Positions 1 to 64,000 of a DNA stretch of 64,000 bases are shown in pieces. The notes below the pieces were generated by a model. The model ran no database searches, was not told where the DNA came from, and was given only the letters and a program-made list of their open reading frames with translations. Source of the DNA: Oscillospiraceae bacterium (GTDB lineage Bacteria; Bacillota; Clostridia; Oscillospirales; Oscillospiraceae). The first letter of the stretch is position 1. Each line of letters starts with the position of its first letter. Made by a program: the position numbers and the translations under genes. The stretch covers positions 17,701-81,700 of the forward strand of contig JAFUNI010000014.1 of assembly GCA_017482385.1 (NCBI GenBank). Direction: 5' to 3'.

Positions 1-401
1 TTTTCAGCCTCCGCCTTTACATCGGCAACGGTCTTACCCTGGGCCCGCAAGGCTTTTTTGTTCTTCTTGGCGATGGTAACAGGCGCGAGGGTGATATTGT
101 CCAGCACGCACAGGTTGTTGAACAGATTAAACTGCTGGAACACCATGCCGATCTTTTGCCGGTGGATATTGATGTCCACCTTCATATCGGCCAGATCCTC
201 GCCGTCGAACATAATAGAGCCGCCGGAGGGGTCTTCCAGGCAGTTGATGCAACGCAGGAAGGTGGATTTACCGCAGCCGGAAGGGCCGATGATCGCTACC
301 ACATCGCCTTCGTAAACATCTAAGTCGATGCCCTTCAGAACTTGGTTGTCCCCAAACTGCTTGGTCAGATTTTTAACCGATAAAACTAACTGTTTTTCCA
401 T
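1..401 (-). CDS. Amino-acid ABC transporter ATP-binding protein, 3' part cut by window edge
   Basis: This is the N-terminal part (about 133 residues) of a polar amino-acid ABC ATPase of the GlnQ/ArtP type; the rest lies left of the window. It begins MEKQLVLSVKNL. The Walker A motif is GPSGCGKST, followed by the family-typical FLRCINCLEDPSGG, and the Q-loop reads VFQQFNLF. It would hydrolyse ATP on the cytoplasmic face to drive uptake by the permease encoded one base upstream. The ATG at 401 directly follows the permease stop codon, so the two are translationally coupled. The substrate is not readable from the ATPase alone; the argG-argH context suggests arginine, ornithine or citrulline (inference). 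Confidence 0.93.
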   Translation of the reverse strand, partial: MEKQLVLSVKNLTKQFGDNQVLKGIDLDVYEGDVVAIIGPSGCGKSTFLRCINCLEDPSGGSIMFDGEDLADMKVDINIHRQKIGMVFQQFNLFNNLCVLDNITLAPVTIAKKNKKALRAQGKTVADVKAEAE

Positions 402-402
402 A

Positions 403-1107
403 TTATCTTTCACTCTTCTTCATTTTTGCTTCCAGCGCTCTCACGCCCCAGGAGATCAGCAGCACCATGATCAAATAGGTCAGTGCCAGCATCAGATAGG
501 GCATGGTGTAATCGTAGGTGGGATCACCCAGCTGCTTGAAGGATTTGTAAAGGTCGGTCACCGCAATAAAGCTGACGATGGAGGTTTCCTTGATCAGCAC
601 GATGAACTCGTTGCCCAAGGTGGGCAGGATGTTCTTGACGGCCTGGGGCACCACGATTTTCAGCATGGTGGTGGCGTAGGTTAGACCGACAGCTCTGCCG
701 GCCTCCATTTGGCCGGGGTCTACGGATTGGATGCCGCTGCGCATAATCTCACTGACATAAGCGCCGCTGTTCAGACCGAACATAATAATGGCAACCGGAA
801 CACCGGAGTCCACGGTGATGCCCAACGCAGGCAGCAGTACCCAGTAGCCGATCAGCAGCTGCACCACCATAGGTGTGCCCCGGAAGAGTTCAATATAGCA
901 TACGCAGATCTTGTCCAAGATCCGGGGAAGCCTCTTATACTTGGGCATCACCCGGACAACGGCAATGATAGTACCGATCAAAATACCGATCAGCAAGCCG
1001 CCAACGGCGATCTGCACGGTGATCCACAGGCCGTTCAGCACATTTTCATATCCCTTTAGGGTGATGAACTGCTTGATAAATTCATTCCACATTTGAGTTA
1101 TAGTCAT
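403..1107 (-). CDS. Amino-acid ABC transporter permease (HisM/GlnP type)
   Basis: This is an integral membrane permease of the polar amino-acid family, about 234 residues. The N-terminus has the family hallmark (ENVLNGLWITVQIAV). The EAA loop reads EAGRAVGLTYATTMLKIVVPQ, and the C-terminal part has the expected membrane helices. A TTG at 1119 would add four residues; I prefer the ATG at 1107, although neither has a clear Shine-Dalgarno. A strong hairpin (1121-1152) separates it from the binding-protein gene upstream. The stop lies one base before the ATPase start. It forms the membrane channel of the importer encoded by 1-1992. Confidence 0.93.
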   Translation of the reverse strand: MTITQMWNEFIKQFITLKGYENVLNGLWITVQIAVGGLLIGILIGTIIAVVRVMPKYKRLPRILDKICVCYIELFRGTPMVVQLLIGYWVLLPALGITVDSGVPVAIIMFGLNSGAYVSEIMRSGIQSVDPGQMEAGRAVGLTYATTMLKIVVPQAVKNILPTLGNEFIVLIKETSIVSFIAVTDLYKSFKQLGDPTYDYTMPYLMLALTYLIMVLLISWGVRALEAKMKKSER

Positions 1108-1120
1108 ATTTTTAACCAAA

Positions 1121-1152
1121 GTGAAGGCTTAGCCAAAGCGCTAAGCCTTCAC
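1121..1152 (-). terminator. Intergenic hairpin between binding-protein and permease genes
   Basis: A perfect 12-bp inverted repeat (GTGAAGGCTTAG / CTAAGCCTTCAC) with an 8-base loop lies between the binding-protein stop and the permease start. Downstream on the minus strand the sequence is TTTGGTTAAAAAT, only a weak U-tract. It probably acts as a partial terminator or mRNA-stabilising hairpin that makes more binding protein than membrane components, as is common for ABC importers (inference). Confidence 0.7.
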
Positions 1153-1176
1153 CTTACCTTTTCTGATTTACTTAAA

Positions 1177-1992
1177 TTACTTTGCGCAGATGACGTTCAG
1201 CATGTCAACAACAGTGCCGGCGGAATCCAGCTCGGTGTAGGCAGTGGGAACAACGCAGACGATGGACTCGGTGTAGTAGGGCTCGGAGAAGTTGATAACG
1301 CCCAGACGCTCGGTGGTGATGGTGATACCGGACATAGCGATGTCAACATTCTGCTTGCCAACAGCGCCCACAACAGCGTCGAACTCCATATCGTCGATAA
1401 CCAGCTCCAGACCCAGCTCGTCAGCGATCAGCTTAGCGATCTCCATGTCGATGCCGTAGAACTGATTGCCTTCCTTGTACTCCCAGGGAGCGAACTCAGC
1501 GTTGGTAGCAACAACCAGCTGCTCAGCTGCCTTGCTGCCGTCCTTGGTGCCGGAGGTCACGCCAACATACTTGGCCTCTTCGCCATTCATGTACTTTTCC
1601 TTGATGGCGTCGATCTCGGTAGCCTTGTCTTTCAGAATGTTGTCGATCTTGGTCTTCAGGTCAGCCTGGTTCTTGTCGATACCGATGCCGTAGTTCTCGC
1701 TGGACAGAGCGATCTCGATGATCTTCAGACCCTCGATCTCCTTAGCCAGGGACTTAGCGGTGGTCTTGTCAACGAACAGGTAATCAGCGTTGCCGTTGAT
1801 CATGTCCTTTGCAGCCAGTGCGAAGGTGTCATAGGAAGTGGTCTTGGTGTTGGCCAGCTTGTCAGCGTACATAAAGCTGGTGGTGCCCTTCTGGGCAGCG
1901 ATCTTAGCGCCGGCCTCGTCCTTAGCGCCGCAAGCAGCGAACAGGGACAGGCACAGAACCAGTGCCAGGGTCAATGCGATAAACTTTTTCAT
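1177..1992 (-). CDS. Amino-acid ABC transporter substrate-binding lipoprotein with permuted lobe order
   Basis: This is a 271-residue family-3 solute-binding protein. It has a signal peptide and a lipobox ending at Cys21 (LFAACG), so it should be membrane-anchored outside the cell. The domain order is reversed. Residues about 27-135 (AGAKIAAQKGTTS to DAIKEKYM) correspond to the second lobe of ordinary family members. A linker of about 23 residues follows. Residues about 159-248 (LVVATNAEFAPWEY to TESIVCVV) correspond to the normal first lobe, which usually directly follows the signal peptide. The reading frame is uninterrupted and the ribosome site AGGAGG is strong, so the gene looks functional. 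It lies 18 bases behind argH and before the permease and ATPase, which suggests uptake of arginine or a precursor (inference). Confidence 0.92.
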   Translation of the reverse strand: MKKFIALTLALVLCLSLFAACGAKDEAGAKIAAQKGTTSFMYADKLANTKTTSYDTFALAAKDMINGNADYLFVDKTTAKSLAKEIEGLKIIEIALSSENYGIGIDKNQADLKTKIDNILKDKATEIDAIKEKYMNGEEAKYVGVTSGTKDGSKAAEQLVVATNAEFAPWEYKEGNQFYGIDMEIAKLIADELGLELVIDDMEFDAVVGAVGKQNVDIAMSGITITTERLGVINFSEPYYTESIVCVVPTAYTELDSAGTVVDMLNVICAK

Positions 1993-2010
1993 TTTGGTTT
2001 CCTCCTAAAA

Positions 2011-3381
2011 TTAAATAAATTTTTGAATGTACTTTATTTGCTCGTCGGCGGAAGCCTGATTGGTGCCGCCGGCGGAGATTCTGCTTTCCACACATCGTCG
2101 CAGGTCGATGGCTTCAAAAACATCGTCTTCAAACTGGGTGTCGAATTCTTTGTATTCTGCGATGGTCATTTCTTCCAGCACCTTGTTATTTGCGATACAG
2201 TAGGCCACGATCTGACCGGTAGTTTTATAAGCACTGCGGAAGGGCTCGCCCTTCTTGGTGAGATAGTCAGCCAGGTCGGTGGCATTGATGAAGCCCTTCT
2301 GTGCGGCCCGGAGCATATTCTCGGGCAGGGGCTTCATGGTGCGGATCATGGGCGGGAATACGGTTAAGCACTGCTTGACGGTGTCGATTGCGTCGAAGAT
2401 GGACTCCTTATCCTCCTGCATATCCTTGTTATATGCCAAGGGCAGGCCCTTCAGTACTGTGAGCATTCCCATGAGATCGCCGTAGACGCGGCCCGTTTTG
2501 CCTCGCACCAATTCGGCGATATCAGGGTTCTTCTTCTGGGGCATAATACTCGACCCGGTGGTGTAGCTGTCATCCAGCTCGATGAACTTGAATTCCCAGC
2601 TTGCCCAGAGGATGACCTCCTCGGAGAAACGGGACAAATGCATCATCACCGTGGCGAAGGCACTCAGCAGCTCCACGCAGAAGTCCCGGTCGGACACGCC
2701 GTCAATGCTGTTGAGGGTAATGCCGTCGAAGCCTAACTTGGCTGCTACCATTTCCCGGTTGGTGGGATAGGTAGTGCCGGCCAAGGCGCAAGAGCCGAGG
2801 GGAGAATAGTTCATCCGCTTCACCGCATCCTCGATGCGGCCAATGTCCCGGGTGAACATCATACCGTATGCCAACAGATGGTGGGCAAAGGTGATGGGCT
2901 GGGCTCTTTGCAGGTGGGTGTAACCGGGCATAATGGTGTTTTTATGCTGCTCTGCCTGGAAGAGAATGTCCTCCAGCAGACCCTTAAGCATTGCCACAAT
3001 GCCGGCTGCCTCTTCTTTTAAGTACAGACGCACATCCAGGGCAACCTGGTCGTTGCGGCTGCGGGCGGTGTGGAGCTTTTTGCCAATGTCGCCAATGCGC
3101 TTGGTGAGCTCCGCCTCCACAAACATATGGATATCTTCCGCGGTCATATCGATTGCCAGTTTGCCGCTTTCCAAATCCGCCAAGATCTTTTCCAGCTCAG
3201 CGATGATGGTGTCGGCATCAGCGGAGGGGATGATCCCCTGGGCTGAGAGCATTGCCGCGTGGGCCATAGAGCCCTTGATATCCTGCCGGAACATCCGGCA
3301 GTCAAAGTGAATGGAGGAGTTGAAGTCGTCGGCCTGTTGGTCCAGCGCCTTGCTGAACCGGCCTTCCCACATCTTAGCCAT
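2011..3381 (-). CDS. argH: Argininosuccinate lyase
   Basis: This 456-residue cytoplasmic enzyme cleaves argininosuccinate to arginine and fumarate, the last step of arginine synthesis. The start [14 protein letters not shown] is typical, and the fumarase/aspartase superfamily signature [12 protein letters not shown] is present. [12 protein letters not shown] and [11 protein letters not shown] are the other conserved blocks. Length matches the family. The start overlaps the end of argG by 8 bases, and a binding-protein gene follows after 18 bases, so argG, argH and the transporter form one transcription unit. Confidence 0.98.
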
Positions 3382-4603
3382 TGTTCAGCTTACCCTGTTC
3401 CATAAGAGCCTGGGTCTGGGTGGGCAGGCCCCACAGGTTGATAAAGCCGGTGGCCTGGGACTGATCGTAGTCGCTTTCGCCGAAGGTGCAGATCTCTTCG
3501 GAGTACAGGGAGAAGGGACTCTTCACGCCTGCGTTGATCATATTGCCCTTGTACAGCTTCAGCCGGACAGTACCGGTGACATTCTTCTGCGTCTCGGTCA
3601 CGAAAGCGGACAGAGCCTCACGCAGGGGGGTGTACCACTGGCCGTTGTACAAAAGCTCTGCAAAGCAAACGCTCAGCTCCTGCTTCTTGTGGGCGGTCAT
3701 CTTATCCAGGCAGATGGTCTCCAAAACTCTGTGAGCCTTGTACAGGATGGTGCCGCCGGGAGTCTCGTAAACGCCTCTGCACTTCATACCGACCAAACGG
3801 TTCTCAACAATGTCCAACAAACCGATGCCGTTCTTGCCGCCGATCTCGTTCAGCTTCCAGATCATATCGGTGGCGGACATCTTCTGACCGTCCAGAGCAA
3901 CGGGAACGCCCTTCTCAAAGTCGATGGTCACATAGGTGGGCTCGTCGGGAGCCAGCATGGGAGAAATGGTCATCTCCAGGAAGCCGGGCTTCTCGTACTG
4001 GGGCTCGTTCCAGGGATCTTCCAGGTCCAGGCCCTCGTGGCTCAAGTGCCACAGGTTCTTGTCCTTGGAGTAGTTGGTCTCCCGGTTGATCTTCAGAGGT
4101 ACGTTGTGAGCCTCGGCGTAGTCGATTTCTTCTTCACGGGACTTGATATCCCACTCACGCCAGGGAGCGATGATCTTCATATCGGGAGCGAAGCGCTTGA
4201 TAGCCAGCTCGAAACGAACCTGGTCGTTGCCCTTACCGGTGCAGCCGTGGGCGATAGCGTCAGCGCCCTCAGCCAAAGCGATCTCCACCAGAGCCTTAGC
4301 GATGATGGGACGGGCGAAGGCAGTACCCATCAGGTACTCTTCGTAGATGCAGCCGGCCTGCATGGAGGGAATGATGATCTCGTCAACCATAGCCTCGCTG
4401 AGGTCTGCAGCGTAGAACTTGTGAGCGCCGGTCTTGTAGGCCTTCTCTTCCAGGCCTTCCAGCTCGTCGGCCTGGCCAACGTTACCGGCCACAGCGATGA
4501 TGTAAGGATCGTTGTAGTTTTCCTTCAGCCAGGGAATGATGATGGAAGTGTCCAGGCCACCGGAGTAGGCCAAAACAATCTTCTTGATGTCTTTCTTATC
4601 CAT
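3374..4603 (-). CDS. argG: Argininosuccinate synthase
   Basis: This 409-residue enzyme joins citrulline and aspartate using ATP. The N-terminal PP-loop reads [14 protein letters not shown]. Other family blocks visible are [13 protein letters not shown] and APWREWD. I take the ATG at 4603 because AGGAGG sits 7 bases upstream; a longer in-frame extension to 4669 lacks a ribosome site and overlaps the promoter. It is the first gene of an operon with argH and an amino-acid importer. Confidence 0.98.
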
Positions 4604-4659
4604 TTTAGTTTCCTCCTGATATCCGCGGGGATAGCCCGTGTAATTTATGTTATGGCAAG

Positions 4660-4688
4660 ATTGTAGCACAGCTTGAATAAATATGCAA
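4660..4688 (-). promoter_or_regulatory. Sigma-A promoter of the argGH-transporter operon
   Basis: On the minus strand, TTGCAT (4683-4688) is separated by 17 bases from TACAAT (4660-4665), with an extended TGC before the -10. Start of transcription would be near 4653, giving a leader of about 50 bases, too short for a T-box. The motifs TGAATAT and TTATTCA around the -35 resemble ArgR half-sites, but their spacing is not canonical, so ArgR control is only a possibility. Confidence 0.75.
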
Positions 4689-4787
4689 GCCCATATTCAT
4701 TATTTTCATTCCAAAAGTTAATGAAAAAACCGAGTTTGTTTTGGTAACTATGCACAAAAACCGAGCATTTTACCCGTGTATGCGCAG

Positions 4788-4814
4788 AAAAGCAGGGCGC
4801 ACAGCCCTGCTTTT
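4788..4814 (-). terminator. Rho-independent terminator of the polysaccharide operon
   Basis: A 10-bp perfect stem (AAAAGCAGGG / CCCTGCTTTT) with a 7-base loop lies 42 bases after the flippase stop codon, with a short U-tract at the end of the stem. It separates the polysaccharide operon from argG. Confidence 0.8.
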
Positions 4815-4855
4815 CAATGTATAAAATGCATAAATTTTTTGGAAAATTGTATATT

Positions 4856-6253
4856 TTAGACGGAAGCCTTATCCTTGCGCATTTGCTTCAGCAAATAAAG
4901 GGATACGGGAATGACCATCACAGCGCATATACCCCAGCGTAGCAGAATGCTGTCCACAAACAGCAGCTGCCAGGCGGCCATTGCAGCCACAGCGGCGCAG
5001 ACACCCAGCATCCGGCTGGGAGGCACCACAAAGAACTTTAATAGCTTTCCGGAGATGAAATAATGCACCGCCGCAAACAGCAAATAAGACGCCAAGGTGG
5101 TGTACGCTGCGGCTACAAAGCCGTAGAGCTTGATGAACACATAGTTTAAGACAATGTTTACCACCGCGGCAGCCACAGTGCCGTACATAATGTAGGTGGT
5201 CTTCTTGGCATAGTACTGGGCGGGGACGACCAAATTATAAAGAAACAGCGCAAAGGCATCCAGCACCAGGGGGATCGCCACATATTTACCCAATGTGTAT
5301 TTTGCACCGCCCAGAAGCTGCACCAGCTCCGGCGACAGTGCCATAAGGCCGGAGGTCAGGACAAAGAACAGCAAAAGCAGCTGGGTCGCCCGCTTTTGAA
5401 TGGCGTTCTTTTCCCCCTTGTCCATCTGGGAATAGAACCAGGTGGTCCAGGCGGTGGTGACGGACTCGGTGATGATCACCAAAATCAGCTTGATATTGCC
5501 GGCCAAAGAGTAAATACCTGCGGCAGCATCGCTGACCATTTTGCTGATCATGATCCGGTCGCATTGATTCAGCAGCATTTGGGAAATGCCGTGGGGTACG
5601 ATGGGCAGGCTGTATTTGATGCCGAAATTCCAATAGGTCTTGGAAATTCGGGGCTTTGCCTTCCGGAAAAAGCTAATTAGCAGCACCACCGAAATAAGGA
5701 ATGCCGGCAGCGATGCGCCGATGATCCGGCCCATAGCCCGGTTTTCGGAAAATACCGTCAGAATCAGCACCAAAGAAAGGGTGATATTCAATATAGAGCT
5801 GCAGGCAGAAACCAGCAGATATTTTTTATAGGAATAGTCTAAGCTGATACGGGTGTTGTACAGCTGGATCACAGCTGTGGAAAAACTGCCCAGCACCAGC
5901 ATGGTGAGGGATGCGGGAGGCAGCGCCAAAACCTGTCCCAGCGCCCGGCGGAACAAAACAGCCACAGCAAGCGCCACCAGTCCGTTCAGAATATAGATCA
6001 GACTGATGGAGGAGGTATAGCTGTTGATTTTGCCCCGGAATTCCAAATTTGCGCTTTGGATACTGGTGTGCAGGGCCAGGCCGATGAGCACGAACAGTAT
6101 CATATCGTAGGACGCAAATACATTATAAACACCAAACTCCTCCGGGGAGAGGAGTCGGCTGAAAATGGGCAGCGTCAGGAAATTGATACCCTTGATTAAA
6201 ATGTTACCAAGGGTGTAACCAACTCCGGAGCGCAGCGCCTTGCTTTCTGACAT
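4856..6253 (-). CDS. Polysaccharide flippase (Wzx/MOP superfamily)
   Basis: This is a 465-residue polytopic membrane protein of the oligosaccharide flippase family. The N-terminus (SGVGYTLGNILIKGINFLTL, then IFSRLLSPEEFGVYNVF) is the characteristic RfbX/Wzx block. About twelve to fourteen hydrophobic segments run to the C-terminus, and the polysaccharide-synthesis C-terminal domain contains VPAQYYAKKT. It should flip the undecaprenyl-linked repeat unit to the outer face of the membrane for polymerisation by the product of 10022-11455. It is the last gene of the operon and is followed by a terminator. Confidence 0.92.
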   Translation of the reverse strand: MSESKALRSGVGYTLGNILIKGINFLTLPIFSRLLSPEEFGVYNVFASYDMILFVLIGLALHTSIQSANLEFRGKINSYTSSISLIYILNGLVALAVAVLFRRALGQVLALPPASLTMLVLGSFSTAVIQLYNTRISLDYSYKKYLLVSACSSILNITLSLVLILTVFSENRAMGRIIGASLPAFLISVVLLISFFRKAKPRISKTYWNFGIKYSLPIVPHGISQMLLNQCDRIMISKMVSDAAAGIYSLAGNIKLILVIITESVTTAWTTWFYSQMDKGEKNAIQKRATQLLLLFFVLTSGLMALSPELVQLLGGAKYTLGKYVAIPLVLDAFALFLYNLVVPAQYYAKKTTYIMYGTVAAAVVNIVLNYVFIKLYGFVAAAYTTLASYLLFAAVHYFISGKLLKFFVVPPSRMLGVCAAVAAMAAWQLLFVDSILLRWGICAVMVIPVSLYLLKQMRKDKASV

Positions 6254-6262
6254 AGTTTCACC

Positions 6263-6862
6263 TTAAATCTGGGCAATACCCAACCATTTTTGATCTTTTT
6301 CGCTTAAATTGAGGGGTGTGCCGTCGGAGAGGGTGTAGCCCTCAGCAGAAGCACTGCCCTTGTACTGACCGACAACTTCCGGCCAGGTGATGCCGATGGC
6401 AGGGTCGTTCCAGGCAAGACCGCCCTCGTCATTGGCGTGGTAGAAGTCATCGCATTTGTAGCAGAACTCGGCAGTGTCGCTCAGCACCAAAAAACCGTGG
6501 GCAAAGCCCCGGGGAATGAGAAACTGCTTTTTGTTTTCCGCGGTCAGCTCCACGCCGTACCACTTGCCGTAGGTGGCAGAGCCGGGGCGCAGGTCCACAG
6601 CCACATCAAAAACAGATCCCTGGATCACCCGCACCAGCTTGGTTTGGGGGAAATTCTTTTGGAAGTGGAGGCCTCGCAGCACGCCCTTTACGGACATAGA
6701 TTGGTTGTCCTGGACAAAATTGATGTCAATACCTGCTTCCTGCATATCCCGCAGGCTGTAGGTCTCCATAAAGTAGCCCCGGTTGTCGCCGTGGACGGCG
6801 GGGGTGATAACGCAGAGGCCGTCAATACCGCCTACATTCTTTTCAACAGTGATCTGTCCCAT
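6263..6862 (-). CDS. rmlC: dTDP-4-dehydrorhamnose 3,5-epimerase
   Basis: This 199-residue cupin enzyme is the third step of dTDP-L-rhamnose synthesis. It shows the family sequence RGLHFQKNFPQTKLVRVIQG with the catalytic His, and PRGFAHGFLVLSDTAEFCYKCDDFY-type blocks later in the protein. It is slightly longer than the common 180 residues, with a short C-terminal tail. Its ATG overlaps the rmlD stop by one base, and the flippase follows after 9 bases. Confidence 0.97.
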   Translation of the reverse strand: MGQITVEKNVGGIDGLCVITPAVHGDNRGYFMETYSLRDMQEAGIDINFVQDNQSMSVKGVLRGLHFQKNFPQTKLVRVIQGSVFDVAVDLRPGSATYGKWYGVELTAENKKQFLIPRGFAHGFLVLSDTAEFCYKCDDFYHANDEGGLAWNDPAIGITWPEVVGQYKGSASAEGYTLSDGTPLNLSEKDQKWLGIAQI

Positions 6863-7773
6863 TATGCCATCTCCTTCAGGTAGCGGGCCAAGGCATCCTG
6901 CCAGGTGGGCAGGGGTTCAAAGCCCATTTGGGTCAATTTGGATTTATCCAGCCGGCTGTTATAGGGCCGGGCGGCCTTACTTAGGCCGTATTCTGCGGTG
7001 GTGACAGGCACGACCTTGGTGGTGTAGCCCGCCTGGCGGAAAATTTCACAGGTGAAATCGTACCAGCTGATGTAGCCGCCGGAGTTGGTGGCGTGATAGT
7101 AGCCGTATTTTTCACTTTCCAGCATATCCACCAACAGCCGGGAAAGGTCATAGGTGTAGGTGGGTGTGCCAATTTGATCGTTTACCACCCGGACGGTGTC
7201 GTGGTTCTTGCCCACGTTCAGCATAGTCTTAATGAAGTTCTTGCCGTTGAGACCGAACACCCAGGCGATACGGACAATGAAGTATTTTTCCAAAGTCCCG
7301 GAAACGGCCAGCTCGCCTTCCAGCTTGGTCTGTCCGTACACATTGAGGGGCTTATAGTCCTTGCAATCCGGCTGCCAGGGAGTGTCGCCCTGTCCGTTAA
7401 ACACATAGTCGGTTGAGATGTAGAGCATTTTGCAATCCAGCGCCTCGCAAGCCTCAGCAATATGCGCCGTGCCGCCGGCATTGATGGCCCGGACTTTTTC
7501 CCGGTTGTCAGCATCTTCTGCCAGGTCTACAGCTGTCCAGGCGGCGCAATGCACCACCGCATCCGGGGCAAGGACCATGAGCGTTTTATTGACAGCGGCC
7601 TTGTCCGTGATGTCCAGGCTCACATAGGGGCAGGTGGTGACAGGGCTACCGTCAGCGATGCCACTGTATTGGGGGGCTAAGTCGCTGCCGATGGCTTGAT
7701 GGCCACGGGAAATCAGCTCATTTACCACATCGTGGCCCAACTGCCCAGCCACACCGGTTACAAATACTTTCAT
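6862..7773 (-). CDS. rmlD: dTDP-4-dehydrorhamnose reductase
   Basis: This 303-residue NAD(P)H-dependent reductase completes dTDP-L-rhamnose. It has the Rossmann motif VTGVAGQLGHDV, the STDYVFNG block and the YGQTKLEGE catalytic Tyr-Lys pair. I start it at the ATG at 7773, with an AGAGG ribosome site; the open frame extends 34 codons upstream into the repeat-containing gap without family resemblance. The 320-base gap before it is the only large break within the polysaccharide operon. Confidence 0.97.
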   Translation of the reverse strand: MKVFVTGVAGQLGHDVVNELISRGHQAIGSDLAPQYSGIADGSPVTTCPYVSLDITDKAAVNKTLMVLAPDAVVHCAAWTAVDLAEDADNREKVRAINAGGTAHIAEACEALDCKMLYISTDYVFNGQGDTPWQPDCKDYKPLNVYGQTKLEGELAVSGTLEKYFIVRIAWVFGLNGKNFIKTMLNVGKNHDTVRVVNDQIGTPTYTYDLSRLLVDMLESEKYGYYHATNSGGYISWYDFTCEIFRQAGYTTKVVPVTTAEYGLSKAARPYNSRLDKSKLTQMGFEPLPTWQDALARYLKEMA

Positions 7774-7900
7774 AAACAATCCTCTTGCTTGGATAGGAAT
7801 TTTTGAAATCTTAAACTTATGCCTATCTCCCAATAATGCGCCCGGAGGGGTACATAGGGGAGGGGCGGTTCGCAAGCGGGAGTTGCGGCTCAGCCTTTTC

Positions 7901-8010
7901 CTGTTGCGGTACCCAAAATTTCTTGTTCGCTATTCGCTCACAAAATTTTGACCGCGGCCACTCGCTCAGGTCGCTTTATCCGCCACTGGCGGCGCTCCCA
8001 TCGCTCCCCC
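7901..8010 (-). repeat. Structured dispersed repeat, copy A
   Basis: Read on the minus strand, this stretch aligns over its full length with 47613-47730 read on the plus strand. Shared blocks are GGGGAGCGAT, GCCGCC-GTGGCGG, CTGAGCGAGTGGC, GCGGTC and ACCGCAACAGGA. The inner part forms a hairpin with arms around CAAAATTT and AAATTTTG. It fills most of the gap between rmlB and rmlD; the rest (7774-7900) holds a GTAGGGG-like fragment near 7850 and no gene. Confidence 0.75.
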
Positions 8011-8027
8011 TATATCGCATTCTTTGG

Positions 8028-8055
8028 ATACTTTCTTGGCGAAACAAGAAAGTAT
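8028..8055. repeat. Perfect 11-bp inverted repeat next to repeat copy A
   Basis: ATACTTTCTTG and CAAGAAAGTAT flank a 6-base loop (GCGAAA). There is no U-tract on either side, so it is not a normal terminator. It lies in the rmlB-rmlD gap and may be part of the same mobile repeat, although copy B lacks it. Confidence 0.6.
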
Positions 8056-8093
8056 CGCCAACCGCAGGCATAAAAGGGAAAGGTCGAAGAGAT

Positions 8094-9113
8094 TTAGCGG
8101 TTGCCGTACATCTTTTCGTAGTAGTTCTGATACTCGCCGGAGATGATGGTCTCCCACCACTGCTTGTTGTCCAAGTACCACTGGATGGTCTTCTGAATGC
8201 CGTCGGCAAATTTGGTCTCCGGCAGCCAGCCCAGCTCCGTGTGGATCTTGGTAGGGTCGATGGCGTAACGCATATCGTGGCCCTTCCGGTCGGCAACATA
8301 GGTAATGAGACTTTCGGGCTTACCCAAAGCCTTGCAGATGATCTTCACAATGTCGATGTTCTTCATTTCGTTGTGGCCGCCGATGTTGTATACCTCGCCC
8401 ACACGGCCATTGTGAATGATCAGATCGATGGCCTTGCAGTGGTCTTCCACATACAGCCAGTCCCGGACATTCAGTCCCTCGCCGTACACAGGCAGGGGCT
8501 TGTCGTTCAAGGCATTGGCGATCATCAAAGGAATCAGCTTCTCGGGGAAGTGATAAGGGCCGTAGTTGTTGGAGCAGCGGCTGATGGTCACAGGCAGACC
8601 GAAGGTGCGGTGATAAGCCAGCACCAGCAGGTCTGCGCCTGCCTTGGAAGAAGAATAGGGAGAGGAGGTGTGAATGGGGGTCTCCTCGGTAAAGAACAGG
8701 TCGGGGCGGTCCAGGGGCAGATCGCCGTAGACCTCGTCGGTGGAGACCTGGTGGTAGCGGGTGATGCCGTACTTCCGACAGGCATCCATCAGCACCTGCG
8801 TACCTAAGATATTGGTCTGCAGGAACACCTCGGGATTCTCAATGGAGCGGTCCACATGGCTCTCTGCGGCGAAGTTCACCACCACATCGGGCTTCTCTTC
8901 CTCGAACAGCTTGTAAACACCGGCCCGGTCGCAGATATCCAGCTTCACAAAACGGAAGTTGGGGTTGTCCATCACACTTGCCAGAGTGCTCAGGTTGCCT
9001 GCATAGGTCAGCTTGTCCAGGCAGATGATCCGATAGTCGGGATACTTGCCCAGCATATGGAAAATGAAATTACTGCCGATAAAGCCGGCGCCGCCGGTAA
9101 CAATAATCGTCAT
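8094..9113 (-). CDS. rmlB: dTDP-glucose 4,6-dehydratase
   Basis: This 339-residue SDR enzyme makes dTDP-4-keto-6-deoxyglucose, the second step to dTDP-rhamnose. It begins with the NAD motif VTGGAGFIGSNF, has the VNFAAESHVDRSI block, the STDEVYGDL block and the catalytic SPYSSSKAG (YxxxK). The AG-rich ribosome site lies before the ATG at 9113. It follows rmlA by 12 bases. Confidence 0.98.
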   Translation of the reverse strand: MTIIVTGGAGFIGSNFIFHMLGKYPDYRIICLDKLTYAGNLSTLASVMDNPNFRFVKLDICDRAGVYKLFEEEKPDVVVNFAAESHVDRSIENPEVFLQTNILGTQVLMDACRKYGITRYHQVSTDEVYGDLPLDRPDLFFTEETPIHTSSPYSSSKAGADLLVLAYHRTFGLPVTISRCSNNYGPYHFPEKLIPLMIANALNDKPLPVYGEGLNVRDWLYVEDHCKAIDLIIHNGRVGEVYNIGGHNEMKNIDIVKIICKALGKPESLITYVADRKGHDMRYAIDPTKIHTELGWLPETKFADGIQKTIQWYLDNKQWWETIISGEYQNYYEKMYGNR

Positions 9114-9125
9114 AGTTCTCTCTCC

Positions 9126-10022
9126 TTAGTGTTTATGAATGAAACGGTGCTTGTCGTCTGCCACACGGCGCAGGTGGTCGCCGTAGGGGGATTTGCCGTA
9201 GGCCTCTGCGGCCTGCAAAAGCTGGTCTCTGTTGATCCAGCCCTTTACATAGGCGATCTCCTCGGGGGCGGAGATCTGCACATTTTGCCGGCTTTGGTTC
9301 ATTTCCACGAACTCAGCAGCCTCCAAAAGGCTCTTGAATGTACCGGTGTCCAGCCAGGCAAAGCCCCGGCCCAGCAGCTCCACGCTCAGCGTGCCTTCCT
9401 GCAGGTACATCTCGTTCAATGTGGTGATCTCCAGCTCGCCCCGCTTGGAGGGCTTGACCTGCTTGGCCTTGGCAGCTACACCCTTGGGGTAGAAGTAAAG
9501 GCCGGTGACAGCATAGTTGGACTTGGGCTTTAAGGGCTTTTCCTCAATGGAAATGGCGCAGCCTGCATCGTCAAATTCCACCACGCCAAACCGCTCGGGA
9601 TCGTGGACATGGTAGCCGAAGACGGTAGCCCGGCCGTTTTCTGCATTTTCGCAGGCACGGGCCAAAATGGCGGAAAAGCCGTTGCCGTAGAAGATGTTGT
9701 CGCCTAAGACCATAGCGCAGGGCTCGTCGCCGGCAAATTCCTCACCGATGATAAAGGCCTGTGCCAAGCCGTCGGGAGAGGGCTGCACCGCATAGCTTAA
9801 ATTCACGCCGTAGCGGCTGCCGTCACCCAAAAGGGCCTGGAAACGGGGGGTGTCGGTGGGGGTGGAGATGATGAGAATGTCCTTGATGCCGGCCAGCATC
9901 AAAGTGGACATGGGGTAGTAGATCATGGGCTTGTCATACACCGGCAGCAGCTGCTTGGAGGTGACAAGGGTCAAAGGATACAGACGGGTGCCGGAGCCAC
10001 CGGCCAAAATGATACCTTTCAT
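9126..10022 (-). CDS. rmlA: Glucose-1-phosphate thymidylyltransferase
   Basis: This 298-residue nucleotidyltransferase makes dTDP-glucose, the first step of the rhamnose pathway. The signature is [20 protein letters not shown], followed by [17 protein letters not shown]. Its start overlaps the stop of the upstream polymerase gene by one base (ATGA arrangement). Having all four rml genes in one operon shows that the polysaccharide contains L-rhamnose. Confidence 0.98.
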
Positions 10023-11455
10023 CAGAAATCTCCTTTGTCTTTATGATTTTTGGTTACGGTTGCCAAAAGGAACAGGATCAGCACAAAGCCCCAGTGCATC
10101 CAGTGGGAGAAAATGCTCATCCAAGATTCAAAGAAGCAAAGCACCACCGGGGTCATGGTATTGCCCAAAGCCATCAGACCGAAGGGGCCGTCGGACTCCA
10201 GCGCAATGCCCTGGATCATGCCGAAGGCAATGGCCCACAGGAGCATCAGCAAAATCACGCCGATGGCGCCGAAATCGTAGTAAGCCTCGCCAACCAAGTT
10301 GGTGGTGTTCAGATGGGGGCGGACAAAATTGTGGCCCACTTCTTCCACGGTCTTATCAATGGCGCCAATGCGCAGGATCACATTGAAAGGCAGCAGCTGC
10401 CGCAGGCCGTAGGTGTAGGTATCCACCGTGCGGACAGCCTCGTTGAAATTATCGTGGCTGACGGTGAGATAGGAGTAGATAAAGGCGGCAGAGCCGGACA
10501 GCTGGAAGCCGGGATTTTCGTTGGGGGTCTCCTCCGGCGTTTCTGTGGGAGCGGAGGGATCGGTGCTGTCGGAATCTTCCTTGTCGGGAGCAATGACAGA
10601 GGGCTCAAAGAAAGCGTTCAGCTGATCCTCGGAATAGCCCCGGGCCTTGGTGCCCTCCATATAGAAAGCGCCGATGACGGCGATGCTCAGCACCAAAAGC
10701 AGAAACCGCCGCTTGTTCAGGTAGAATACCACTGTGGTCAGGGACAGCGCAGCAGTCAAGAACATACCTCTGGACACCACCAGCATGGGGTACAGGAAGG
10801 TGGAGTACACAATGCTGAACCACAGGAAGATCTTCTGCCAGACAGAGAGCTTTTGGGTCTTCAAGGTGTAGTAGCTGAGGCCCGAGATGCCGGTACCGGC
10901 GGTGCAGAAAATGTAGAACTTGCTGTAAAAGCCTACATAGGTATCGCCGGATCTTGCAAAGTAAGGGATATAACCCCGCAGGGCAATGTTGGCGGCAAAG
11001 CAAAGCATACAGAAAACGGTCACGCCGAAGCAGATCCAAAACAGCCGCTGGCCTTGCAGGCGGAAAGTGAAATTTTTGATGGTAATGCCGCGCTTGCACC
11101 GGGCATAGGATTTTTGACCCAGCCGGATGCCAAGGGTAGCGCCTGCATAGAATAGTGCGTAGCTTGCAGCTACCAGCAGCCAGGTGGCTGTTTCCCAGGG
11201 CCGCTGATAATCCGTCAGCCGCAGGCAGGCAAGGCCGATGGTGAACAGCCAAATGGCGGAAAAGAGCGCACGGATATCCCACCAGTTACGCTTTCCGGGA
11301 ATGAAGGCAGTGTAAAAATACATAGCTACCGCGCAAACCGTCAGCATCAGCGCACAGGCATAGTGGTTTATGGGATTTATCACTGCGCACAGGCCGAGGG
11401 CAAGAGTGCCCACCAGCAGGCTGGGGATATGTTTCAGCAGTTCCTTTCGCTCCAT
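10022..11455 (-). CDS. O-antigen/capsule repeat-unit polymerase (Wzy-like)
   Basis: This roughly 477-residue polytopic membrane protein has about ten to twelve hydrophobic segments. A large hydrophilic loop around residues 285-320 is rich in Asp, Glu, Pro and Thr. The architecture and position between glycosyltransferases and rml genes fit a Wzy repeat-unit polymerase, a family with little sequence conservation. The ATG at 11455 has GAGGA 5 bases upstream; a GTG at 11467 overlaps that ribosome site and is less likely. Function is inferred from topology and context. Confidence 0.75.
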
Positions 11456-11472
11456 ATTGGTCCTCACAATCT

Positions 11473-12261
11473 TTATCGCATAGCCTTCAAAAAGGCAAGG
11501 GTCTTGTACCGGGCAGTCAGCCGCAAAGCCCGCTTGCCAACCAAACGGTAGTAGGCGGCTTTGTTATCCCGCAAAATATAAGCGTAATCCTTTGCATAGA
11601 TCTTGAACCGCACCAAAGCCGCGGCCTTGGGGGGCGTTTCCACACCGGAGAAGGCGTGGTTGCAGCGGTAATCTATCATGGTGATCTTTTCGCCCCGGGC
11701 TTTCATCGCCTGGGTGAAATTGTGATCTATGCCGTCTAAGAAAATATTTTCATCATAGCGGAAATCGTCAAAGATCCCCAAATCAATAGCCATACAGGAA
11801 TTGATGGCGCTAAGATTCTCACCGGAATAAGCCCTGGCTTCTTCCTCACTGGCAAATGTCCGAACTTTGTGGCCGGAATCCAGAATACAGGGAGAAATCA
11901 AAGAGCCGCCGGCAAAAACGGTGGGCACGAAGATCCGGCCACCCTGGGCCCGGGCTTTTTCCAAAGCATCGAAGTAAGCGGGCTCTAAATCGGTATCGTC
12001 ATCAAACAGGCATAGAATATCTGCCACAGGCTTGTCTTTTAAGTAGTCGATACAGGCATTATATGCCTTGGACAGGCCCAAATTGCCCTGTCCGCCCAAA
12101 TAGACCCAACCGGCTTTCTCGCAGTATTCCCGGTTTCCGAAATCCCGGGTGCTGTTGTCATAAATGAGAACGGTAATGCCGGAGAGTTTCTCCAGTGCCC
12201 GGCAGGTGGGGCTGTCTTGGCAGGCGGTGTTATAAATAACCACAGCGGCCGCAAAGGACAT
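11473..12261 (-). CDS. Glycosyltransferase, family 2 (rhamnosyltransferase-like)
   Basis: This 262-residue GT-A glycosyltransferase begins MSFAAAVVIYN, has IYDNSTRDFGN, then LGGQGNLGLSKAYNACID, and the metal-binding CLFDDDTDL (DXD). This pattern is usual for rhamnosyltransferases that add rhamnose to a lipid-linked oligosaccharide. The ATG at 12261 is preceded by AAGGAG. The gene starts one base after the stop of the next glycosyltransferase. Confidence 0.88.
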   Translation of the reverse strand: MSFAAAVVIYNTACQDSPTCRALEKLSGITVLIYDNSTRDFGNREYCEKAGWVYLGGQGNLGLSKAYNACIDYLKDKPVADILCLFDDDTDLEPAYFDALEKARAQGGRIFVPTVFAGGSLISPCILDSGHKVRTFASEEEARAYSGENLSAINSCMAIDLGIFDDFRYDENIFLDGIDHNFTQAMKARGEKITMIDYRCNHAFSGVETPPKAAALVRFKIYAKDYAYILRDNKAAYYRLVGKRALRLTARYKTLAFLKAMR

Positions 12262-12262
12262 A

Positions 12263-12982
12263 TTATTTTCTCCTTTCACGGCGGATCCGCCGGCGAAGAT
12301 TCTGTAAAAGCGTCCATCTTGCCCCCAAGATCACTTTCAAAGAACGGGTGCTCACGGGGGTCACATTGTTATCGTGGAGCCGATGGTAGAGCAAGATCCG
12401 GTCCTCGTAGGCAATCTTGCCCATAAATTCGCCCACAGTGCCGATCCAGTGATCGTAGGCATCCAGGTTCATGGGCATAGGCATAATCTTTTCTGCCATA
12501 GCCCGGGTGAAGGCGGTGCAGCAGCCGCTGTAACGGGGCTTGAGGATGTTCTTCAGCTTGCCATCGCCGATGCGGTAAAGGGTAAAGAACGGCTCAGAAA
12601 TGACTTCGCCCTGGGTGTTAATATGGACACCGTTGTGGATCACCATATCCGCGCCGGTTTTCTCAAAGGTTTCCAAAACGGCACTGCGCTTGTTCTCTGC
12701 CCAGCGGTCGTCCTGGTCGCAGATGAAGATGTAATCGCCGGTGCAGCCGGCAATGGCATTATTGAAATTCCCGTTGATGCCGGGGTGAGTGTTTTCCAGC
12801 ACCCGGACCTGGGGATATTTTTCTTTGTAAGACTGGATCAGCTGCCAAGTACCGTCCCGCGACTTATCGTAAGAGATCACGATCTCGTCCTGGGGCTCCA
12901 GCTGGGACAAAATAGAGTCCAGCTGCTCGGGAAGATAGGTTTCGCCGTTGTATACGGCCATGGCTACGGAAATACTTGCCAT
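12263..12982 (-). CDS. Glycosyltransferase, family 2
   Basis: This 239-residue cytoplasmic GT2 enzyme starts ISVAMAVYNGETYLPEQLDSI, has EIVISYDKSRDGTW, and the DXD-containing IFICDQDDRWAENK. FTRAMAEKIMPMP and the final Arg-rich helix are typical of enzymes acting on lipid-linked sugar chains. The ATG at 12982 follows the acetyltransferase stop by one base. The acceptor and donor cannot be assigned from sequence. Confidence 0.9.
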   Translation of the reverse strand: MASISVAMAVYNGETYLPEQLDSILSQLEPQDEIVISYDKSRDGTWQLIQSYKEKYPQVRVLENTHPGINGNFNNAIAGCTGDYIFICDQDDRWAENKRSAVLETFEKTGADMVIHNGVHINTQGEVISEPFFTLYRIGDGKLKNILKPRYSGCCTAFTRAMAEKIMPMPMNLDAYDHWIGTVGEFMGKIAYEDRILLYHRLHDNNVTPVSTRSLKVILGARWTLLQNLRRRIRRERRK

Positions 12983-12983
12983 A

Positions 12984-13550
12984 TCAGCAACGCTCCCATA
13001 CTTTGGTTTCAAAATTATATTTCTTCACAGGCTTTGCCGGAGAGCCCACCGCCATGGTGTAAGGGGGGATCTCACCCTTGACCACCGCGTGAGCGCCGAT
13101 GACACAGCCGTCACCGATCTTAGAGCCGGGCAGGACTGCCACATTCTCCCCCAGCCAAACCTTGCTGCCGATACAAACCGGTTGGGTGGTCAGCGGACGG
13201 CTGTCCGGGGCGGTGGTGGGGTCATCCTGCAAAGTGCCGTGGTTGGTATCGCTGATGAAAATATGGCTGGCAAACAGGCAATCGTCGCCCACAGTAACGG
13301 ATTCCGATGCGGTGATATGCACATAGTCACCCAATTTGCAGTTCTTGCCGATTTGCAGGGTTTTTCCCTTGCCGAACATTTCAAAGCGGCAGCGATAGCC
13401 GGTGGTAAAGCCCGGGCCGAAGGTCATACCCTGCTTGCCCCGGATATAGACCGGTCTTCTCACCAGCCGGGCAGGCCGGTAGAAAAGCTTGGTGCAGAAA
13501 AGCGCCCAGCAATTTTTGATAAATTCCGAAGGACTGTACCGATTGGCCAC
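12984..13550 (-). CDS. Left-handed beta-helix acetyltransferase
   Basis: This 188-residue hexapeptide-repeat transferase belongs to the WcaF/maltose-acetyltransferase group. Repeats are visible from TLQIGKNCKLGDYVHITAS through VGDDCLFASHIFISDTNHG, with the catalytic-type His, and VWLGENVAVLPGSKIGDGCVIGAHAVV. It uses a GTG start with GAGGAA 7 bases upstream. Within this operon it most likely O-acetylates a sugar of the repeat unit. Confidence 0.9.
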   Translation of the reverse strand: MANRYSPSEFIKNCWALFCTKLFYRPARLVRRPVYIRGKQGMTFGPGFTTGYRCRFEMFGKGKTLQIGKNCKLGDYVHITASESVTVGDDCLFASHIFISDTNHGTLQDDPTTAPDSRPLTTQPVCIGSKVWLGENVAVLPGSKIGDGCVIGAHAVVKGEIPPYTMAVGSPAKPVKKYNFETKVWERC

Positions 13551-13553
13551 AGC

Positions 13554-14393
13554 TTATTCCTCACATTCTGCCAAAATTTTCTGAATCAGAGTGGCATCTC
13601 CCCATACGCCGGGAGAGTCATAGGGTCTGTCCGGGAATGCGCCGTACTGGAGCTTGATCTTAAGACCGTTATCCCGGATGAATTTCTCAGCCATTTCAGC
13701 TAAGCTGATGGGAACACCGGAGCAGCAGTTGATGATGCCGGTGTATTTATCCTGCACAGATGCAGCCACGATCTGCCGGGCCAGCTCTGTAACGCTAATG
13801 TAGTCATAGAGGTTTTTGCCGGAGGTGAAGGGGAAGAACTCCTTGCCTTCTTTGTCGGCGGCCAGGATCTTACCCAGTACGGAGCTGCTCTTGGCGTCAT
13901 TGCCGTAAATATAGTAGCCCCGGAGCCAGTGGAAGCTTACATCTTTCCCCTTGGTAAAGACCTCCAAGGCCTGCCGGAGGGAATTCTTGGCAATGCCGTA
14001 AAGGGACAGAGGATTGGTGGGAGAATCTGCGGTGATCGCACCTTCCCAGTAGCCCACCTCATGCATACTGCCCATAACGGACAACTGCTTGCAGCCGGCT
14101 TCCACCATCTTCTTCAAAAAAGCAAAATGGTGGGGCAGATCCTGCAGGTGGGTATCGGCATTGTGCTGAAAGCCGTTGCGCCAAGCCAAATGGATGAGGC
14201 AATCGGGCTGACCGGCCAGATCGTAGATGTCCACATCCGGGTCAAAGATATCAGCTGCCAGCTTATCCACATTGCCGGGGAGATTGGTGAAAGCCACATC
14301 GCAGGCCACGACCTGGCAGCCACGCTTTTGCAATTCTGCCACTACGCAGGTGCCGATATAGCCGTTAGCGCCGGTGACTAAAACTTTGCTCAT
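13554..14393 (-). CDS. NAD-dependent sugar epimerase/dehydratase
   Basis: This 279-residue extended SDR protein has the Rossmann motif VTGANGYIGTCVV and the YGIAKNSLRQALEVF catalytic Tyr-Lys block. LRGYYIYGNDAKSSS follows. It resembles NAD-dependent epimerases of surface-sugar clusters, but the exact nucleotide sugar is not readable. The ATG at 14393 is 3 bases after the upstream stop, with GGAG inside that gene. Confidence 0.88.
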   Translation of the reverse strand: MSKVLVTGANGYIGTCVVAELQKRGCQVVACDVAFTNLPGNVDKLAADIFDPDVDIYDLAGQPDCLIHLAWRNGFQHNADTHLQDLPHHFAFLKKMVEAGCKQLSVMGSMHEVGYWEGAITADSPTNPLSLYGIAKNSLRQALEVFTKGKDVSFHWLRGYYIYGNDAKSSSVLGKILAADKEGKEFFPFTSGKNLYDYISVTELARQIVAASVQDKYTGIINCCSGVPISLAEMAEKFIRDNGLKIKLQYGAFPDRPYDSPGVWGDATLIQKILAECEE

Positions 14394-14396
14394 GGT

Positions 14397-15389
14397 TTAC
14401 TCCTTCACTTCGAACAGCTCCCGGACAAAAGACTCCAGGGAGTATCGGTTAATAATCTCTTGGGGGATCGGCTCATAGGCACTGTCCCAAAATTCTGCAG
14501 GAATTTGGGGATTATCCCGGTCAAGAATGAGAATGTTTTTGGGGTTGTAGAAATCGTACTTTTGGATGCCGGTGTTGGTGGTAATGAGCTTTTTGCCCAT
14601 ACCGATCATCTCAATGGTGCGGATGGTCAGTCCCCGCTGCTGTATATGCTCCACATCCAGAATGCACCGGCTGGTATCGTAAATGCGGCGTACCTCGTCG
14701 GCGCTGATGGAGGTGAAATGGATATCCCCCTTGCGGACGTGGCGGTATGCCTTGTTAAACAGCTTGTTGTAGAAATACACCAGCTTGCTGGGCAGGAACA
14801 GGTACTGGAAGCACTTTCGGTTTTCTTTTTTGCAGATTTCCTCCATAGCCTTTACCATCTTGGGGCGGATGGAGTGAGCCGTGCCGATGAAGGAAACATC
14901 GTAATCGTAGTGGTCGGGCTCTGCGGAGGGCTTTGCGTATTCTTTCCGGAAGAACAGCGGCCGCAGGATCAGACCGTACTTTTCCGCATCCTCATGGTCG
15001 AAGGTCAGCACCCGGTCATAAAGGCACAGCCGCTGTGTGCCGCTGGGGATATTGTCCAGGCCGTCCCACATATAGAGAATGCATTGGGCTCTGGGAAAAT
15101 GCTCCCGGAGCATTTTCATAATATTAGCATCCACGCATTCGCTTTTGATGACAAAAATGTAATCATAGTCTTTGCCCTTGTTTTCTTCCGCTGCGTTCCG
15201 GTAATAGGCTACCACCTTAGGGTAGTAGGCCTTCACCTGGTAGCGGACCAGGGCCTTGCAAATGCCGCTGTTGTTGGGGCGGTCATTGTAAAAATCCACC
15301 TGTGCGCCCATGGCTTTTAGCTGCGCAACGATACATTCGGCATATCCAAAATAAGACGGGCCAAACATCAAGACTTTTTTGTTCTGCAT
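14397..15389 (-). CDS. Glycosyltransferase family 1-like, CgeB-type
   Basis: This protein of about 330 residues begins NKKVLMFGPSYFGYAECI and has a central MWDGLDNIP segment. A C-terminal part (DVEHIQQRGLTIRTIEMIGMGKKLIT) resembles the nucleotide-binding half of GT-B enzymes of the CgeB type. I start it at 15389 because GGAGG is 6 bases upstream; the ATG at 15395 abuts that site. It is the second gene of the polysaccharide operon, so it probably adds an early sugar. The donor is unknown. Confidence 0.75.
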   Translation of the reverse strand: MQNKKVLMFGPSYFGYAECIVAQLKAMGAQVDFYNDRPNNSGICKALVRYQVKAYYPKVVAYYRNAAEENKGKDYDYIFVIKSECVDANIMKMLREHFPRAQCILYMWDGLDNIPSGTQRLCLYDRVLTFDHEDAEKYGLILRPLFFRKEYAKPSAEPDHYDYDVSFIGTAHSIRPKMVKAMEEICKKENRKCFQYLFLPSKLVYFYNKLFNKAYRHVRKGDIHFTSISADEVRRIYDTSRCILDVEHIQQRGLTIRTIEMIGMGKKLITTNTGIQKYDFYNPKNILILDRDNPQIPAEFWDSAYEPIPQEIINRYSLESFVRELFEVKE

Positions 15390-15410
15390 TTGCATCCTCC
15401 GGGGAAGCGT

Positions 15411-16805
15411 TTATTTGCTTGCAACAGCATCCTCTTCCTTAGTGGCGTTTTCTTCTTGGGCATTGAAGCCCTCGGTGCTTTCTTTCTTGAACAGGATCCG
15501 CAGGGTCAGGAAAATCAGCTTCAGATCCTGGATAATGGAGTAGTTTTCAATATACATCAGATCCAGGCGGAGCTTATCGTAGGCGGAAGTGTTGTACTTG
15601 CCGTAGATCTGGGCATAGCCGGTGAGGCCGCCCTTGACCTTGGTGCGGTAAATAAACTCGGGAATCTCCTCGGAGTACTTTTCCATATGCTCCACCCGCT
15701 CGGGCCGGGGGCCAACGATGCTCATATCGCCCTTGATGATATTCAGCAGCTGGGGCAGCTCGTCAATACGGCAGGGCCGGATAATATTGCCCACCTTGGT
15801 GATGCGGGGATCTTTGTCGGTGGCGGGGATGGCATAGCCTTCCTTCTCTGCATCCACGATCATACTGCGAAACTTGAGAATATTGAACACATCGCCGTGG
15901 AGGGTAGCCCGGGCCTGTTTGAAGAACACAGGGCCGCCGTCTTCCAGTTTAATGGCAATAGCAGTTACCAGCATAATGGGCGAAGCAATGATGACTGCGG
16001 GTATGCAGATGGCCAAGTCCAAAACCCGTTTAAAAAACCGCTGCATGGGGGTCAGACCGGTGCCCTTTACCAAAAGCAGAGGGGTGTCAAACAGGGTGAT
16101 ATCCGTAGAACCCCGGACAATGATATCGGAAAGCTTGGGGGTCACATAGGTGCGGATCTCATGCTCATAGCAGAATTTCAAAATCCGGTTGCGGACCTCA
16201 GAGGGAACATCGTTGATGATGACGGACTCATATCCGGCAAGCTGCATGCAGATGCTGGCAAAATTGTCATCAGCATCGATGATTTTTTCGATATGGTACT
16301 TGTCGGGCCGGGTTTCCATCTTGAATTTCAGAGAAATGGCGTTCCGGCGGCCGATGACCATAGCCATCTTCTTGGGGGCATAGATCTTGTGGTAGATCCA
16401 GGTGTAGAAGTACACGCAGGCAAAGATCAGCACCACATCGGCAATCATCAGATTCACCATGGGCATGGCGGGCAACAGAGCATCGCCGATCAGGCACAGC
16501 TGCCAGTAAGTGACGAAGTTGACGATGAGCATGCACAACGACTGGGACAAAAGCATATCGGACATCCGCAAATAACCGAACAGCAGGCCGTCAAAGGCCG
16601 AGAGCATCACCATGGTCAGCACCGCATAGATTGCGATAATGATCCAGTGACCATAGCCATTGAAGGCAGACAGGATGTGCAGATTGTTATAATCGTCTGA
16701 CCAGAAGGAAAAGTAAAGGAATGTCAGAGCTACAACTTCCGTCAAGCCCTCCAGGCCGCGAATCAAGCCTTTTATGCCGGAAACGGAATGTTTTTTACAA
16801 TTCAT
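15411..16805 (-). CDS. Initiating undecaprenyl-phosphate sugar-1-phosphate transferase
   Basis: This 464-residue polyprenol sugar-phosphate transferase has about four N-terminal membrane helices, a CoA-binding-like middle domain, and the catalytic domain from residue about 270. Catalytic motifs are KRVLDLAICIPAVIIASPI, KFRSM, IDELPQLLNIIKGDMS, GPRPE and KGGLTGYAQI. It transfers a sugar-1-phosphate to undecaprenyl phosphate at the inner membrane face and thus starts the repeat unit. It is the first gene of the operon, 80 bases behind a good promoter. Confidence 0.96.
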   Translation of the reverse strand: MNCKKHSVSGIKGLIRGLEGLTEVVALTFLYFSFWSDDYNNLHILSAFNGYGHWIIIAIYAVLTMVMLSAFDGLLFGYLRMSDMLLSQSLCMLIVNFVTYWQLCLIGDALLPAMPMVNLMIADVVLIFACVYFYTWIYHKIYAPKKMAMVIGRRNAISLKFKMETRPDKYHIEKIIDADDNFASICMQLAGYESVIINDVPSEVRNRILKFCYEHEIRTYVTPKLSDIIVRGSTDITLFDTPLLLVKGTGLTPMQRFFKRVLDLAICIPAVIIASPIMLVTAIAIKLEDGGPVFFKQARATLHGDVFNILKFRSMIVDAEKEGYAIPATDKDPRITKVGNIIRPCRIDELPQLLNIIKGDMSIVGPRPERVEHMEKYSEEIPEFIYRTKVKGGLTGYAQIYGKYNTSAYDKLRLDLMYIENYSIIQDLKLIFLTLRILFKKESTEGFNAQEENATKEEDAVASK

Positions 16806-16887
16806 AGCAGTTACCTACTCTCTTATTTTTCTATATAAATCAAAGTATCGTCAGGTACGCATATTATCAGCAATTATAGTCCTTGCC

Positions 16888-16916
16888 ATTATAGCATATT
16901 GTTTTAATGAATGCAA
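16888..16916 (-). promoter_or_regulatory. Sigma-A promoter of the polysaccharide operon
   Basis: On the minus strand TTGCAT (16911-16916) is 17 bases from TATAAT (16888-16893), with TGC before the -10. The leader is about 75 bases. All genes from 16805 to 4856 follow on the same strand, mostly overlapping or separated by fewer than 25 bases. Confidence 0.8.
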
Positions 16917-16944
16917 CCTTTTGCCGAAAATTGGCAAAGCAAGA

Positions 16945-16969
16945 CCCCCAACGGGAAACCCGTTGGGGG
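16945..16969 (-). terminator. Terminator after the peptide-binding lipoprotein gene
   Basis: An 11-bp GC-rich perfect stem (CCCCCAACGGG / CCCGTTGGGGG, AAA loop) starts 5 bases after the stop codon. The trailing minus-strand sequence TCTTGCTTTG is only modestly U-rich. Confidence 0.75.
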
Positions 16970-16974
16970 CAGTG

Positions 16975-18519
16975 TTATTCTTTTGTTTCCAGCTTGGCAT
17001 TTTCCAGGGTCTTGCCGGTGGAATAGTAGAACAGATTGTCCCGGGCGGGGGCTAAATCGGGGATCACGCCCCGGTCGGTAAAGATGGCGTAATTGCGGAA
17101 CAGGACGGGAATCAGCAGGCCTTGATCCATGATCTGCTTGTGGAGGGTGAAATAGTTGCCGTGGTTCTCCAAAGCCTGCAGGCACAAAGCGTAAGTGCCG
17201 GCATCATTCACGCCGCCCCAGCTCAGCTCGCCGTAGGTGTGGAAGAAGGCGGACAGATCCATATTGGGAGAGAGCCGGGTCTGTCCCAAATAGATGTCGT
17301 ACTGCCGGTTCTTCAGGGCATAGAGATAGCTGTTGCCGCTAAGCTCCTTCATGGTCACATTGAGGCCGCCGTCTTTGAGCATCTTCTGGATGCTCCGGGA
17401 GACCCGCAGACGCAGGCTGTCGTCCTTGTTTACCAGGAAGATGACCTCCGTCTGCTCTAAATTTGCCATAGTCACGGCCTGGGAGAATTTGCCCGGATCG
17501 TAGCTGTAGCGCTGGGCCAAAACATCGCTGTAATAGGGAGAGCTGGGAGAGGCGGGCAAGGTGGCTGCCGCAGCGAAGCCCCGGTAAAACTCCTTGACGA
17601 TGGTGGCCCGGTCGATGGCATAGGTGAGTGAAGAGCGGACAGAGACGTTCTGGAACACCTCGCTGTCCTTGGAGGTGGCCAGGTACAGGAATGTGCCGTT
17701 TTCCGCATCCCAAAGCTCATAGTCGCACCGGTAGTCAACATACCGGTCACTGCCCGGGTCGGCGCAGGCCAGGGTCAGATCGGAAAATTCAAACTGATCC
17801 CGGATATCCGTCGCATTGGTTGCGGCGAACAGGGCAATGGTGTTGGCGTTGATAGGAAGCTTTGCCTTGCACCACCAATTTTCCCGCTTTTGTAGGCTGT
17901 CGCCCACGGCGGCGGAGTGGAGCACATAAGGGCCGGAGCCGATGGGCCGTTCCGAGCCTACCTGGCTTTCCGGCAGGATGGGAATGTCCAACAGCATGGG
18001 CAGGTCTTCGTAGGGAACATTTAAGGTGATGATAACGCTCTGACCCTGGACGGAGATCTCATTGATGTGGAAGAAGCGACCCTTGTAGTAATCGCTTTCC
18101 TTGGCGGCGGTAAGGCTTGCCACCACATCCTTGGCGGTGACGGGCTTTCCGTCGGAGAAGGTTGCGTTTTCCAAGGTGAAGGTGTAGGTCTTCATGTCCT
18201 GGGAAACGGTATAATTCTTGCAAAGCTGGGGCTGTACATTGTATTCCCGGTCAATGGAAAACAGGCTTTGATACAGCAGGGAAAACAGCGCCCGGTTGGT
18301 AAAATCGTTGCATTGGTAGGGGTTCAGCGTCTTTTCCTTGTAGTAAGCCAGGCTGAAGCTTTCGGGCGTATCGTTCTGCTCGGGAGTCGTTTGCGGACCG
18401 GTGTGTTCCGGGCCGTAGTCCAAGCCGTCACCGGTGGGTTTATAGGAATCAACACCGGACTTTCCGCAGCCGCAAAGCAAAAGACACAGGCACAAAACCG
18501 TGGCTAAGAGCCGTTTCAT
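16975..18519 (-). CDS. Peptide/nickel-type ABC substrate-binding lipoprotein (family 5)
   Basis: This 514-residue exported lipoprotein has a signal peptide ending in the lipobox LLCGCG. Family-5 features are YNVQPQLCKNYTVSQDMKTYTF, FSDGKPVTAKDVVASL, and the late RQYDIYLGQTRLSPNMD region. No permease or ATPase gene is nearby, so it either serves a transporter encoded elsewhere or has another role. It lies 12 bases behind pgeF in the secA unit. A signal-peptide linker rich in Pro, Thr and Gly is seen at residues 24-55. Confidence 0.88.
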   Translation of the reverse strand: MKRLLATVLCLCLLLCGCGKSGVDSYKPTGDGLDYGPEHTGPQTTPEQNDTPESFSLAYYKEKTLNPYQCNDFTNRALFSLLYQSLFSIDREYNVQPQLCKNYTVSQDMKTYTFTLENATFSDGKPVTAKDVVASLTAAKESDYYKGRFFHINEISVQGQSVIITLNVPYEDLPMLLDIPILPESQVGSERPIGSGPYVLHSAAVGDSLQKRENWWCKAKLPINANTIALFAATNATDIRDQFEFSDLTLACADPGSDRYVDYRCDYELWDAENGTFLYLATSKDSEVFQNVSVRSSLTYAIDRATIVKEFYRGFAAAATLPASPSSPYYSDVLAQRYSYDPGKFSQAVTMANLEQTEVIFLVNKDDSLRLRVSRSIQKMLKDGGLNVTMKELSGNSYLYALKNRQYDIYLGQTRLSPNMDLSAFFHTYGELSWGGVNDAGTYALCLQALENHGNYFTLHKQIMDQGLLIPVLFRNYAIFTDRGVIPDLAPARDNLFYYSTGKTLENAKLETKE

Positions 18520-18531
18520 CTGTTTCCCTCC

Positions 18532-19320
18532 TTATCTGATAATCACAGCGATCTGAGAGCCTCGCTTGCCCTTGGTTACCCGGTGGGACCAAAAGCGGTG
18601 AGATTCACAGACAGTACATTCTGTGGCGATTTCGATGTTTTCTACGCCGGCACGGCGCAGGAAATGGGCATTGATGCCCTTTAAGTCCACCCGGAATTTT
18701 TCGCCGTGGGGCAAAATATAGGGTTTGGCATCCGCACCCAAAGCGGCAAGCATTGCATCCGGCACATCTGCGTGGGTCTCAAAGCAGCAAACGCCGATAT
18801 TTGGACCGATGGCAGCCCGGATATCCGATCGCTTGCAGCCGAAGGCGGCAACCATGGTGTCCACCACATTGGCGGCAATGCCGGCGGCAGTACCCCGCCA
18901 GCCTGCGTGGGCAGCGCCCACTGCGCCGGTGACAGGGTCATGGTACAAAATGGGGGTGCAGTCGGCGGAGAATACGGCGAGGGCAACGCCGGGCGTATTG
19001 GTCACAAGGGCATCGCATTGGGGGTAGGCTTGATGGGACAGGCTGCCCACGCAGTCCTTTTCCGTCACCACCCGGACAATATCCGAGTGGATTTGGTTGG
19101 CAAGCACCAACTTCTTGGGCGAAAAACCCAGGGCATTTCCCACGATGTCGTAGTTTTTTGCCACATTCTCCGGGTCGTCGCCCCGGTGCATACCCAAATT
19201 GAGACTGCTGAGATACCCCTCACTCACACCGCCCATACGGCCGGTAAAGGCATGGGAAACCGGGATATTCTCCGCAACAAGATATTCAAATGAACCTTGC
19301 GTTTTTGTAATAATAGACAT
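18532..19320 (-). CDS. pgeF: Peptidoglycan editing factor PgeF (YfiH/laccase domain)
   Basis: This 262-residue protein belongs to the multicopper-oxidase-like domain family (YfiH), proposed to correct peptidoglycan precursors or act as a purine nucleoside phosphorylase. Motifs include GGVSEGYLSSLNLGMHRGDD, ADCTPILYHDP, AAHAGWRGTAAGI with the metal-binding His, and GPNIGVCCFE. The start lies 4 bases after the secA stop, so the two are co-transcribed. Confidence 0.92.
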   Translation of the reverse strand: MSIITKTQGSFEYLVAENIPVSHAFTGRMGGVSEGYLSSLNLGMHRGDDPENVAKNYDIVGNALGFSPKKLVLANQIHSDIVRVVTEKDCVGSLSHQAYPQCDALVTNTPGVALAVFSADCTPILYHDPVTGAVGAAHAGWRGTAAGIAANVVDTMVAAFGCKRSDIRAAIGPNIGVCCFETHADVPDAMLAALGADAKPYILPHGEKFRVDLKGINAHFLRRAGVENIEIATECTVCESHRFWSHRVTKGKRGSQIAVIIR

Positions 19321-19324
19321 GTTT

Positions 19325-22051
19325 TTAATTGAGTTTATCTTTCTGCATACAGCATTTTTTATACTTTTTGCCGCTGCCGCAGGGGCAGGGGTCGTTGGGG
19401 CCGGCCTTCTTTTCGCTGCGGACAGGCTTCTGCTTCATTACAGAATCCCCGCTGGTACCGGTCTCCTTGGCCACCTTTTCCCGCTTGATCTCCTGGGCAG
19501 GCCGCAGCTGTGCCAGGAAAATGCGGCGGAGAGTCTCCTCACGGATAGAGGCCACCATAGCCTCAAACATCTGATAGCCCTCTTCCTTATAGGCAATGAC
19601 AGGATCGTGCTGGCCGTAAGCCCGCAGGGTAATGCCCTGCTTCAGCTCGTCCATGGCATCGATGTTGTCCATCCAGTATTCGTCCACCACCCGGAGCATG
19701 ATCACCCGCTCCAGCTCCCGCATCATGGGAGAGCCAATGGCGGTTTCCTTTTCCTCGTAAACCTTGAGCGCCAGGTTGTAGATCTCCTCGGACAGGTCCT
19801 GGGCATTGTCGCTTGTGAGCTTGGCGTCCTTGGGAATGTACAGACCGCCCATGGTCTTTTCCAAAGTGTTCAGTACATCATCGTTTACAATACCCGCATT
19901 TTCGCTGAGGGCCTCGGCAACAGCGGTGTCCACCTGATCCTTAAGGATCGTGAGCATATTCTCCCGCAGATCCTCGCCGTCCAGCACTTTCTGTCGCTGG
20001 GCATAGATGACCTCACGCTGGGTGTTCATCACGTTATCGTATTCCAGCACATTCTTTCTGGAACGGAAATGGCGGCTTTCCACACTGGATTGGGCATTTT
20101 CCACTGCGCCGGAGAGGATCTTGGCATCGATGGGAGTGTCCTCGTCCAAGCCCAACGCGTTCATCATATTCATGATCCGGTCGGAGGAGAATAGACGCAT
20201 CAAATCGTCCTCCAGGCTCAGATAGAACCGGCTCTCACCGGGGTCACCCTGACGGCCGGAACGGCCACGGAGCTGGTTGTCGATACGGCGGGATTCGTGG
20301 CGCTCGGTGCCGATGATATAAAGACCGCCGGCCTGGCGCACCTGCTCGGCCTCCTCTGCCATTTCTTTCTTGTACTTGGCGTGGAGTTCTGCATACTTTG
20401 CCCGGATAGCCAAAATCTCCGGGTCATCGGTCTCAGAGTAGGCATTGGCCTGCTGCAAAAGCTCCTCGGAATAGTCCTCTTTCCGCAGCTCGCTCATAGC
20501 CATAAATTCCGGGTTGCCGCCCAGCATAATATCCGTACCACGGCCTGCCATATTGGTGGCGATGGTTACAGCGCCCAGCTTACCGGCCTGGGCCACGATC
20601 TGCGCTTCCTGCTCGTGGAATTTTGCATTCAGAACATTGTGGGGAATGCCGGTGCGCTTGAGAAGCTTGCTGAGGATCTCACTCTTCTCAATAGAAATCG
20701 TACCTACCAGCACAGGCTGACCCTTCCGGTGACACTCTGCAACCTGGGCAATGATGGCGCGGAATTTGCCGGCCTCGGTCTTGTAGACCACATCGGGCAT
20801 ATCCTTCCGGGCAATGGGCCGGTTGGTGGGGATCTCCACCACGTCCAGCAGGTAGATGGCATTGAATTCTTCTTCTTCGGTCAGTGCTGTACCGGTCATA
20901 CCGGACAGCTTATCGTAAAGACGGAAGAAGTTCTGGAAGGTGATGGTAGCCAGGGTCTTGCTTTCGCTGGCGACCTTGACCTTTTCCTTGGCCTCGATGG
21001 CCTGGTGCAGCCCCTCGTTGTAGCGGCGGCCGTACATCAGTCGGCCGGTGAACTCGTCAACAATGATAATTTCTCCGTCTTTGACCACATAGTCAATATC
21101 CCGCTTCATAATGCCCCGGGCCTTCATAGCCTGGTTGATATGGTGGGAGATGGTGGTGTTTTCCGCATCGGCTAAGTTTTCCAGGTTAAAGAACTTCTCA
21201 GCCTTGGCAATACCGGCGGCGGTGAGGGTGACGGAACGGGATTTTTCGTCCACCACATAGTCGCAATCCAAGCTGTCCTGCTCCTCTTTCTCGTCGGTCT
21301 TGGCAAAAACCTGCTTGCGCATGGAGGCAACCAGCTGGTCAGCCAGCTCATACAGCTGAGAGGAGTTTTCGCCCTGGCCGGAAATGATCAAAGGAGTACG
21401 GGCTTCGTCGATAAGAATGGAGTCCACCTCGTCCACAATGGCAAAGGCATGTCCCCGCTGGACAAGCTCGGATTTGTAGATCGCCATGTTGTCCCGGAGG
21501 TAGTCAAAGCCCAGCTCGTTGTTGGTGCAGTAGGTGATGTCGGCGGCATAGGCCTCTTTCCGCTCGGGGGGCTTCATGCCGGGCACCACCAGGCCTACGG
21601 TAAGGCCCATAAATTTATAGACTTTTCCCATCCACTGGGAGTCACGGGTCGCCAAATAGTCATTGACAGTAACCACGTGGACGCCTTGGCCGGTGAGGGC
21701 ATTTAAGTAGCAGGGCAGAATGGCCACCAGAGTTTTACCTTCGCCGGTCTTCATTTCTGCGATACGGCCCTGGTGCAGGACAATACCGCCAATGAGCTGC
21801 ACAGGATAGGGGCGCATACCCAGTACACGCCAGGCTGCCTCCCGGATGGCAGCGAATGCCTCCGGCAGCAGATCATCCAAGGTTTCGCCATTTGCATAGC
21901 GCTCCTTGAAGATAGCGGTCTTTCCCTGCAGTTCGGGGGTGGAGAGGGCTTTATATTCTTCCTCCAGCGCCAAAATCTTGTCAACAAGAGGTTGGATCTT
22001 TTTGATTTCCCGCTGCGAACGGGTGCCGAAAATTTTAGAAACAAGTCCCAT
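19325..22051 (-). CDS. secA: Preprotein translocase ATPase SecA
   Basis: This 908-residue motor drives protein export through SecYEG. Walker A reads MKTGEGKT, the [19 protein letters not shown] block is intact, and [14 protein letters not shown] is the second-domain motif. The C-terminus carries the zinc-binding SEC-C motif ([17 protein letters not shown]). Length is within the usual range for Clostridia. The ribosome site AAAGGAG precedes the ATG at 22051. Confidence 0.99.
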
Positions 22052-22080
22052 AACGGTCTCCTTTGGGCATAATTTTAATC

Positions 22081-22089
22081 ATTATAGCA
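22081..22089 (-). promoter_or_regulatory. Extended -10 promoter of secA
   Basis: TGCTATAAT on the minus strand lies about 30 bases upstream of the secA ATG. No good -35 hexamer is found at 16-18 bases, so the extended TG motif probably compensates. Confidence 0.6.
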
Positions 22090-22146
22090 CACATCGCAGG
22101 AAAATAACAGACAATTTTGTAAATATTCCAAAAAGAAATATCCTTT

Positions 22147-22217
22147 GTAGGGGAGGGATACTATCCCTCCCGCAAATATACGAAAAGGTAACGGGAGGCA
22201 TAGTATGCCTCCCCTAC
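22147..22217. repeat. GTAGGGG palindromic repeat, full copy
   Basis: The element starts GTAGGGGAGGG, ends CCTCCCCTAC, and contains two inner hairpins (GGGATACTATCCC and GGCATAGTATGCC). It lies in the 212-base space between secA and the DUF1576 gene. Other copies are at 31492-31567, 33592-33668, 47818-47865 and 62426-62477, a half copy at 58778-58806 and a degenerate one at 25355-25414. Confidence 0.9.
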
Positions 22218-22226
22218 GAATACGGC

Positions 22227-22256
22227 AAAAAAGGAACGGCACAAGCCGTTCCTTTT
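22227..22256 (-). terminator. Rho-independent terminator of the DUF1576 gene
   Basis: A 12-bp stem (AAAAGGAACGGC / GCCGTTCCTTTT, ACAA loop) is followed by six U on the minus strand. It starts 7 bases after the DUF1576 stop codon. Confidence 0.92.
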
Positions 22257-22263
22257 AAGGGCT

Positions 22264-23583
22264 TTATTTTGCAGCGTTGATAAGCTTGCGTTCTTCCTTG
22301 GTATTGCAGAATTTTTCCAGAACAGGCACCAAAATGATGCATACGAAGATAGCCGTGAAGCCACCGTTGTACAGGCAGGCACCGCCGTGGAGACTGGGAA
22401 CAAGGGTCACAAAAGCGTAGTGGATCATACCACCCACAAAGGCATACTGCCAGCCGTACTTGTCAGCGATGGGGCTCAGGCCGTTGGCATAGCAAAGGCC
22501 AATGCAGATAGCGGCTGCGTTGATCTGCAGGGAGAAATCGCCGCCCATCCATTGGGCGTAATACTTTGCGCCGAAGGATGCCACCACATAGCCGGCCATA
22601 ATGGGCCATACATTGGTGGGGCGAGAGCCGGAATTACAGGTGCAGAGCATACAGAAAATAAGACCCAGCTGCACGCTGTTGAAGGTTGCGCCGATGGCAT
22701 TGTAGTAAGCCAGAATGAACAGGCCGTAAACGCCGGCATTCATTAAGAATACGCCGTTGCCGCAGGTGCCGGAAACATTTGCCACCTGGTTGCGGTTTGT
22801 CAGCAGCTTCCAGTAGTCCTTGGCTGCGCCCATCAGGAGCGCCACCAGAATGAACAGGCCGAACAGCGCGCCGTAGAAAATATTGGCGGTAGCTGCGCTG
22901 GCAACGGCAGCATCACCGGTGGCAATAGGGCCGGGAACGCCGGGAACTTTATACAAAATGGCGTTGAGCAAGAAAGCCACCATACCCACAGGCAATGCGG
23001 CAGAGTAAAGATTCATACCCTTGTGCACATTGGGAGAATGGGGAAGGCCGGCAGTTACTACCACACCTACAATCAGGCCCATAACCAAAGCTAACCCTAA
23101 GCCCAGCCAGTTGAAGCCGACGGTTTCTGCATTGGGATAGCACACCAGCAGATTGGAAATAAAGGGTGCAACACCGGTGGTAAAGAGCATTGCATTTACA
23201 TTGGCACCCAGCTTTTGCTTTTTCAGCAGGGTAACCACTGCAACACCCAACATGGTGGGCCACATATTCAGCACATTGATACCCCAGGAGCAGAAGCCCA
23301 GGGTCAGCAGAAATGCCAGGGTAGACACATTATTAACGGTTGCGCCGGTGACGCAGAACAAAAGGGTCATAATGGCGGCAACCAGACCCATATTCAGGAA
23401 GGTAGCTGCATAGCCGCCCTCGCTGGTATAGAACTTGGCAGGACTTTTGAGAATCTTCCACAGGCCGGTGAACATGGTATCCCTGTCGGGCATACACACA
23501 GCCGCAATCAACAAGGAAAGGGAAATAACGGCGAAGAACAGCTTCAGAAAGCTGCTTTCGTTCATAGTTTTGAGTTTCTTCAT
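22264..23583 (-). CDS. DUF1576 polytopic membrane protein under ZTP riboswitch
   Basis: This 439-residue membrane protein has about twelve hydrophobic segments and resembles the DUF1576 family, whose function I do not know. Family-like segments are GYAATFLNMGLVAAI, LPHSPNVHKGMNLYSAALPVGM and CNSGSRPTNVWPIMAGYVVAS. Upstream lies a ZTP riboswitch with its own terminator, and further upstream is folD. This places it in purine/folate one-carbon metabolism, perhaps as a transporter of a related small molecule (inference). It is followed by a strong terminator. Confidence 0.85.
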   Translation of the reverse strand: MKKLKTMNESSFLKLFFAVISLSLLIAAVCMPDRDTMFTGLWKILKSPAKFYTSEGGYAATFLNMGLVAAIMTLLFCVTGATVNNVSTLAFLLTLGFCSWGINVLNMWPTMLGVAVVTLLKKQKLGANVNAMLFTTGVAPFISNLLVCYPNAETVGFNWLGLGLALVMGLIVGVVVTAGLPHSPNVHKGMNLYSAALPVGMVAFLLNAILYKVPGVPGPIATGDAAVASAATANIFYGALFGLFILVALLMGAAKDYWKLLTNRNQVANVSGTCGNGVFLMNAGVYGLFILAYYNAIGATFNSVQLGLIFCMLCTCNSGSRPTNVWPIMAGYVVASFGAKYYAQWMGGDFSLQINAAAICIGLCYANGLSPIADKYGWQYAFVGGMIHYAFVTLVPSLHGGACLYNGGFTAIFVCIILVPVLEKFCNTKEERKLINAAK

Positions 23584-23595
23584 AATACACCTCAG

Positions 23596-23703
23596 TTAAA
23601 AATCTGGGCAATCCGAGCCCAAAAGTTCGAATTGCCCAGACAGTCGGCTTTCTTCTCCCATACTCCCACGCGGTACTCCGCAAATTCTGTCAGTCATATG
23701 GGA
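23596..23703 (-). promoter_or_regulatory. ZTP (pfl-motif) riboswitch with terminator expression platform
   Basis: On the minus strand, TCCCATA (23697-23703) pairs with TATGGGA to make P1, GCGG/CCGC make P2, and GUGGGAG follows. The 3' conserved block is GCCGACUGUCUGGGC, ending at 23634. Its CUGUC can pair with GACAG in the P1-P2 junction, the pseudoknot seen in ZTP riboswitches (consensus CCGCCUGGGC). The last part of the aptamer (TCTGGGCAAT, 23631-23640) is also the 5' arm of a 10-bp terminator hairpin (other arm 23603-23612) followed by five U. Binding of ZTP/ZMP should block the terminator and turn on the DUF1576 gene. It begins right after the folD stop codon. Confidence 0.88.
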
Positions 23704-23712
23704 TGCTATTTT

Positions 23713-24585
23713 TTAGATCTTCTCAGCAGCCTCGACCACGTGCTTCATGAGCACGGTGGTGGTAACAGCGCCTACGCCGCCGGGAACGGGGGTGATAGCG
23801 CCAACGATGGGCTCGACCTCGTCAAAGACGCAGTCACCGGACATACCGCCCTTGCCCTTGGAGGTGATCTTCTCGGGATTCCAGTTCATGGAAACATCGA
23901 TGACGATCTGACCTTCGCTGACAAAATCCTTGGTCAGGCTGCCCAGCACGCCGGCAGCGGTGACAATGATGTCTGCCTTCTTGCAGATCTCAGCGGTGTT
24001 GACAGTCTTGGTGTGGCAGACGGTAACGGTGGCGTTCTTACCCATCAGCATCATAGCTGCGGGCTTGCCGACAACCAAAGAGCGGCCAATGACCACTGCG
24101 TTCTTGCCCTTGCAGTCGATGCCGTAGTAGTCCAGAATTTCCATACAAGCGGCGGGGGTGCAGGGAGCATAGCCCAGATCCTGGCCCTCGAACACGCCGG
24201 CGTTGGACATGTGGGTCATGGAGTCCACGTCCTTCTTGGGGTCCAGGCGGTTGCAGATCTCGTCCTGGTCAGCCTTCAGATGCTTGGGCAGAGGACGGAA
24301 CATCAGCACGCCGTGAACGCTGTCATCGGCATTGATGCCGTCAATGACCTTCAGCAGCTCTTCCTTGGTGGTTTCCTCGGGCAGGATGTAGTTCTTGATG
24401 GCTACGCCCACTTCCTCAGCACGCTTGGTAGCGCCCTTTTCATAGCTCAGGTCGGAGGGGTTCTCGCCCAGACGGATGATGCCCAAAGTGGGGGTAACAC
24501 CCTTTTCCTTCAAAGCTCTAGTGCGGCCCTGCAGAGCAGCAACCAAAGCTTCGTTAACTTCTTTACCTAACAGCTGTTTTGCCAT
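23713..24585 (-). CDS. folD: Bifunctional methylene-THF dehydrogenase/methenyl-THF cyclohydrolase
   Basis: This 290-residue enzyme interconverts methylene-, methenyl- and formyl-tetrahydrofolate. It shows YEKGATKRAEEVGV with the catalytic Lys, the block PLPKHLKADQDEICN, NVVIGRSLVVGKPAAMML-type Rossmann residues, and PGGVGAVTTTVLMKHVVEA at the end. I use the ATG at 24585, with AAGGAG upstream; the frame is open 19 codons further without support. It lies upstream of the ZTP riboswitch and downstream of fchA. Confidence 0.97.
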   Translation of the reverse strand: MAKQLLGKEVNEALVAALQGRTRALKEKGVTPTLGIIRLGENPSDLSYEKGATKRAEEVGVAIKNYILPEETTKEELLKVIDGINADDSVHGVLMFRPLPKHLKADQDEICNRLDPKKDVDSMTHMSNAGVFEGQDLGYAPCTPAACMEILDYYGIDCKGKNAVVIGRSLVVGKPAAMMLMGKNATVTVCHTKTVNTAEICKKADIIVTAAGVLGSLTKDFVSEGQIVIDVSMNWNPEKITSKGKGGMSGDCVFDEVEPIVGAITPVPGGVGAVTTTVLMKHVVEAAEKI

Positions 24586-24704
24586 TGTAGTTTTCTCCTT
24601 CAAAAGAAATTCTTGTTTATAAAATGGATCGATACCGAGCACAATCAGGATGCGTTACGATACGCTCCGCACTGTGCACGAAATGCCCGCGGGGGCATCC
24701 CCGC

Positions 24705-25325
24705 TTATACACCGAAGCCGGCCTTGACGGTATTGAAGATCTCGTCGGCCATTGCGCCGTACTTGTCCAGCATGCCCAAAGCCTTTGCGTTCATTTCCTC
24801 GGCGACCTCACGGTTCTTCAGGGTCTTGGTGTTGATGAACACATTGAGGGATGCGGCCTGCAGAGCGGCCTTGCAGATGGTTGCGCCGCAGCCAGCGTCA
24901 GATACAGCCAGGCGGCTGCCCTTAGCGGCAAACACAGCGATGTACTCAATAGCCTGGCAGCACAGCTCCATGATCTTCATGGGGGTGGAGCAGGCGATGA
25001 TGGTGGCCTCTTCCATAACAGCGTCACGGGTGGGGTCATCCTTGGGGATGCCGTAAGCCTTGGCCAGGGGCAGGAAGTTCACTTCGTCAGCTTCCACCTG
25101 GTCCAGCAGTTCCTTCTGCAAAGCATCGCACTTAGCCTTCAGCTCGATGATCTCGGCTTCCACATCTGCGTACTTCTTCTTGCCAACGGTCAAAGAACCG
25201 ACCATATTGCCCAGAGCAGTGCCGATAGCACCGACCAAAGCAGCAGCGCCGCCGCCGCCGGGAGCGGGAGCGTCAGATGCCAGAACCTCCACAAACTTGC
25301 GGCAGGTTTCCATAGTCATATCCAT
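24705..25325 (-). CDS. fchA: Methenyl-THF cyclohydrolase/formiminotransferase-cyclodeaminase-like protein
   Basis: This 206-residue cyclodeaminase-fold protein has the hallmark ASDAPAPGGGGAAALVGAIG and LGNMVGSLTVGKKKY. LPLAKAYGIPKDDPTRDAVM and AIEYIAVFAAKGSRLAVSDAGCG follow. In Clostridia and acetogens the stand-alone form (FchA) is encoded beside fhs and folD, and converts methenyl- to formyl-THF or handles formimino-THF. The ATG at 25325 follows AGGAGA. The gap to folD is 119 bases, with no clear promoter. Confidence 0.9.
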   Translation of the reverse strand: MDMTMETCRKFVEVLASDAPAPGGGGAAALVGAIGTALGNMVGSLTVGKKKYADVEAEIIELKAKCDALQKELLDQVEADEVNFLPLAKAYGIPKDDPTRDAVMEEATIIACSTPMKIMELCCQAIEYIAVFAAKGSRLAVSDAGCGATICKAALQAASLNVFINTKTLKNREVAEEMNAKALGMLDKYGAMADEIFNTVKAGFGV

Positions 25326-25354
25326 AATATGTATCTCCTAATTCAAAATTGATG

Positions 25355-25414
25355 TTGTAGAGCAGGGGTTTACACCTGCCAATGTACCGGCAGGAGCAAG
25401 CCCCTACCCTACAA
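25355..25414. repeat. Degenerate GTAGGGG-type palindromic repeat
   Basis: TTGTAG-AGCAGGGG...CCCCTACCCTACAA with an inner CAGG-CACCTG hairpin has the same layout as the GTAGGGG family but several changes. It lies in the 331-base gap between fhs and fchA, which contains no gene. Confidence 0.6.
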
Positions 25415-25426
25415 TAAATGCCCCAA

Positions 25427-25454
25427 AAGCAGAGGCGGAAATCCGCCTCTGCTT
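25427..25454 (-). terminator. Rho-independent terminator after fhs
   Basis: A 12-bp stem (AAGCAGAGGCGG / CCGCCTCTGCTT, AAAT loop) ends in CTTTT on the minus strand. It lies about 200 bases after the fhs stop, so fchA-folD may be transcribed separately from fhs. Confidence 0.8.
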
Positions 25455-25547
25455 ATCAGGTCACATAAGCACTTTCGAAAAAGCGCCAGGTAAGCTCCGG
25501 AAATATGTTGTCTGATGGGCAGCGAGGATTTTTGGCGCAGAGCAAGC

Positions 25548-25589
25548 AGGAAAGACGCAGGAATACTTTGTGTATTTCAAGGCTTTCCT
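25548..25589. repeat. Long imperfect inverted repeat downstream of fhs
   Basis: AGGAAAG (25548-25554) pairs with CTTTCCT (25583-25589), and AATAC with GTATT around a short loop. The surrounding 25470-25656 holds no credible gene. It may be an intergenic repeat or an RNA structure at the fhs 3' end. Confidence 0.5.
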
Positions 25590-25656
25590 GTGCGGCTGTG
25601 GGTCAAAAGGCCCGCTGTTTCGCAGACATAAATGTTTTCGGAGTTTACCAAAAACA

Positions 25657-27468
25657 TTAGAACAGGCCAGACACCTTGCCGGTCTCGACGTCAACGTCAA
25701 CACGGCGGTATGCGGGGTCAGCAGCAGTACCGGGCATCATGGAGATAGTACCGGCCATGGGGCACAGGAACTTAGCGCCGCCGTACTCCAGAATGTCACG
25801 AACGGTCAGCTTCCAACCGGTGGGCACGCCCTTCTTGGTGGGATCGTCGGACAAAGACAGGTGGGTCTTAACCATCATGGTGCAGTAGTCAGCGTACTTG
25901 GGATCCTTCTCGAAGCGCTCAGCCTTCTCAACAGCCAGGGGCAGCCAGACAACGCCGTCAGCGCCGTAGACTTCCTTAGCGATCAGCTCAACGCGCTGAC
26001 GCAGAGGCATCTCCAGATCGTACAGGAACTTAACTTCGTTCTTGGACTCGCAGGCCTCAACAACGACCTGAGCCAGCTCAGCAGCGCCCTCGCCGCCGTA
26101 ACGCCAGTGGTTAGACTCAGCGCAGCGGATGCCCTTCTCAGCACACAGCTTCTTCAGCAGAGCGACTTCAGCGTCGGTATCGGTGTAGAAGCGGTTGATG
26201 CAGACAACGGGAGTGATGCCGGACTTCAGAATGGTGTTAACATGGTGGAACAGGTTGCAGGTACCCTTCTCCAGCAGTTCCAGGTTCTCCTCCTTGTACT
26301 CCTTGGGCAGGGGTGCGCCGGGGGTAACCTTGGGGCCGCCGCCGTGCATCTTCAAGGAACGGACGGTAGCAACCAGAACGGAAACGTTGGGAGTCAGACC
26401 GGACAGACGGGTCTTAACGTTCCAGAACTTCTCGAAGCCGATATCAGCAGCGAAGCCGGACTCGGTAACATGGTAGTCAAACAGCTTCAGAGCCAGACGG
26501 TCAGCGATAACGGAGGACTGGCCGATAGCGATGTTAGCGAAGGGGCCAGCGTGGATCAGCACGGGCTGATGCTCAACAGAGTAGCACATGGTGGGGTTGA
26601 TGGCGTTACGCATCCAAGCGGTCATAGCGCCGGCAACGTCCAGATCCTCACAGGTAACGGGGTCGCCGTTCTTGGAGTAAGCAACAACGATCTTGCCGAT
26701 ACGCTCACGCAGATCCTTCAGATCCTTGGCAACAGCCAGGATAGCCATCAGCTCGGAACCAACAGCGATACCGAACTTGCTTTCCATCATGAAGCCGTCC
26801 AGACGGCCGCCGATACCGATGATGATGTTACGCAGGCTCTGTGCGCAGAAGTCGATGATCCAGCCCATCTCCACACGCTTGGGGTCGATGTCCAGACGCT
26901 TCAGGCCCTTCTTAGCCAGCCACTCGTCGTTGTTGTTACGCTCGTGCTGCATACGGGCAGTCAGAGCAACCATAGCCAGGTTGTGAGCGTTCATGATGTC
27001 GTTGATGTCGCCGGTCAGACCCAGGGAGAACTCGGTCATGGGCATCAGCAGAGCGTTGCCGCCGCCGGCAGCAGTACCCTTAACGTTCATGGTGGGGCCG
27101 CCGGAGGGCTGACGCAGAGCGCCGCCGGCGTTCTTGCCGATGTAGCCCAGGCCTTCGATCAGACCCAGAGAAACGGTGGACTTACCTTCACCGAAGGGGG
27201 TGGGGGTAACAGCGGTAACCTCGATGAACTTGCCGTCGGGCTTGTCCTTCAGACGGTTCATAACCTTGATGAAGTCGATCTTGGGGGTCTTGCCGTAGGG
27301 GATGATTTCATCTTCCAGCAGGCCCAACTTCTCACGGAAGTAGTCAACAGAGGGCAGAGTCTTTTCAGCCTCTTCTGCGATCTGCCAGTCAGCGAACTTG
27401 GTGGGGTCCAGCTTGGTGAAGCCCTTCTCGTCCACATACTTGCCGTTTTCGTCAAAAACGATTGCCAT
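25657..27468 (-). CDS. fhs: Formate-tetrahydrofolate ligase
   Basis: This 603-residue enzyme makes 10-formyl-THF from formate, THF and ATP. The ATP loop is [17 protein letters not shown], followed by the Gly-rich block [35 protein letters not shown] and the C-terminal [16 protein letters not shown] are also typical. It is slightly longer than the common 556 residues. The ATG at 27468 has AGGAGG upstream. The gene follows the short trigger factor by 54 bases. With folD and fchA it supplies formyl-THF for purines or connects to formate metabolism. Confidence 0.98.
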
Positions 27469-27522
27469 AATATGTTTCCTCCTTGTTTTGGGTGCCGCTT
27501 TGCGACACAAATATTAACAAAC

Positions 27523-28470
27523 TTATTTTACTTCGGTAACGGTGGCTGCGTCCCGGATGAGACGAAGTACCTTACCGGTAAGTACACTGTTGATGACCAC
27601 CTGCTCCAGGCCGGCGTCATACTGCTCTTTCAGCTGCTCCATGGTAATGCCGTTGTGGCGGCAGATGATGGCCAGCGCCTTGGAAATATCCTCCTGGTCG
27701 GCCTCTAAGCCTTCAGCCATCACGATCTCGTCGATGGCGGCCCGGGTGCGAATGGAAGCCTTGGCAGATTCCGTAGCATCCTCACGGATCTGCTCGGGAG
27801 TTACATTCATAAACTGGCAGTACATTTCCAGGGTCAGACCCTGCTGCGCCAGCTGGGCTTTTAAGTTATCTACCTGCTCGTCAAGCGCGCTTTCCAGCAT
27901 CTTGTCGGTGATGGTCAGCTCCAAAGAGTCCGCAGCCTGCTGGAGCAACCGGTCCTGCAGGTCCATCTCGCCACGCTCGTCGGCGTAGTTCTGCAGGCTC
28001 TCCTGCATCTTCTGCCGCATTTCCTCCAGGGTTTCGCAGTGACCCACTTCCTTGGCGAAGGTGTCGTCCAGCTCGTAGGGGGTCTTAATGCGGATGGCTT
28101 TGATCTTGCACTGGAACTGGGCGGCCTTGCCGGCTAAGTTCTCAGCGTGGTACTGCTGGGGGAAGGTGACCTCCACCATGACCTCCTGGCCGGGAACCTT
28201 GTCCAAAAGCTGCTCCTCAAAGCCGGGAATGAACATACCGCTGCCCAGCACCAAAGTCTGATTCTCGGCGGTGCCGCCGGGGAACTGTTCTCCGTCGCAG
28301 AAGCCTGCGTAGTCCAAAACCACTTCGTCGCCGTTTTCAGTGGGGCGGTCGGTGACCTCGGCAATGCGGGGGTTCTGCTCCATCAGCCGGTGCATGTTCT
28401 TGTCTACTTCCTCGGAAGTTACGATGTGTCTTGTGTATTCAGCGGTCAAACCGCGGTATGTAAATGCCAT
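27523..28470 (-). CDS. Trigger-factor-like PPIase lacking the ribosome-binding domain
   Basis: This 315-residue protein matches the PPIase (FKBP) and C-terminal substrate-binding parts of trigger factor: NGDEVVLDYAGFCDGEQFPGG, LVLGSGMFIPGFEEQLLDKVPGQ-type FKBP residues, then helical arms from residue about 145 (ETLEEMRQKMQESLQNYADERG). The N-terminal ribosome-docking domain (about 110 residues, with the GFRxGKxP tip) is missing, so it may be a free chaperone. The ATG at 28470 follows AGGAGA. It is divergent from the LysR gene and precedes fhs on the same strand. Confidence 0.88.
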   Translation of the reverse strand: MAFTYRGLTAEYTRHIVTSEEVDKNMHRLMEQNPRIAEVTDRPTENGDEVVLDYAGFCDGEQFPGGTAENQTLVLGSGMFIPGFEEQLLDKVPGQEVMVEVTFPQQYHAENLAGKAAQFQCKIKAIRIKTPYELDDTFAKEVGHCETLEEMRQKMQESLQNYADERGEMDLQDRLLQQAADSLELTITDKMLESALDEQVDNLKAQLAQQGLTLEMYCQFMNVTPEQIREDATESAKASIRTRAAIDEIVMAEGLEADQEDISKALAIICRHNGITMEQLKEQYDAGLEQVVINSVLTGKVLRLIRDAATVTEVK

Positions 28471-28525
28471 GGTGAAATCTCCTGCTGTTTCGGCAAAATT
28501 TGAATTTTTTCTTGCGACAGAAGAG

Positions 28526-28571
28526 ATTATACAAGTTTCTCTTGCAAAAAACAATATAGTTATGATATTAT
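28526..28571. promoter_or_regulatory. Overlapping divergent promoters of the trigger-factor-like and LysR genes
   Basis: Minus strand: TTGTTT (28549-28554), 17 bases, TATAAT (28526-28531). Plus strand: TTGCAA (28542-28547), 18 bases, TATTAT (28566-28571). The two overlap, so polymerase at one hinders the other, the usual setting for a LysR regulator that controls itself and its neighbour. ATCTATAG repeats at 28570-28593 are candidate operator sequences. Confidence 0.65.
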
Positions 28572-28607
28572 ATCTATAGTTTCTATCTATAGATTTGAGG
28601 TATTGAT

Positions 28608-29495
28608 ATGAACTACAACTATCTGCGATATTTCTCCGTGCTGGCGCAGACGGAGCATTATACCCTTGCTGCGGCCCGGTTGGGCATCTCCCAGCCCTCT
28701 TTGAGCGCGGCTATTCACCATTTGGAGGAAGAGCTGGGGGATGTAAGGCTTTTTGAAAAGGTGGGCCGGAATATCCGTCTGACGGAAGAGGGCCGCTACT
28801 ACCAGGAAAAGGTGGATGCGGCTCTGCAGGAGCTGAACGATGCTTCCGCCACCCTGCGGGAAAGTAAGATCAGCGCCCCGGTGGTGGTCCGGTTGGGTGT
28901 GGTTTCCGGATCTGTGGAAAAGACCGTGGCAAAAGGGATCATGTCCCACATCCTCCAAAATGAGCGGCTTCGTTTCCGTATCACAGAAAGCTCCGCCGAG
29001 GATCTGATGGATCTTGTCCGTGACGAGAAATTGGATATGGCCATTGTGGATACCACCGCCCGGGACAGAAGTTTGCATTTCCGGAAGCTGGGGGAACGGA
29101 ATTTCTGTGTTGCCCTGCCGGCAGGACATCCTTTGGCCATGCAGGACCATTTGGTGCCCCACCAGATCGCAAGAGAGCCCCAAATCGTTTTCAATTACGA
29201 TACGGAAAACAGCTTTGAGCAATGGGCCAACGGCACATCCGCCGCTGAGAATATCGTATGCACCGTCAATACCGCCCAATCCGCTTTGGCGTTGGTTGCG
29301 GAGGGCGTGGGCGTGTGTGTGATGTCGGAGGAATGCGCTACCCCCAAGGCGGGTGTGGAATATGTCCCCATTTGGAACTGGCACCAGGCCCTGTATATGT
29401 GTATGCTCTATGATAAATGGTTAGAGCCCCTCATTTGGGACTTCCTGGAATATCTTGTAAAAACGATCAGAGAAGAAGAAAACGGTCAAGCCTAA
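28608..29495 (+). CDS. LysR-family transcriptional regulator
   Basis: This 295-residue regulator has the N-terminal winged helix-turn-helix (LRYFSVLAQTEHYTLAAARLGISQPSLSAAIHHLEEELG), followed by the two-lobed effector domain. The effector part is close to the CynR/CysL type, including SSAEDLMDLVRDEKLDMAIVD. GAGG lies 7 bases before the ATG. Its divergent placement suggests control of the trigger-factor-like/fhs unit (inference). Confidence 0.93.
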   Translation: MNYNYLRYFSVLAQTEHYTLAAARLGISQPSLSAAIHHLEEELGDVRLFEKVGRNIRLTEEGRYYQEKVDAALQELNDASATLRESKISAPVVVRLGVVSGSVEKTVAKGIMSHILQNERLRFRITESSAEDLMDLVRDEKLDMAIVDTTARDRSLHFRKLGERNFCVALPAGHPLAMQDHLVPHQIAREPQIVFNYDTENSFEQWANGTSAAENIVCTVNTAQSALALVAEGVGVCVMSEECATPKAGVEYVPIWNWHQALYMCMLYDKWLEPLIWDFLEYLVKTIREEENGQA

Positions 29496-29509
29496 AGCTT
29501 GACCGTTTT
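29479..29509. terminator. Bidirectional terminator between LysR and esterase genes
   Basis: A 13-bp perfect stem (AAAACGGTCAAGC / GCTTGACCGTTTT) has the LysR stop codon in its loop and serves both convergent genes. Confidence 0.9.
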
Positions 29510-29510
29510 G

Positions 29511-30293
29511 TTAATTCTGTGTTGCCAGCCACTCCAAAAGCTCCTGTGTCCAGGTTTGTACATGGGGCACATCGGTGGCAAGTCCCAGGCCGTGTTGGCC
29601 GTGGGGGTAGATATGCAGCTCCGTGCTGACACCCATTTGATGCAACCGCTGAGCATACCGCAGGGAATTGGCGACACTCACGCCCGGGTCGTCAAAAGTA
29701 TGCCAAATAAAGGCGGGGGGTGTGGAGCTGTCAGCGATGTTGTAGGGGGTAAGAGCATCTCCCAGCTCTTCGTGGCGAGAGCCCAAAAAGTTCTGGCCGG
29801 ATCCCTGGTGGGCAATGCCCTCTTCCCAAAGGGCGATTACCGGATAGCACAGAATCTGCCCGTTGGGCTTGGCACTTTCCTTGTCAATTTCGTCCAGGCC
29901 CTCAAAATCAATGGTATTATAATAGGTAGAAGTCAGCGCTGCCAGGTGACCGCCGGCGGAAGAACCCATAACATATACCTTGTCCTTGCAGATGCCGAAT
30001 TCCTCGCTGTGGTAGCGCACGTAGCGCATTGCCCGCCGGGCATCCAGCAGGGGCAAGGGAAAATGATGGGGAGCCCGTCGGTAATTGCATACGAAGGCGG
30101 CAATGCCGTGGCTGTTGAGAAATTCTGCATAGCCCTTACCCTCGTACTCGGCCAGATTCGCATAGCCGCCGCCGGGGAAGACAACCACGGAAATGGGGCT
30201 GGTTCTTTCTTCCGGCAGGTAAATATCTAAGGTGGGGGCTTCCTGGCACAATCCCGGTGTATGCTCCCAAAGGGGAACAGATCGAATCCACAT
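29511..30293 (-). CDS. Alpha/beta hydrolase, acetyl-esterase type
   Basis: This 260-residue esterase has the oxyanion block VVVFPGGGY, the nucleophile motif GSSAGGHLAA (GXSXG), the acid around HTFDDPGVSV and the His in YPHGQHGLGL. It resembles the xylan/acetyl esterases of gut bacteria (BD-FAE type). It has no signal peptide, so it is cytoplasmic and would deacetylate imported oligosaccharides or small esters. AGAGG lies 9 bases before the ATG. rpiB lies upstream on the same strand. Confidence 0.88.
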   Translation of the reverse strand: MWIRSVPLWEHTPGLCQEAPTLDIYLPEERTSPISVVVFPGGGYANLAEYEGKGYAEFLNSHGIAAFVCNYRRAPHHFPLPLLDARRAMRYVRYHSEEFGICKDKVYVMGSSAGGHLAALTSTYYNTIDFEGLDEIDKESAKPNGQILCYPVIALWEEGIAHQGSGQNFLGSRHEELGDALTPYNIADSSTPPAFIWHTFDDPGVSVANSLRYAQRLHQMGVSTELHIYPHGQHGLGLATDVPHVQTWTQELLEWLATQN

Positions 30294-30314
30294 ACCAATG
30301 TTACCTCTTGCTGT

Positions 30315-30755
30315 TTACTTTTCCAGAGCCATCATTTTGTCAATGCGGCGCTGATGGCGCTCGTCGTGAGAGAACTCTGTGCCCAGCCAGGTGTCCACGA
30401 TCTGCAGAGCCTGCAGCTGACCTACCATACCTGCGCCAATGGCCATCATATTGGTATCGTTATGCTCTCTCGTCATACGGGCGCTGACCACATCGGACAA
30501 AAGAGCGCAGCGGATGCCGGGGACTTTGTTGGCGGTGATGGAAACACCGATGCCGGTGGTGCAAAGGACGATGCCCTTGTCACACTCACCGCTGGCCACG
30601 GCCTTGGCGGCGGGGGCGGCAAAGTCCGGGTAGTCGCAGCTATCCAAAGTGTAAGTGCCGAAGTCCTTGACTTCATAGCCCTTTGCTTCCAAATGGGGAA
30701 TCAATGCGTTTTTCAGCGCCAAAGCGCCGTGGTCACAACCCAATGCGATTTTCAT
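30315..30755 (-). CDS. rpiB: Ribose-5-phosphate isomerase B
   Basis: This 146-residue enzyme interconverts ribulose-5-phosphate and ribose-5-phosphate. It has the family start MKIALGCDHGALALKN, the catalytic-Cys block GIVLCTTGIGVSITANKVPGIRCAL and REHNDTNMMAIGAGMVG. AGGAGG lies 8 bases before the ATG. The spacing to the SDR gene upstream is 14 bases. RpiB relatives that act on allose-6-phosphate or galactose-6-phosphate cannot be excluded. Confidence 0.95.
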   Translation of the reverse strand: MKIALGCDHGALALKNALIPHLEAKGYEVKDFGTYTLDSCDYPDFAAPAAKAVASGECDKGIVLCTTGIGVSITANKVPGIRCALLSDVVSARMTREHNDTNMMAIGAGMVGQLQALQIVDTWLGTEFSHDERHQRRIDKMMALEK

Positions 30756-30769
30756 AAGTATATCCTCCT

Positions 30770-31465
30770 TTATAATACAAACCCGCCGTTCACCGGCAGA
30801 ACCTGTCCGGTGACAAAATCGGCATCTGCCAAATAAAGCATAGCGTCAGCCACATCCTTGGGTGTGCCGTTGCGGCCGATTGGGGTCTGTTCTTTGAGTT
30901 CTTCCATAATTGCGGGGTCTACAGTTGCGCACATATCCGTGCAGATGACCCCGGGGGCAATGCAGTTGCACCGAATGCCCGAGGGTCCCAATTCCTGGGC
31001 CAAAGCCTTGGTCAGAGCGATCACTGCGCCCTTGGTGGCGGAGTAGGCTGCCTCGCAGGATGCGCCCACCTGCCCCCACATGGAGCTGACGGTGATGATT
31101 GCCCCAGCCTGCTTTTGCAGAAAATAGGGGGTGGCTGCGTTAATGCAATTGTACATGCCCTTTACATTCACAGCAAAGAGCCTGTCCCAATCTTCTTCGG
31201 TGATTTGGCTGAGAAGCCCGGTGTGGCAGATGCCTGCGTTGCAGATGAGCACGTCCACATCGGGGATTTGGGAAAATGCAGCTTTTACAGCCTGCTTATC
31301 TGCCACATCGCAGCAGATGGCGGTAGCGCCGGTATCGGCTGCCACAGCGGCGGCAGCATCGTGGGACTTTTCATATAAAAAGTATACCTTGTCGCCACGC
31401 TGAGAAAACTGCCGCACTGCCTGGGCACCAATGCCCCGGCTTCCACCGGTGATTACGATTGTCAT
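30770..31465 (-). CDS. Short-chain dehydrogenase/reductase (FabG-like)
   Basis: This 231-residue SDR has the NAD(P) motif ITGGSRGIGAQAV, NAG block LICNAGICHTG, catalytic Ser in ITVSSMWGQVG and YSATKGAVIALTKALAQELG (YxxxK). It resembles 3-oxoacyl-ACP reductases and sugar-alcohol dehydrogenases; the substrate is not assigned. I use the ATG at 31465, with GGAG 9 bases upstream. It is the first gene of a unit with rpiB and possibly the esterase. Confidence 0.9.
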   Translation of the reverse strand: MTIVITGGSRGIGAQAVRQFSQRGDKVYFLYEKSHDAAAAVAADTGATAICCDVADKQAVKAAFSQIPDVDVLICNAGICHTGLLSQITEEDWDRLFAVNVKGMYNCINAATPYFLQKQAGAIITVSSMWGQVGASCEAAYSATKGAVIALTKALAQELGPSGIRCNCIAPGVICTDMCATVDPAIMEELKEQTPIGRNGTPKDVADAMLYLADADFVTGQVLPVNGGFVL

Positions 31466-31491
31466 AAGCACTCTCCAATGAGGGATCTTTT

Positions 31492-31567
31492 GTAGGGGAG
31501 GGATATTATCCCTCCCGCCGGCAATGATGATTGTAAGGTTACGGGAGGCATACTATGCCTCCCCTAC
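31492..31567. repeat. GTAGGGG palindromic repeat, full copy
   Basis: GTAGGGGAGGGATATTATCC ... GGCATACTATGCCTCCCC TAC, with both inner hairpins intact. It lies between the SDR gene and the S1-domain gene. Confidence 0.9.
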
Positions 31568-31582
31568 TGGCTGCCAACGGCT

Positions 31583-32011
31583 TTATCTCCTGCGGCTTCT
31601 GGTCCGGTGGTCGGAATACTGCCGGATGGAGGAGATCTTGCTGTCGGACTCGCTCATAAACTGCTTCAGCTTCTCTTCGAAAAGCTGGTCTGCGGTTTTG
31701 GGGGCAGGAGGAGGCGTGGGCGCAGTGCGGGCAGGCCGGGGGGCAGTACGGGCAGGACGGTCCTCCCGCTGCTGAGGCTTTGCTTCCAGCCGTTTGATGG
31801 ACAGATTCACCTTGCCGTTATCCAGGCTCAGGACGACCACCTTCACATCCTGACCCTCGGTCAGATGCTGACGGATGTCGCTGACATAGGTGTTGGCCAC
31901 CTCGGAAATATGTACCAAGCCGGTCTTGTCATCCGGAAGGCTGATGAACGCGCCGAAATTTGTGATAGATTTTACCTTGCCGTCCAAAACGGCTCCAACG
32001 GTTAACTCCAT
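31583..32011 (-). CDS. yabR: S1 RNA-binding domain protein (YabR-like)
   Basis: This 142-residue protein has one S1 domain at residues 3-73 (VGAVLDGKVKSITNFGAFIS, KTGLVHISEV, HLTEGQDVKVVVLSLDNGKVNLSIKR). A basic, proline- and alanine-rich tail follows, then an acidic-basic C-terminus ending RRSRRR-like. Position after divIC in the yabP-yabQ-divIC order matches yabR of Bacillus. The role is probably RNA binding on ribosomes or in stress. Confidence 0.9.
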   Translation of the reverse strand: MELTVGAVLDGKVKSITNFGAFISLPDDKTGLVHISEVANTYVSDIRQHLTEGQDVKVVVLSLDNGKVNLSIKRLEAKPQQREDRPARTAPRPARTAPTPPPAPKTADQLFEEKLKQFMSESDSKISSIRQYSDHRTRSRRR

Positions 32012-32043
32012 AGTTTAATTTGCTTCCTCCATTTGTTTCACGG

Positions 32044-32355
32044 TTAATTGCCGGGGGTAAAGAATTGGGTATTGGGGTCTACCAGACCCAGCTCAGTTTC
32101 CGCGATGCGCCTTATGCTTTCTGCGGTGCCAAGCTTTGCGATGTTTTGGGTGAGGGCTTTGTTTTCCTGCACCAGCTGAATGGCCTGCTGCTGCAGATCC
32201 TGCTGCCGCTGTCTGTTTTGCAGAATGTTTACCCTTAGAGCGATCAGCGCCACGGTGCAGGCCACGATGGCGGTGAGTACCACGCATTTCATCAGCGGGG
32301 AGGTCCGGCGGAAAATGATCCGAATATGACTGAAAGGATGATTCTTTTTGTCCAT
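32044..32355 (-). CDS. divIC: Septum formation initiator family protein (DivIC/FtsB-like)
   Basis: This 103-residue bitopic protein has a basic cytoplasmic N-terminus, one membrane helix (residues about 22-43, MKCVVLTAIVACTVALIAL) and an extracytoplasmic coiled coil (residues 45-75, rich in Gln). The C-terminal IRRIAETELGLVDPNTQFF is typical of FtsB/DivIC proteins. It works in the divisome with FtsL. AAAGGAG lies 6 bases before the ATG. The whole start region lies inside the yabQ open frame. Confidence 0.9.
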   Translation of the reverse strand: MDKKNHPFSHIRIIFRRTSPLMKCVVLTAIVACTVALIALRVNILQNRQRQQDLQQQAIQLVQENKALTQNIAKLGTAESIRRIAETELGLVDPNTQFFTPGN

Positions 32356-32776
32356 GAGGGGCTCCTTTCGGTGATGTGGGGATTCCTTTTTTTATTGTAA
32401 CCCATTTTTTTGCGGTTGCAAAGAAAAATTTTATAAAATTTCGTATTTTTTTGAAAATTTTCTTCACAGGAGGCACAAATCCCGCCAAAAACCGCCAAAA
32501 TCCCCCGAAAACAGGCCTTAACCACCGGCCAAAGCTCTGATCCCAGCCCACAGCCCCCACCCCGGCGGCAAAGAGATACCCCATCCGCAGGTCGCCCCGG
32601 CACACGGCAAACCCATAGTACACCAACACCCACCCGGCAAAAATTGCGAAGACTGTATCTGCCAAGATGGCCCGGCCTTTATGCACCGGGCGCAAAAATC
32701 CGTAGAAAAGACCGATGACACAGCCAAGCAATATCCCAATCACAAACCGCCCAAAGGCGACAGAAGGTGTGGTCAT
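32093..32776 (-). CDS. yabQ: Spore cortex protein YabQ with long C-terminal overlap of divIC
   Basis: The first about 110 residues contain membrane segments (FVIGILLGCVIGLFYGF, DTVFAIFAGWVLVYYGFAV, MGYLFAAGVGAVGW) and a Lys-rich segment (KKIFKKIRNFIKFFFATAKKW), as expected for YabQ, a membrane protein of the forespore cortex pathway. The start overlaps the yabP stop (ATGA). The frame has no stop codon where YabQ would normally end and continues 87 codons through divIC in another frame, giving an Arg/His-rich tail. An A7 tract at 32387-32393 sits at the point of divergence, so a sequencing error or slippage is possible. Confidence 0.8.
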   Translation of the reverse strand: MTTPSVAFGRFVIGILLGCVIGLFYGFLRPVHKGRAILADTVFAIFAGWVLVYYGFAVCRGDLRMGYLFAAGVGAVGWDQSFGRWLRPVFGGFWRFLAGFVPPVKKIFKKIRNFIKFFFATAKKWVTIKKGIPTSPKGAPHGQKESSFQSYSDHFPPDLPADEMRGTHRHRGLHRGADRSKGKHSAKQTAAAGSAAAGHSAGAGKQSPHPKHRKAWHRRKHKAHRGN

Positions 32777-33042
32777 CCCATCAGCCGCCGCCAGAAAGAG
32801 CCGGTGGGGCGGGGTTCTTCATAGATGAGGGCGCAGATATGTCCGTCCACGCAGACCTGTCCACCATCGGGCTGGAGGGTCTTTAATTGGAGGCCCTTGC
32901 CCTGCACCACCAAGGTGCCGCTTTCTGTACGGGCAATGACAGCGGTTTCGTCAAAGCTCACAACTTCGGTGACACCGGTGACGGTGAGGCTTTTCCGTTC
33001 GTTTAAGGTCAGCTTGTGGGGCAAGATAGGTTTGTCGGTCAT
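32773..33042 (-). CDS. yabP: Sporulation protein YabP
   Basis: This 89-residue protein matches the YabP/YqfC family: LTLNERKSLTVTGVTEVVSFDETAVIARTESG-type beta strands and GKGLQLKTL. It is needed for spore coat or cortex assembly in the mother cell. I use the ATG at 33042 (GGAG 8 bases upstream) rather than an upstream in-frame start. No convincing sigma-E promoter was seen upstream. Confidence 0.92.
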   Translation of the reverse strand: MTDKPILPHKLTLNERKSLTVTGVTEVVSFDETAVIARTESGTLVVQGKGLQLKTLQPDGGQVCVDGHICALIYEEPRPTGSFWRRLMG

Positions 33043-33077
33043 AGTAATCACTCCTTGTATGTACAGGCTATGCGTCA

Positions 33078-33106
33078 TTGACAAGAAAGATTCCAACGGG
33101 TATACT
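33078..33106 (+). promoter_or_regulatory. Consensus sigma-A promoter of the phosphopantetheinyl transferase gene
   Basis: TTGACA (33078-33083), 17 bases, TATACT (33101-33106), 28 bases before the ATG at 33134. Confidence 0.85.
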
Positions 33107-33133
33107 TAATATAATATAAAAGGAGGGGCGGCT

Positions 33134-33595
33134 ATGAAGCTTTTATCTGAAAAATTAAATGGCCTGGATCCCCATGAAGCCGGGCTGTCCCTGCTTCAAA
33201 AGCTATACGGCGCGCCCTTGCCGGAGATAAAGCGCACCCCTTTGGGCAAGCCCTATTTCCCCGGAGAAGATGTGCATTTTTCCATATCCCATACGAAAAA
33301 CTATGTTTTTTGCGCCATAGGAGAACACCCCATCGGCATCGATGCGGAGGAGCTTGACCGGGATATCCGCCTTTCTTTGGCGGAGAAATTTCTCTCTCCC
33401 GGGGAGCTTAAGCAATTTCAGAATGCCCCGGATAAAAAACGGGCTTTGCTGACCTTTTGGGTGCTGAAGGAGGCCGCCGGCAAATGCACCGGGGAAGGCC
33501 TGCAGCTTTGGCCCAACCATACGGATTTTGCCCTGAATGACCCCCGTGTCCGGGAGTTGGACGGCTGTTTGGTTGCTGTGATTGAAGCTTTGTAG
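33134..33595 (+). CDS. 4'-phosphopantetheinyl transferase (Sfp/AcpS superfamily)
   Basis: This 153-residue enzyme has the short core of the superfamily: KPYFPGEDVHFSISHTKN, the metal-binding GIDAEELDRDI and WVLKEAAGKCTGEGL. It activates carrier proteins by attaching phosphopantetheine. It is shorter than Sfp (about 230 residues) and resembles compact gut-Clostridium versions. The stop TAG (33593-33595) is the TAG of a GTAGGGG repeat. AGGAGG lies 7 bases before the ATG. Confidence 0.9.
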   Translation: MKLLSEKLNGLDPHEAGLSLLQKLYGAPLPEIKRTPLGKPYFPGEDVHFSISHTKNYVFCAIGEHPIGIDAEELDRDIRLSLAEKFLSPGELKQFQNAPDKKRALLTFWVLKEAAGKCTGEGLQLWPNHTDFALNDPRVRELDGCLVAVIEAL

Positions 33596-33668
33596 GGGAG
33601 GGTTATCAACCCTCCCGCAAGCAAATTGCTGTGCGGCGGTTGCGGGAGGCATAGTATGCCTCCCCTAC
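33592..33668. repeat. GTAGGGG palindromic repeat overlapping the upstream stop codon
   Basis: GTAGGGGAGGGTTATCAACC ... GCATAGTATGCCTCCCCTAC. Both inner hairpins are intact (GGGTTATCAACCC; GGCATAGTATGCC). The TAG at its left end ends the phosphopantetheinyl transferase. Confidence 0.9.
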
Positions 33669-33699
33669 GACCATCATCGAAAAATATAAGGAGAAAATT

Positions 33700-34473
33700 A
33701 TGTTACTGTTTGATACCCATGCCCATCTGAATGACCCGGCTTTTGATCCGGACCGGGAGGCGCTGATGAATGGCCTTGCCGCCAAAGGTGTCGGCCTTGT
33801 GATGAATGCCGGCTGCAGTCTGGAAAGCTCCCGGGATATTGTGAATATGACCGCCAAATACCCCTGGCTCTACGGCTCTGTGGGCAGCCACCCGGACGCC
33901 GCCGACGAGGTAAATGAGGAAGTTATCGAGGAATACCGCAAGCTTTGCCAAAACGAAAAGATCAAGGCCATCGGTGAGATCGGCTTAGACTATTATTACG
34001 AGGATATCCCCCGTGAGATTCAGCAGAAAGCATTCCGGATGCAGATGCAGCTTGCCAAGGAATTGGATATGCCTGTGATCGTTCATGAGCGGGAGGCCCA
34101 CGATGACGGTATGCGCATCGTAAAGGAATTCCCCGGTGTGACCGGTGTGTTCCATTGCTATTCCGGCTCGGCGGAAATGGCCCGGCAGCTGGTGAAAATG
34201 GGCTGGTACATCGGCTTTACCGGTGTTCTGACCTTCAAGAATGCCCGCAAGGCTGTGGAAACTGCCGCCAGCATCCCCTTGGAGCGGATCGTCATTGAAA
34301 CCGACTGTCCCTTTATGGCCCCCGAGCCCTTCCGGGGCAAGCGGAACGACCCCGGCTACCTGTACCGTATGGCAGAAAGATTGGCAGAAATTCGTGGTAT
34401 TACCGTCGAAGAAGCGGCTGCTGCCACCACCGAAAACGCAAAGCGGCTGTACAGAATCGAAACCGCCCGCTGA
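33700..34473 (+). CDS. tatD: TatD-family metal-dependent deoxyribonuclease
   Basis: This 257-residue TIM-barrel hydrolase begins LLFDTHAHLND with the metal-binding HxH pair. It has AIGEIGLDYYY, VIVHEREAHDDG, GVFHCYSGSAEMARQL and IVIETDCPFMAPEPFRGKRNDP. It acts as a 3' nuclease or quality-control hydrolase in the cytoplasm. AAGGAG precedes the ATG. Confidence 0.97.
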   Translation: MLLFDTHAHLNDPAFDPDREALMNGLAAKGVGLVMNAGCSLESSRDIVNMTAKYPWLYGSVGSHPDAADEVNEEVIEEYRKLCQNEKIKAIGEIGLDYYYEDIPREIQQKAFRMQMQLAKELDMPVIVHEREAHDDGMRIVKEFPGVTGVFHCYSGSAEMARQLVKMGWYIGFTGVLTFKNARKAVETAASIPLERIVIETDCPFMAPEPFRGKRNDPGYLYRMAERLAEIRGITVEEAAAATTENAKRLYRIETAR

Positions 34474-34517
34474 TGCAAATATCGATTTTTCTGATAAATA
34501 ATATCAAAATAATCAAT

Positions 34518-34546
34518 TTTACAAATCAAAGCCCGTATGCTACGAT
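34518..34546 (+). promoter_or_regulatory. Promoter of the tandem Asp-box lipoprotein genes
   Basis: TTTACA (34518-34523), 17 bases, TACGAT (34541-34546), 25 bases before the ATG at 34571, with AAGGAG in between. Confidence 0.65.
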
Positions 34547-34570
34547 AATACAAAAAGGAGCGTAGCAGCT

Positions 34571-36190
34571 ATGAAAAGAATTTGTGCGTTTTTATTGGCG
34601 ATAGCCTGTTGCCTGTCGCTGTTTGGCTGTAAAAAGCAAGCAGAACCGACCCCTACCCAAGAGCCGTCGGAAGTAACAACAAAAGCCACCGTTTCCGATG
34701 CTACCCAAGCACCCACGGAAGAGGAAGACGGGGAGGAAGTTACCACCAAGGCTACCGAGGATGCAAAGGAGCCGGTCAATAAGCGGCCCACCACCACGAA
34801 ATCCTCCAAGGCAACCAAAGTAACCAAAGCTACCGAGGCTATAACCAAGACGACCCAAGCAACCAAGGCGACCAAAGTGCCTGCCAGCACTCCTATCAAA
34901 ACTCCGGAAGCCACCCAAGCAGTTGCGACGCAGTCTACCCAGGCAGCCGGTCACGAGCATACCTTTGGAGAGTGGGTATTGCAGGAGGCTGCTTCCTGCA
35001 TCGCGGAGGGAAAGGAAGTCCGTCGCTGCAGTGTGTGCGGCTTTGCAGAAAACCGTGCCCTGCCCCTGGAAGACCACAAGTTAAACGACTCCAATTTGTG
35101 CAAGACCTGCCGAAAGGTGATTTTTGACGACAATGCGCCTTTGGTGGAACTGGGCGTTGTGAGTGATGCTTTGTACGGCAGCGGCGCAAAAGCAAATACC
35201 CCTTGGGATGTGAAATGCTGGAACGGCAAGGTCTACCGGGCATCCGGTGACTACGACAAAAACTCCGGCGCCAGCATTCTTGCCTATGATGTTGCCAACC
35301 GCGTATGGGATACCGCCTATAAGGTCAAGGACGAGGCCATTCACGGCTTCGTGGAGATCGGCGGCAAGCTGGTCGCCCCCGGCATCGATGCCACCCAGAG
35401 TTGGGAATACGGCAACTACTATGAACTGCAGGCAGACGGAAAGTGGAAGCAAATCCGCAATCTTCCCAACGGCGTCCACTGCTTTGATATGATCGAATGC
35501 GGCGGCAAGATCTTTGCCGGTTTGGGTACGGAAAAGGTCGGTAATACCGTGGCTGTGTCCGAAGACGGCGGCAAGACCTTTACCTTTGTGCCCCTGTATA
35601 AGGACGGTAAGCTCTGCGACCTGTCCAAGTACGATCACTCCCGTACCTATGAATTTGCACAGCTGCAGGACACCGCTTATGCCCTTGTGGCTTTCTATAC
35701 CAAATCCGGCAGCGCCACCTGGGAGATCTACCGCTATGAAGATGGCAAGATGCACTATGCGGCAGAGGGAAAAACGCTGTTGGATGGCTCGGAATTCTCC
35801 CGGAAGTATTTTGGCGGTGACTTTGAATTTAACGGCACCTGCTACCTCACCGCCCGCAGACTGTATGCTATCAAGGACTTTTCCGATCCTTCTTCCTGGC
35901 AGCACATCAGTATGCCCAACTCCGGAAAGGTGTCCGATGCCATTTTGCACGATGGGGCAATCTATGTACTGTCCTCCCGGCAGGATATCAAAACGAAGAT
36001 CTATCACGTTATCATTTACAAGAGCACTACCGGCGAGGCCGGTTCCTTTGCGGAAGTGGCCAGCTACGATTACAGCGGTTTCCCCCTGAGCTTTGACTAT
36101 GACGGAGAGCATTTCTATGTGGGATGCAGCCTGAATTCCATAGACCAGAGCAAGATGGGTATGCTCCTGCGGATTAAGCCTCAGAAATAA
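34571..36190 (+). CDS. Surface lipoprotein with Thr-rich stalk, Cys module and beta-propeller-like domain
   Basis: This 539-residue lipoprotein has a signal peptide and lipobox (LSLFGCK, Cys about 19). Residues about 25-120 are a Thr/Lys/Ala-rich stalk (ATKVTKATEAITKTT style). A short module follows with a His start (HEHTFGEWVLQEAASC) and CSVCG and CKTC pairs, like a zinc ribbon. The C-terminal about 350 residues are repeated beta-strand units, including the Asp-box SEDGGKTFTF, which suggests a beta-propeller. It should be anchored outside the membrane. Binding target unknown. The next gene is a paralogue 10 bases downstream. Confidence 0.8.
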   Translation: MKRICAFLLAIACCLSLFGCKKQAEPTPTQEPSEVTTKATVSDATQAPTEEEDGEEVTTKATEDAKEPVNKRPTTTKSSKATKVTKATEAITKTTQATKATKVPASTPIKTPEATQAVATQSTQAAGHEHTFGEWVLQEAASCIAEGKEVRRCSVCGFAENRALPLEDHKLNDSNLCKTCRKVIFDDNAPLVELGVVSDALYGSGAKANTPWDVKCWNGKVYRASGDYDKNSGASILAYDVANRVWDTAYKVKDEAIHGFVEIGGKLVAPGIDATQSWEYGNYYELQADGKWKQIRNLPNGVHCFDMIECGGKIFAGLGTEKVGNTVAVSEDGGKTFTFVPLYKDGKLCDLSKYDHSRTYEFAQLQDTAYALVAFYTKSGSATWEIYRYEDGKMHYAAEGKTLLDGSEFSRKYFGGDFEFNGTCYLTARRLYAIKDFSDPSSWQHISMPNSGKVSDAILHDGAIYVLSSRQDIKTKIYHVIIYKSTTGEAGSFAEVASYDYSGFPLSFDYDGEHFYVGCSLNSIDQSKMGMLLRIKPQK

Positions 36191-36200
36191 GGAGTAAAGT

Positions 36201-37784
36201 ATGAAAAGAGTTTATGCACTGATTCTGGCGCTGGCCTGCTGCCTGTCGCTGTTTGGCTGTAAACAGCAAGAGAAGCCGGCACCTACGCAAGCCACAACCG
36301 AGGCAACTACGGAAACCACCGCCCAGACGGAAGCGCCCACCGAAGCGCCCGCCACTGCGCCTACCCAAAAGCCTACCAAGGCCACAAAGGCTACCACCAA
36401 GGCGACGGAGCCTATCAATAAGCGGCCTGCCGCCGCAACCAAGGCATCTGCCGGTGTGACTACCAAGGCGACCAAAGCCCCCACCAAAGCGACCGTTACG
36501 GCCACCGTGCAAACCGTCATGGAAGCGACCGAGGCCCACGAGCATACCTTTGGAGAGTGGGTATTGCAGGAGGCCTCTACCTGCGTTGTGGCGGGTAAGG
36601 AGCTGCGCCGGTGCAGCCAGTGCGAATTTGCGGAAATCCGCGATCTTCCCATGGAAGAACACAGCCTCAGCGCCGGCAATGTGTGCAAGACCTGCCGCCA
36701 GGTGATTTTTGACGACAATGCACCCTTGGTGGAGCTGGGCGTGGTGTGCGATGCCTGGTATGGCGTTGGCGCAGATGCCAATTTCGCCTGGGATATTAAG
36801 TACTGGAAGGGCAAGATCTACCGGGGCGCTGGTGACTATGACAAAAATTCCGGTTCTACTATCATCATGGCCTATAATATTGAAAAGCATATCTGGGAGA
36901 ATACCGGCAGCGTCAGCGACGAGGCTGTCCACAGCTTTATTGAGATCGGCGGCACCCTGTATGTCCCCGGCATCGACCCCCGGGAGGGCTGGGAACAGGG
37001 CAATTTCTATGTGCTTCAGGAAGACGGAAAGTGGAAACAGGTCCGCAATTTGAAAAACGGCATTCACAATTTTGATATGATCGAATGTGGTGGTAAAATT
37101 TTCGCCGGTCTGGGCACGGAAACCGTTGGTCAGACTGTGGCTGTGTCCGAAGATGGCGGCAAGACCTTCAAATTTGTGCCTCTGTATAAGGACGGCAAGT
37201 TGATGGATCTGTCCGGTTATAAGTCTTCCCGTACCTATGAATTTGTGAAATATAATGGCGAAGTGTATGCCCTGGTGCGGTTCACTTTGGGATTTGGCGG
37301 CGAATGGGCTGTGTTCCGCTATGCAGATGGCAAGATGCACTATTTAACCAACGGCGTCAAGCTCCTTGGCTCCAGCACCAGCCGGAAGTACTTCGGCGGT
37401 GAATTTGAGTTTGACGGCGCTTGCTATATCGCCACCGGCGGACTTACCGTGGTCACGGATTTTGCAAATCAGGAGAACTGGAAGCAGATCCCCATGCCCG
37501 GTGGGGAGACCGTGGTGGATGCGTTCTTGCGGGACGGCGTGATCTACACCCTGGCCTATGCCCAGAACAGAAACCCCAGCACCCATAATGTGGAGAGCTA
37601 CAGGACTGCGATCTATAAGAGCACCACCGGCAAGGAGGGCTCTTTCCAGGAGGTCCTCAGCTTTGATTATACCAATACTCCGATGAGTTTCGATTGGGAC
37701 GGAAAGCATTTCTACATCGGTACAGGACCCGGTAAGGAAAGCGCTAAGGTGGGTATGATCCTGCGGGCCACCCCTGCTGCATAA
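36201..37784 (+). CDS. Tandem paralogue: stalked Asp-box lipoprotein
   Basis: This 527-residue lipoprotein has the same order as its upstream neighbour: lipobox LSLFGCK, a Thr/Ala/Lys-rich stalk (to residue about 110), the HEHTFGEWVLQEASTC/CSQCE/CKTC module and the Asp-box SEDGGKTFKF propeller-like domain. The two are clearly related along most of their length, including VIFDDNAPLVELGVV near the module. GGAG lies 8 bases before the ATG. A strong terminator follows 4 bases after the stop. The duplication suggests diversification of ligand binding; no enzyme residues can be assigned. Confidence 0.8.
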   Translation: MKRVYALILALACCLSLFGCKQQEKPAPTQATTEATTETTAQTEAPTEAPATAPTQKPTKATKATTKATEPINKRPAAATKASAGVTTKATKAPTKATVTATVQTVMEATEAHEHTFGEWVLQEASTCVVAGKELRRCSQCEFAEIRDLPMEEHSLSAGNVCKTCRQVIFDDNAPLVELGVVCDAWYGVGADANFAWDIKYWKGKIYRGAGDYDKNSGSTIIMAYNIEKHIWENTGSVSDEAVHSFIEIGGTLYVPGIDPREGWEQGNFYVLQEDGKWKQVRNLKNGIHNFDMIECGGKIFAGLGTETVGQTVAVSEDGGKTFKFVPLYKDGKLMDLSGYKSSRTYEFVKYNGEVYALVRFTLGFGGEWAVFRYADGKMHYLTNGVKLLGSSTSRKYFGGEFEFDGACYIATGGLTVVTDFANQENWKQIPMPGGETVVDAFLRDGVIYTLAYAQNRNPSTHNVESYRTAIYKSTTGKEGSFQEVLSFDYTNTPMSFDWDGKHFYIGTGPGKESAKVGMILRATPAA

Positions 37785-37788
37785 CTTA

Positions 37789-37832
37789 AAAAATACCCCC
37801 CAAAAAGAATTGACTTTTTTGGGGGGTATTTT
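37789..37832 (+). terminator. Rho-independent terminator after the lipoprotein pair
   Basis: The stem AAAATACCCCCCAAAAA / TTTTTGGGGGGTATTTT, with an 8-base loop, ends the lipoprotein transcript. The 5' loop side and the right arm contain the promoter of the next gene. Confidence 0.9.
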
Positions 37833-37837
37833 ATAAT
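37810..37837 (+). promoter_or_regulatory. Promoter embedded in the terminator arm
   Basis: TTGACT (37810-37815), 16 bases, TATAAT (37832-37837). The -35 lies in the loop and first arm bases, and the -10 overlaps the end of the terminator stem. It precedes the gene at 37876. Confidence 0.7.
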
Positions 37838-37875
37838 GAGAGAAAAACGGGACATTCCTCAAAGGAGAAAACGCT

Positions 37876-40503
37876 ATGGCTAAATTTTTTGAAACCGATA
37901 CCGATATTCTCTTAGAAAACAAATACGCGCAGATCGTGCTTTCCAAGCAGGATGCATCGGTTTTGCGGATCTGGGATAAAACCGGTCAGAAAGAACTACG
38001 TGGCGAGAAGACTTGCTTTTTTGCCCTTTTGCAGAAAGATTTGACAGAGGTATCCCCTACGGGACTTTCCTTGCAGGGGGATCTGCTCAAAGTAACCACA
38101 CCGCTGGGTGATTTTTCGGTGCAGGTAGGCGCAGAGGAAGATTATTTTACCTTTACCCTCACTACGGCTTTGCCGGAGGGCGCTTTTCAGTGTCTGATCG
38201 CCAACGCAAAGTATGAGTATGACTATACCGACAAGAAAAATACCGGCGCATGCGGCATTGCCATGACCTACTGGGTAAATCCCGTGTTTTACCCCGATGC
38301 CAAAAGCCTGCAGACCCGGGGTGAGATCACCCGGCATTTGCAGGATGTAAATGGTAAATACGCGCTGATCATTGCGCCCATTGCTGAGCAGCGGGATATC
38401 ATCAAAAAGGTTTCGCTGACAATTGACCGCAAGGTGGGTATTATGTCCCAAATTGGCGGCGCGTGGGGTCGGGACAGCCGGATGAATTTCGGCAACTATC
38501 TGATCGAATTTGAAACGTCTGCCGAATACATTCAGCAGACAAAGGATTACTTTTGCTCTGCAGGTATTGATCAGGTGGATTTCCATCAGGGCGCGGGCAC
38601 GTTCCGTCAGGGCGATTTCAAATTTGACCGGTATGCATCGGCGGCGGAATTTAAGGAAAACGTGTCCGATGTGCTGGCAGAACAGGGCATCCAGGTGGGT
38701 CTGCATACCTATGCCTTTTACATTGATTATAACTGCGACACGATCCTGTCCGATCCGGTTTGGCAGAAGGATCTGAGTGTGCTGGAGACCTTTACGCTGG
38801 CCCGGGATATCGGCCCGGAGGAAATGTTCGTCCCTACGGCAGAGTCTACGCAGATCGTCTCCGATGACTTTGCCTTTATGGCCAGAAACACGCCCTTCAT
38901 TTTGGTGGGTGAGGAGCTGATCCGCTTTGAAGATTCCCGGGAGGGATTCAAGGTTGCCCAGCGTGGCGTAGCGGGAACGAAAGCCACCGCCCACAAAGCG
39001 GGAGAGAAAATCAAGCACATTGACGGCTATTACCGGGTGATCGCACCGATTCCCGGCAGTCCGCTGTTTTTCCACATCGCCCGGGATACCGCAAGAGCCT
39101 TCAATGAGGGCGGTTTCAGCATGATCTATCTGGATGCGCTGGATGGCATCCGGATCCACTGCGGAGAGAACGAAAACTGGTATTATGCAGCCATGTTTAT
39201 CTGTGAGCTGCTGCAGTACTGCGACAAATTGCCCTTGATCGAGTATTCTACCATTTTTCCGTCCATTTGGCCTGCCCGTGGCCGGGTAGGCGCCTACGAT
39301 TTCCCCAACCGGGGTTACAGGGATTTCCTGCGGATACACGCCAAGGATAACATCAAATACATAGACCGGTATTCCGCACCCACCCTGGGCTGGTATAATT
39401 TCTACCCTGTCAGCGAAAACTTCCCGGGCAATGAGCATGTGAAGTACAACCATACCGATGCCATAGAGTTTATGGGAACTTTGGCGGTGACCTATGATTT
39501 CAGTACCGTGCATACCACAACCGTGCCGAAGTTCCTGGACCGGTATGCAGGCCTGCGGCGGAATGTGGCCCTTTACAAAAAGTACGATGACCTGCGGAAA
39601 CAGCAGTATTTTGCGCCGGAATATCTGGAAAAGGTGAAGGAAAGCCCCTGGGAGTGCCATCTGAAGGAAACGGAGCAAGGATACGTATTTGAGGAAAAAG
39701 ACTATCAGACGGCGAAGCTGTACGATTTGCAGGATTCTGAGAGAAACAACAAAAAATTCACCAATCCTTTTGCTGAGCAAGTGCCCTTTATTCGCATTGA
39801 GGCGCTGTTGTCCTCCGCAGGCAGAAACCCCATTGAGCTGATCAGCCTGGATGAGAACAAGGACTTAACAGACCAGCCCTTGGTGAAAGAGCATACCCAG
39901 GACGTGGATTTGAACAAAAAACTTGCCAAAAAGGTGCGGGTGCTGGGCAACGGAAAGCCGGGCAGCGCCATCGCCATTGAGAACCGCTGGGAGACCTTCA
40001 AGAGCAACCGCAGCTACCTGGATTATATCATTGATACGGATTTTGAGGGCTGGCGGGAGTTTGTGCTGGTGGAAACCGACACCGGCGAGCGGCCGGACCT
40101 TCCCTTTGATGAGGGGGAAAACATCTATGCCTGCTACCGTTCCCAGATGAATAACCGAATGGTCAGCAAGACCCAGATCCGTACGGCAGGAGATGTGACC
40201 GGTGTGCGAATGAGCAGTGTGGTGGCCTGCGAGCATTGCTACGAGGTGCTGAAAAATCCCACGGTTCAGATCGGGGATACAAAGGTCGTGTTTGAATGTG
40301 AGCTCATGTCCACGGATTATTTGGAATTTGACGGGAAAACCGCAAAGGTGTTTGACCGCAACGGCAACGAAAAGCAAATTTGGTATCAGACCAATCTTGC
40401 GGCGCCGGCAGGAGAATTCACAGCATCGCTGACAGCGGATCCGCTGAACGGAAATCCTGCAAGAGCAATACTGACACTGGGCTTTACCGGAAAAGAAATA
40501 TAA
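37876..40503 (+). CDS. Large cytoplasmic protein, probable TIM-barrel glycoside-hydrolase-like
   Basis: This 875-residue protein has no signal peptide. Residues 1-180 look like a beta-sandwich, and residues about 190-560 like a TIM barrel with strands ending GIDQVDFHQG, GIQVGLHTYAF, FSMIYLDALDG (Asp420, Asp423) and LPLIEYSTI (Glu456). The C-terminal 300 residues are beta-rich. These acidic strand ends are candidate catalytic residues of a retaining glycosidase, but I cannot name the GH family. Its own promoter and ribosome site (AAAGGAG) make it an independent unit. Treat the function as inferred. Confidence 0.6.
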   Translation: MAKFFETDTDILLENKYAQIVLSKQDASVLRIWDKTGQKELRGEKTCFFALLQKDLTEVSPTGLSLQGDLLKVTTPLGDFSVQVGAEEDYFTFTLTTALPEGAFQCLIANAKYEYDYTDKKNTGACGIAMTYWVNPVFYPDAKSLQTRGEITRHLQDVNGKYALIIAPIAEQRDIIKKVSLTIDRKVGIMSQIGGAWGRDSRMNFGNYLIEFETSAEYIQQTKDYFCSAGIDQVDFHQGAGTFRQGDFKFDRYASAAEFKENVSDVLAEQGIQVGLHTYAFYIDYNCDTILSDPVWQKDLSVLETFTLARDIGPEEMFVPTAESTQIVSDDFAFMARNTPFILVGEELIRFEDSREGFKVAQRGVAGTKATAHKAGEKIKHIDGYYRVIAPIPGSPLFFHIARDTARAFNEGGFSMIYLDALDGIRIHCGENENWYYAAMFICELLQYCDKLPLIEYSTIFPSIWPARGRVGAYDFPNRGYRDFLRIHAKDNIKYIDRYSAPTLGWYNFYPVSENFPGNEHVKYNHTDAIEFMGTLAVTYDFSTVHTTTVPKFLDRYAGLRRNVALYKKYDDLRKQQYFAPEYLEKVKESPWECHLKETEQGYVFEEKDYQTAKLYDLQDSERNNKKFTNPFAEQVPFIRIEALLSSAGRNPIELISLDENKDLTDQPLVKEHTQDVDLNKKLAKKVRVLGNGKPGSAIAIENRWETFKSNRSYLDYIIDTDFEGWREFVLVETDTGERPDLPFDEGENIYACYRSQMNNRMVSKTQIRTAGDVTGVRMSSVVACEHCYEVLKNPTVQIGDTKVVFECELMSTDYLEFDGKTAKVFDRNGNEKQIWYQTNLAAPAGEFTASLTADPLNGNPARAILTLGFTGKEI

Positions 40504-40507
40504 AAGA

Positions 40508-40536
40508 CGGGAGCACCGCCAATGGCAGTGCTCCCG
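40508..40536. terminator. Convergent terminator between the TIM-barrel gene and rpe
   Basis: CGGGAGCAC-CGCC / GGCA-GTGCTCCCG forms a hairpin in the 48 bases between convergent stop codons. U-tracts are weak. Confidence 0.6.
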
Positions 40537-40551
40537 ATTTCTATGCAGTTT

Positions 40552-41202
40552 TTATGCTTCCATCTGTTCGGTGAATGCCTTCTTGTCGGCTGCGCCGAAG
40601 TAGGCAGAGCCTGCTACGAACACATTTGCGCCGTTTTCCTTGCAGGTGACCACGGTGTTCAGGTCCACACCGCCGTCCACTTCCAAATGGCAGGCAGGAT
40701 TCACCTTGTCCAGCATTTCGCGGAGCTTCTTCACCTTGGGCATCATATCGGCCATAAACTTCTGACCGCCAAAGCCGGGCTCCACAGTCATGACCAGCAC
40801 CATGTCAACGAGCGGCAGGTACTCTTCAATGGCCTCTGCGGGGGTCTTGGGCTTGACCACGATGCCGGGCTTTACGCCCAGGCTGCGGATCAGCTCTAAG
40901 GTCTTGCGGATGTTCTCGGGGGTGTCAGCCTCCACGTGAATGGTTAAGTAGTCAGCGCCGGCTTTGCAGAAGTTCTCTGCGTACTTGATGGGGGTGTCGA
41001 TCATCAGATGTACATCCAGCACCAGGTCGGTGACAGGCCGCATGGACTTGACCAAAGAGTAGCCGAAGGACAGGTTGGGTACGAAATGACCGTCCATAAT
41101 GTCAACGTGCAGCCACTTGACGCCGTTTTCCTTGCAGGCTTCAAAATCCCGCTGCATATTCATATAGTCACAGGAGAGAATGGAAGGGGCTAAAATGTTC
41201 AT
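40552..41202 (-). CDS. rpe: Ribulose-phosphate 3-epimerase
   Basis: This 216-residue TIM-barrel enzyme of the pentose phosphate pathway has APSILSCDYMNM, HVDIMDGHFVPNLSFG, VMTVEPGFGGQKFM and EVDGGVDLNTV. Metal and catalytic residues (His, Asp, His, Asp) are in place. It is the last gene of the isc operon, 10 bases after the Rrf2 regulator stop. That link to iron-sulphur assembly is unusual; iron dependence of Rpe is one possible reason (inference). Confidence 0.97.
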   Translation of the reverse strand: MNILAPSILSCDYMNMQRDFEACKENGVKWLHVDIMDGHFVPNLSFGYSLVKSMRPVTDLVLDVHLMIDTPIKYAENFCKAGADYLTIHVEADTPENIRKTLELIRSLGVKPGIVVKPKTPAEAIEEYLPLVDMVLVMTVEPGFGGQKFMADMMPKVKKLREMLDKVNPACHLEVDGGVDLNTVVTCKENGANVFVAGSAYFGAADKKAFTEQMEA

Positions 41203-41212
41203 TTTATTTTCC

Positions 41213-41635
41213 TCACTTTATGTTGTTTTTGGATTCTTCCAAGAGATCTGCCAGGGTAATACCCTCAAAAAAACTGTCGATCATTGCGTCCAGCCGATCC
41301 CACATGGGCTTGGTCTGGCAGCAGGTGGAACGGGAGCAGGCGGCAGGTCCCTGGCTGGTGCAGGAAACGGCGGCCAAATTGCCCTCGGTGAGCTTTAAGA
41401 TACTGCCCACAGTATAGTCCTTCGGCTCTCGGTTGAGGCGGTAGCCGCCGCCCTTGCCGTGGACTGCGTCCACAAAACCGGCTTTAGATAGCACGGTCAT
41501 AATGGATTCCAAATACTTCTGAGAAATGTTCTCCGCCTCGGCAATTTCTTTCAGCGGAATGTAGTTCCCAGCGCCCTTGGTGGCAAAATGCACCATCACC
41601 CGCAGGGCGTAGCGGCCCTTCGTGGATACGATCAT
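41213..41635 (-). CDS. Rrf2-family regulator, IscR-like with cysteines
   Basis: This 140-residue winged-helix regulator has IVSTKGRYALRVMVHFATKG, IPLKEIAEAENISQKYLESIM and VHGKGGGYRLNREP. The C-terminal part has CTSQGPAACSRSTCC, which could ligate a 2Fe-2S cluster as in IscR, although the spacing differs from Escherichia coli IscR. It lies between iscU and rpe. The palindrome at 43315-43337 in front of iscS is its likely operator, so the unit would sense its own Fe-S output. Confidence 0.93.
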   Translation of the reverse strand: MIVSTKGRYALRVMVHFATKGAGNYIPLKEIAEAENISQKYLESIMTVLSKAGFVDAVHGKGGGYRLNREPKDYTVGSILKLTEGNLAAVSCTSQGPAACSRSTCCQTKPMWDRLDAMIDSFFEGITLADLLEESKNNIK

Positions 41636-41638
41636 AGC

Positions 41639-42070
41639 TTATTCGTGGCAGTGATCGCAGTTTTCGCAGTCGGGGAAAATGCTGTGATCGTATTCGATGC
41701 CGTTTTTGTCATAGTAGTCCTTCAGAGCGGACTTGATGGCCTCTTCTGCCAGCACGGAGCAGTGCATCTTGTGGGCGGGCAGACCGTCCAGCGCCTCAGC
41801 CACAGCCGCATTGGTCAGCTTCAGCGCATCTTCGATGGGCTTGCCCTTGATCATCTCCGTAGCCATAGAGGAGGAGGCGATGGCAGAGCCACAGCCAAAG
41901 GTCTCAAACTTCACATCCACGATGGTGTCGTTCTCGATCTTCAGATAGATCTTCATAATGTCGCCGCACTTGGCGTTGCCCACAGTGCCAACGCCATCGG
42001 CATTTTCAATCACGCCCACATTCCGGGGGTGCATAAAATGGTCCATAACGACCTCAGAATAAAGTGCCAT
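41639..42070 (-). CDS. iscU: Fe-S cluster scaffold protein IscU/NifU
   Basis: This 143-residue scaffold has the three conserved Cys positions in NAKCGDIMKIYL, FGCGSAIASSSMATE and KMHCSVLAEEAI. It ends with a Cys/His-rich tail (CENCDHCHE) that is extra relative to the core. It accepts sulphur from IscS. The gap to iscS is 17 bases and to the regulator 3 bases. Confidence 0.96.
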   Translation of the reverse strand: MALYSEVVMDHFMHPRNVGVIENADGVGTVGNAKCGDIMKIYLKIENDTIVDVKFETFGCGSAIASSSMATEMIKGKPIEDALKLTNAAVAEALDGLPAHKMHCSVLAEEAIKSALKDYYDKNGIEYDHSIFPDCENCDHCHE

Positions 42071-42087
42071 AATGATTTCTCCTTATC

Positions 42088-43275
42088 TTACAAAATGTAT
42101 TCTCTTTCGCCGTTTTGCAGGTCGCGCCAAACCGGGCTCATATTCCGCAGCAGCTCCACCACCTGGGGAACAGCCTGCAGGATATAGTCGATTTCTTCCT
42201 CGGTGTTATCGTGGCTCAGTGACAGCCGCAGAGAGCCGTGGGCCACATCGTGGACCCGGCCAATGGCCAGCAGCACGTGGCTGGGATCCAAAGAGCCGGA
42301 GGTGCAGGCAGAGCCGGAAGAGGCGCTGATGCCCTGGGCATCCAGATACAGCAGCAGGCTTTCGCCCTCGATGCCCTCAAAGCAGAAGCTCACATTGTTA
42401 GGCAGGCGGTTTACCCGGTCGCCATTGAGGGCGCAGTGGGGGATCTTTTCCAGTCCTGCGATCAGCTTGTCCCGCAGGTCAGTGACTTTCTTGGTGTTTT
42501 CTTCCAAATTGTTGCAGGCATCTTCCAGTGCGGCAGCCATACCCACAATGGCGGGCAGGTTTTCCGTACCGGCGCGCTTGCCCCGCTCCTGTGCGCCGCC
42601 GTCGATGAGATTGCGCAGGGGAATGCCCCGGCGGACATACAGTGCGCCCACGCCCTTAGGGCCATGGAACTTATGACCGGACAGGCTGAGCATATCGATG
42701 TTCTGCGCCTTTACGTCGATGGCAATGTGGCCTGCGGCCTGGACAGCATCGGTGTGGAAAGGCACACCGGCCTCTTTACAAATAGCGCCGATCTGGGCAA
42801 TGGGCAGCACGGAGCCGATCTCGTTGTTGGCGTACATACAGGTCACAAGGCAGGTATCCTCCCGGATCGCATCCTTTACCTGCTGGGCGGTGATGTTGTG
42901 GCCCTCTTTCACATCCAAAAGAGTAACTTCAAAGCCCTCTTTTTCCAAAACATTCAAGGTGTGCAGCACTGCGTGATGCTCAAATGCGGTGGAAATGATG
43001 TGCTTTTTGCCTTTTTTTGCGCCGTAGAAGGCAGCGGAGCGAATGGCCTGGTTGTCAGCCTCACTGCCGCCGGAGGTGAAGTAGATTTCTCTTGCCTCAC
43101 AGCCTAAGCACTTGGCAACGGTTTCTCTTGCCTGATCCAGCACTTCTTTGGCCTCCTGGCCCACGGTGTGCAGGCTGGAAGGGTTGCCGTAATAGGTTTC
43201 AAAGCAGGGCAGCATTGCCTGCAAAGCGTGTTTGCTTATTTTCGTAGTAGCAGCATTATCTGCGTAAACTTGCAT
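42088..43275 (-). CDS. iscS: Cysteine desulfurase IscS/NifS
   Basis: This 395-residue PLP enzyme removes sulphur from cysteine for Fe-S and other cofactors. It starts [14 protein letters not shown], has the Lys site [20 protein letters not shown] and the active-site loop [32 protein letters not shown] is also typical. AGGAGG lies 8 bases before the ATG. The order iscS-iscU-Rrf2-rpe is one operon behind an operator-overlapped promoter. Confidence 0.97.
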
Positions 43276-43314
43276 CGTAATTCCTCCTCGGGGGTATTTA
43301 CCTATTTGGTGTAT

Positions 43315-43347
43315 AGGTAATATACCAGTTATTACCTACTTTGTCAA
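43315..43347 (-). promoter_or_regulatory. isc operon promoter with overlapping palindromic operator
   Basis: On the minus strand TTGACA (43342-43347), 17 bases, TATATT (43319-43324). The inverted repeat AGGTAATA...TATTACCT (43315-43337) covers the -10 and most of the spacer. This is a natural repressor site for the Rrf2 regulator encoded in the operon. Further TACC-type boxes lie around 43300-43310 and 43351-43380. Confidence 0.8.
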
Positions 43348-43461
43348 TGGGTAAATAAAAATTAAAATACCAGTTCCTTCCTGTTTTTTCGACTTTTGCA
43401 AGGGTTACAAAACATATCGTCGAGGCATATTAACAAAGCAGACGTGAAGGAGGGCTGGAAA

Positions 43462-44427
43462 ATGAAACGACTTAGTCATTATATAATAAGCGCAGCGCTG
43501 ATTTTTTGTTTGACAGTGACCGCTGATGCGGCGCAGATGCTGATTCCCGTGGGCCAGGTGGTGGGTCTGGAGCTGGTGGACAACACGGTGACCATAGCAT
43601 CTTTTGATGAAAAATTGGGGCAGGCAGCAAAAGAAGCAGGCTTGCAGGTGGGTGACCGGATCTTGACGGTAAACGGACAAGAAATACAAAATGCCGAAGA
43701 TGTGCGTTTTGCTCTAAATAGAGCCGATGGCCCGGTGGAGCTGGGTGTTCAGCGAAACAAAAAAACCGATACTTTGCACATTGATCCCACGGTGACTTCC
43801 GACGGGCCCAAATTGGGTGTGTATCTGAAGCAGGGCGTTACCGGTGTGGGTACGGTGACTTGGTATGACCCGGACAGCAAAAAATTCGGCACATTGGGTC
43901 ATGGCGTGAACAATTCCCGGGGGGAGCTGCTGAGTATGGTGTCCGGTTCTGCCTATAAGGCCGGGGTGGTTTCTGTGCGAAAGGGAGAATGCGGTGCGCC
44001 GGGGCAGCTGATGGGCGCGCTGAAGGAGGCAACACCCATCGGTACTTTATATAAAAACACCAACCGGGGCGTTTTCGGCACAGCCAATACCGGCTGGGAA
44101 GGCGCGCCTTTGCCGGTGGGTACTGCATCAGATGTAAAAGCCGGGCCGGCAACCATTCGCTCCACGGTGGAAGGGGAAAGCACCCGGGAATATTCTGTGG
44201 AGATTTTGAAGGTTTATCCCAACGCAGGCGAAGCCGGGCGGAATATGCTCCTGCGGATCACGGACGCAGAACTTCTGAACACCACCGGCGGCATCGTGCA
44301 AGGCATGTCCGGCAGCCCCATTATCCAAGACGGCAAACTGGTGGGTGCGGTGACGCATGTGCTGGTGAATGACCCCACTACCGGCTATGGTATCTTTATT
44401 GAAAATATGTTAGATGCCGCGGCATAA
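43462..44427 (+). CDS. spoIVB: SpoIVB serine peptidase
   Basis: This 321-residue forespore-secreted S55 peptidase activates pro-sigma-K processing. It has an N-terminal signal/anchor, a PDZ domain (residues about 25-105, VGDRILTVNGQEIQNAEDV), and the peptidase domain with GTLGHGVNNSRG (His), SGSAYKAGVV and GGIVQGMSGSPIIQDG (Ser). I use the ATG at 43462, with AGGAGG upstream; the frame is open further 5'. A degraded second copy of its last 29 codons lies at 47732-47821. Confidence 0.93.
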   Translation: MKRLSHYIISAALIFCLTVTADAAQMLIPVGQVVGLELVDNTVTIASFDEKLGQAAKEAGLQVGDRILTVNGQEIQNAEDVRFALNRADGPVELGVQRNKKTDTLHIDPTVTSDGPKLGVYLKQGVTGVGTVTWYDPDSKKFGTLGHGVNNSRGELLSMVSGSAYKAGVVSVRKGECGAPGQLMGALKEATPIGTLYKNTNRGVFGTANTGWEGAPLPVGTASDVKAGPATIRSTVEGESTREYSVEILKVYPNAGEAGRNMLLRITDAELLNTTGGIVQGMSGSPIIQDGKLVGAVTHVLVNDPTTGYGIFIENMLDAAA

Positions 44428-44434
44428 GGTATTC

Positions 44435-44469
44435 AAATGCTCGTTTATGGTTTATAAGCGAGCATTTTT
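44435..44469 (+). terminator. Terminator after spoIVB
   Basis: AAATGCTCGTTTAT and ATAAGCGAGCATTT form a stem (one G-U pair) with U-tract at 44465-44469. It begins 8 bases after the stop codon. The rest of the 189-base gap is AT-rich. Confidence 0.85.
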
Positions 44470-44616
44470 ATATTCTGCAGCATGGGAACTGTGGAATTTC
44501 GAGCGCAATTTAATAAAAAACGATATTTATTTAAGCTTCGCTCGTGTTTTTGGCAATCTATTTTAATTTCTGAATTGTTATATTATAATTAGCTTAATAC
44601 GAAAGGAGCGACGCAT

Positions 44617-45087
44617 ATGGATACGATCGACAAAAAAATTCTGAAACTACTCTCCGAAAATGCCAATACCACTGCAACAGAAATCGGCAACACAGTCAAT
44701 TTATCAGTGCCGGCTGTTAATAAGAGGATCTCCCGTATGCAAAAGGAAGGGATAATTGATTTCTTTACCATTGTAACCAATGCAAATAAACTAAATAAAA
44801 CAGTGACAGCCTTTGTTTTTATCGTGATGCAATACGGCGATAGCATTGCGTCACTTTTGGAATATGCAAAAAAAGAGCCGGATGTACTGGAGTGCTATGC
44901 TGTTACGGGAGAGTATGATTATATGCTTAAAATCTGTGCAAAGGATATCGAATCCCTGGAGGAGAAAATCCTGCGCATTAAAAACAACAAAGGTGTTATG
45001 AAGAGTCATACAATGATTTCCTTGATGGAGCACAAGCTTATGCCCACTGTTTTGCCGGATATGGACGAGGAGGTATGCAGGAAATGA
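44617..45087 (+). CDS. Lrp/AsnC-family transcriptional regulator
   Basis: This 156-residue regulator has the N-terminal HTH (IDKKILKLLSENANTTATEIGNTVNLSVPAVNKRISRMQKEGIID) and the C-terminal RAM effector domain (DVLECYAVTGEYDYMLKICAKDIESLEEKIL). It probably senses an amino acid and controls the M20 hydrolase and aminotransferase genes that follow. Base composition is more AT-rich than the flanking genes. AAGGAG precedes the ATG. The region upstream (TATAAT near 44583) has no clear -35. Confidence 0.93.
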   Translation: MDTIDKKILKLLSENANTTATEIGNTVNLSVPAVNKRISRMQKEGIIDFFTIVTNANKLNKTVTAFVFIVMQYGDSIASLLEYAKKEPDVLECYAVTGEYDYMLKICAKDIESLEEKILRIKNNKGVMKSHTMISLMEHKLMPTVLPDMDEEVCRK

Positions 45088-46226
45088 TCAATAAGCTTTA
45101 TGAATATGCAGTCGCATTGCGGCGGGAGCTGCATCAGTATCCGGAAGTGGGCTTTGATCTGGACCGAACGGTGAAGCTGGTGTCCGGCGAGTTGGATAAA
45201 ATCGGCATTGCATACACATACGCCTATGGCAAAGGCAGCGTTGTTGCTGAACTGGGACAAGGCAAAAAACTGATCGCCCTCAGAGCGGATATGGATGCGC
45301 TCCCGGTGGAAGAAAAAATAGACCTGCCCTATAAGTCAAAGATCCCCGGGCAAATGCATGCCTGCGGTCACGATTCCCACACGGCAATTCTGCTGGCTGT
45401 TGCCAAGTACCTAAAGGAAAACGAAAAAGACCTTGCTTGCAGAGTAAGGCTGATTTTTCAACCCAGCGAAGAGGGTGCCGTCAGCGGTGCCAAGATGCTG
45501 GTGGATAACGGCGTTATGGACGGGGTGGAGCATATTCTCTGCACCCATTGTGAAAATGCGATGGAAACAGGCAATATCGGAATCTGTTATGGCGATTATA
45601 TGGCAGCCTGTATTCCTGCCACCATACGCTTTCGTGGTCGAACAGCCCATGCCGCGTTATCTGAGTTTGGCATTGATGCTGTGGCAATGGCAGTAGAGGC
45701 TTATGGAAAAATGAAGACCATGGTTGCCGATGAAGCTGGGCAGACCAAGTACATTTGGTCTGTTGGCCGTTTTCAAGGCGGACATGTGCATAATGTGATT
45801 GCGGATCTGTGTGAGATGGATATTTCTTTCCGCTTTTATGATATGGAATTTGCAAAGCGCGTTGAAAAAAATGTTCGTTCCATCTGCAACGAAATTGCAA
45901 CCAGGTATGGCGGCAGCGTAGAAATCATATGGAATATGAGTACGGGAGCAGTTTATAATGATCCCGCAATCGTGGAAACTTTTGCACAAACAGCAAGAAA
46001 CGCGGGACTAAACCTCCAGCCTATGCCGCAAAGAATGAGCTCAGAGGACTTTGGCTGGTATCTTACCAAAGCGCCCGGTATGATCTTCCGCTTCGGCACA
46101 AGAAATGAGAAGCTGGGTTGTACAGCCCTTGCCCATAGAAACGATTTCTGCATAGATGAGGAAGGTATGAAAGCCGCCATACAGGCATTTTGTACCTATG
46201 TTATGAATTGGCAAAAGGAGATATAA
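45084..46226 (+). CDS. M20-family N-acyl-amino-acid amidohydrolase
   Basis: This roughly 380-residue metallo-hydrolase of the HipO/YkuR type has RRELHQYPEVGFDL, the metal-binding HACGHDSHTAILLA, QPSEEGAVSGAKML (Glu-Glu) and NVIADLCEMDISFRFYD dimerisation-domain residues. It would deacylate N-acetyl or other N-acyl amino acids. I choose the ATG at 45084, which gives an ATGA overlap with the Lrp stop and 10 bases from AGGAGG; an ATG at 45075 abuts that site. With the next gene it resembles the YkuR/PatA pair of the acetyl-diaminopimelate route (possible, not proven). Confidence 0.92.
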   Translation: MINKLYEYAVALRRELHQYPEVGFDLDRTVKLVSGELDKIGIAYTYAYGKGSVVAELGQGKKLIALRADMDALPVEEKIDLPYKSKIPGQMHACGHDSHTAILLAVAKYLKENEKDLACRVRLIFQPSEEGAVSGAKMLVDNGVMDGVEHILCTHCENAMETGNIGICYGDYMAACIPATIRFRGRTAHAALSEFGIDAVAMAVEAYGKMKTMVADEAGQTKYIWSVGRFQGGHVHNVIADLCEMDISFRFYDMEFAKRVEKNVRSICNEIATRYGGSVEIIWNMSTGAVYNDPAIVETFAQTARNAGLNLQPMPQRMSSEDFGWYLTKAPGMIFRFGTRNEKLGCTALAHRNDFCIDEEGMKAAIQAFCTYVMNWQKEI

Positions 46227-46229
46227 ACT

Positions 46230-47447
46230 ATGCAATGCAGAAACATATTAAGCACCGCAGCGCAAAATGCCCTGCCTTCGGGTGTCAGAAGGATGTTTGA
46301 GCTTGCGAAAAAATACAATGATTCTATCAACCTTACCCTGGGAGAACCGGGTTTTACTGCGCCCGATCATATTATTGAAGCAGGCATCAAGGGCCTGCGG
46401 GACAAAAAAACCAAATATACCCCCAACGCAGGCATCAAGGAACTGCGGGACGCTATTGCCTGGAAACTGGAAAAGGAAAACGGTATCAAATGCGATCCGG
46501 ATAAAAATCTAATCGTGACCGCAGGCGCGACACAAGCGCTGATGCTGGCAATGGTGACCCTTGTAAACCCCGGGGATGAGGTTATTATACAAGGCCCAAA
46601 CTGGCCGGATTACCGCGGACAGATCGATATGGTAAACGCCAAGACCGTCTATGCCAAGGTGGACGAAAAGAATGATTTCAAAATGACGGCAGAGGTAATC
46701 GAGCCTCTGATCACCGATAAAACAAAGCTCATTATTATCAATTCTCCCTCTAACCCCACCGGCGGCGTGCTGGACTATGAGGATCTGAAGGGTATTGCGG
46801 AGCTTGTAAAAAAACATAAGATTTTTGTAATTTCCGACGAGCCCTATGAGAAGCTTGTTTATGACGGCTTTTGCCAGCATAGTCTTGCTGCTTTTGAAGG
46901 ATTGGAGGATTATGTTCTAACGATCAATAGTTTCTCGAAAACCTTTGCCATGACAGGCTTCCGTGTAGGGTACATATGCGCAAATGAAAAAATTGTGGAA
47001 AATCTTGTAAAACTCCACGAGAATATGGTCGCAAGTGTGCCTGAGCCAATGCAGCTTGCAGCCGTGGAAGCAATTTATAACGGAGAAAAAGATGTCAGGG
47101 AAATGGTAGAATACTATGACAAAAACCGTCATTTAATCGTAGAAGGACTGAACCGGATCAATGGTTTCTCCTGCCTGTGTCCCAAGGGCGCATTTTATGT
47201 ATTCCCTAACATCACCGGCTTTGGAATGAGCAGTAATGAGGCCGCGGAATACATTCTGGAAAAAACCCATGTGGTAACTGCGCCTGGCAGCGCCTTCGGT
47301 CCTGACGGTGAAGGCTATATCCGCATTTGTTATGCGTCCAAATATGAGGACATTCAGGAAGCGTTGCGACGGATGGAAGCGGCCTTTGGAAGAAAAAACG
47401 ATGGTTCGGTATCGTTCGGAATTTGTCGAAAATGCGAGAAAGCTTAA
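46230..47447 (+). CDS. Class I/II PLP aminotransferase (PatA-like)
   Basis: This 405-residue fold-type I aminotransferase has the N-terminal SGVRRMFELAKKYNDSINLTLGEPGF block, YTPNAGIKELRDAIA, NSPSNPTGG, SDEPYEKLVYDG and the PLP Lys site SFSKTFAMTGFRVGY. The final 19 residues (GRKNDGSVSFGICRKCEKA) look like an extra tail. Three bases separate it from the M20 gene. Substrate is unknown; N-acetyl-diaminopimelate or aromatic/aspartate amino acids are the nearest options. Confidence 0.93.
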   Translation: MQCRNILSTAAQNALPSGVRRMFELAKKYNDSINLTLGEPGFTAPDHIIEAGIKGLRDKKTKYTPNAGIKELRDAIAWKLEKENGIKCDPDKNLIVTAGATQALMLAMVTLVNPGDEVIIQGPNWPDYRGQIDMVNAKTVYAKVDEKNDFKMTAEVIEPLITDKTKLIIINSPSNPTGGVLDYEDLKGIAELVKKHKIFVISDEPYEKLVYDGFCQHSLAAFEGLEDYVLTINSFSKTFAMTGFRVGYICANEKIVENLVKLHENMVASVPEPMQLAAVEAIYNGEKDVREMVEYYDKNRHLIVEGLNRINGFSCLCPKGAFYVFPNITGFGMSSNEAAEYILEKTHVVTAPGSAFGPDGEGYIRICYASKYEDIQEALRRMEAAFGRKNDGSVSFGICRKCEKA

Positions 47448-47612
47448 AAAACGATGTTTTCGACATTTCATCTATGTCAACTTAGGGACCGCGGGTGATG
47501 TATGCCAAAACCTGCCTTTTACCTGCAAATACGCATAAAAACCGCAGAAAAACACAAAATTCTATTGTCCCTACTTGACACAGAAGTGTCCGGCTCGCCC
47601 GATTATACAGGA

Positions 47613-47730
47613 CGGGGAGCGATACGACCGCCGCCGGTGGCGGAGAAAGGGAGCTGAGCGAGTGGCAGCGGTCGATAAAATCGAGGAAATGCGTAAGCCC
47701 GAAGATTTTATCGGGCACCGCAACAGGATA
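47613..47730 (+). repeat. Structured dispersed repeat, copy B
   Basis: Aligns with the reverse complement of 7901-8010 (GGGGAGCGAT, GCCGCCGGTGGCGG, CTGAGCGAGTGGC, GCGGTC, ACCGCAACAGGA). Its inner hairpin has arms CGATAAAATC and GATTTTATCG, different from copy A but still complementary. It directly abuts the spoIVB remnant. The gap 47448-47612 before it contains no gene, only a 9-bp inverted repeat TGTCGAAAA/TTTTCGACA at the end of the aminotransferase gene. Confidence 0.75.
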
Positions 47731-47731
47731 A

Positions 47732-47821
47732 CTGGTAGGCACCGTGACCCATGTGCTGGTGAATGACCCCACCACCGGCTATGGCATTTTTATTGAAAAC
47801 ATGTTAGACGCAGCTGCGTAG
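47732..47821 (+). pseudogene. Remnant of the spoIVB 3' end
   Basis: These 90 bases encode LVGTVTHVLVNDPTTGYGIF plus IENMLDAAA and a stop, against the last 29 codons of spoIVB at 44338-44427 with one amino-acid change. About 14 of 90 bases differ, nearly all synonymous. It has no start, promoter or upstream domain, so it is a fragment left when the Lrp/M20/aminotransferase cassette came in (inference). Confidence 0.9.
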
Positions 47822-47865
47822 GGGACGGGTTTCCCGTCCCGCGGGAGGCGAAACGCCTCCCCTAC
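47818..47865. repeat. Short GTAGGGG palindromic repeat
   Basis: GTAGGGGACGGGTTTCCCGTCC and CGGGAGGCGAAACGCCTCC-CCTAC. Both inner hairpins are shortened (GACGGG/CCCGTC; GGAGGCG/CGCCTCC). Its TAG is the stop codon of the spoIVB remnant. Confidence 0.85.
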
Positions 47866-47887
47866 AAACAACAACGGAGGTAATTCT

Positions 47888-48073
47888 ATGGATTTCTATC
47901 AAGTTCCTATTGGTTTCGGTTTGGCGTTGTCGTCAAACACTGCGGCTATGAACCGCTACGCCCATTTGGATGAACAGCAAAAGCAGGATATCTTAAACAA
48001 GGCCCACAATGTCCGCTCGGAAGAGGAAATGTACGCATTGGTGGCAAGTCTTGCCAATGGCACAATGGCATAA
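47888..48073 (+). CDS. Small protein of unknown function
   Basis: This 61-residue protein (MDFYQVPIGFGLALSSN start) has a helical C-terminal part (HLDEQQKQDILNKAHNVRSEEEMYALVASLANG). GGAGG is 7 bases upstream and a strong terminator follows, so it looks real. I do not recognise the family. Before the cassette arrived it was probably the direct neighbour of spoIVB. Confidence 0.75.
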   Translation: MDFYQVPIGFGLALSSNTAAMNRYAHLDEQQKQDILNKAHNVRSEEEMYALVASLANGTMA

Positions 48074-48084
48074 CCGCATATAGC

Positions 48085-48114
48085 AAAAGCCTTCCTTGGA
48101 AAAGGAAGGCTTTT
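48085..48114. terminator. Bidirectional terminator
   Basis: AAAAGCCTTCCT / AGGAAGGCTTTT, 6-base loop, between the small gene and the convergent MBL gene. Confidence 0.92.
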
Positions 48115-48121
48115 GAAAGTA

Positions 48122-49003
48122 TTACAGTTCGATTTGATGCTCCTTGGCCAATTCTCTGTTGTCCTCGATGATGTTCAGGCTCTTTTGCCGGATATCTGCT
48201 ACAAATTCCGGCCAGGTGGATGCATCCACAAAGGGGTTGCCGCCTTCTTGCAGCTGACGCTCCCGCTTTTGGAGGGTTTTGTTGTTATAGGGATGGTTGC
48301 CCAAATGGACTTCCACAGGCTCGTCCTTGATTCGATCCAGAGATTCCACCATTCTTTGGGGCATATCCAAAGGAAGCTCATAGTGCAGCATATAAGGAAG
48401 CTTCAAGGCGTTTATGCCGGCACCGCCAAACTGGCCTGCCAGATAGGTCTTTCCACCATCGGTCACATTGAAGAAAAAGCTCATAGTACCCAATGTGTGA
48501 CCCGGGGTCAGCACGCAGCGGATCTGCTTTCCGCCGAAGCAGAAGATTTCACCGTCTTCCAGTTCATAGTCGATAACGGGTAGATTCATCGCCGCTTTGG
48601 AAGAACCGATGGCCCGGAAGGGCTTTTCCCGCATGGATGCGGCGTCCACCGCGCTGAGGGCTACCTTGGTGCCGTAGAGATTCCGGAATTCATTGGCTGC
48701 GCCAAAATGGTCGGAGTGGGCATGGGTCAGAATGATCCAGCGCACATCCGCCGGATTAAAGCCTAAGTGGATGATACTGGCCATCACAAGATGCTTGGTG
48801 CAGGGATAGCCTGCATCCAAAAGGATCAGACCTTCCTCGGTGCGGATCAAGTGGACACATACCAGTCGGTCACCCACATAGTAAAGGTCATCGGCCATCT
48901 TAAAGGGCGCAATGTACTCGGTGGAGGGCTCTGCGTAAAAGGCGGCGTGTTTTTCATTATAATTCTGGGCATGCTGCTGGGCCCATTCGTCATACCATTG
49001 CAT
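48122..49003 (-). CDS. MBL-fold metallo-hydrolase
   Basis: This 293-residue protein has the metal-binding motif ILTHAHSDHFGAA, the second-metal His in LTPGHTLGTMSFFF, and a His around VHLGNHPYNNKT. It belongs to the glyoxalase II/beta-lactamase-like superfamily. There is no signal peptide, so it is cytoplasmic; the substrate is unknown. I start at 49003 (AGAGG upstream); the frame is open 52 codons further but those cover the promoter. Confidence 0.9.
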   Translation of the reverse strand: MQWYDEWAQQHAQNYNEKHAAFYAEPSTEYIAPFKMADDLYYVGDRLVCVHLIRTEEGLILLDAGYPCTKHLVMASIIHLGFNPADVRWIILTHAHSDHFGAANEFRNLYGTKVALSAVDAASMREKPFRAIGSSKAAMNLPVIDYELEDGEIFCFGGKQIRCVLTPGHTLGTMSFFFNVTDGGKTYLAGQFGGAGINALKLPYMLHYELPLDMPQRMVESLDRIKDEPVEVHLGNHPYNNKTLQKRERQLQEGGNPFVDASTWPEFVADIRQKSLNIIEDNRELAKEHQIEL

Positions 49004-49030
49004 CGTGTAACCTCTTTCCGATTTTTTGTA

Positions 49031-49059
49031 ATTGTATATTGCCGGGAGTATTTTGTCAA
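49031..49059 (-). promoter_or_regulatory. Promoter of the MBL hydrolase gene
   Basis: Minus strand TTGACA (49054-49059), 17 bases, TACAAT (49031-49036). A perfect -35 and a good -10, 28 bases before the ATG. Confidence 0.85.
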
Positions 49060-49091
49060 GAAACGGCATAAAAGCCGGCGTTTCGCTGCCC

Positions 49092-49120
49092 TTGACAAAA
49101 CCCGGTTTCTGTTCTAAAAT
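49092..49120 (+). promoter_or_regulatory. Promoter of the phosphodiesterase-AEC unit
   Basis: Plus strand TTGACA (49092-49097), 17 bases, TAAAAT (49115-49120). It is arranged back-to-back with the MBL promoter, with 32 bases between the two -35 boxes. Confidence 0.8.
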
Positions 49121-49176
49121 TTGTTGTAATATAACGATTTTTGCATGAAGCAAATGCAAGACAAAGGAGTCTTATT

Positions 49177-49953
49177 ATGAACAGCAACAAGGTTATTCTC
49201 ATCTCTGTGGACGGAATGCGTCCGGACGGCTTTCTTGCCTGCGGAAACCCCTATATCGAGAACATGATGGCATTGGCCTATTATACTTTGGACGGCAAAA
49301 CTGTGCTGCCCTCTGTTACGCTTCCGTGCCATATGTCCTTATTCCACAGCGTTACGCCCCAGCGTCACGGCATCACCACAAACCTGTATCTGCCTATGGC
49401 GCGCCCCATCAACGGCCTGTTTGAGCAGTTAAAGAACGCAGGCAAGTTCTGTGCCATGTACTACGGCTGGGATCCGCTGCGGGATGTGGCAAGGCCCGCC
49501 TCTTTGAAATTTGCCGAGCATATCAATGCCTATACCGAGGAAAGCTCCGATACCGCATTGACCGACAGTGCGCTGTCCCGTATTCACAAAAGCAAGCCGG
49601 ACTTTGTGTTCTTGTATATGGTGGAGACCGATGAAAAGGGCGGCCACGACAGCGGCTGGATGACCGGGGAGTATCTGAGAAGGATCTCGCTTGCTGTGGA
49701 TAATATCAAGCGGGTCATTGCAGAATGCAGCGATGAATATACCATTGTTGTCACCGCAGACCACGGCGGTCACGACCGTACCCACGGCACGGATATGCCG
49801 GAGGATACCACCATTCCTATGTTCTATTTCGGCAAGGAATTTGAAGCCGGCAAGCGTTTTTCCGGCGGCAGCATTCTGGACATTGCGCCTACCATTGCAA
49901 AGATAATGGGTGTAGCGCCTGCGGATGAGTGGGAAGGAGCTTCTGTGATCTGA
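49177..49953 (+). CDS. Alkaline-phosphatase-superfamily phosphodiesterase
   Basis: This 258-residue protein has the nucleophile-side VILISVDGMRPDGF, the active Thr region LPSVTLPCHMSLFHSVTPQRHG, ETDEKGGHDSG and TADHGGHDRTHG, all metal-ligand blocks of type I phosphodiesterases/nucleotide pyrophosphatases. No signal peptide is visible. It is translationally close to the AEC carrier gene (1 base), so they may act on one metabolite. AGGAG precedes the ATG at 49177. Confidence 0.9.
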   Translation: MNSNKVILISVDGMRPDGFLACGNPYIENMMALAYYTLDGKTVLPSVTLPCHMSLFHSVTPQRHGITTNLYLPMARPINGLFEQLKNAGKFCAMYYGWDPLRDVARPASLKFAEHINAYTEESSDTALTDSALSRIHKSKPDFVFLYMVETDEKGGHDSGWMTGEYLRRISLAVDNIKRVIAECSDEYTIVVTADHGGHDRTHGTDMPEDTTIPMFYFGKEFEAGKRFSGGSILDIAPTIAKIMGVAPADEWEGASVI

Positions 49954-49954
49954 A

Positions 49955-50893
49955 ATGACTGTTTTTACTGCAACCTTAAACCAAACCGCATTTTTGATGC
50001 TGTTTATTTTGGCAGGCTATGTCCTGTCCAAGTGGAAATTCGTACCGGACAATGCCCAGGCGGTATTGTCCAAGCTGGAGAATTGCTTATTCATTCCGGC
50101 GCTTGTTTTGGGCACCTTTATCGATAATTTTACCACGGAGACATTAGGCTCTGCGTGGGAGCTGCTTTTGTGCAGCCTGGCGCTGGCGGTGATCGCCATT
50201 GCGCTGTCGCTGGTGTGTGTTCGCTTTTGCAGCAAGGATAAATACGAGCAAAATATCTATACATACGGCCTGTGCTTTTCCAATTTCGGATTTATGGGAA
50301 ATGCGGTGGTAAGCGCCCTGTTCCCGGAGGTCTTTCTGGAATATCTGATCTTCACCCTGCCCCTGTGGACACTGATCTATCTTTGGGGCGTGCCGGTCCT
50401 GCTGATGGGCAGCTCGGAAAAGCAGACCCTCAGGCAGCGGGCAAAAAGCTTCCTGAACCCAATGTTTGTGTGTATGCTCTTGGGTATGCTGATCGGTCTT
50501 ATCAACATTCCGATCCCCAAGTTCGTCAGCTCCGCGGTTTCCACAGCAGGCAGCTGTATGTCCCCGGTGGCGATGCTGCTGACCGGTATGACCATTGCCA
50601 AGTTCAATTTGCGGGAAGTGCTGCGGATCAAAGGCGTTTACCTGGTGACCGCTCTGCGGCTGATCGTATTCCCGTTGCTGTTCCTTGGGGCGATGCTTTT
50701 GATCCCTATGGGAGAAACCTTCGCCACCTGCGCGATCTGCTCCTTGGCTATGCCTTTGGGTCTGAACACGATCATCATTCCCAGCGCCCTGGGAAAGGAC
50801 ACAAAGGTAGCATCCGGTATGGCGCTGGTTTCCCACATTCTCTCCTGCTTGACCATCCCGGTGGTTTTTATGCTTTTTCAATATATAGCATGA
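49955..50893 (+). CDS. AEC-family auxin/malonate-type carrier
   Basis: This 312-residue membrane protein has about ten helices and the AEC family signature (FILAGYVLSKW, NFGFMGNAVVSALFP, MFVCMLLGMLIGLINIP). AEC carriers export or import organic acids and related anions. Its start is one base after the phosphodiesterase stop. The terminator follows 19 bases later. Confidence 0.9.
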   Translation: MTVFTATLNQTAFLMLFILAGYVLSKWKFVPDNAQAVLSKLENCLFIPALVLGTFIDNFTTETLGSAWELLLCSLALAVIAIALSLVCVRFCSKDKYEQNIYTYGLCFSNFGFMGNAVVSALFPEVFLEYLIFTLPLWTLIYLWGVPVLLMGSSEKQTLRQRAKSFLNPMFVCMLLGMLIGLINIPIPKFVSSAVSTAGSCMSPVAMLLTGMTIAKFNLREVLRIKGVYLVTALRLIVFPLLFLGAMLLIPMGETFATCAICSLAMPLGLNTIIIPSALGKDTKVASGMALVSHILSCLTIPVVFMLFQYIA

Positions 50894-50912
50894 TCCCAAT
50901 CATATGAAAAAT

Positions 50913-50943
50913 ATCTCCCCGGAGCAGATCTGCTCCGGGGAGA
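50913..50943. terminator. Bidirectional terminator
   Basis: ATCTCCCCGGAGCA / TGCTCCGGGGAGAT with a GATC loop and U-tracts on both sides, between convergent genes. Confidence 0.93.
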
Positions 50944-50955
50944 TTTTTTGTTTGA

Positions 50956-53274
50956 TCAGCCGCGCAGGGGACAGTTTACAATGCATTTTTCGCCGGTAAC
51001 AGGACGGAATTTCAGCACAGGGTCCATCTGACGGAGGGCATCAGCCAGATTCTCCTCGGTGACCTGATCCGGGCAGGGAACATCGGTATAGTTGCCGGTG
51101 TACATATTGCCCTCTTCGGTGACCAGAGAGAACTTGGTTGCCCAGTCGCAGCGGTTGGCATCTACGGGCAGATAGGTAACCTTTTTGCCGTTCAGCGTCA
51201 ACTCTGTCAGAGAGTCCTTTTGCAGTGCACAGGTGGGGCAGGCGGTCAGGCACTGTTCACAGCCGTGGCACGCGGCGGCAAGGCCTGCCTTGACTTCGTC
51301 AGCTTCCAAATCGGCGTTGGTAACGATTGCGACAAAACGCTGATGGATGCCGTATTCCTCGGTGCAGACGGAGCCGTTGAGCGCTAACTGACCGATACCG
51401 GCAGCAACAGCTTCCAACGCGTTGCAGGAAGCACCGTTGAATTGACCTCTGGGGCTGCCAACGGTAGAGCCTGCGCCGGTGAGATTGTGGGAATAAACTG
51501 CCTCATAGCCCATAGCATTCAGTGCCCGGCAGACAGAGAATGCCAGGTGGCCGGTCAGACGGTTGACCTCGTACTGGGTAAAGACATAGGGACCTACGGC
51601 CTCGGCGGGAGGCTGGCCGACACGCTCTGCCGGGGTTTCGGGATAGTGCATACCCATCACGATGACACTTTTGGCATCCGGCAAAAGATCGGTTGCGCTC
51701 TGAATGCTGCGCTTGTGTTCTGTGACAACCGGGTCAAAGGGCATCATACGGGGGTTTTTATCCACAACGGAGAAGACTGTTTCATCCTTGCGGAGCTGGC
51801 GCAGCTGGTCTGCCAGGCTGTCGATGGTTGCAGCGGAAGCCACACCAAACAGGTCAGCGCCCTTCTCCTTGGCGATAGTGCGCAGCTGCTTTTTGAGGTT
51901 GGGCATAGCATCGGTTTGCATCAGCTGGGTAACTGCCATATCCTTTACGGGCGCGCTGGTCAGGATCAGCGCGGTACGCACAAAGGTGTTTTCTGTGTTG
52001 GCAACACCGCACAGTGCGCGGAAAGGCGCTTCGTCCATGGTAGTCTTGGGCAGTGCGGTATAGCCCAGGGTCTCCAGCTCCCGGCACATATCCAGCTCGG
52101 TGAAGTCGGCGTTGAACTGGGCGATGCGGGCATAACTGTCCAGCACATCGGCGCGGTTTTTGTGGTTGCTGTCGTGATCTTCGATGTACGCCATAGAGCC
52201 TTCGTGGTCGATGGCAGAGCCGGCAGGAATTTGGTAACGGGAGGTCAGCAGAATAGCACCCACACCGTCAGGAAGCGCTTCTTTGATGCTGATATTGGCT
52301 TTTGCCAAAGTTTCTGCGCTGATAAAATGGACACTGTCTAAGTCCCAGGTGCGGGCATGGACCAGCAGCTTGTCATAGACCTGGGGATGCACAGGCAGAT
52401 CGGAGGGGGTAACATGGCGCTTCCGGCGGGCGGTCTTTTTGCAGTAGTCCTTATCCCAGTTGCGCAGGTGCTTGGGCAAACATACCTTCAGACACACACC
52501 GAACTCACCGCCCCGGGTGCCGTACTTTGCCACATGATCCAACAGCACCTGCTCATCCACCTTCTCGGGGATAGGCAGATCCAGATCCAGGTCAAAGTGC
52601 TCACCCCAGGCGCAGCGCCACAGGTTTTTATTGCAGAACACATGATGCTTGCCCTCGACGACCACATCCTTGGTGCCGTTTACTTCTTTCTTGTAGGCGT
52701 TGGTGGGGCAGTTGCGGACACATTCGCCGCACATATCACACAGCTTTTTGCCGCTGTACAAAGGCGTGGGGGTTAGTTCTGCCTCGGTGATGATGGAGAT
52801 AAAGCGGTTGCGGGCGCCGTACTCCGGGGTAATGCACAAGCCGTTCCAGCCCAGCTCACCCAAGCCGGCGCATACACCGGCATAAATGTGGCTCATGTCC
52901 GGCGCAAAAGTGGCATCCATATCCTTGTAGCCCCGGTAGCGCCAAATATTGGAGCTGGCAATGGGAACTGTCTTGTAGCCCAAATCGTCCAGCATACGGC
53001 CGATTTTGAAGGACAGCACATCCAGCTTGTCGTTCATAATATACTGTATGCGGTAGGGACCGAGGTTCTGGGGATGCACTTCCCCATCCAGCTCAATGGC
53101 GGCATCGGGATGGTGTACGGCACAAACTACCACGGACTTAGCCGTAGGCAGAATGCCCTTGGGGCTCATTTTGATGGGGGCATTTTCAAAGCGTTCGATG
53201 TTGGCAATGCCAACGAGATCCGCGCCCAAACGGTAGGCAAGCTCTTTAACGGCTAAGGTTAAGTTGTTGTCCAT
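50956..53274 (-). CDS. Tandem-duplicated QueG-like 4Fe-4S reductase-family protein
   Basis: This 772-residue protein contains two copies of an epoxyqueuosine-reductase-like module. The first (residues 1 to about 330) starts VKELAYRLGADLVGIANIERF and has a cluster motif CDMCGECVRNCPTNAYKK. The second (residues about 460-740) starts AKEKGADLFGVAS and has GCEQCLTACPTCALQK. A C-terminal CIVNCP adds a further pair of Cys. Ordinary QueG is about 380 residues and contains one module plus cobalamin-binding regions; residues for cobalamin binding are not obvious here. It is cytoplasmic. It is divergent from the AraC and YeiH genes. Confidence 0.82.
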   Translation of the reverse strand: MDNNLTLAVKELAYRLGADLVGIANIERFENAPIKMSPKGILPTAKSVVVCAVHHPDAAIELDGEVHPQNLGPYRIQYIMNDKLDVLSFKIGRMLDDLGYKTVPIASSNIWRYRGYKDMDATFAPDMSHIYAGVCAGLGELGWNGLCITPEYGARNRFISIITEAELTPTPLYSGKKLCDMCGECVRNCPTNAYKKEVNGTKDVVVEGKHHVFCNKNLWRCAWGEHFDLDLDLPIPEKVDEQVLLDHVAKYGTRGGEFGVCLKVCLPKHLRNWDKDYCKKTARRKRHVTPSDLPVHPQVYDKLLVHARTWDLDSVHFISAETLAKANISIKEALPDGVGAILLTSRYQIPAGSAIDHEGSMAYIEDHDSNHKNRADVLDSYARIAQFNADFTELDMCRELETLGYTALPKTTMDEAPFRALCGVANTENTFVRTALILTSAPVKDMAVTQLMQTDAMPNLKKQLRTIAKEKGADLFGVASAATIDSLADQLRQLRKDETVFSVVDKNPRMMPFDPVVTEHKRSIQSATDLLPDAKSVIVMGMHYPETPAERVGQPPAEAVGPYVFTQYEVNRLTGHLAFSVCRALNAMGYEAVYSHNLTGAGSTVGSPRGQFNGASCNALEAVAAGIGQLALNGSVCTEEYGIHQRFVAIVTNADLEADEVKAGLAAACHGCEQCLTACPTCALQKDSLTELTLNGKKVTYLPVDANRCDWATKFSLVTEEGNMYTGNYTDVPCPDQVTEENLADALRQMDPVLKFRPVTGEKCIVNCPLRG

Positions 53275-53375
53275 TGTGTTTCTCCTTTTGGATTGATATA
53301 TTACGATTATAGCGAACACAAAACAGAAAAAACAGGGACAAAATAATTCTGTTTTCGTAAAAAAGTGCGGGCAAG

Positions 53376-53404
53376 TTGACAGTAAATCCGGGGAATGTTA
53401 CAAT
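53376..53404 (+). promoter_or_regulatory. Promoter of the AraC regulator gene
   Basis: TTGACA (53376-53381), 17 bases, TACAAT (53399-53404). A TATAAT for the divergent Fe-S gene lies at 53306-53311 on the minus strand, without a good -35. Confidence 0.85.
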
Positions 53405-53423
53405 AAAAAACGGGTGAGAACAG

Positions 53424-54248
53424 ATGAAAATGAACGCTTTGGCATATGCCGCCATTGACCAGCTGTCACTGGTCAATCTGCGTATTGAGCCTTGCCGGGT
53501 CAATGCATCGCACGAATATATTATGCGTCCGGCGCCTGTGGAGCGGTTTGTCTATATTCTTGAGGGGAAAGTGAATTTTTCTTTTCAATTAGGTGCGCTT
53601 GCCGCCGGGGCGTTGGATATGGTGTATTTGCCCCGGGATATTGCTTACCGCTCCCGGTGGATGGAAGATGCCCGGTTTATGGTGGTGGATCTGTCCCTGC
53701 GGGACAGCGCAGGACAGGATATCCGGTTTGGAGATGACCCCTGTGTGCTGTTTCACGATACCCACCGGGTTTATGACGGGCTTCTCACAGACCTTGCCCA
53801 CAAGGCTGATGCCAAAGGCCCCTTTGATTGGCTGGAGCGGCTATCCTTGTGCTTCAAGCTTCTTTGCGATATGGCCAGAGATACCAACAAAAAAGAATTG
53901 GATGAAGATCGCAGCCTGATCAAGGAAGGCGTTGATTATCTGGAGCGAAATTTAAGCTGTGATTGCTCTGTGGACAGCTTGGCAAGCCTGTGTAATCTTT
54001 CTCCTTCCGCTTTTCGCCGCATATTCCAGAAAAGCAAGGGTATGTCACCGGTAAAATACCGAAACCGGTTGCGGATCCGGAAAGCAACAGAGCTCCTTCG
54101 TTCCGGCGCGTATACCGTCGGGGAGGTGGCGGAGCAGGTAGGTGTTGCTGATGTCAAATACTTTGGAAAGCTCTTTAAGCAGTATACGGGAATGAATCCC
54201 AGCGAACTAAAAAAGGGCGGTATACAGGATCAGTTTCCGGAAAAGTGA
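53424..54248 (+). CDS. AraC-family transcriptional regulator
   Basis: This 274-residue regulator has an N-terminal cupin-like sensor domain (residues 1-130, VERFVYILEGKVNFSFQL) and two C-terminal helix-turn-helix motifs (VDSLASLCNLSPSAFRRIFQ; YTVGEVAEQVGVADVKYFGK), ending in FKQYTGMNPSELKK. Its neighbours are the divergent Fe-S gene and yeiH, which it likely controls. Confidence 0.93.
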   Translation: MKMNALAYAAIDQLSLVNLRIEPCRVNASHEYIMRPAPVERFVYILEGKVNFSFQLGALAAGALDMVYLPRDIAYRSRWMEDARFMVVDLSLRDSAGQDIRFGDDPCVLFHDTHRVYDGLLTDLAHKADAKGPFDWLERLSLCFKLLCDMARDTNKKELDEDRSLIKEGVDYLERNLSCDCSVDSLASLCNLSPSAFRRIFQKSKGMSPVKYRNRLRIRKATELLRSGAYTVGEVAEQVGVADVKYFGKLFKQYTGMNPSELKKGGIQDQFPEK

Positions 54249-54254
54249 AAACAA

Positions 54255-54292
54255 GCGGGCAGTTGTTGACTGCCCGCGTTGGCTTGCTTTTT
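54255..54292 (+). terminator. Terminator after the AraC gene
   Basis: GCGGGCAGT / ACTGCCCGC stem (54255-54277), followed by a GTTGGCTTGC spacer and TTTTTT ending at 54292. The spacer makes it weaker than ideal. Confidence 0.65.
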
Positions 54293-54337
54293 TGGAGGAA
54301 TGTGGTATGATAGACAAAAAACAACAGGAGGCTATTT

Positions 54338-55360
54338 ATGAATACGAAGACCAAAGAACGGGGGCTGTTTTTGCTGGGCGTTGCCATCTGCTTTGCAGTG
54401 GCGGGCCTGTCCGTTCTGTTAGAAAATATCATTCCCGGAGGGCTGTTGGGCGCGTCCATCATTGCCCTGTTTATGGGTACGATCATCAACAGCTTTTTCC
54501 ATCCGGCATGGCTGAAGCCAGCGCTGAAATTCACCTCCAAGCGCATTTTGAAGCTGGCTATCATTCTGCTGGGCGCATCGCTGTCTGTTAAGGTTATTGT
54601 GGATGTGGGCAAGATGACCTTTTTCGTGATGCTGTTCACCTTTGCCATGTGCTTTGGCGGCGGCTACTTTGTCCGCAAGCTTTTTGGCCTTAACTGGAAG
54701 CTGGGCAATCTGATCTCTGCCGGTACGGGCATTTGCGGCGGCTCTGCCGTTGCGGCCATCGCCCCTGTTATCGATGCAGAGGATAAGGATATCGCCTTTG
54801 CCATGTCCTCCACCTTCCTTTTTGATATGGTGATGATCGCCCTGTACCCGCTGATGGGCAAGGCCCTGGGTATGGAGGATCTGGCCTACGGCATTTGGGC
54901 CGGTACTTCCGTCAACGATACCGCCAGCGTGGTGGCCTCCGGCTATGCTTTTTCGGAAGCCGCAGGCGATATTGCCACCATGGTCAAACTCACCCGCACC
55001 ATTGCCATCATTCCCACGGTGCTGGTGTTTGCCTGGGTCGGTATTCGTGTTAAGCGGAAGGAACTGCAAAAAGCCGAGGGCAAAAAGGTGAACATTGTGA
55101 AGATCGTTCCCTGGTTCATCTGCGGATTTTTGGCCCTGGCGATCCTTAACAGCACTGTGACCATTCCCGCCGATGTTGCTTCCGCTGTCAAGCATACCAG
55201 CAAATTCCTGATGGTGACGGCTTTGGCGGCCATCGGCCTCAATACCAGTTTGCTGGACTTCAAAAAAGCAGGCCTTAGACCTATGTTCTACGGCATTACC
55301 ATTGATACCCTTGTGACCCTCACCGCTTTGGCGGTCATCTACTGTATGGGACTTATGTAA
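54338..55360 (+). CDS. YeiH-family putative sulfate/sulfonate exporter (UPF0324)
   Basis: This 340-residue polytopic protein has about nine to eleven helices and the family motifs GTGICGGSAVAAIAPVI, LYPLMGKALG and AGTSVNDTASVVASGYAFSE. YeiH relatives are annotated as putative sulfate exporters. AGGAGG lies 7 bases before the ATG. The AraC gene upstream is the probable regulator. Confidence 0.92.
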   Translation: MNTKTKERGLFLLGVAICFAVAGLSVLLENIIPGGLLGASIIALFMGTIINSFFHPAWLKPALKFTSKRILKLAIILLGASLSVKVIVDVGKMTFFVMLFTFAMCFGGGYFVRKLFGLNWKLGNLISAGTGICGGSAVAAIAPVIDAEDKDIAFAMSSTFLFDMVMIALYPLMGKALGMEDLAYGIWAGTSVNDTASVVASGYAFSEAAGDIATMVKLTRTIAIIPTVLVFAWVGIRVKRKELQKAEGKKVNIVKIVPWFICGFLALAILNSTVTIPADVASAVKHTSKFLMVTALAAIGLNTSLLDFKKAGLRPMFYGITIDTLVTLTALAVIYCMGLM

Positions 55361-55386
55361 TCAATAATGTCTTGTAAGACAAAGTA

Positions 55387-55424
55387 AAAAGCCACGGTAA
55401 GGCTGATGCCTGCCGTGGCTTTTT
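55387..55424 (+). terminator. Terminator after the YeiH gene
   Basis: AAAAGCCACGGTAAGGC / GCCTGCCGTGGCTTTT with a TGAT loop, then U. It also separates the convergent LRR lipoprotein gene. Confidence 0.9.
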
Positions 55425-55472
55425 GATGCAGCATTGCGGGGAAATATCCGATTTGGAGCGTACCTTGGCCGA

Positions 55473-57833
55473 TTACCAAATCGTAACAACACCGTTTGCG
55501 TTGTAATGCCAGAAATTGCCTTCTGTGGTGGGTTCCGTTTCGGAATAGAAATATTTTTCTGCATTGATAAGCTTTTGATTACGCAAAGTTTTTATCTCAA
55601 CATTGTTCCATTCCTGCTGCGTACCTTCGTAATATACGCGTTTGAGTGAACTGCTGTAAGCCTCGAAATTCTCGCTGCCGAAGGAGGTGATATCCTTGCC
55701 GATAACAAGATCCGTGATCTGCACTGTGAAAAAGGCTCTGTTGCCGGGATTTTCGCCGTGGAGGATAACAGTCTTCAAGGATTTCGGCACGGCATCCTCT
55801 TGGTCCCAACAGTCGATATTCCTGCCAAAAAGCCATGCGAAGCAATCCGTGGAAATCACGGTGTCGGCGGTATCTTTTGCAATGAATGGGATGGAAAGGG
55901 TCTGCAGCTTGGTACACCCCATTAGCGCACCTTGGCCAATAAAAACAGTAGTTTCAGGGAAGGCAAAGGAGGTAAATGTGTTGTTGGCAAAGGCTTCATA
56001 CTCTATGGTCAGCGCTGCGCGGACTTTGGAAAGATCGTAAGTGGCTTTGGCATCTTTAAAGGCATGGGCGCCGATTTTGGTCAAACCCGAACCGAAGGTG
56101 ATCTTGCCCACGGTTGCCTCGCAAAAAGCTTCGCTGCCGATTTCTACCACAGAATCCGGGAGCTCCAGGGAGCCTATCGTGGTGCCACGGAAACAACCGA
56201 TGGGAATACGGGTGATGTTGGAGGGGAAAATGAGCTTGTCAATTTTACAACCGATAAAGGATGTAAATTTGCCGCTGATCCGGGAAAAATCGACTGTTCC
56301 CAGATTTGAGCACCAATTAAAAGAGCTGTTGATAGCTTTGACATTGCTGCTGAAAACAACATCCCGGATGCCGGAGAAGCAGAAGGCCCCCGAAGAAAAC
56401 TGCTCTACTGTGTCAAGGTTATAGGGGGAATTTTGTGCTCGCAGTTCAGTTAGTTTTGTACACCGCTCAAAAGCGCGTTCTCCAATCTTAACGAGGCTAC
56501 CTGCGTGGATGAGAGATGTTAGTTCGGAGCAATTGGCAAAGGCAAAGTCATCGATGGTAGTAACTGCGCCTAACTTTACAGTCTTCAGGCTCTTATTGCC
56601 GTAAAAAGCGTGATTGCCAACGGTTTCCAAGGTGGTTTTGGTCAGATCAAGATTCTCGATTCCGCAAAAAGCAAAACATCGGAGGCCAAGCACCAGATTC
56701 TCAGTTCCGTTTTGCGGGAACACCACGGTTTTTAGATTGTTGCAGTAGTAAAACGCATCGTATTTAATATTGGTAATAGAGTCTGGCAGCTCCAAATAAA
56801 CGATGGATTCACACTTCTTAAATGCTTCGCTTCCGATTGCAACCACCGTATCACCGGCAGGACTCTTTTCCGGAATCACAAGATCGGTTACGGTGTTATC
56901 TTTCAAACCGGTGACAGTGCAAGTGCCGTTATTGTTGCTTTCGAATTTGAGCAGGTTCGCAAGATCAATGGGTTCTTCATAAGAATAAGTACAGTTCGCA
57001 CAGGAATAAAGCCTGTGAGCCCCCTTGGTTGCAGTGGCAGCCACCGTTTTGGAGGAAATACTGTGGCCGTTGGTGACGACGACTGTTTGCGCAACGAGCA
57101 CGGTGTTGCAGACAGAACAGTGCGCTCCTTCTGTAAGTCCGTTTGCTTTACAGGAGGCAGCCACAGCTTTGTCAACAACAGAGGTGTGGCCTTTTGCAGG
57201 CGTTTTTTCCGTTTCGATTATTTTGCCGCAGGAACATAACGCATTTCGTGTTCCGGGATTGGTGCAGTTGGCTTCTTTTACGGTGACCCACTTTGCTGTC
57301 GTATGCTGATGGTCTTCCGTGATGGCGGGAATTGTTTTTTCGTTTATTCGTTTGTTGCAATAGAGGCACTTTGTGTATTCCAGTCCGTTTTCGCCAACTT
57401 TGGCCAGTTTATCTACGATCCAGTCGCTTTCTTTGTGGCCTGTTTTTTCCGTTTTCTGACTTTCGGTTATGTGACAGTTGTGGCAGACTCTTTCTGTTTC
57501 GCCGCCCGTTTCACAGGTGGCTTTGATTTTATCTACCCATTGTCCCCACAAATGCGCACAGGACTGTTCAACAGTAGGGGAAGTGGCCTTTGTGGCGGTT
57601 GTTGCCTCGGTTGCCTTTGTAGCTTCTGTTGCCTCTGTTGTAGGAGGTATGATGGTTTCGTTTGTGTTGTCTTCGACATTATCGTCAGGGATGGTAGACT
57701 GATTGGGAATGGTAGCAACACTTGAGGAGTTGGTTGTAGCATTGCTGGGGGTGTTAGGGTTGGGTATTTTTTTGCAACCCCATAAAATCAACATAAATAT
57801 GACGGACAAGAAGATTGCTGTGTACTTTTTCAT
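55473..57833 (-). CDS. BspA-type leucine-rich-repeat lipoprotein with Thr-rich stalk
   Basis: This 786-residue surface protein has a signal peptide with a lipobox (LILWGCKK), then a Thr/Ala/Lys-rich stalk (residues about 55-90, ATEATKATEATTATKAT). Several Cys-pair modules follow (CHNCH, CLYCN, CSCG, CSVCN, CANC) with repeated GH-starting segments. The C-terminal about 480 residues are LRR_5 repeats (IGSEAFKKCESIVYLELPDS, VGNHAFYGNKSLKTVKL). Such proteins bind host or other bacterial surfaces. I start at 57833 with GAGGAG; the ORF is open 43 codons further upstream through its promoter. Confidence 0.9.
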   Translation of the reverse strand: MKKYTAIFLSVIFMLILWGCKKIPNPNTPSNATTNSSSVATIPNQSTIPDDNVEDNTNETIIPPTTEATEATKATEATTATKATSPTVEQSCAHLWGQWVDKIKATCETGGETERVCHNCHITESQKTEKTGHKESDWIVDKLAKVGENGLEYTKCLYCNKRINEKTIPAITEDHQHTTAKWVTVKEANCTNPGTRNALCSCGKIIETEKTPAKGHTSVVDKAVAASCKANGLTEGAHCSVCNTVLVAQTVVVTNGHSISSKTVAATATKGAHRLYSCANCTYSYEEPIDLANLLKFESNNNGTCTVTGLKDNTVTDLVIPEKSPAGDTVVAIGSEAFKKCESIVYLELPDSITNIKYDAFYYCNNLKTVVFPQNGTENLVLGLRCFAFCGIENLDLTKTTLETVGNHAFYGNKSLKTVKLGAVTTIDDFAFANCSELTSLIHAGSLVKIGERAFERCTKLTELRAQNSPYNLDTVEQFSSGAFCFSGIRDVVFSSNVKAINSSFNWCSNLGTVDFSRISGKFTSFIGCKIDKLIFPSNITRIPIGCFRGTTIGSLELPDSVVEIGSEAFCEATVGKITFGSGLTKIGAHAFKDAKATYDLSKVRAALTIEYEAFANNTFTSFAFPETTVFIGQGALMGCTKLQTLSIPFIAKDTADTVISTDCFAWLFGRNIDCWDQEDAVPKSLKTVILHGENPGNRAFFTVQITDLVIGKDITSFGSENFEAYSSSLKRVYYEGTQQEWNNVEIKTLRNQKLINAEKYFYSETEPTTEGNFWHYNANGVVTIW

Positions 57834-57909
57834 TTGACCATCTCCTCTGATGATTTTTTTATTATTATAGCATAGGAGTAAGTTTTTATCAAGAAAGGAT
57901 ATAATGCCA

Positions 57910-57984
57910 CTGTATACAGGTGATACTATATATATAGTAACGATATATATCGTAATTGTCAATATGTAATTCCTTGGGTAAAAT
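57910..57984. promoter_or_regulatory. Divergent promoters of LRR and XRE genes with three palindromes
   Basis: Minus: TTGACA (57957-57962), 17 bases, TACTAT (57934-57939). Plus: TTGTCA (57956-57961), 17 bases, TAAAAT (57979-57984). The two -35 boxes overlap. Palindromes: ACGATATATATCGT (57940-57953) fills the minus spacer, TACTATATATATAGTA (57924-57939) covers the minus -10, and CTGTATACAG (57910-57919) lies downstream. They are candidate operators for the XRE protein. Confidence 0.8.
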
Positions 57985-57994
57985 AGGAATGGTG

Positions 57995-58243
57995 ATGATT
58001 ATGAAAGAATTGCGTCCTGTGGTTAGTTTAAGTTCCTACGGCAATATTTCCATTTGTTTGAAAGAATTGATTGAAGAACGGGGTATAACCCGCTACCGCC
58101 TTGCCAAGCTGGCGGATACCCGGTTTGAGGTGGTAGAAAAGTGGTGCAGCGGAACAGTGGAGCGCATTGATTCTGATGTACTTGCCCGGTTTTGTTATAT
58201 TTTAAATTGCGAAATTACCGATATTATCAAATATAATCCTTAA
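57995..58243 (+). CDS. XRE-family (Cro/C1) small regulator
   Basis: This roughly 82-residue protein is nearly all helix-turn-helix: CLKELIEERGITRYRLAKLADTRFEVVEKWCSGTVERIDSDVLARFCYILNCEITDIIKYNP-type HTH. ATG at 57995 has AGGA 7 bases upstream; 58001 is an alternative. It is divergent from the LRR lipoprotein gene, and the palindromes between them suggest it represses that gene and itself. Confidence 0.85.
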   Translation: MIMKELRPVVSLSSYGNISICLKELIEERGITRYRLAKLADTRFEVVEKWCSGTVERIDSDVLARFCYILNCEITDIIKYNP

Positions 58244-58250
58244 AGATACA

Positions 58251-58282
58251 AAAACCCGTGTGTTTCACAACACACGGGTTTT
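58251..58282. terminator. Bidirectional terminator
   Basis: AAAACCCGTGTG / CACACGGGTTTT with an 8-base loop between the XRE and HIT genes. Confidence 0.92.
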
Positions 58283-58285
58283 ATT

Positions 58286-58705
58286 TTACAGAGCAGCTTT
58301 GATTTTTGCGATCATTGCTTCGTATTCGGCATCGGTGAGGAAGGTCTTTTTGGGGTTCATGGCAAAGGGTGTGCCCCACTCAAAATTATCTTTGTACTTG
58401 GGAACCAGGTGGAAGTGAAGGTGGCAGCCGCCGTCGCCGTATGCGCCGTAGTTGACCTTGTCGGGGTTAAATACCTTGTGGATGGCCTTGGCAGCCCTGG
58501 CGATGTCCTCCATAAACAGCGCCCGCTCTTCGGCAGAGATGTCAACCAGCTCGCTGACATGATCCTTGTAGGCCACGATCACACGGCCGGGATGGCTCTG
58601 CTCCTTGAACAGGATCAGCTGGCTCACCTGCAGGTCGCAGATCTTGATGCCGAAGCCGGCCAGAATTTCACCGCCCATGCAGTAACCGCAGTTTTGGTCT
58701 TTCAT
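58286..58705 (-). CDS. HIT-family nucleotide hydrolase
   Basis: This 139-residue HIT protein has the triad motif CHLHFHLVPKY (HxHxH). Its N-terminal CGYC pair could bind zinc as in some HINT proteins. It hydrolyses nucleoside phosphoramidates or dinucleoside polyphosphates in the cytoplasm. AGGAGG lies 7 bases before the ATG. Confidence 0.93.
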   Translation of the reverse strand: MKDQNCGYCMGGEILAGFGIKICDLQVSQLILFKEQSHPGRVIVAYKDHVSELVDISAEERALFMEDIARAAKAIHKVFNPDKVNYGAYGDGGCHLHFHLVPKYKDNFEWGTPFAMNPKKTFLTDAEYEAMIAKIKAAL

Positions 58706-58777
58706 AAGATTGCCTCCTTAAAAATATATAGATATACTATACTTCCCAATAGGGAAATTTGCAATTGTTTTTCTTTC

Positions 58778-58806
58778 GTAAGGGAGGGATATTATCCCTC
58801 CCCTAC
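58778..58806. repeat. Half copy of the GTAGGGG palindromic repeat
   Basis: GTAAGGGAGGGATATTATCC-CTCCCCTAC: one hairpin only, flanked by both family ends. It lies between HIT and the GH20-like gene. Confidence 0.85.
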
Positions 58807-58810
58807 AAAA

Positions 58811-58838
58811 AAGGTGCTGTCCGGTAGGACAGCACCTT
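58811..58838 (-). terminator. Terminator of the GH20-like gene
   Basis: AAGGTGCTGTCC / GGACAGCACCTT with a GGTA loop, followed by six U on the minus strand, 5 bases after the stop codon. Confidence 0.92.
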
Positions 58839-58843
58839 GTGTT

Positions 58844-60961
58844 TTACACTTCGGCAAGCAGGGGCAGCAGCTCTTCGGCAATGGTCTTTTCAGCCATAGC
58901 GATCTTCCACTCCAGCTGCATCTTGCAGCAGCTGTAGCCGTATTCCTTCTCGTAGCCCAGACGGGAGTTGGCCTCCACCAGAGGAATGGTGTTCTTGGCG
59001 TTCTCGATCTCGGCCTGGATGATCTCCAGCAGCTCCAGCACCACAGGGCGCTTGTCTTCTACGGGGATCAAAGGTTTTTCGGCCTTCTTGGCATCCACCA
59101 TACCCTTACGGCCGCCAACCCAGGTGGGAACAGCATCCACATAAATACCCAGCTGACCCTTCAGGTAGTGCCAGCGCTTCACACGGTGAATGGTGAGAGC
59201 ATTGTTGCGGATGTAGGTAGCCACCTGCAGGATGTGCATAGCGTCCTGCTTCTTGGCGCCTTCCATCTTGGCGATGACGCCTTCCAAGATGGTCACACCG
59301 GCAGTGAACAGACGAGCCATCTTGATGTATTCCTCAGTTTCGTACTGCAGTTTTTCGGTGCGGTCTAAGTTGTAGGTGTAAACGGGGAAGCCTTCGCCGT
59401 TGACGGACTTGCCCTGCACGGGACAGGCAGGGATCAGCTCCCAGTACTTAAAGAACAGCGGATAGGAAGGACCCACACGGGCAGGGCCGTACTGGTCTTC
59501 GTTGGTGGAAACGCAGTGGCTCATACCCTCGGAGAACAGCTCATAAGCCTTGAGGACAGCTTCTAAGTTCTCCTTGCCGAAGTCACGGATGATCAGCTTA
59601 TTCAGCAGTTCGTGCAGGTCGGGCTTGGGCTCCATAAAGGCATACTTGGCCATTTCCGGCAGGAAGGAGGGCCAGTAGCCGTAGCTGTGGGATTCCCGCA
59701 TACCGTCCATACGGAGGGTTTCTTCGGTGTTCACCACGGACTCCCAACGCTGGATCCAGCGCTGAGGAGCGGGCAGGTAAGGTACGCCGCCGATATCCCA
59801 GGTGTTGCCGCCGGTATTGGACATGCAGTACATCCGGATGCCACGCTCCCGGGCGATCTTGGACTCGGTGGTGTAGTACTTGCCGGGGCCGATCTGCCAC
59901 AGGGTATAGTCGGTGGTGATCTCCTGGATGTTGGGGGAAATATCGATTTCTTCGAACATTTCGAAGGTAGCCATCATGGTGATGTCGGTGGGAACATTGC
60001 GCAGCAGCTCTTCCCGGAGCTCCTGCTTTTCGTAGCCCCAGTTGTAGGTCCAGAAAATGATTTCTGCATCGGCCTTGTGGGAGCGGATCACATCCCGCAG
60101 AAGCGCAATGAACTGAGGATAGTCGCGGCAGGGGAACCAGCCGGGGCTGCTCTTGGGATCTTCCTTGGATTCCCGCCAGCTCTTACCGGTGGTGCGCTCG
60201 TCCTTGGAGGGGAACTCGCAGCTTTCGCCTACGAACAGGAAGCCCTTAACACCGGGGCAGAGCTCCATCAGCCGACCGTACATAGCATCGTAATGCTCGA
60301 ATGCGCCGGGCTCGTCGGGGTGCATCGTATTCTTAAAGCTGGGGTAGGCATACACATCCAGGCCGTACTTGGCGGCAGCGGCAACGGTGTCGTTGACGCG
60401 CTTGGCATCCTCGGGATTTTCCGCAGCCTTGCGCATACCCAGGTCCACTGCGGTGTAGCCTGCGTGGGCGATGGCGCACAGGTGGCCGTCGGGATAACAT
60501 TCCGTACCCATACCGGTGTTGATGTCACGCATGGAAAAACGCATCTTGAGGGTGGTCTCGCCGGGCTCGATGATGGGAGCCTCGTTCATATTCAGCTTGT
60601 CCTCCAAAGCATAGCAGCCCTGGGCGGTGTAGCGGGGGTCAGCGCCATTGATCATAATGCCCTCGGTGACCTTGATGGTGAAGGTGCGCTCGGGGAGGGC
60701 ATTGTCCACGGCTACAAAAATAGTCTTTGCGGCGGGAGCATCGGCAGTAGCCACTGCCAGCTCCACATTCATAGAAACCTTGAAATAATCCTGCAGGTCG
60801 GCTACCACGGTGGAAATGACGATACCGGGCTCAGCCTTGCAGGTGATTTTCCAATCGGAAGTGATCTTGACACCGGCGAGGGTGTTCAGCGCCTCGGGGT
60901 TTACCCGGTTGGGCTTATGTACCTGCTGTACTGTTTTCTCAAAATCCATATACTGTTCCAT
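58844..60961 (-). CDS. GH20/GH84-like hexosaminidase-family protein
   Basis: This 705-residue protein has an N-terminal GH67/GH20b-like domain (residues about 30-130, GYCALEDKL-type helix ...YTAQGCYALEDKL). A TIM barrel follows from about residue 140 (FSMRDINTG; GLDVYAYPSFKN; GFLFVGESCEFPS; EIIFWTYNWGYEK; MATFEMFEE). C-terminal helices complete it. There is no signal peptide, so it would act on imported sugars. The Glu in FVGES is one possible catalytic residue. GGAGG lies 8 bases before the ATG at 60961. The substrate is uncertain. Confidence 0.75.
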   Translation of the reverse strand: MEQYMDFEKTVQQVHKPNRVNPEALNTLAGVKITSDWKITCKAEPGIVISTVVADLQDYFKVSMNVELAVATADAPAAKTIFVAVDNALPERTFTIKVTEGIMINGADPRYTAQGCYALEDKLNMNEAPIIEPGETTLKMRFSMRDINTGMGTECYPDGHLCAIAHAGYTAVDLGMRKAAENPEDAKRVNDTVAAAAKYGLDVYAYPSFKNTMHPDEPGAFEHYDAMYGRLMELCPGVKGFLFVGESCEFPSKDERTTGKSWRESKEDPKSSPGWFPCRDYPQFIALLRDVIRSHKADAEIIFWTYNWGYEKQELREELLRNVPTDITMMATFEMFEEIDISPNIQEITTDYTLWQIGPGKYYTTESKIARERGIRMYCMSNTGGNTWDIGGVPYLPAPQRWIQRWESVVNTEETLRMDGMRESHSYGYWPSFLPEMAKYAFMEPKPDLHELLNKLIIRDFGKENLEAVLKAYELFSEGMSHCVSTNEDQYGPARVGPSYPLFFKYWELIPACPVQGKSVNGEGFPVYTYNLDRTEKLQYETEEYIKMARLFTAGVTILEGVIAKMEGAKKQDAMHILQVATYIRNNALTIHRVKRWHYLKGQLGIYVDAVPTWVGGRKGMVDAKKAEKPLIPVEDKRPVVLELLEIIQAEIENAKNTIPLVEANSRLGYEKEYGYSCCKMQLEWKIAMAEKTIAEELLPLLAEV

Positions 60962-61065
60962 TGTAAACGCCTCCGTTTATATTTTGAACATTGTATTTTT
61001 TTGGCCTTTCGGCCATCAGGCTAAGTCTACCACAGAACCCTGTTTTTCGCAAGGGATTCTGGAAA

Positions 61066-61782
61066 TTATTTCTCTTTTTGTGCCCGGTAGGCAACCAGCT
61101 TATCCGGGAAGTTTACAGTCATACCGTCAACGCCGTTGTCATAGGCCTGACGCATCAGCTCTTCATTGGCAACGCCCCACGCCCGGACATGCAATCCCAT
61201 TTCGTGCCAAGTCTGCACATTTTCTGCCGTGGCATCCTCAGCATGGGGACAGATCTCATAAAAGTCCATGGCCAGCATTTTATCAAGCAATTCCCGGGTA
61301 ATTTTTCCCTTTGGTGCCAAATAACCCAGCCGCTGACAGGGATCCACAGCATGCATATTTTCTAAGTACGCAAACTGGAAAGAGGTGACAATGCACTTGT
61401 CCTGCACGCCGTATTTTTTAATGAGGGCGGCGGTCTTCTCCTCCACATCCTTTCCCTTTAGCTCAATGGCAAAGGTTAGATCCATTTTGGAGAAGCTCTC
61501 CAAAAACTGTTCCAGTGTGATGATATAGTCTGTCCGGCCACAGGTTTTCATGGGAAATTCCCGCAACTGGGCATAGGTATAGTCGCAGAGGCGACCCTCC
61601 CGGCCCATCATTCTCTGGATCGTATCGTCGTGGAACAGGACAGGAACGCCATCCTTCGTCAGCTGCACATCGGTCTCAATGCCGTTGGCACCCATATACA
61701 CGCCGGTGTAAAAGGACAAAAGGGTATTTTCCGGGCAGTATTCGCTGGCGCCCCGGTGGGCATAGTTAATAAACTGTTTCAT
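61066..61782 (-). CDS. Glycerophosphodiester phosphodiesterase
   Basis: This 238-residue GDPD-domain enzyme has AHRGASEYCPENTLLSF, NGIETDVQLTKDGVPVLFHDD (metal Glu-Asp) and TFAIELKGK. It cleaves glycerophosphodiesters to glycerol-3-phosphate and alcohol. It has no signal peptide. I use the ATG at 61782, with GGAGG upstream; the longer frame runs through a terminator and the next gene. Confidence 0.95.
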   Translation of the reverse strand: MKQFINYAHRGASEYCPENTLLSFYTGVYMGANGIETDVQLTKDGVPVLFHDDTIQRMMGREGRLCDYTYAQLREFPMKTCGRTDYIITLEQFLESFSKMDLTFAIELKGKDVEEKTAALIKKYGVQDKCIVTSFQFAYLENMHAVDPCQRLGYLAPKGKITRELLDKMLAMDFYEICPHAEDATAENVQTWHEMGLHVRAWGVANEELMRQAYDNGVDGMTVNFPDKLVAYRAQKEK

Positions 61783-61864
61783 AGATATATCTACCTCCGT
61801 TTCCCACATCATACCACAGCTTTTCTTCCCGGGCAAGAGGGATTTTGCCAAAGCGTTCCCCAAC

Positions 61865-61893
61865 AAAAAACGACCCCACCGGGGTCGTTTTTT
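61865..61893. terminator. Terminator after the small XRE gene
   Basis: AAAAAACGACCCC / GGGGTCGTTTTTT with a 3-base loop. It ends the minus-strand XRE gene at 61898. Confidence 0.9.
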
Positions 61894-61897
61894 ACAA

Positions 61898-62116
61898 TTA
61901 GTTTTCTTTGTCGGGGATAAACAAAACAATATCCTCTGCCTGGCAGTGAAGGATTTGGCACAACCGTTCCAAGGTATAGAGGGTGATTGACTTGTTGTGT
62001 TTCAAATTGTTGATAGTCCTGGGGTTGATGCCGTGCTTGGTTATCAAAGTATAGGTGGTTTCCTTGTTTTCTTCCATAGTTTTCCATAGGGGAGCATAGC
62101 TTATCAAAATATCCAC
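61898..62116 (-). CDS. Small XRE/HTH_26-type regulator
   Basis: This 72-residue protein resembles the YozG group: ISYAPLWKTMEENKETTYTLI, then GINPRTINNLKHNKSITLYTLERLCQILHCQAEDIVLF. Family length is reached only with the GTG start at 62116, although the ribosome site GAGG is immediately adjacent. An inverted repeat TCAAAAGAT / ATCTTTTGA (62123-62150) lies just upstream and may be its operator. Confidence 0.82.
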   Translation of the reverse strand: MDILISYAPLWKTMEENKETTYTLITKHGINPRTINNLKHNKSITLYTLERLCQILHCQAEDIVLFIPDKEN

Positions 62117-62160
62117 CTCATCTCAAAAGATTAAATTTATTATCTTTTGAAAAAAGGTAC

Positions 62161-62189
62161 TTTACTATACTGAAATATGTATCTATAAT
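62161..62189 (+). promoter_or_regulatory. Promoter of the small gene at 62211
   Basis: TTTACT (62161-62166), 17 bases, TATAAT (62184-62189). GGAGGT at 62199-62204 gives a very short leader. Confidence 0.7.
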
Positions 62190-62210
62190 GTGATTACCGG
62201 AGGTGGTAAT

Positions 62211-62429
62211 ATGTACAAAAGCAAAAATCCTATGCTCAATCTTCCCGGGGAGCTTGTACAGCAAATTGAACAGGTTACAGACTGTCAAATCGATGAGCTG
62301 ATCCTCTTGGTGGCGCATCGGTTTAATAGGTTGCGCCCCAAACAGGAGGGTTTCTTTGTTTCCCTGTCCAAAGATCCGGCCCTGCGCCGTAAGGAAATAG
62401 AGAATATTTTGCAGGACCTATATTCGTAG
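62211..62429 (+). CDS. Small protein of unknown function
   Basis: This 72-residue protein (MYKSKNPMLNLPGELVQQIE start) is acidic and helical, ending NILQDLYS. I use the ATG at 62211, with GGAGGT 6 bases upstream. Its TAG stop (62427-62429) is supplied by a GTAGGGG repeat. I do not recognise the family. It is divergent from the XRE gene. Confidence 0.7.
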   Translation: MYKSKNPMLNLPGELVQQIEQVTDCQIDELILLVAHRFNRLRPKQEGFFVSLSKDPALRRKEIENILQDLYS

Positions 62430-62477
62430 GGGCGGGATAATATCCCGCCCGCGGGAGGCATACAGAGCCTGCCCTAC
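62426..62477. repeat. Short GTAGGGG palindromic repeat overlapping a stop codon
   Basis: GTAGGGGCGGGATAATATCC-CGCCC and CGGGAGGCATACAGAGCCTG-CCCTAC. The second hairpin has one mismatch. The TAG ends the small gene. Confidence 0.85.
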
Positions 62478-62554
62478 AAAGGTTTATGAAATATTTCTTT
62501 TCTTTTGGGGAATTTTCGTGTATAATGGAAAAAACACCCAAAGGAGGCAGATTT

Positions 62555-62986
62555 ATGCACAAAAAGACCACCAATGTGATCCACAAGATCCTTCACTTTT
62601 TTGAGGGCGCCATCGCCATTTTGACGCTGATCGTCCTGGTGGGTATGCTGGTTATGGAGGTCTACCGGATGTTTACGGTGGACGGCTACTTTGATTCCAT
62701 CAATACCTACCTGCATAATATTCTGACCTTAGTCGTGGGCCTGGAGTTTGTGCGTATGCTGCTGGATATGACCCCTGCAAACACTTTGGAGGTGCTGATC
62801 GTGGCCATCGCCCGGCAGGTCATCCTCAGCCACGGAAGCCCCTGGAGTAATGTGGCAAGCGTTTTGTGTATCGCCGGCCTGTTCGCTATCCGCCGTTTCC
62901 TGATCCCCAAGGGCGAGATGACCATGGAGCTGTCCGAAATGGGCGAGGAAGAAGTCTTCGAGGAAGCCGAAAGAATCTCTTTTTGA
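62555..62986 (+). CDS. PsiE-like membrane protein
   Basis: This 143-residue protein has about four membrane helices (EGAIAILTLIVLVGMLVMEVYRMF; YLHNILTLVVGLEFVRML; TLEVLIVAIARQVIL; VASVLCIAGLFAIRRFLI) and an acidic C-terminus. It resembles the phosphate-starvation-inducible PsiE family. I use the ATG at 62555, with AGGAGG upstream, rather than the longer open frame. A TATAAT at 62521-62526 is a possible -10. Confidence 0.75.
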   Translation: MHKKTTNVIHKILHFFEGAIAILTLIVLVGMLVMEVYRMFTVDGYFDSINTYLHNILTLVVGLEFVRMLLDMTPANTLEVLIVAIARQVILSHGSPWSNVASVLCIAGLFAIRRFLIPKGEMTMELSEMGEEEVFEEAERISF

Positions 62987-63006
62987 GAAAAAACTTGGAA
63001 AAGGGG

Positions 63007-63035
63007 TTGACAAACCCCCGTTTCTTCGATATAAT
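63007..63035 (+). promoter_or_regulatory. Consensus promoter of tRNA-Val
   Basis: TTGACA (63007-63012), 17 bases, TATAAT (63030-63035), starting transcription just before the tRNA at 63049. Confidence 0.92.
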
Positions 63036-63048
63036 GAGCCGTGCCTTT

Positions 63049-63125
63049 GGACGATTAGCTCAGCTGGCTAGAGCATCCGCTTGACGTGCGGAAGGTCATA
63101 GGTTCGAGTCCTATATCGTCCACCA
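63049..63125 (+). tRNA. tRNA-Val (anticodon GAC)
   Basis: The acceptor stem GGACGAT / ATCGTCC, D-arm AGCTCAGCTGGCTAGAGC, anticodon stem TCCGC/GCGGA with loop TTGACGT (anticodon GAC), T-arm ATAGGTTCGAGTCCTAT and encoded CCA are all visible. It is flanked by a strong promoter and a terminator. Confidence 0.97.
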
Positions 63126-63126
63126 T

Positions 63127-63157
63127 AGACAGTCACTTTCGGGTGGCTGTCTTTTTT
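63127..63157 (+). terminator. Terminator of tRNA-Val
   Basis: AGACAGTCAC / GTGGCTGTCT (one G-U pair) followed by TTTTT. Confidence 0.9.
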
Positions 63158-63169
63158 ATCAAGCGGGCG

Positions 63170-63219
63170 ACCGCTTGCAGTGGGTCAGGTCATAGACCTA
63201 AGTCCTATATCGTCCACCA
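63170..63219 (+). pseudogene. Decayed 3' part of a second tRNA-Val
   Basis: These 50 bases match the last 50 bases of the intact tRNA-Val at 39 positions, including the final 17 (TCCTATATCGTCCACCA region) without change. The anticodon loop reads TTGCAGT and the T-loop has lost GTTC. It lies 45 bases after the intact gene. It is not a functional tRNA. Confidence 0.85.
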
Positions 63220-63252
63220 AAAAATCACCACCCAATCGGGTGGTGATTTTTT
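63219..63252. terminator. Bidirectional terminator
   Basis: AAAAATCACCACCC / GGGTGGTGATTTTT with an AATC loop between the tRNA remnant and the minus-strand surface protein. Confidence 0.9.
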
Positions 63253-63255
63253 ATG

Positions 63256-64000
63256 TTATGCATTTCGTTTTTTGCGGAGGACGAACCAGCACAGGGCGAA
63301 TCCACCGCCGCCGACTGCAATTACGACCAAGGCGACCCAAAGCCAAAGCAGATCCTTTCCTCCTTCTTCCTCATCGGTGGTTGGGGCGGAGGTTGGCTCT
63401 GTCTTTTCTGTTCCGGGTTCTGTGCTCATACTCGGTTGTGTAATTGGCGCAGCGCTGGATTCCGTTCCGGGCTCTGCGCTGGGTTCGGTACTGACTTCCT
63501 TGGTGGGTTCTGTACCGGGTTCTTTACTGGGTTCAGCACTGGGATTTGTTCCGGCAACCGCGCTTTTGTAGCCGCAGGAACTGCACTTACCGCTTGCCAT
63601 TTCGTGGGCCAGCTTTGTTTCTGCGAGAACTGTGTTGCACACAGTGCAGGTGCGCCAATGATTGTCGTTGTCATACTTCCAAGCATCGGAAATCTTATGT
63701 CCCGAAGGCGCAATCACCGTATCGGTGATTTTGGTTTTACCCTTGCTGTCTGCAAAAAGGTAGGAACAGCCATTGCAGGTGTAATACTCCACATTGCCCG
63801 GGTCTGTGCAGGTGGCAGCTTTCTTGGCAACCTTTGTCAGCTTGTGGGTGTGGTTCTTGGCAGGGGTGATGATGTAGCCGCAGTCCTTACAAACCACAGC
63901 TGCGTCGGGGGTGCCCGCAGGACCGGCTACATGGTCCTGGGCATCGCAGTGAGCGCCGCAATCCTTGCACAGATGGGCGTGGTACAGACTGCCGCAGGCC
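63256..64000 (-). CDS. Cysteine-rich surface protein with C-terminal membrane anchor, 5' part beyond window
   Basis: The frame stays open to the right edge, so this is the C-terminal about 247 residues of a longer protein. Visible modules contain Cys pairs: HLCKDCGAHCDAQ, VVCKDCG, CNGC, CTVCN and CSSCG, with GH-rich segments like those of the LRR lipoprotein. A Pro/Thr/Glu/Ser stalk follows (NPSAEPSKEPGTEPTKEV). A single membrane helix (LLWLWVALVVIAVGGGGFAL) with RKKRNA at the end anchors it, cytoplasmic side last. There is no sortase motif. The N-terminal function is unknown. Confidence 0.85.
   Translation of the reverse strand, partial: ACGSLYHAHLCKDCGAHCDAQDHVAGPAGTPDAAVVCKDCGYIITPAKNHTHKLTKVAKKAATCTDPGNVEYYTCNGCSYLFADSKGKTKITDTVIAPSGHKISDAWKYDNDNHWRTCTVCNTVLAETKLAHEMASGKCSSCGYKSAVAGTNPSAEPSKEPGTEPTKEVSTEPSAEPGTESSAAPITQPSMSTEPGTEKTEPTSAPTTDEEEGGKDLLWLWVALVVIAVGGGGFALCWFVLRKKRNA

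Follow-up and report, generated by a model that had tools for sequence, protein, structure and literature searches.

A predicted natural circular permutant of the family-3 solute-binding lipoproteins, encoded between argH and an ABC permease gene in an Oscillospiraceae genome

The window analysed here, a stretch of 64,000 nucleotides from contig JAFUNI010000014.1 of an Oscillospiraceae bacterium, carries at its left end a run of minus-strand genes which, in the genome, read in the order argG, argH, solute-binding protein (SBP), permease, ATPase and carbamoyltransferase. The ATPase gene is cut at the window edge, and its complete open reading frame lies further left on the same contig (L088), where an ornithine/aspartate carbamoyltransferase gene (L088:2335-3348) stands behind it and rounds off an arginine-type cluster. 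To describe the SBP, we divide the canonical family-3 chain, A-B-C, into segment A (the N-terminal part of lobe 1 with hinge 1 and the first strand of lobe 2), segment B (the bulk of lobe 2), and segment C (which completes lobe 2, passes through hinge 2 and supplies the C-terminal part of lobe 1). The features of the locus are the following:

3374-4603, minus strand: argG, argininosuccinate synthase (Pfam)
2011-3381, minus strand: argH, argininosuccinate lyase (Lyase_1 and ASL_C2)
2001-2006, minus strand: AGGAGG, resembling a ribosome-binding site, 8 bases 5' of the ATG (read from the sequence)
1177-1992, minus strand: gene of the permuted family-3 solute-binding lipoprotein, 271 amino acids, ATG at 1992
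1930-1992, minus strand: signal peptide and lipobox up to Cys21 (sequence reading and lipobox pattern test)
1741-1920, minus strand: segment B, residues 25-84, starting 2-3 residues past the lipid-anchor Cys (segment model)
1591-1731, minus strand: segment C, residues 88-134 (segment model)
1522-1587, minus strand: linker from the old C-terminus to the old N-terminus, 22 amino acids, residues 136-157 (aligned with relatives)
1249-1521, minus strand: segment A, residues 158-248 (Pfam and segment model)
1180-1248, minus strand: C-terminal tail, 23 amino acids, residues 249-271, resembling by eye the A-B helix of C-A-B relatives
1118-1155, no strand: inverted repeat (arms of 16 nt) lying between the SBP gene and the permease gene
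403-1119, minus strand: ABC permease gene (BPD_transp_1)
1-401, minus strand: ABC ATPase gene, cut at the window edge

No Rfam match was obtained in positions 1-6000 of the window; the inverted repeat perhaps sets the ratio of SBP to permease expression.

By its sequence, the product of the gene at 1177-1992 is a family-3 SBP (PF00497) with a permuted chain, which both the segment models and phmmer place in the order B-C-A. In the phmmer search against PDB sequences, the top match was 4prs, with residues 154-248 of the window protein aligned to residues 6-101 (i-E 7.3e-16) and residues 24-135 aligned to residues 113-225 (i-E 2.2e-9), so that the two blocks are swapped. The Pfam profile SBP_bac_3 matches residues 159-251 with its positions 1-93 of 132 (88.5 bits, cut-off 26.4), and the other families matched up to E 0.001 were Lig_chan-Glu_bd and Complex1_51K, with no type I sugar-binding family. 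This model covers permuted SBPs only in part, and thus the family name alone hides the permutation. As a check of the segment models, E. coli GlnH was typed A-B-C; the window chain holds one each of A, B and C, and is not a tandem-SBD protein. The swapped block order had already been proposed in the initial annotation, and Pfam, phmmer and the segment models bear it out. Its "second-lobe block", ending at DAIKEKYM, does contain lobe 2 and also holds the C-terminal segment of lobe 1, while the joining stretch that it put at about 23 residues exists and measures 22 residues between C and A.

The same chain order is conserved in related genomes. Some match to the window protein was found in 96 of the 101 genomes of the genus sample, where 30 loci from 30 genomes were typed as B-C-A (seven), C-A-B (four) or canonical (19). 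The seven B-C-A genomes are that of the window, G064, G066, G014, G072, G051 and G021. Relatives with this order share 88-99% identity with the window protein in five genus genomes, 68% in L037 and 43% in L008. A scan of public genomes gave 52 loci, comprising 15 B-C-A (L032-L036 among them look like genomes already in the genus sample), 10 C-A-B, 24 canonical, two tandem arrays and one with segment A only. It includes two isolates of Ruminococcus bromii (L044 and L045) whose B-C-A SBP forms one chain with the permease. One of the ten C-A-B loci has a canonical SBP alongside. In the Clostridia MAG sequence L081, the SBPs at 3461-4291 and 5905-6708 are one canonical and one C-A-B, each near permease and ATPase matches.

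Beyond the genus, permuted SBPs were sought with A1, a 160-position profile of the C-linker-A junction run on whole genomes, a full-length match being one that starts at model position 9 or before and ends at 159 or later. This search requires intact C and A segments, and chain breaks inside either of them are invisible to it. At least 58 of the 391 genomes of the class sample (about 15%), the window's included, have a full-length match, and the 57 class loci besides the window's, among the matches listed, were all permuted, 35 as C-A-B and 22 as B-C-A (L164 counted as B-C-A despite an extra overlapping B call; G597, at a contig edge, G511, matching 23-160, and G617, matching 31-160, were left out). 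The family sample contains at least 36 full-length junction loci in at least 33 of 300 genomes, and the 35 typed among the matches listed, again with the window's, were all permuted (19 B-C-A and 16 C-A-B; G196, matching 26-160, was not counted, and G118 was counted as a match outside the 35 typed). As a control, 14 loci with a match starting no earlier than model position 55 (L111-L118, L189-L192, L194 and L195) were all canonical. At the level of the phylum, four of 398 genomes matched at E 1e-45, a threshold that would miss some permuted SBPs of the class too, and all four belong to the window's class; at E 1e-32, 12 of 299 genomes matched, with four matches spanning the junction model, three within the class and one outside. 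In G860 (L193), from another class of the same phylum, the match covers model positions 1-158, and the SBP, typed individually, is B-C-A.

Two longer chains were also observed. One is a 1010-residue chain with a lipobox-like start in the proteobacterium Nitrosomonas communis Nm44 (L082:5119-8148), in which a BPD_transp_1 permease domain is combined with three units of B-C-A order. The other is a 1167-residue open reading frame in a Clostridia MAG (L073:4297-7797) with four SBP_bac_3 stretches, whose register is B-C-A or C-A-B depending on the cut-off.

The permuted chains do not all open at the same place. Segments A and C were assigned to lobes by alignment to GlnH, in which we place the hinges at positions 85-89 and 181-185 (mature numbering), and by the topology of CdgH. 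The alignment to GlnH, read by eye, places the common B-C-A break, R. bromii included, before alpha4; that of the window type (L001, L008 and L037), a third and rarer kind, between alpha4 and beta6; and that of C-A-B between alpha6 and beta9, all of them in lobe 2. The idea that each permuted class cuts one hinge was considered and dropped, since the GlnH hinge residues fall within segments A and C. In CdgH, lobe II runs from beta5 to beta10, with hinges beta4-beta5 and beta10-beta11 (PMC5431781). Both hinge strands should thus be retained in the permuted proteins, in which the chain ends and the lipid anchor would be found on lobe 2 and no longer on lobe 1. Contrary to the initial annotation, which put the old termini near the hinge, the alignment locates them in lobe 1 and away from it. 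Between the lipobox Cys and the start of the first segment lie, at the median, 19.5 residues in canonical rows (lipobox in 38 of 41), 12.5 in common B-C-A rows (40 of 41), 7 in C-A-B rows (53 of 55) and 2 in window-type rows (3 of 3), lengths that are only roughly comparable because the first segment differs with the order.

How these orders are distributed was assessed in a tree of 140 rows, obtained from 184 typed open reading frames by removing 43 whose identity to a retained row of their own order exceeded 90%, as well as the distant canonical SBP of L081. Seven duplicate loci were likewise set aside ahead of counting. On this tree, the distribution of the three orders takes no fewer than 13 changes, and the starred branches alone force five changes for C-A-B, five for B-C-A and six for A-B-C. 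The AU test rejected a single origin of C-A-B (p 0.002), as it did a tree in which one branch separates all A-B-C rows from the rest (p 0.013). It did not reject a single clade for the common B-C-A rows (p 0.225), even though the starred branches force five B-C-A changes, nor one for the window type (p 0.371). The clade of the window protein consists of 24 C-A-B, three B-C-A and no canonical rows (support 99/91).

After rotation, the closest pair of different order is the B-C-A protein of L040 with the canonical one of L056 or L063 (79.8%), and the C-A-B proteins of L091 and L098 share 78.1 and 77.5% with the canonical L116. Between L040 and the canonical L062, the SBP (77%), the permease (81%) and the ATPase (90%) are all similar, which suggests that rotation of the SBP took place in situ, in an operon that is otherwise orthologous. 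In the pair of L098 and L116, 73% identity between the permeases is accompanied by just 59% between the ATPase pieces (106 residues compared), and the claim of orthology stays with L040 and L062. The best partner of another order for the window protein is the C-A-B protein of L138 (47.7%), and its best canonical partner shares 44.2%. For the window lineage, an ancestor that was permuted before, with a second displacement of its ends, would fit, on a tree that is unrooted and gives no direction. A search for remnants of a tandem duplication in positions 1-3500 of the window brought up nothing but short, chance-like direct repeats, a point against an origin of the window protein by such a duplication with later trimming, which would still be plausible.

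Most known cases of natural circular permutation concern homologues that are far apart. The present family contains three chain orders side by side, and its closest pairs of unlike order share 80% identity. Nature would thereby offer an experiment on the way in which a fold acquires new ends, and on whether it matters which lobe is anchored. As a possible rather than a probable reading, the family-3 SBPs of Clostridia would be labile in topology, with repeated permutation, at least once in place in an orthologous operon, three breaks in lobe 2, a window lineage permuted again with the C-A junction kept, and a tethering through lobe 2 that is adaptive. To the alternative that the protein works and its permutation is neutral, we would give nearly an even chance: as long as the hinges survive, the chain could be opened at several places, and the anchor in lobe 2 would be meaningless by itself. 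Three distinct break points are indeed maintained in nature, and close relatives are canonical, one such pair in an orthologous operon. Against neutrality, every observed break lies in lobe 2, an argument weakened by the fact that the junction search would miss breaks inside C or A.

The neighbourhood points to transport. The window protein is exported according to its lipobox pattern, and permease and ATPase genes are adjacent to it, as they also stand behind the SBP in the five relatives with 88-99% identity, in L037 and in L008. A permease match lies in the stretch around the permuted SBP at 125 of 130 loci (95 of 99 with near-copies removed; the exceptions are L104, L122, L186, L187 and L188), and an ATPase match at 118 of 130 (89 of 99). 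At five permuted loci, the SBP and the permease form one chain (L044; L045:5899-7467, R. bromii ATCC 27255; L129:1093-2703; L132:787-2289; and L139:1165-2694), three of these fusions being confirmed by Pfam. SBPs can feed receptors as well, and a role in sensing, or another one not serving the neighbouring permease, might be conceived; the near-universal permease match and the five fusions make it very unlikely. For the importer component that we prefer, the order argG-argH-SBP-permease-ATPase-carbamoyltransferase suggests a ligand, probably arginine or a related amino acid. Matches to argH and argG among the surveyed permuted loci are limited to the window's locus and its close relatives, and argH precedes the SBP in the five closest relatives of the genus.

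The gene is under purifying selection, with dN/dS values of 0.15, 0.15, 0.14, 0.17 and 0.19 against L004, L005, L006, L007 and L037, respectively. In the same comparisons, the linker gives 0.06-0.40 and the tail reaches 0.58 (L005 pair), while segment A gives 0.63 in the L004 pair, which has very few changes. Regarding the ligand contacts of GlnH, which we take to be D10, F13, F50, G68, T70, R75, K115 and D157, the window protein is unchanged at the columns of F13, F50, G68, T70, R75 and D157, and carries N and Q in place of D10 and K115, as do most canonical relatives. These columns are kept to a similar degree in canonical (n=41), B-C-A (n=44) and C-A-B (n=55) rows, with R75 in 100, 93 and 100% of them, T70 in 78, 91 and 96%, and D157 in 100% of each. 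A decayed, non-functional chimera of SBP pieces that is open by chance could account for the partial coverage of the Pfam profile; we find it hardly credible in view of the whole-gene dN/dS and of an intact lipobox, ligand-contact set and neighbourhood. That the permuted binding protein is functional, as the initial annotation proposed, is thus supported by its conserved order, its neighbours, the dN/dS of 0.14-0.19 and the kept contact residues. The B-C-A order is no assembly error: an assembly or binning artefact swapping two parts of an ordinary gene might be suspected in a draft of 35 contigs whose named relatives are mostly MAGs, and it can be practically dismissed, as the order recurs in six further genomes of the genus sample and in L037, and permuted SBPs occur in the R. 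bromii isolates and in four single-contig genomes (G197, G586, G615 and G740).

Taken together, we consider it very probable that the gene encodes a functional lipoprotein of the family-3 SBPs, circularly permuted by nature, which serves an amino-acid ABC importer; arginine or a related amino acid is the probable ligand. In this protein, the old C- and N-termini, both in lobe 1, would be joined through the 22-residue linker, and the chain would be reopened in lobe 2 between alpha4 and beta6, past hinge 1 and the first strand of lobe 2. As both hinge strands should remain, the two lobes would still be able to clamp the ligand in Venus-flytrap fashion before its transfer to the adjacent permease and ATPase. 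The membrane tether, a very short one, would be attached to lobe 2 and not to lobe 1. Such a chain may have arisen by fusion and trimming of tandem copies, or else from an ancestor that was permuted before and whose ends shifted once more.

Searches of open-licence papers in PubMed Central listed none that was recognisable as describing a permuted family-3 SBP. The words "solute", "transporter" and "periplasmic" are absent from the main text of the CIRPIN preprint on permutation searches (PMC12667903). A precedent is Tp0684 (MglB-2) of Treponema pallidum, described as a natural circular permutant among SBP lipoproteins, "Type Ic / Cluster Bc", with a topology also reported in other treponemes and many Gram-positive species (PMC4990184). 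Both are naturally permuted SBP lipoproteins; however, Tp0684 has a glucose-binding type I fold, contrary to the family-3 window protein, and its permutation adds a fourth interlobe crossover, whereas both hinge strands of the window protein seem simply kept. Engineered permuted constructs of the ribose-binding protein, cited in PMC10601554, indicate that binding-protein folds can be permuted; these are laboratory-made and of the type I family, while the window protein is natural and of family 3. With E. coli GlnH and the arginine-binding protein of Thermotoga maritima, in whose paper 4prs is named (PMC4022495), the window protein has in common the lobe sequences, the ligand-contact columns and the permease and ATPase partners, but their order is A-B-C and that of the window protein is B-C-A, with chain ends in lobe 2 by alignment. 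Among the best 60 of 84 PDB sequences matched by A1, the junction was crossed by the best stretch only in 6h30, a GlnP-type protein with tandem SBDs, where the passage from C to A lies between neighbouring domains and could be a source of fusion. Contrary to GlnP-type tandem SBDs and CdgH, whose domains keep the canonical order, the window protein presents the permuted order in a single domain.
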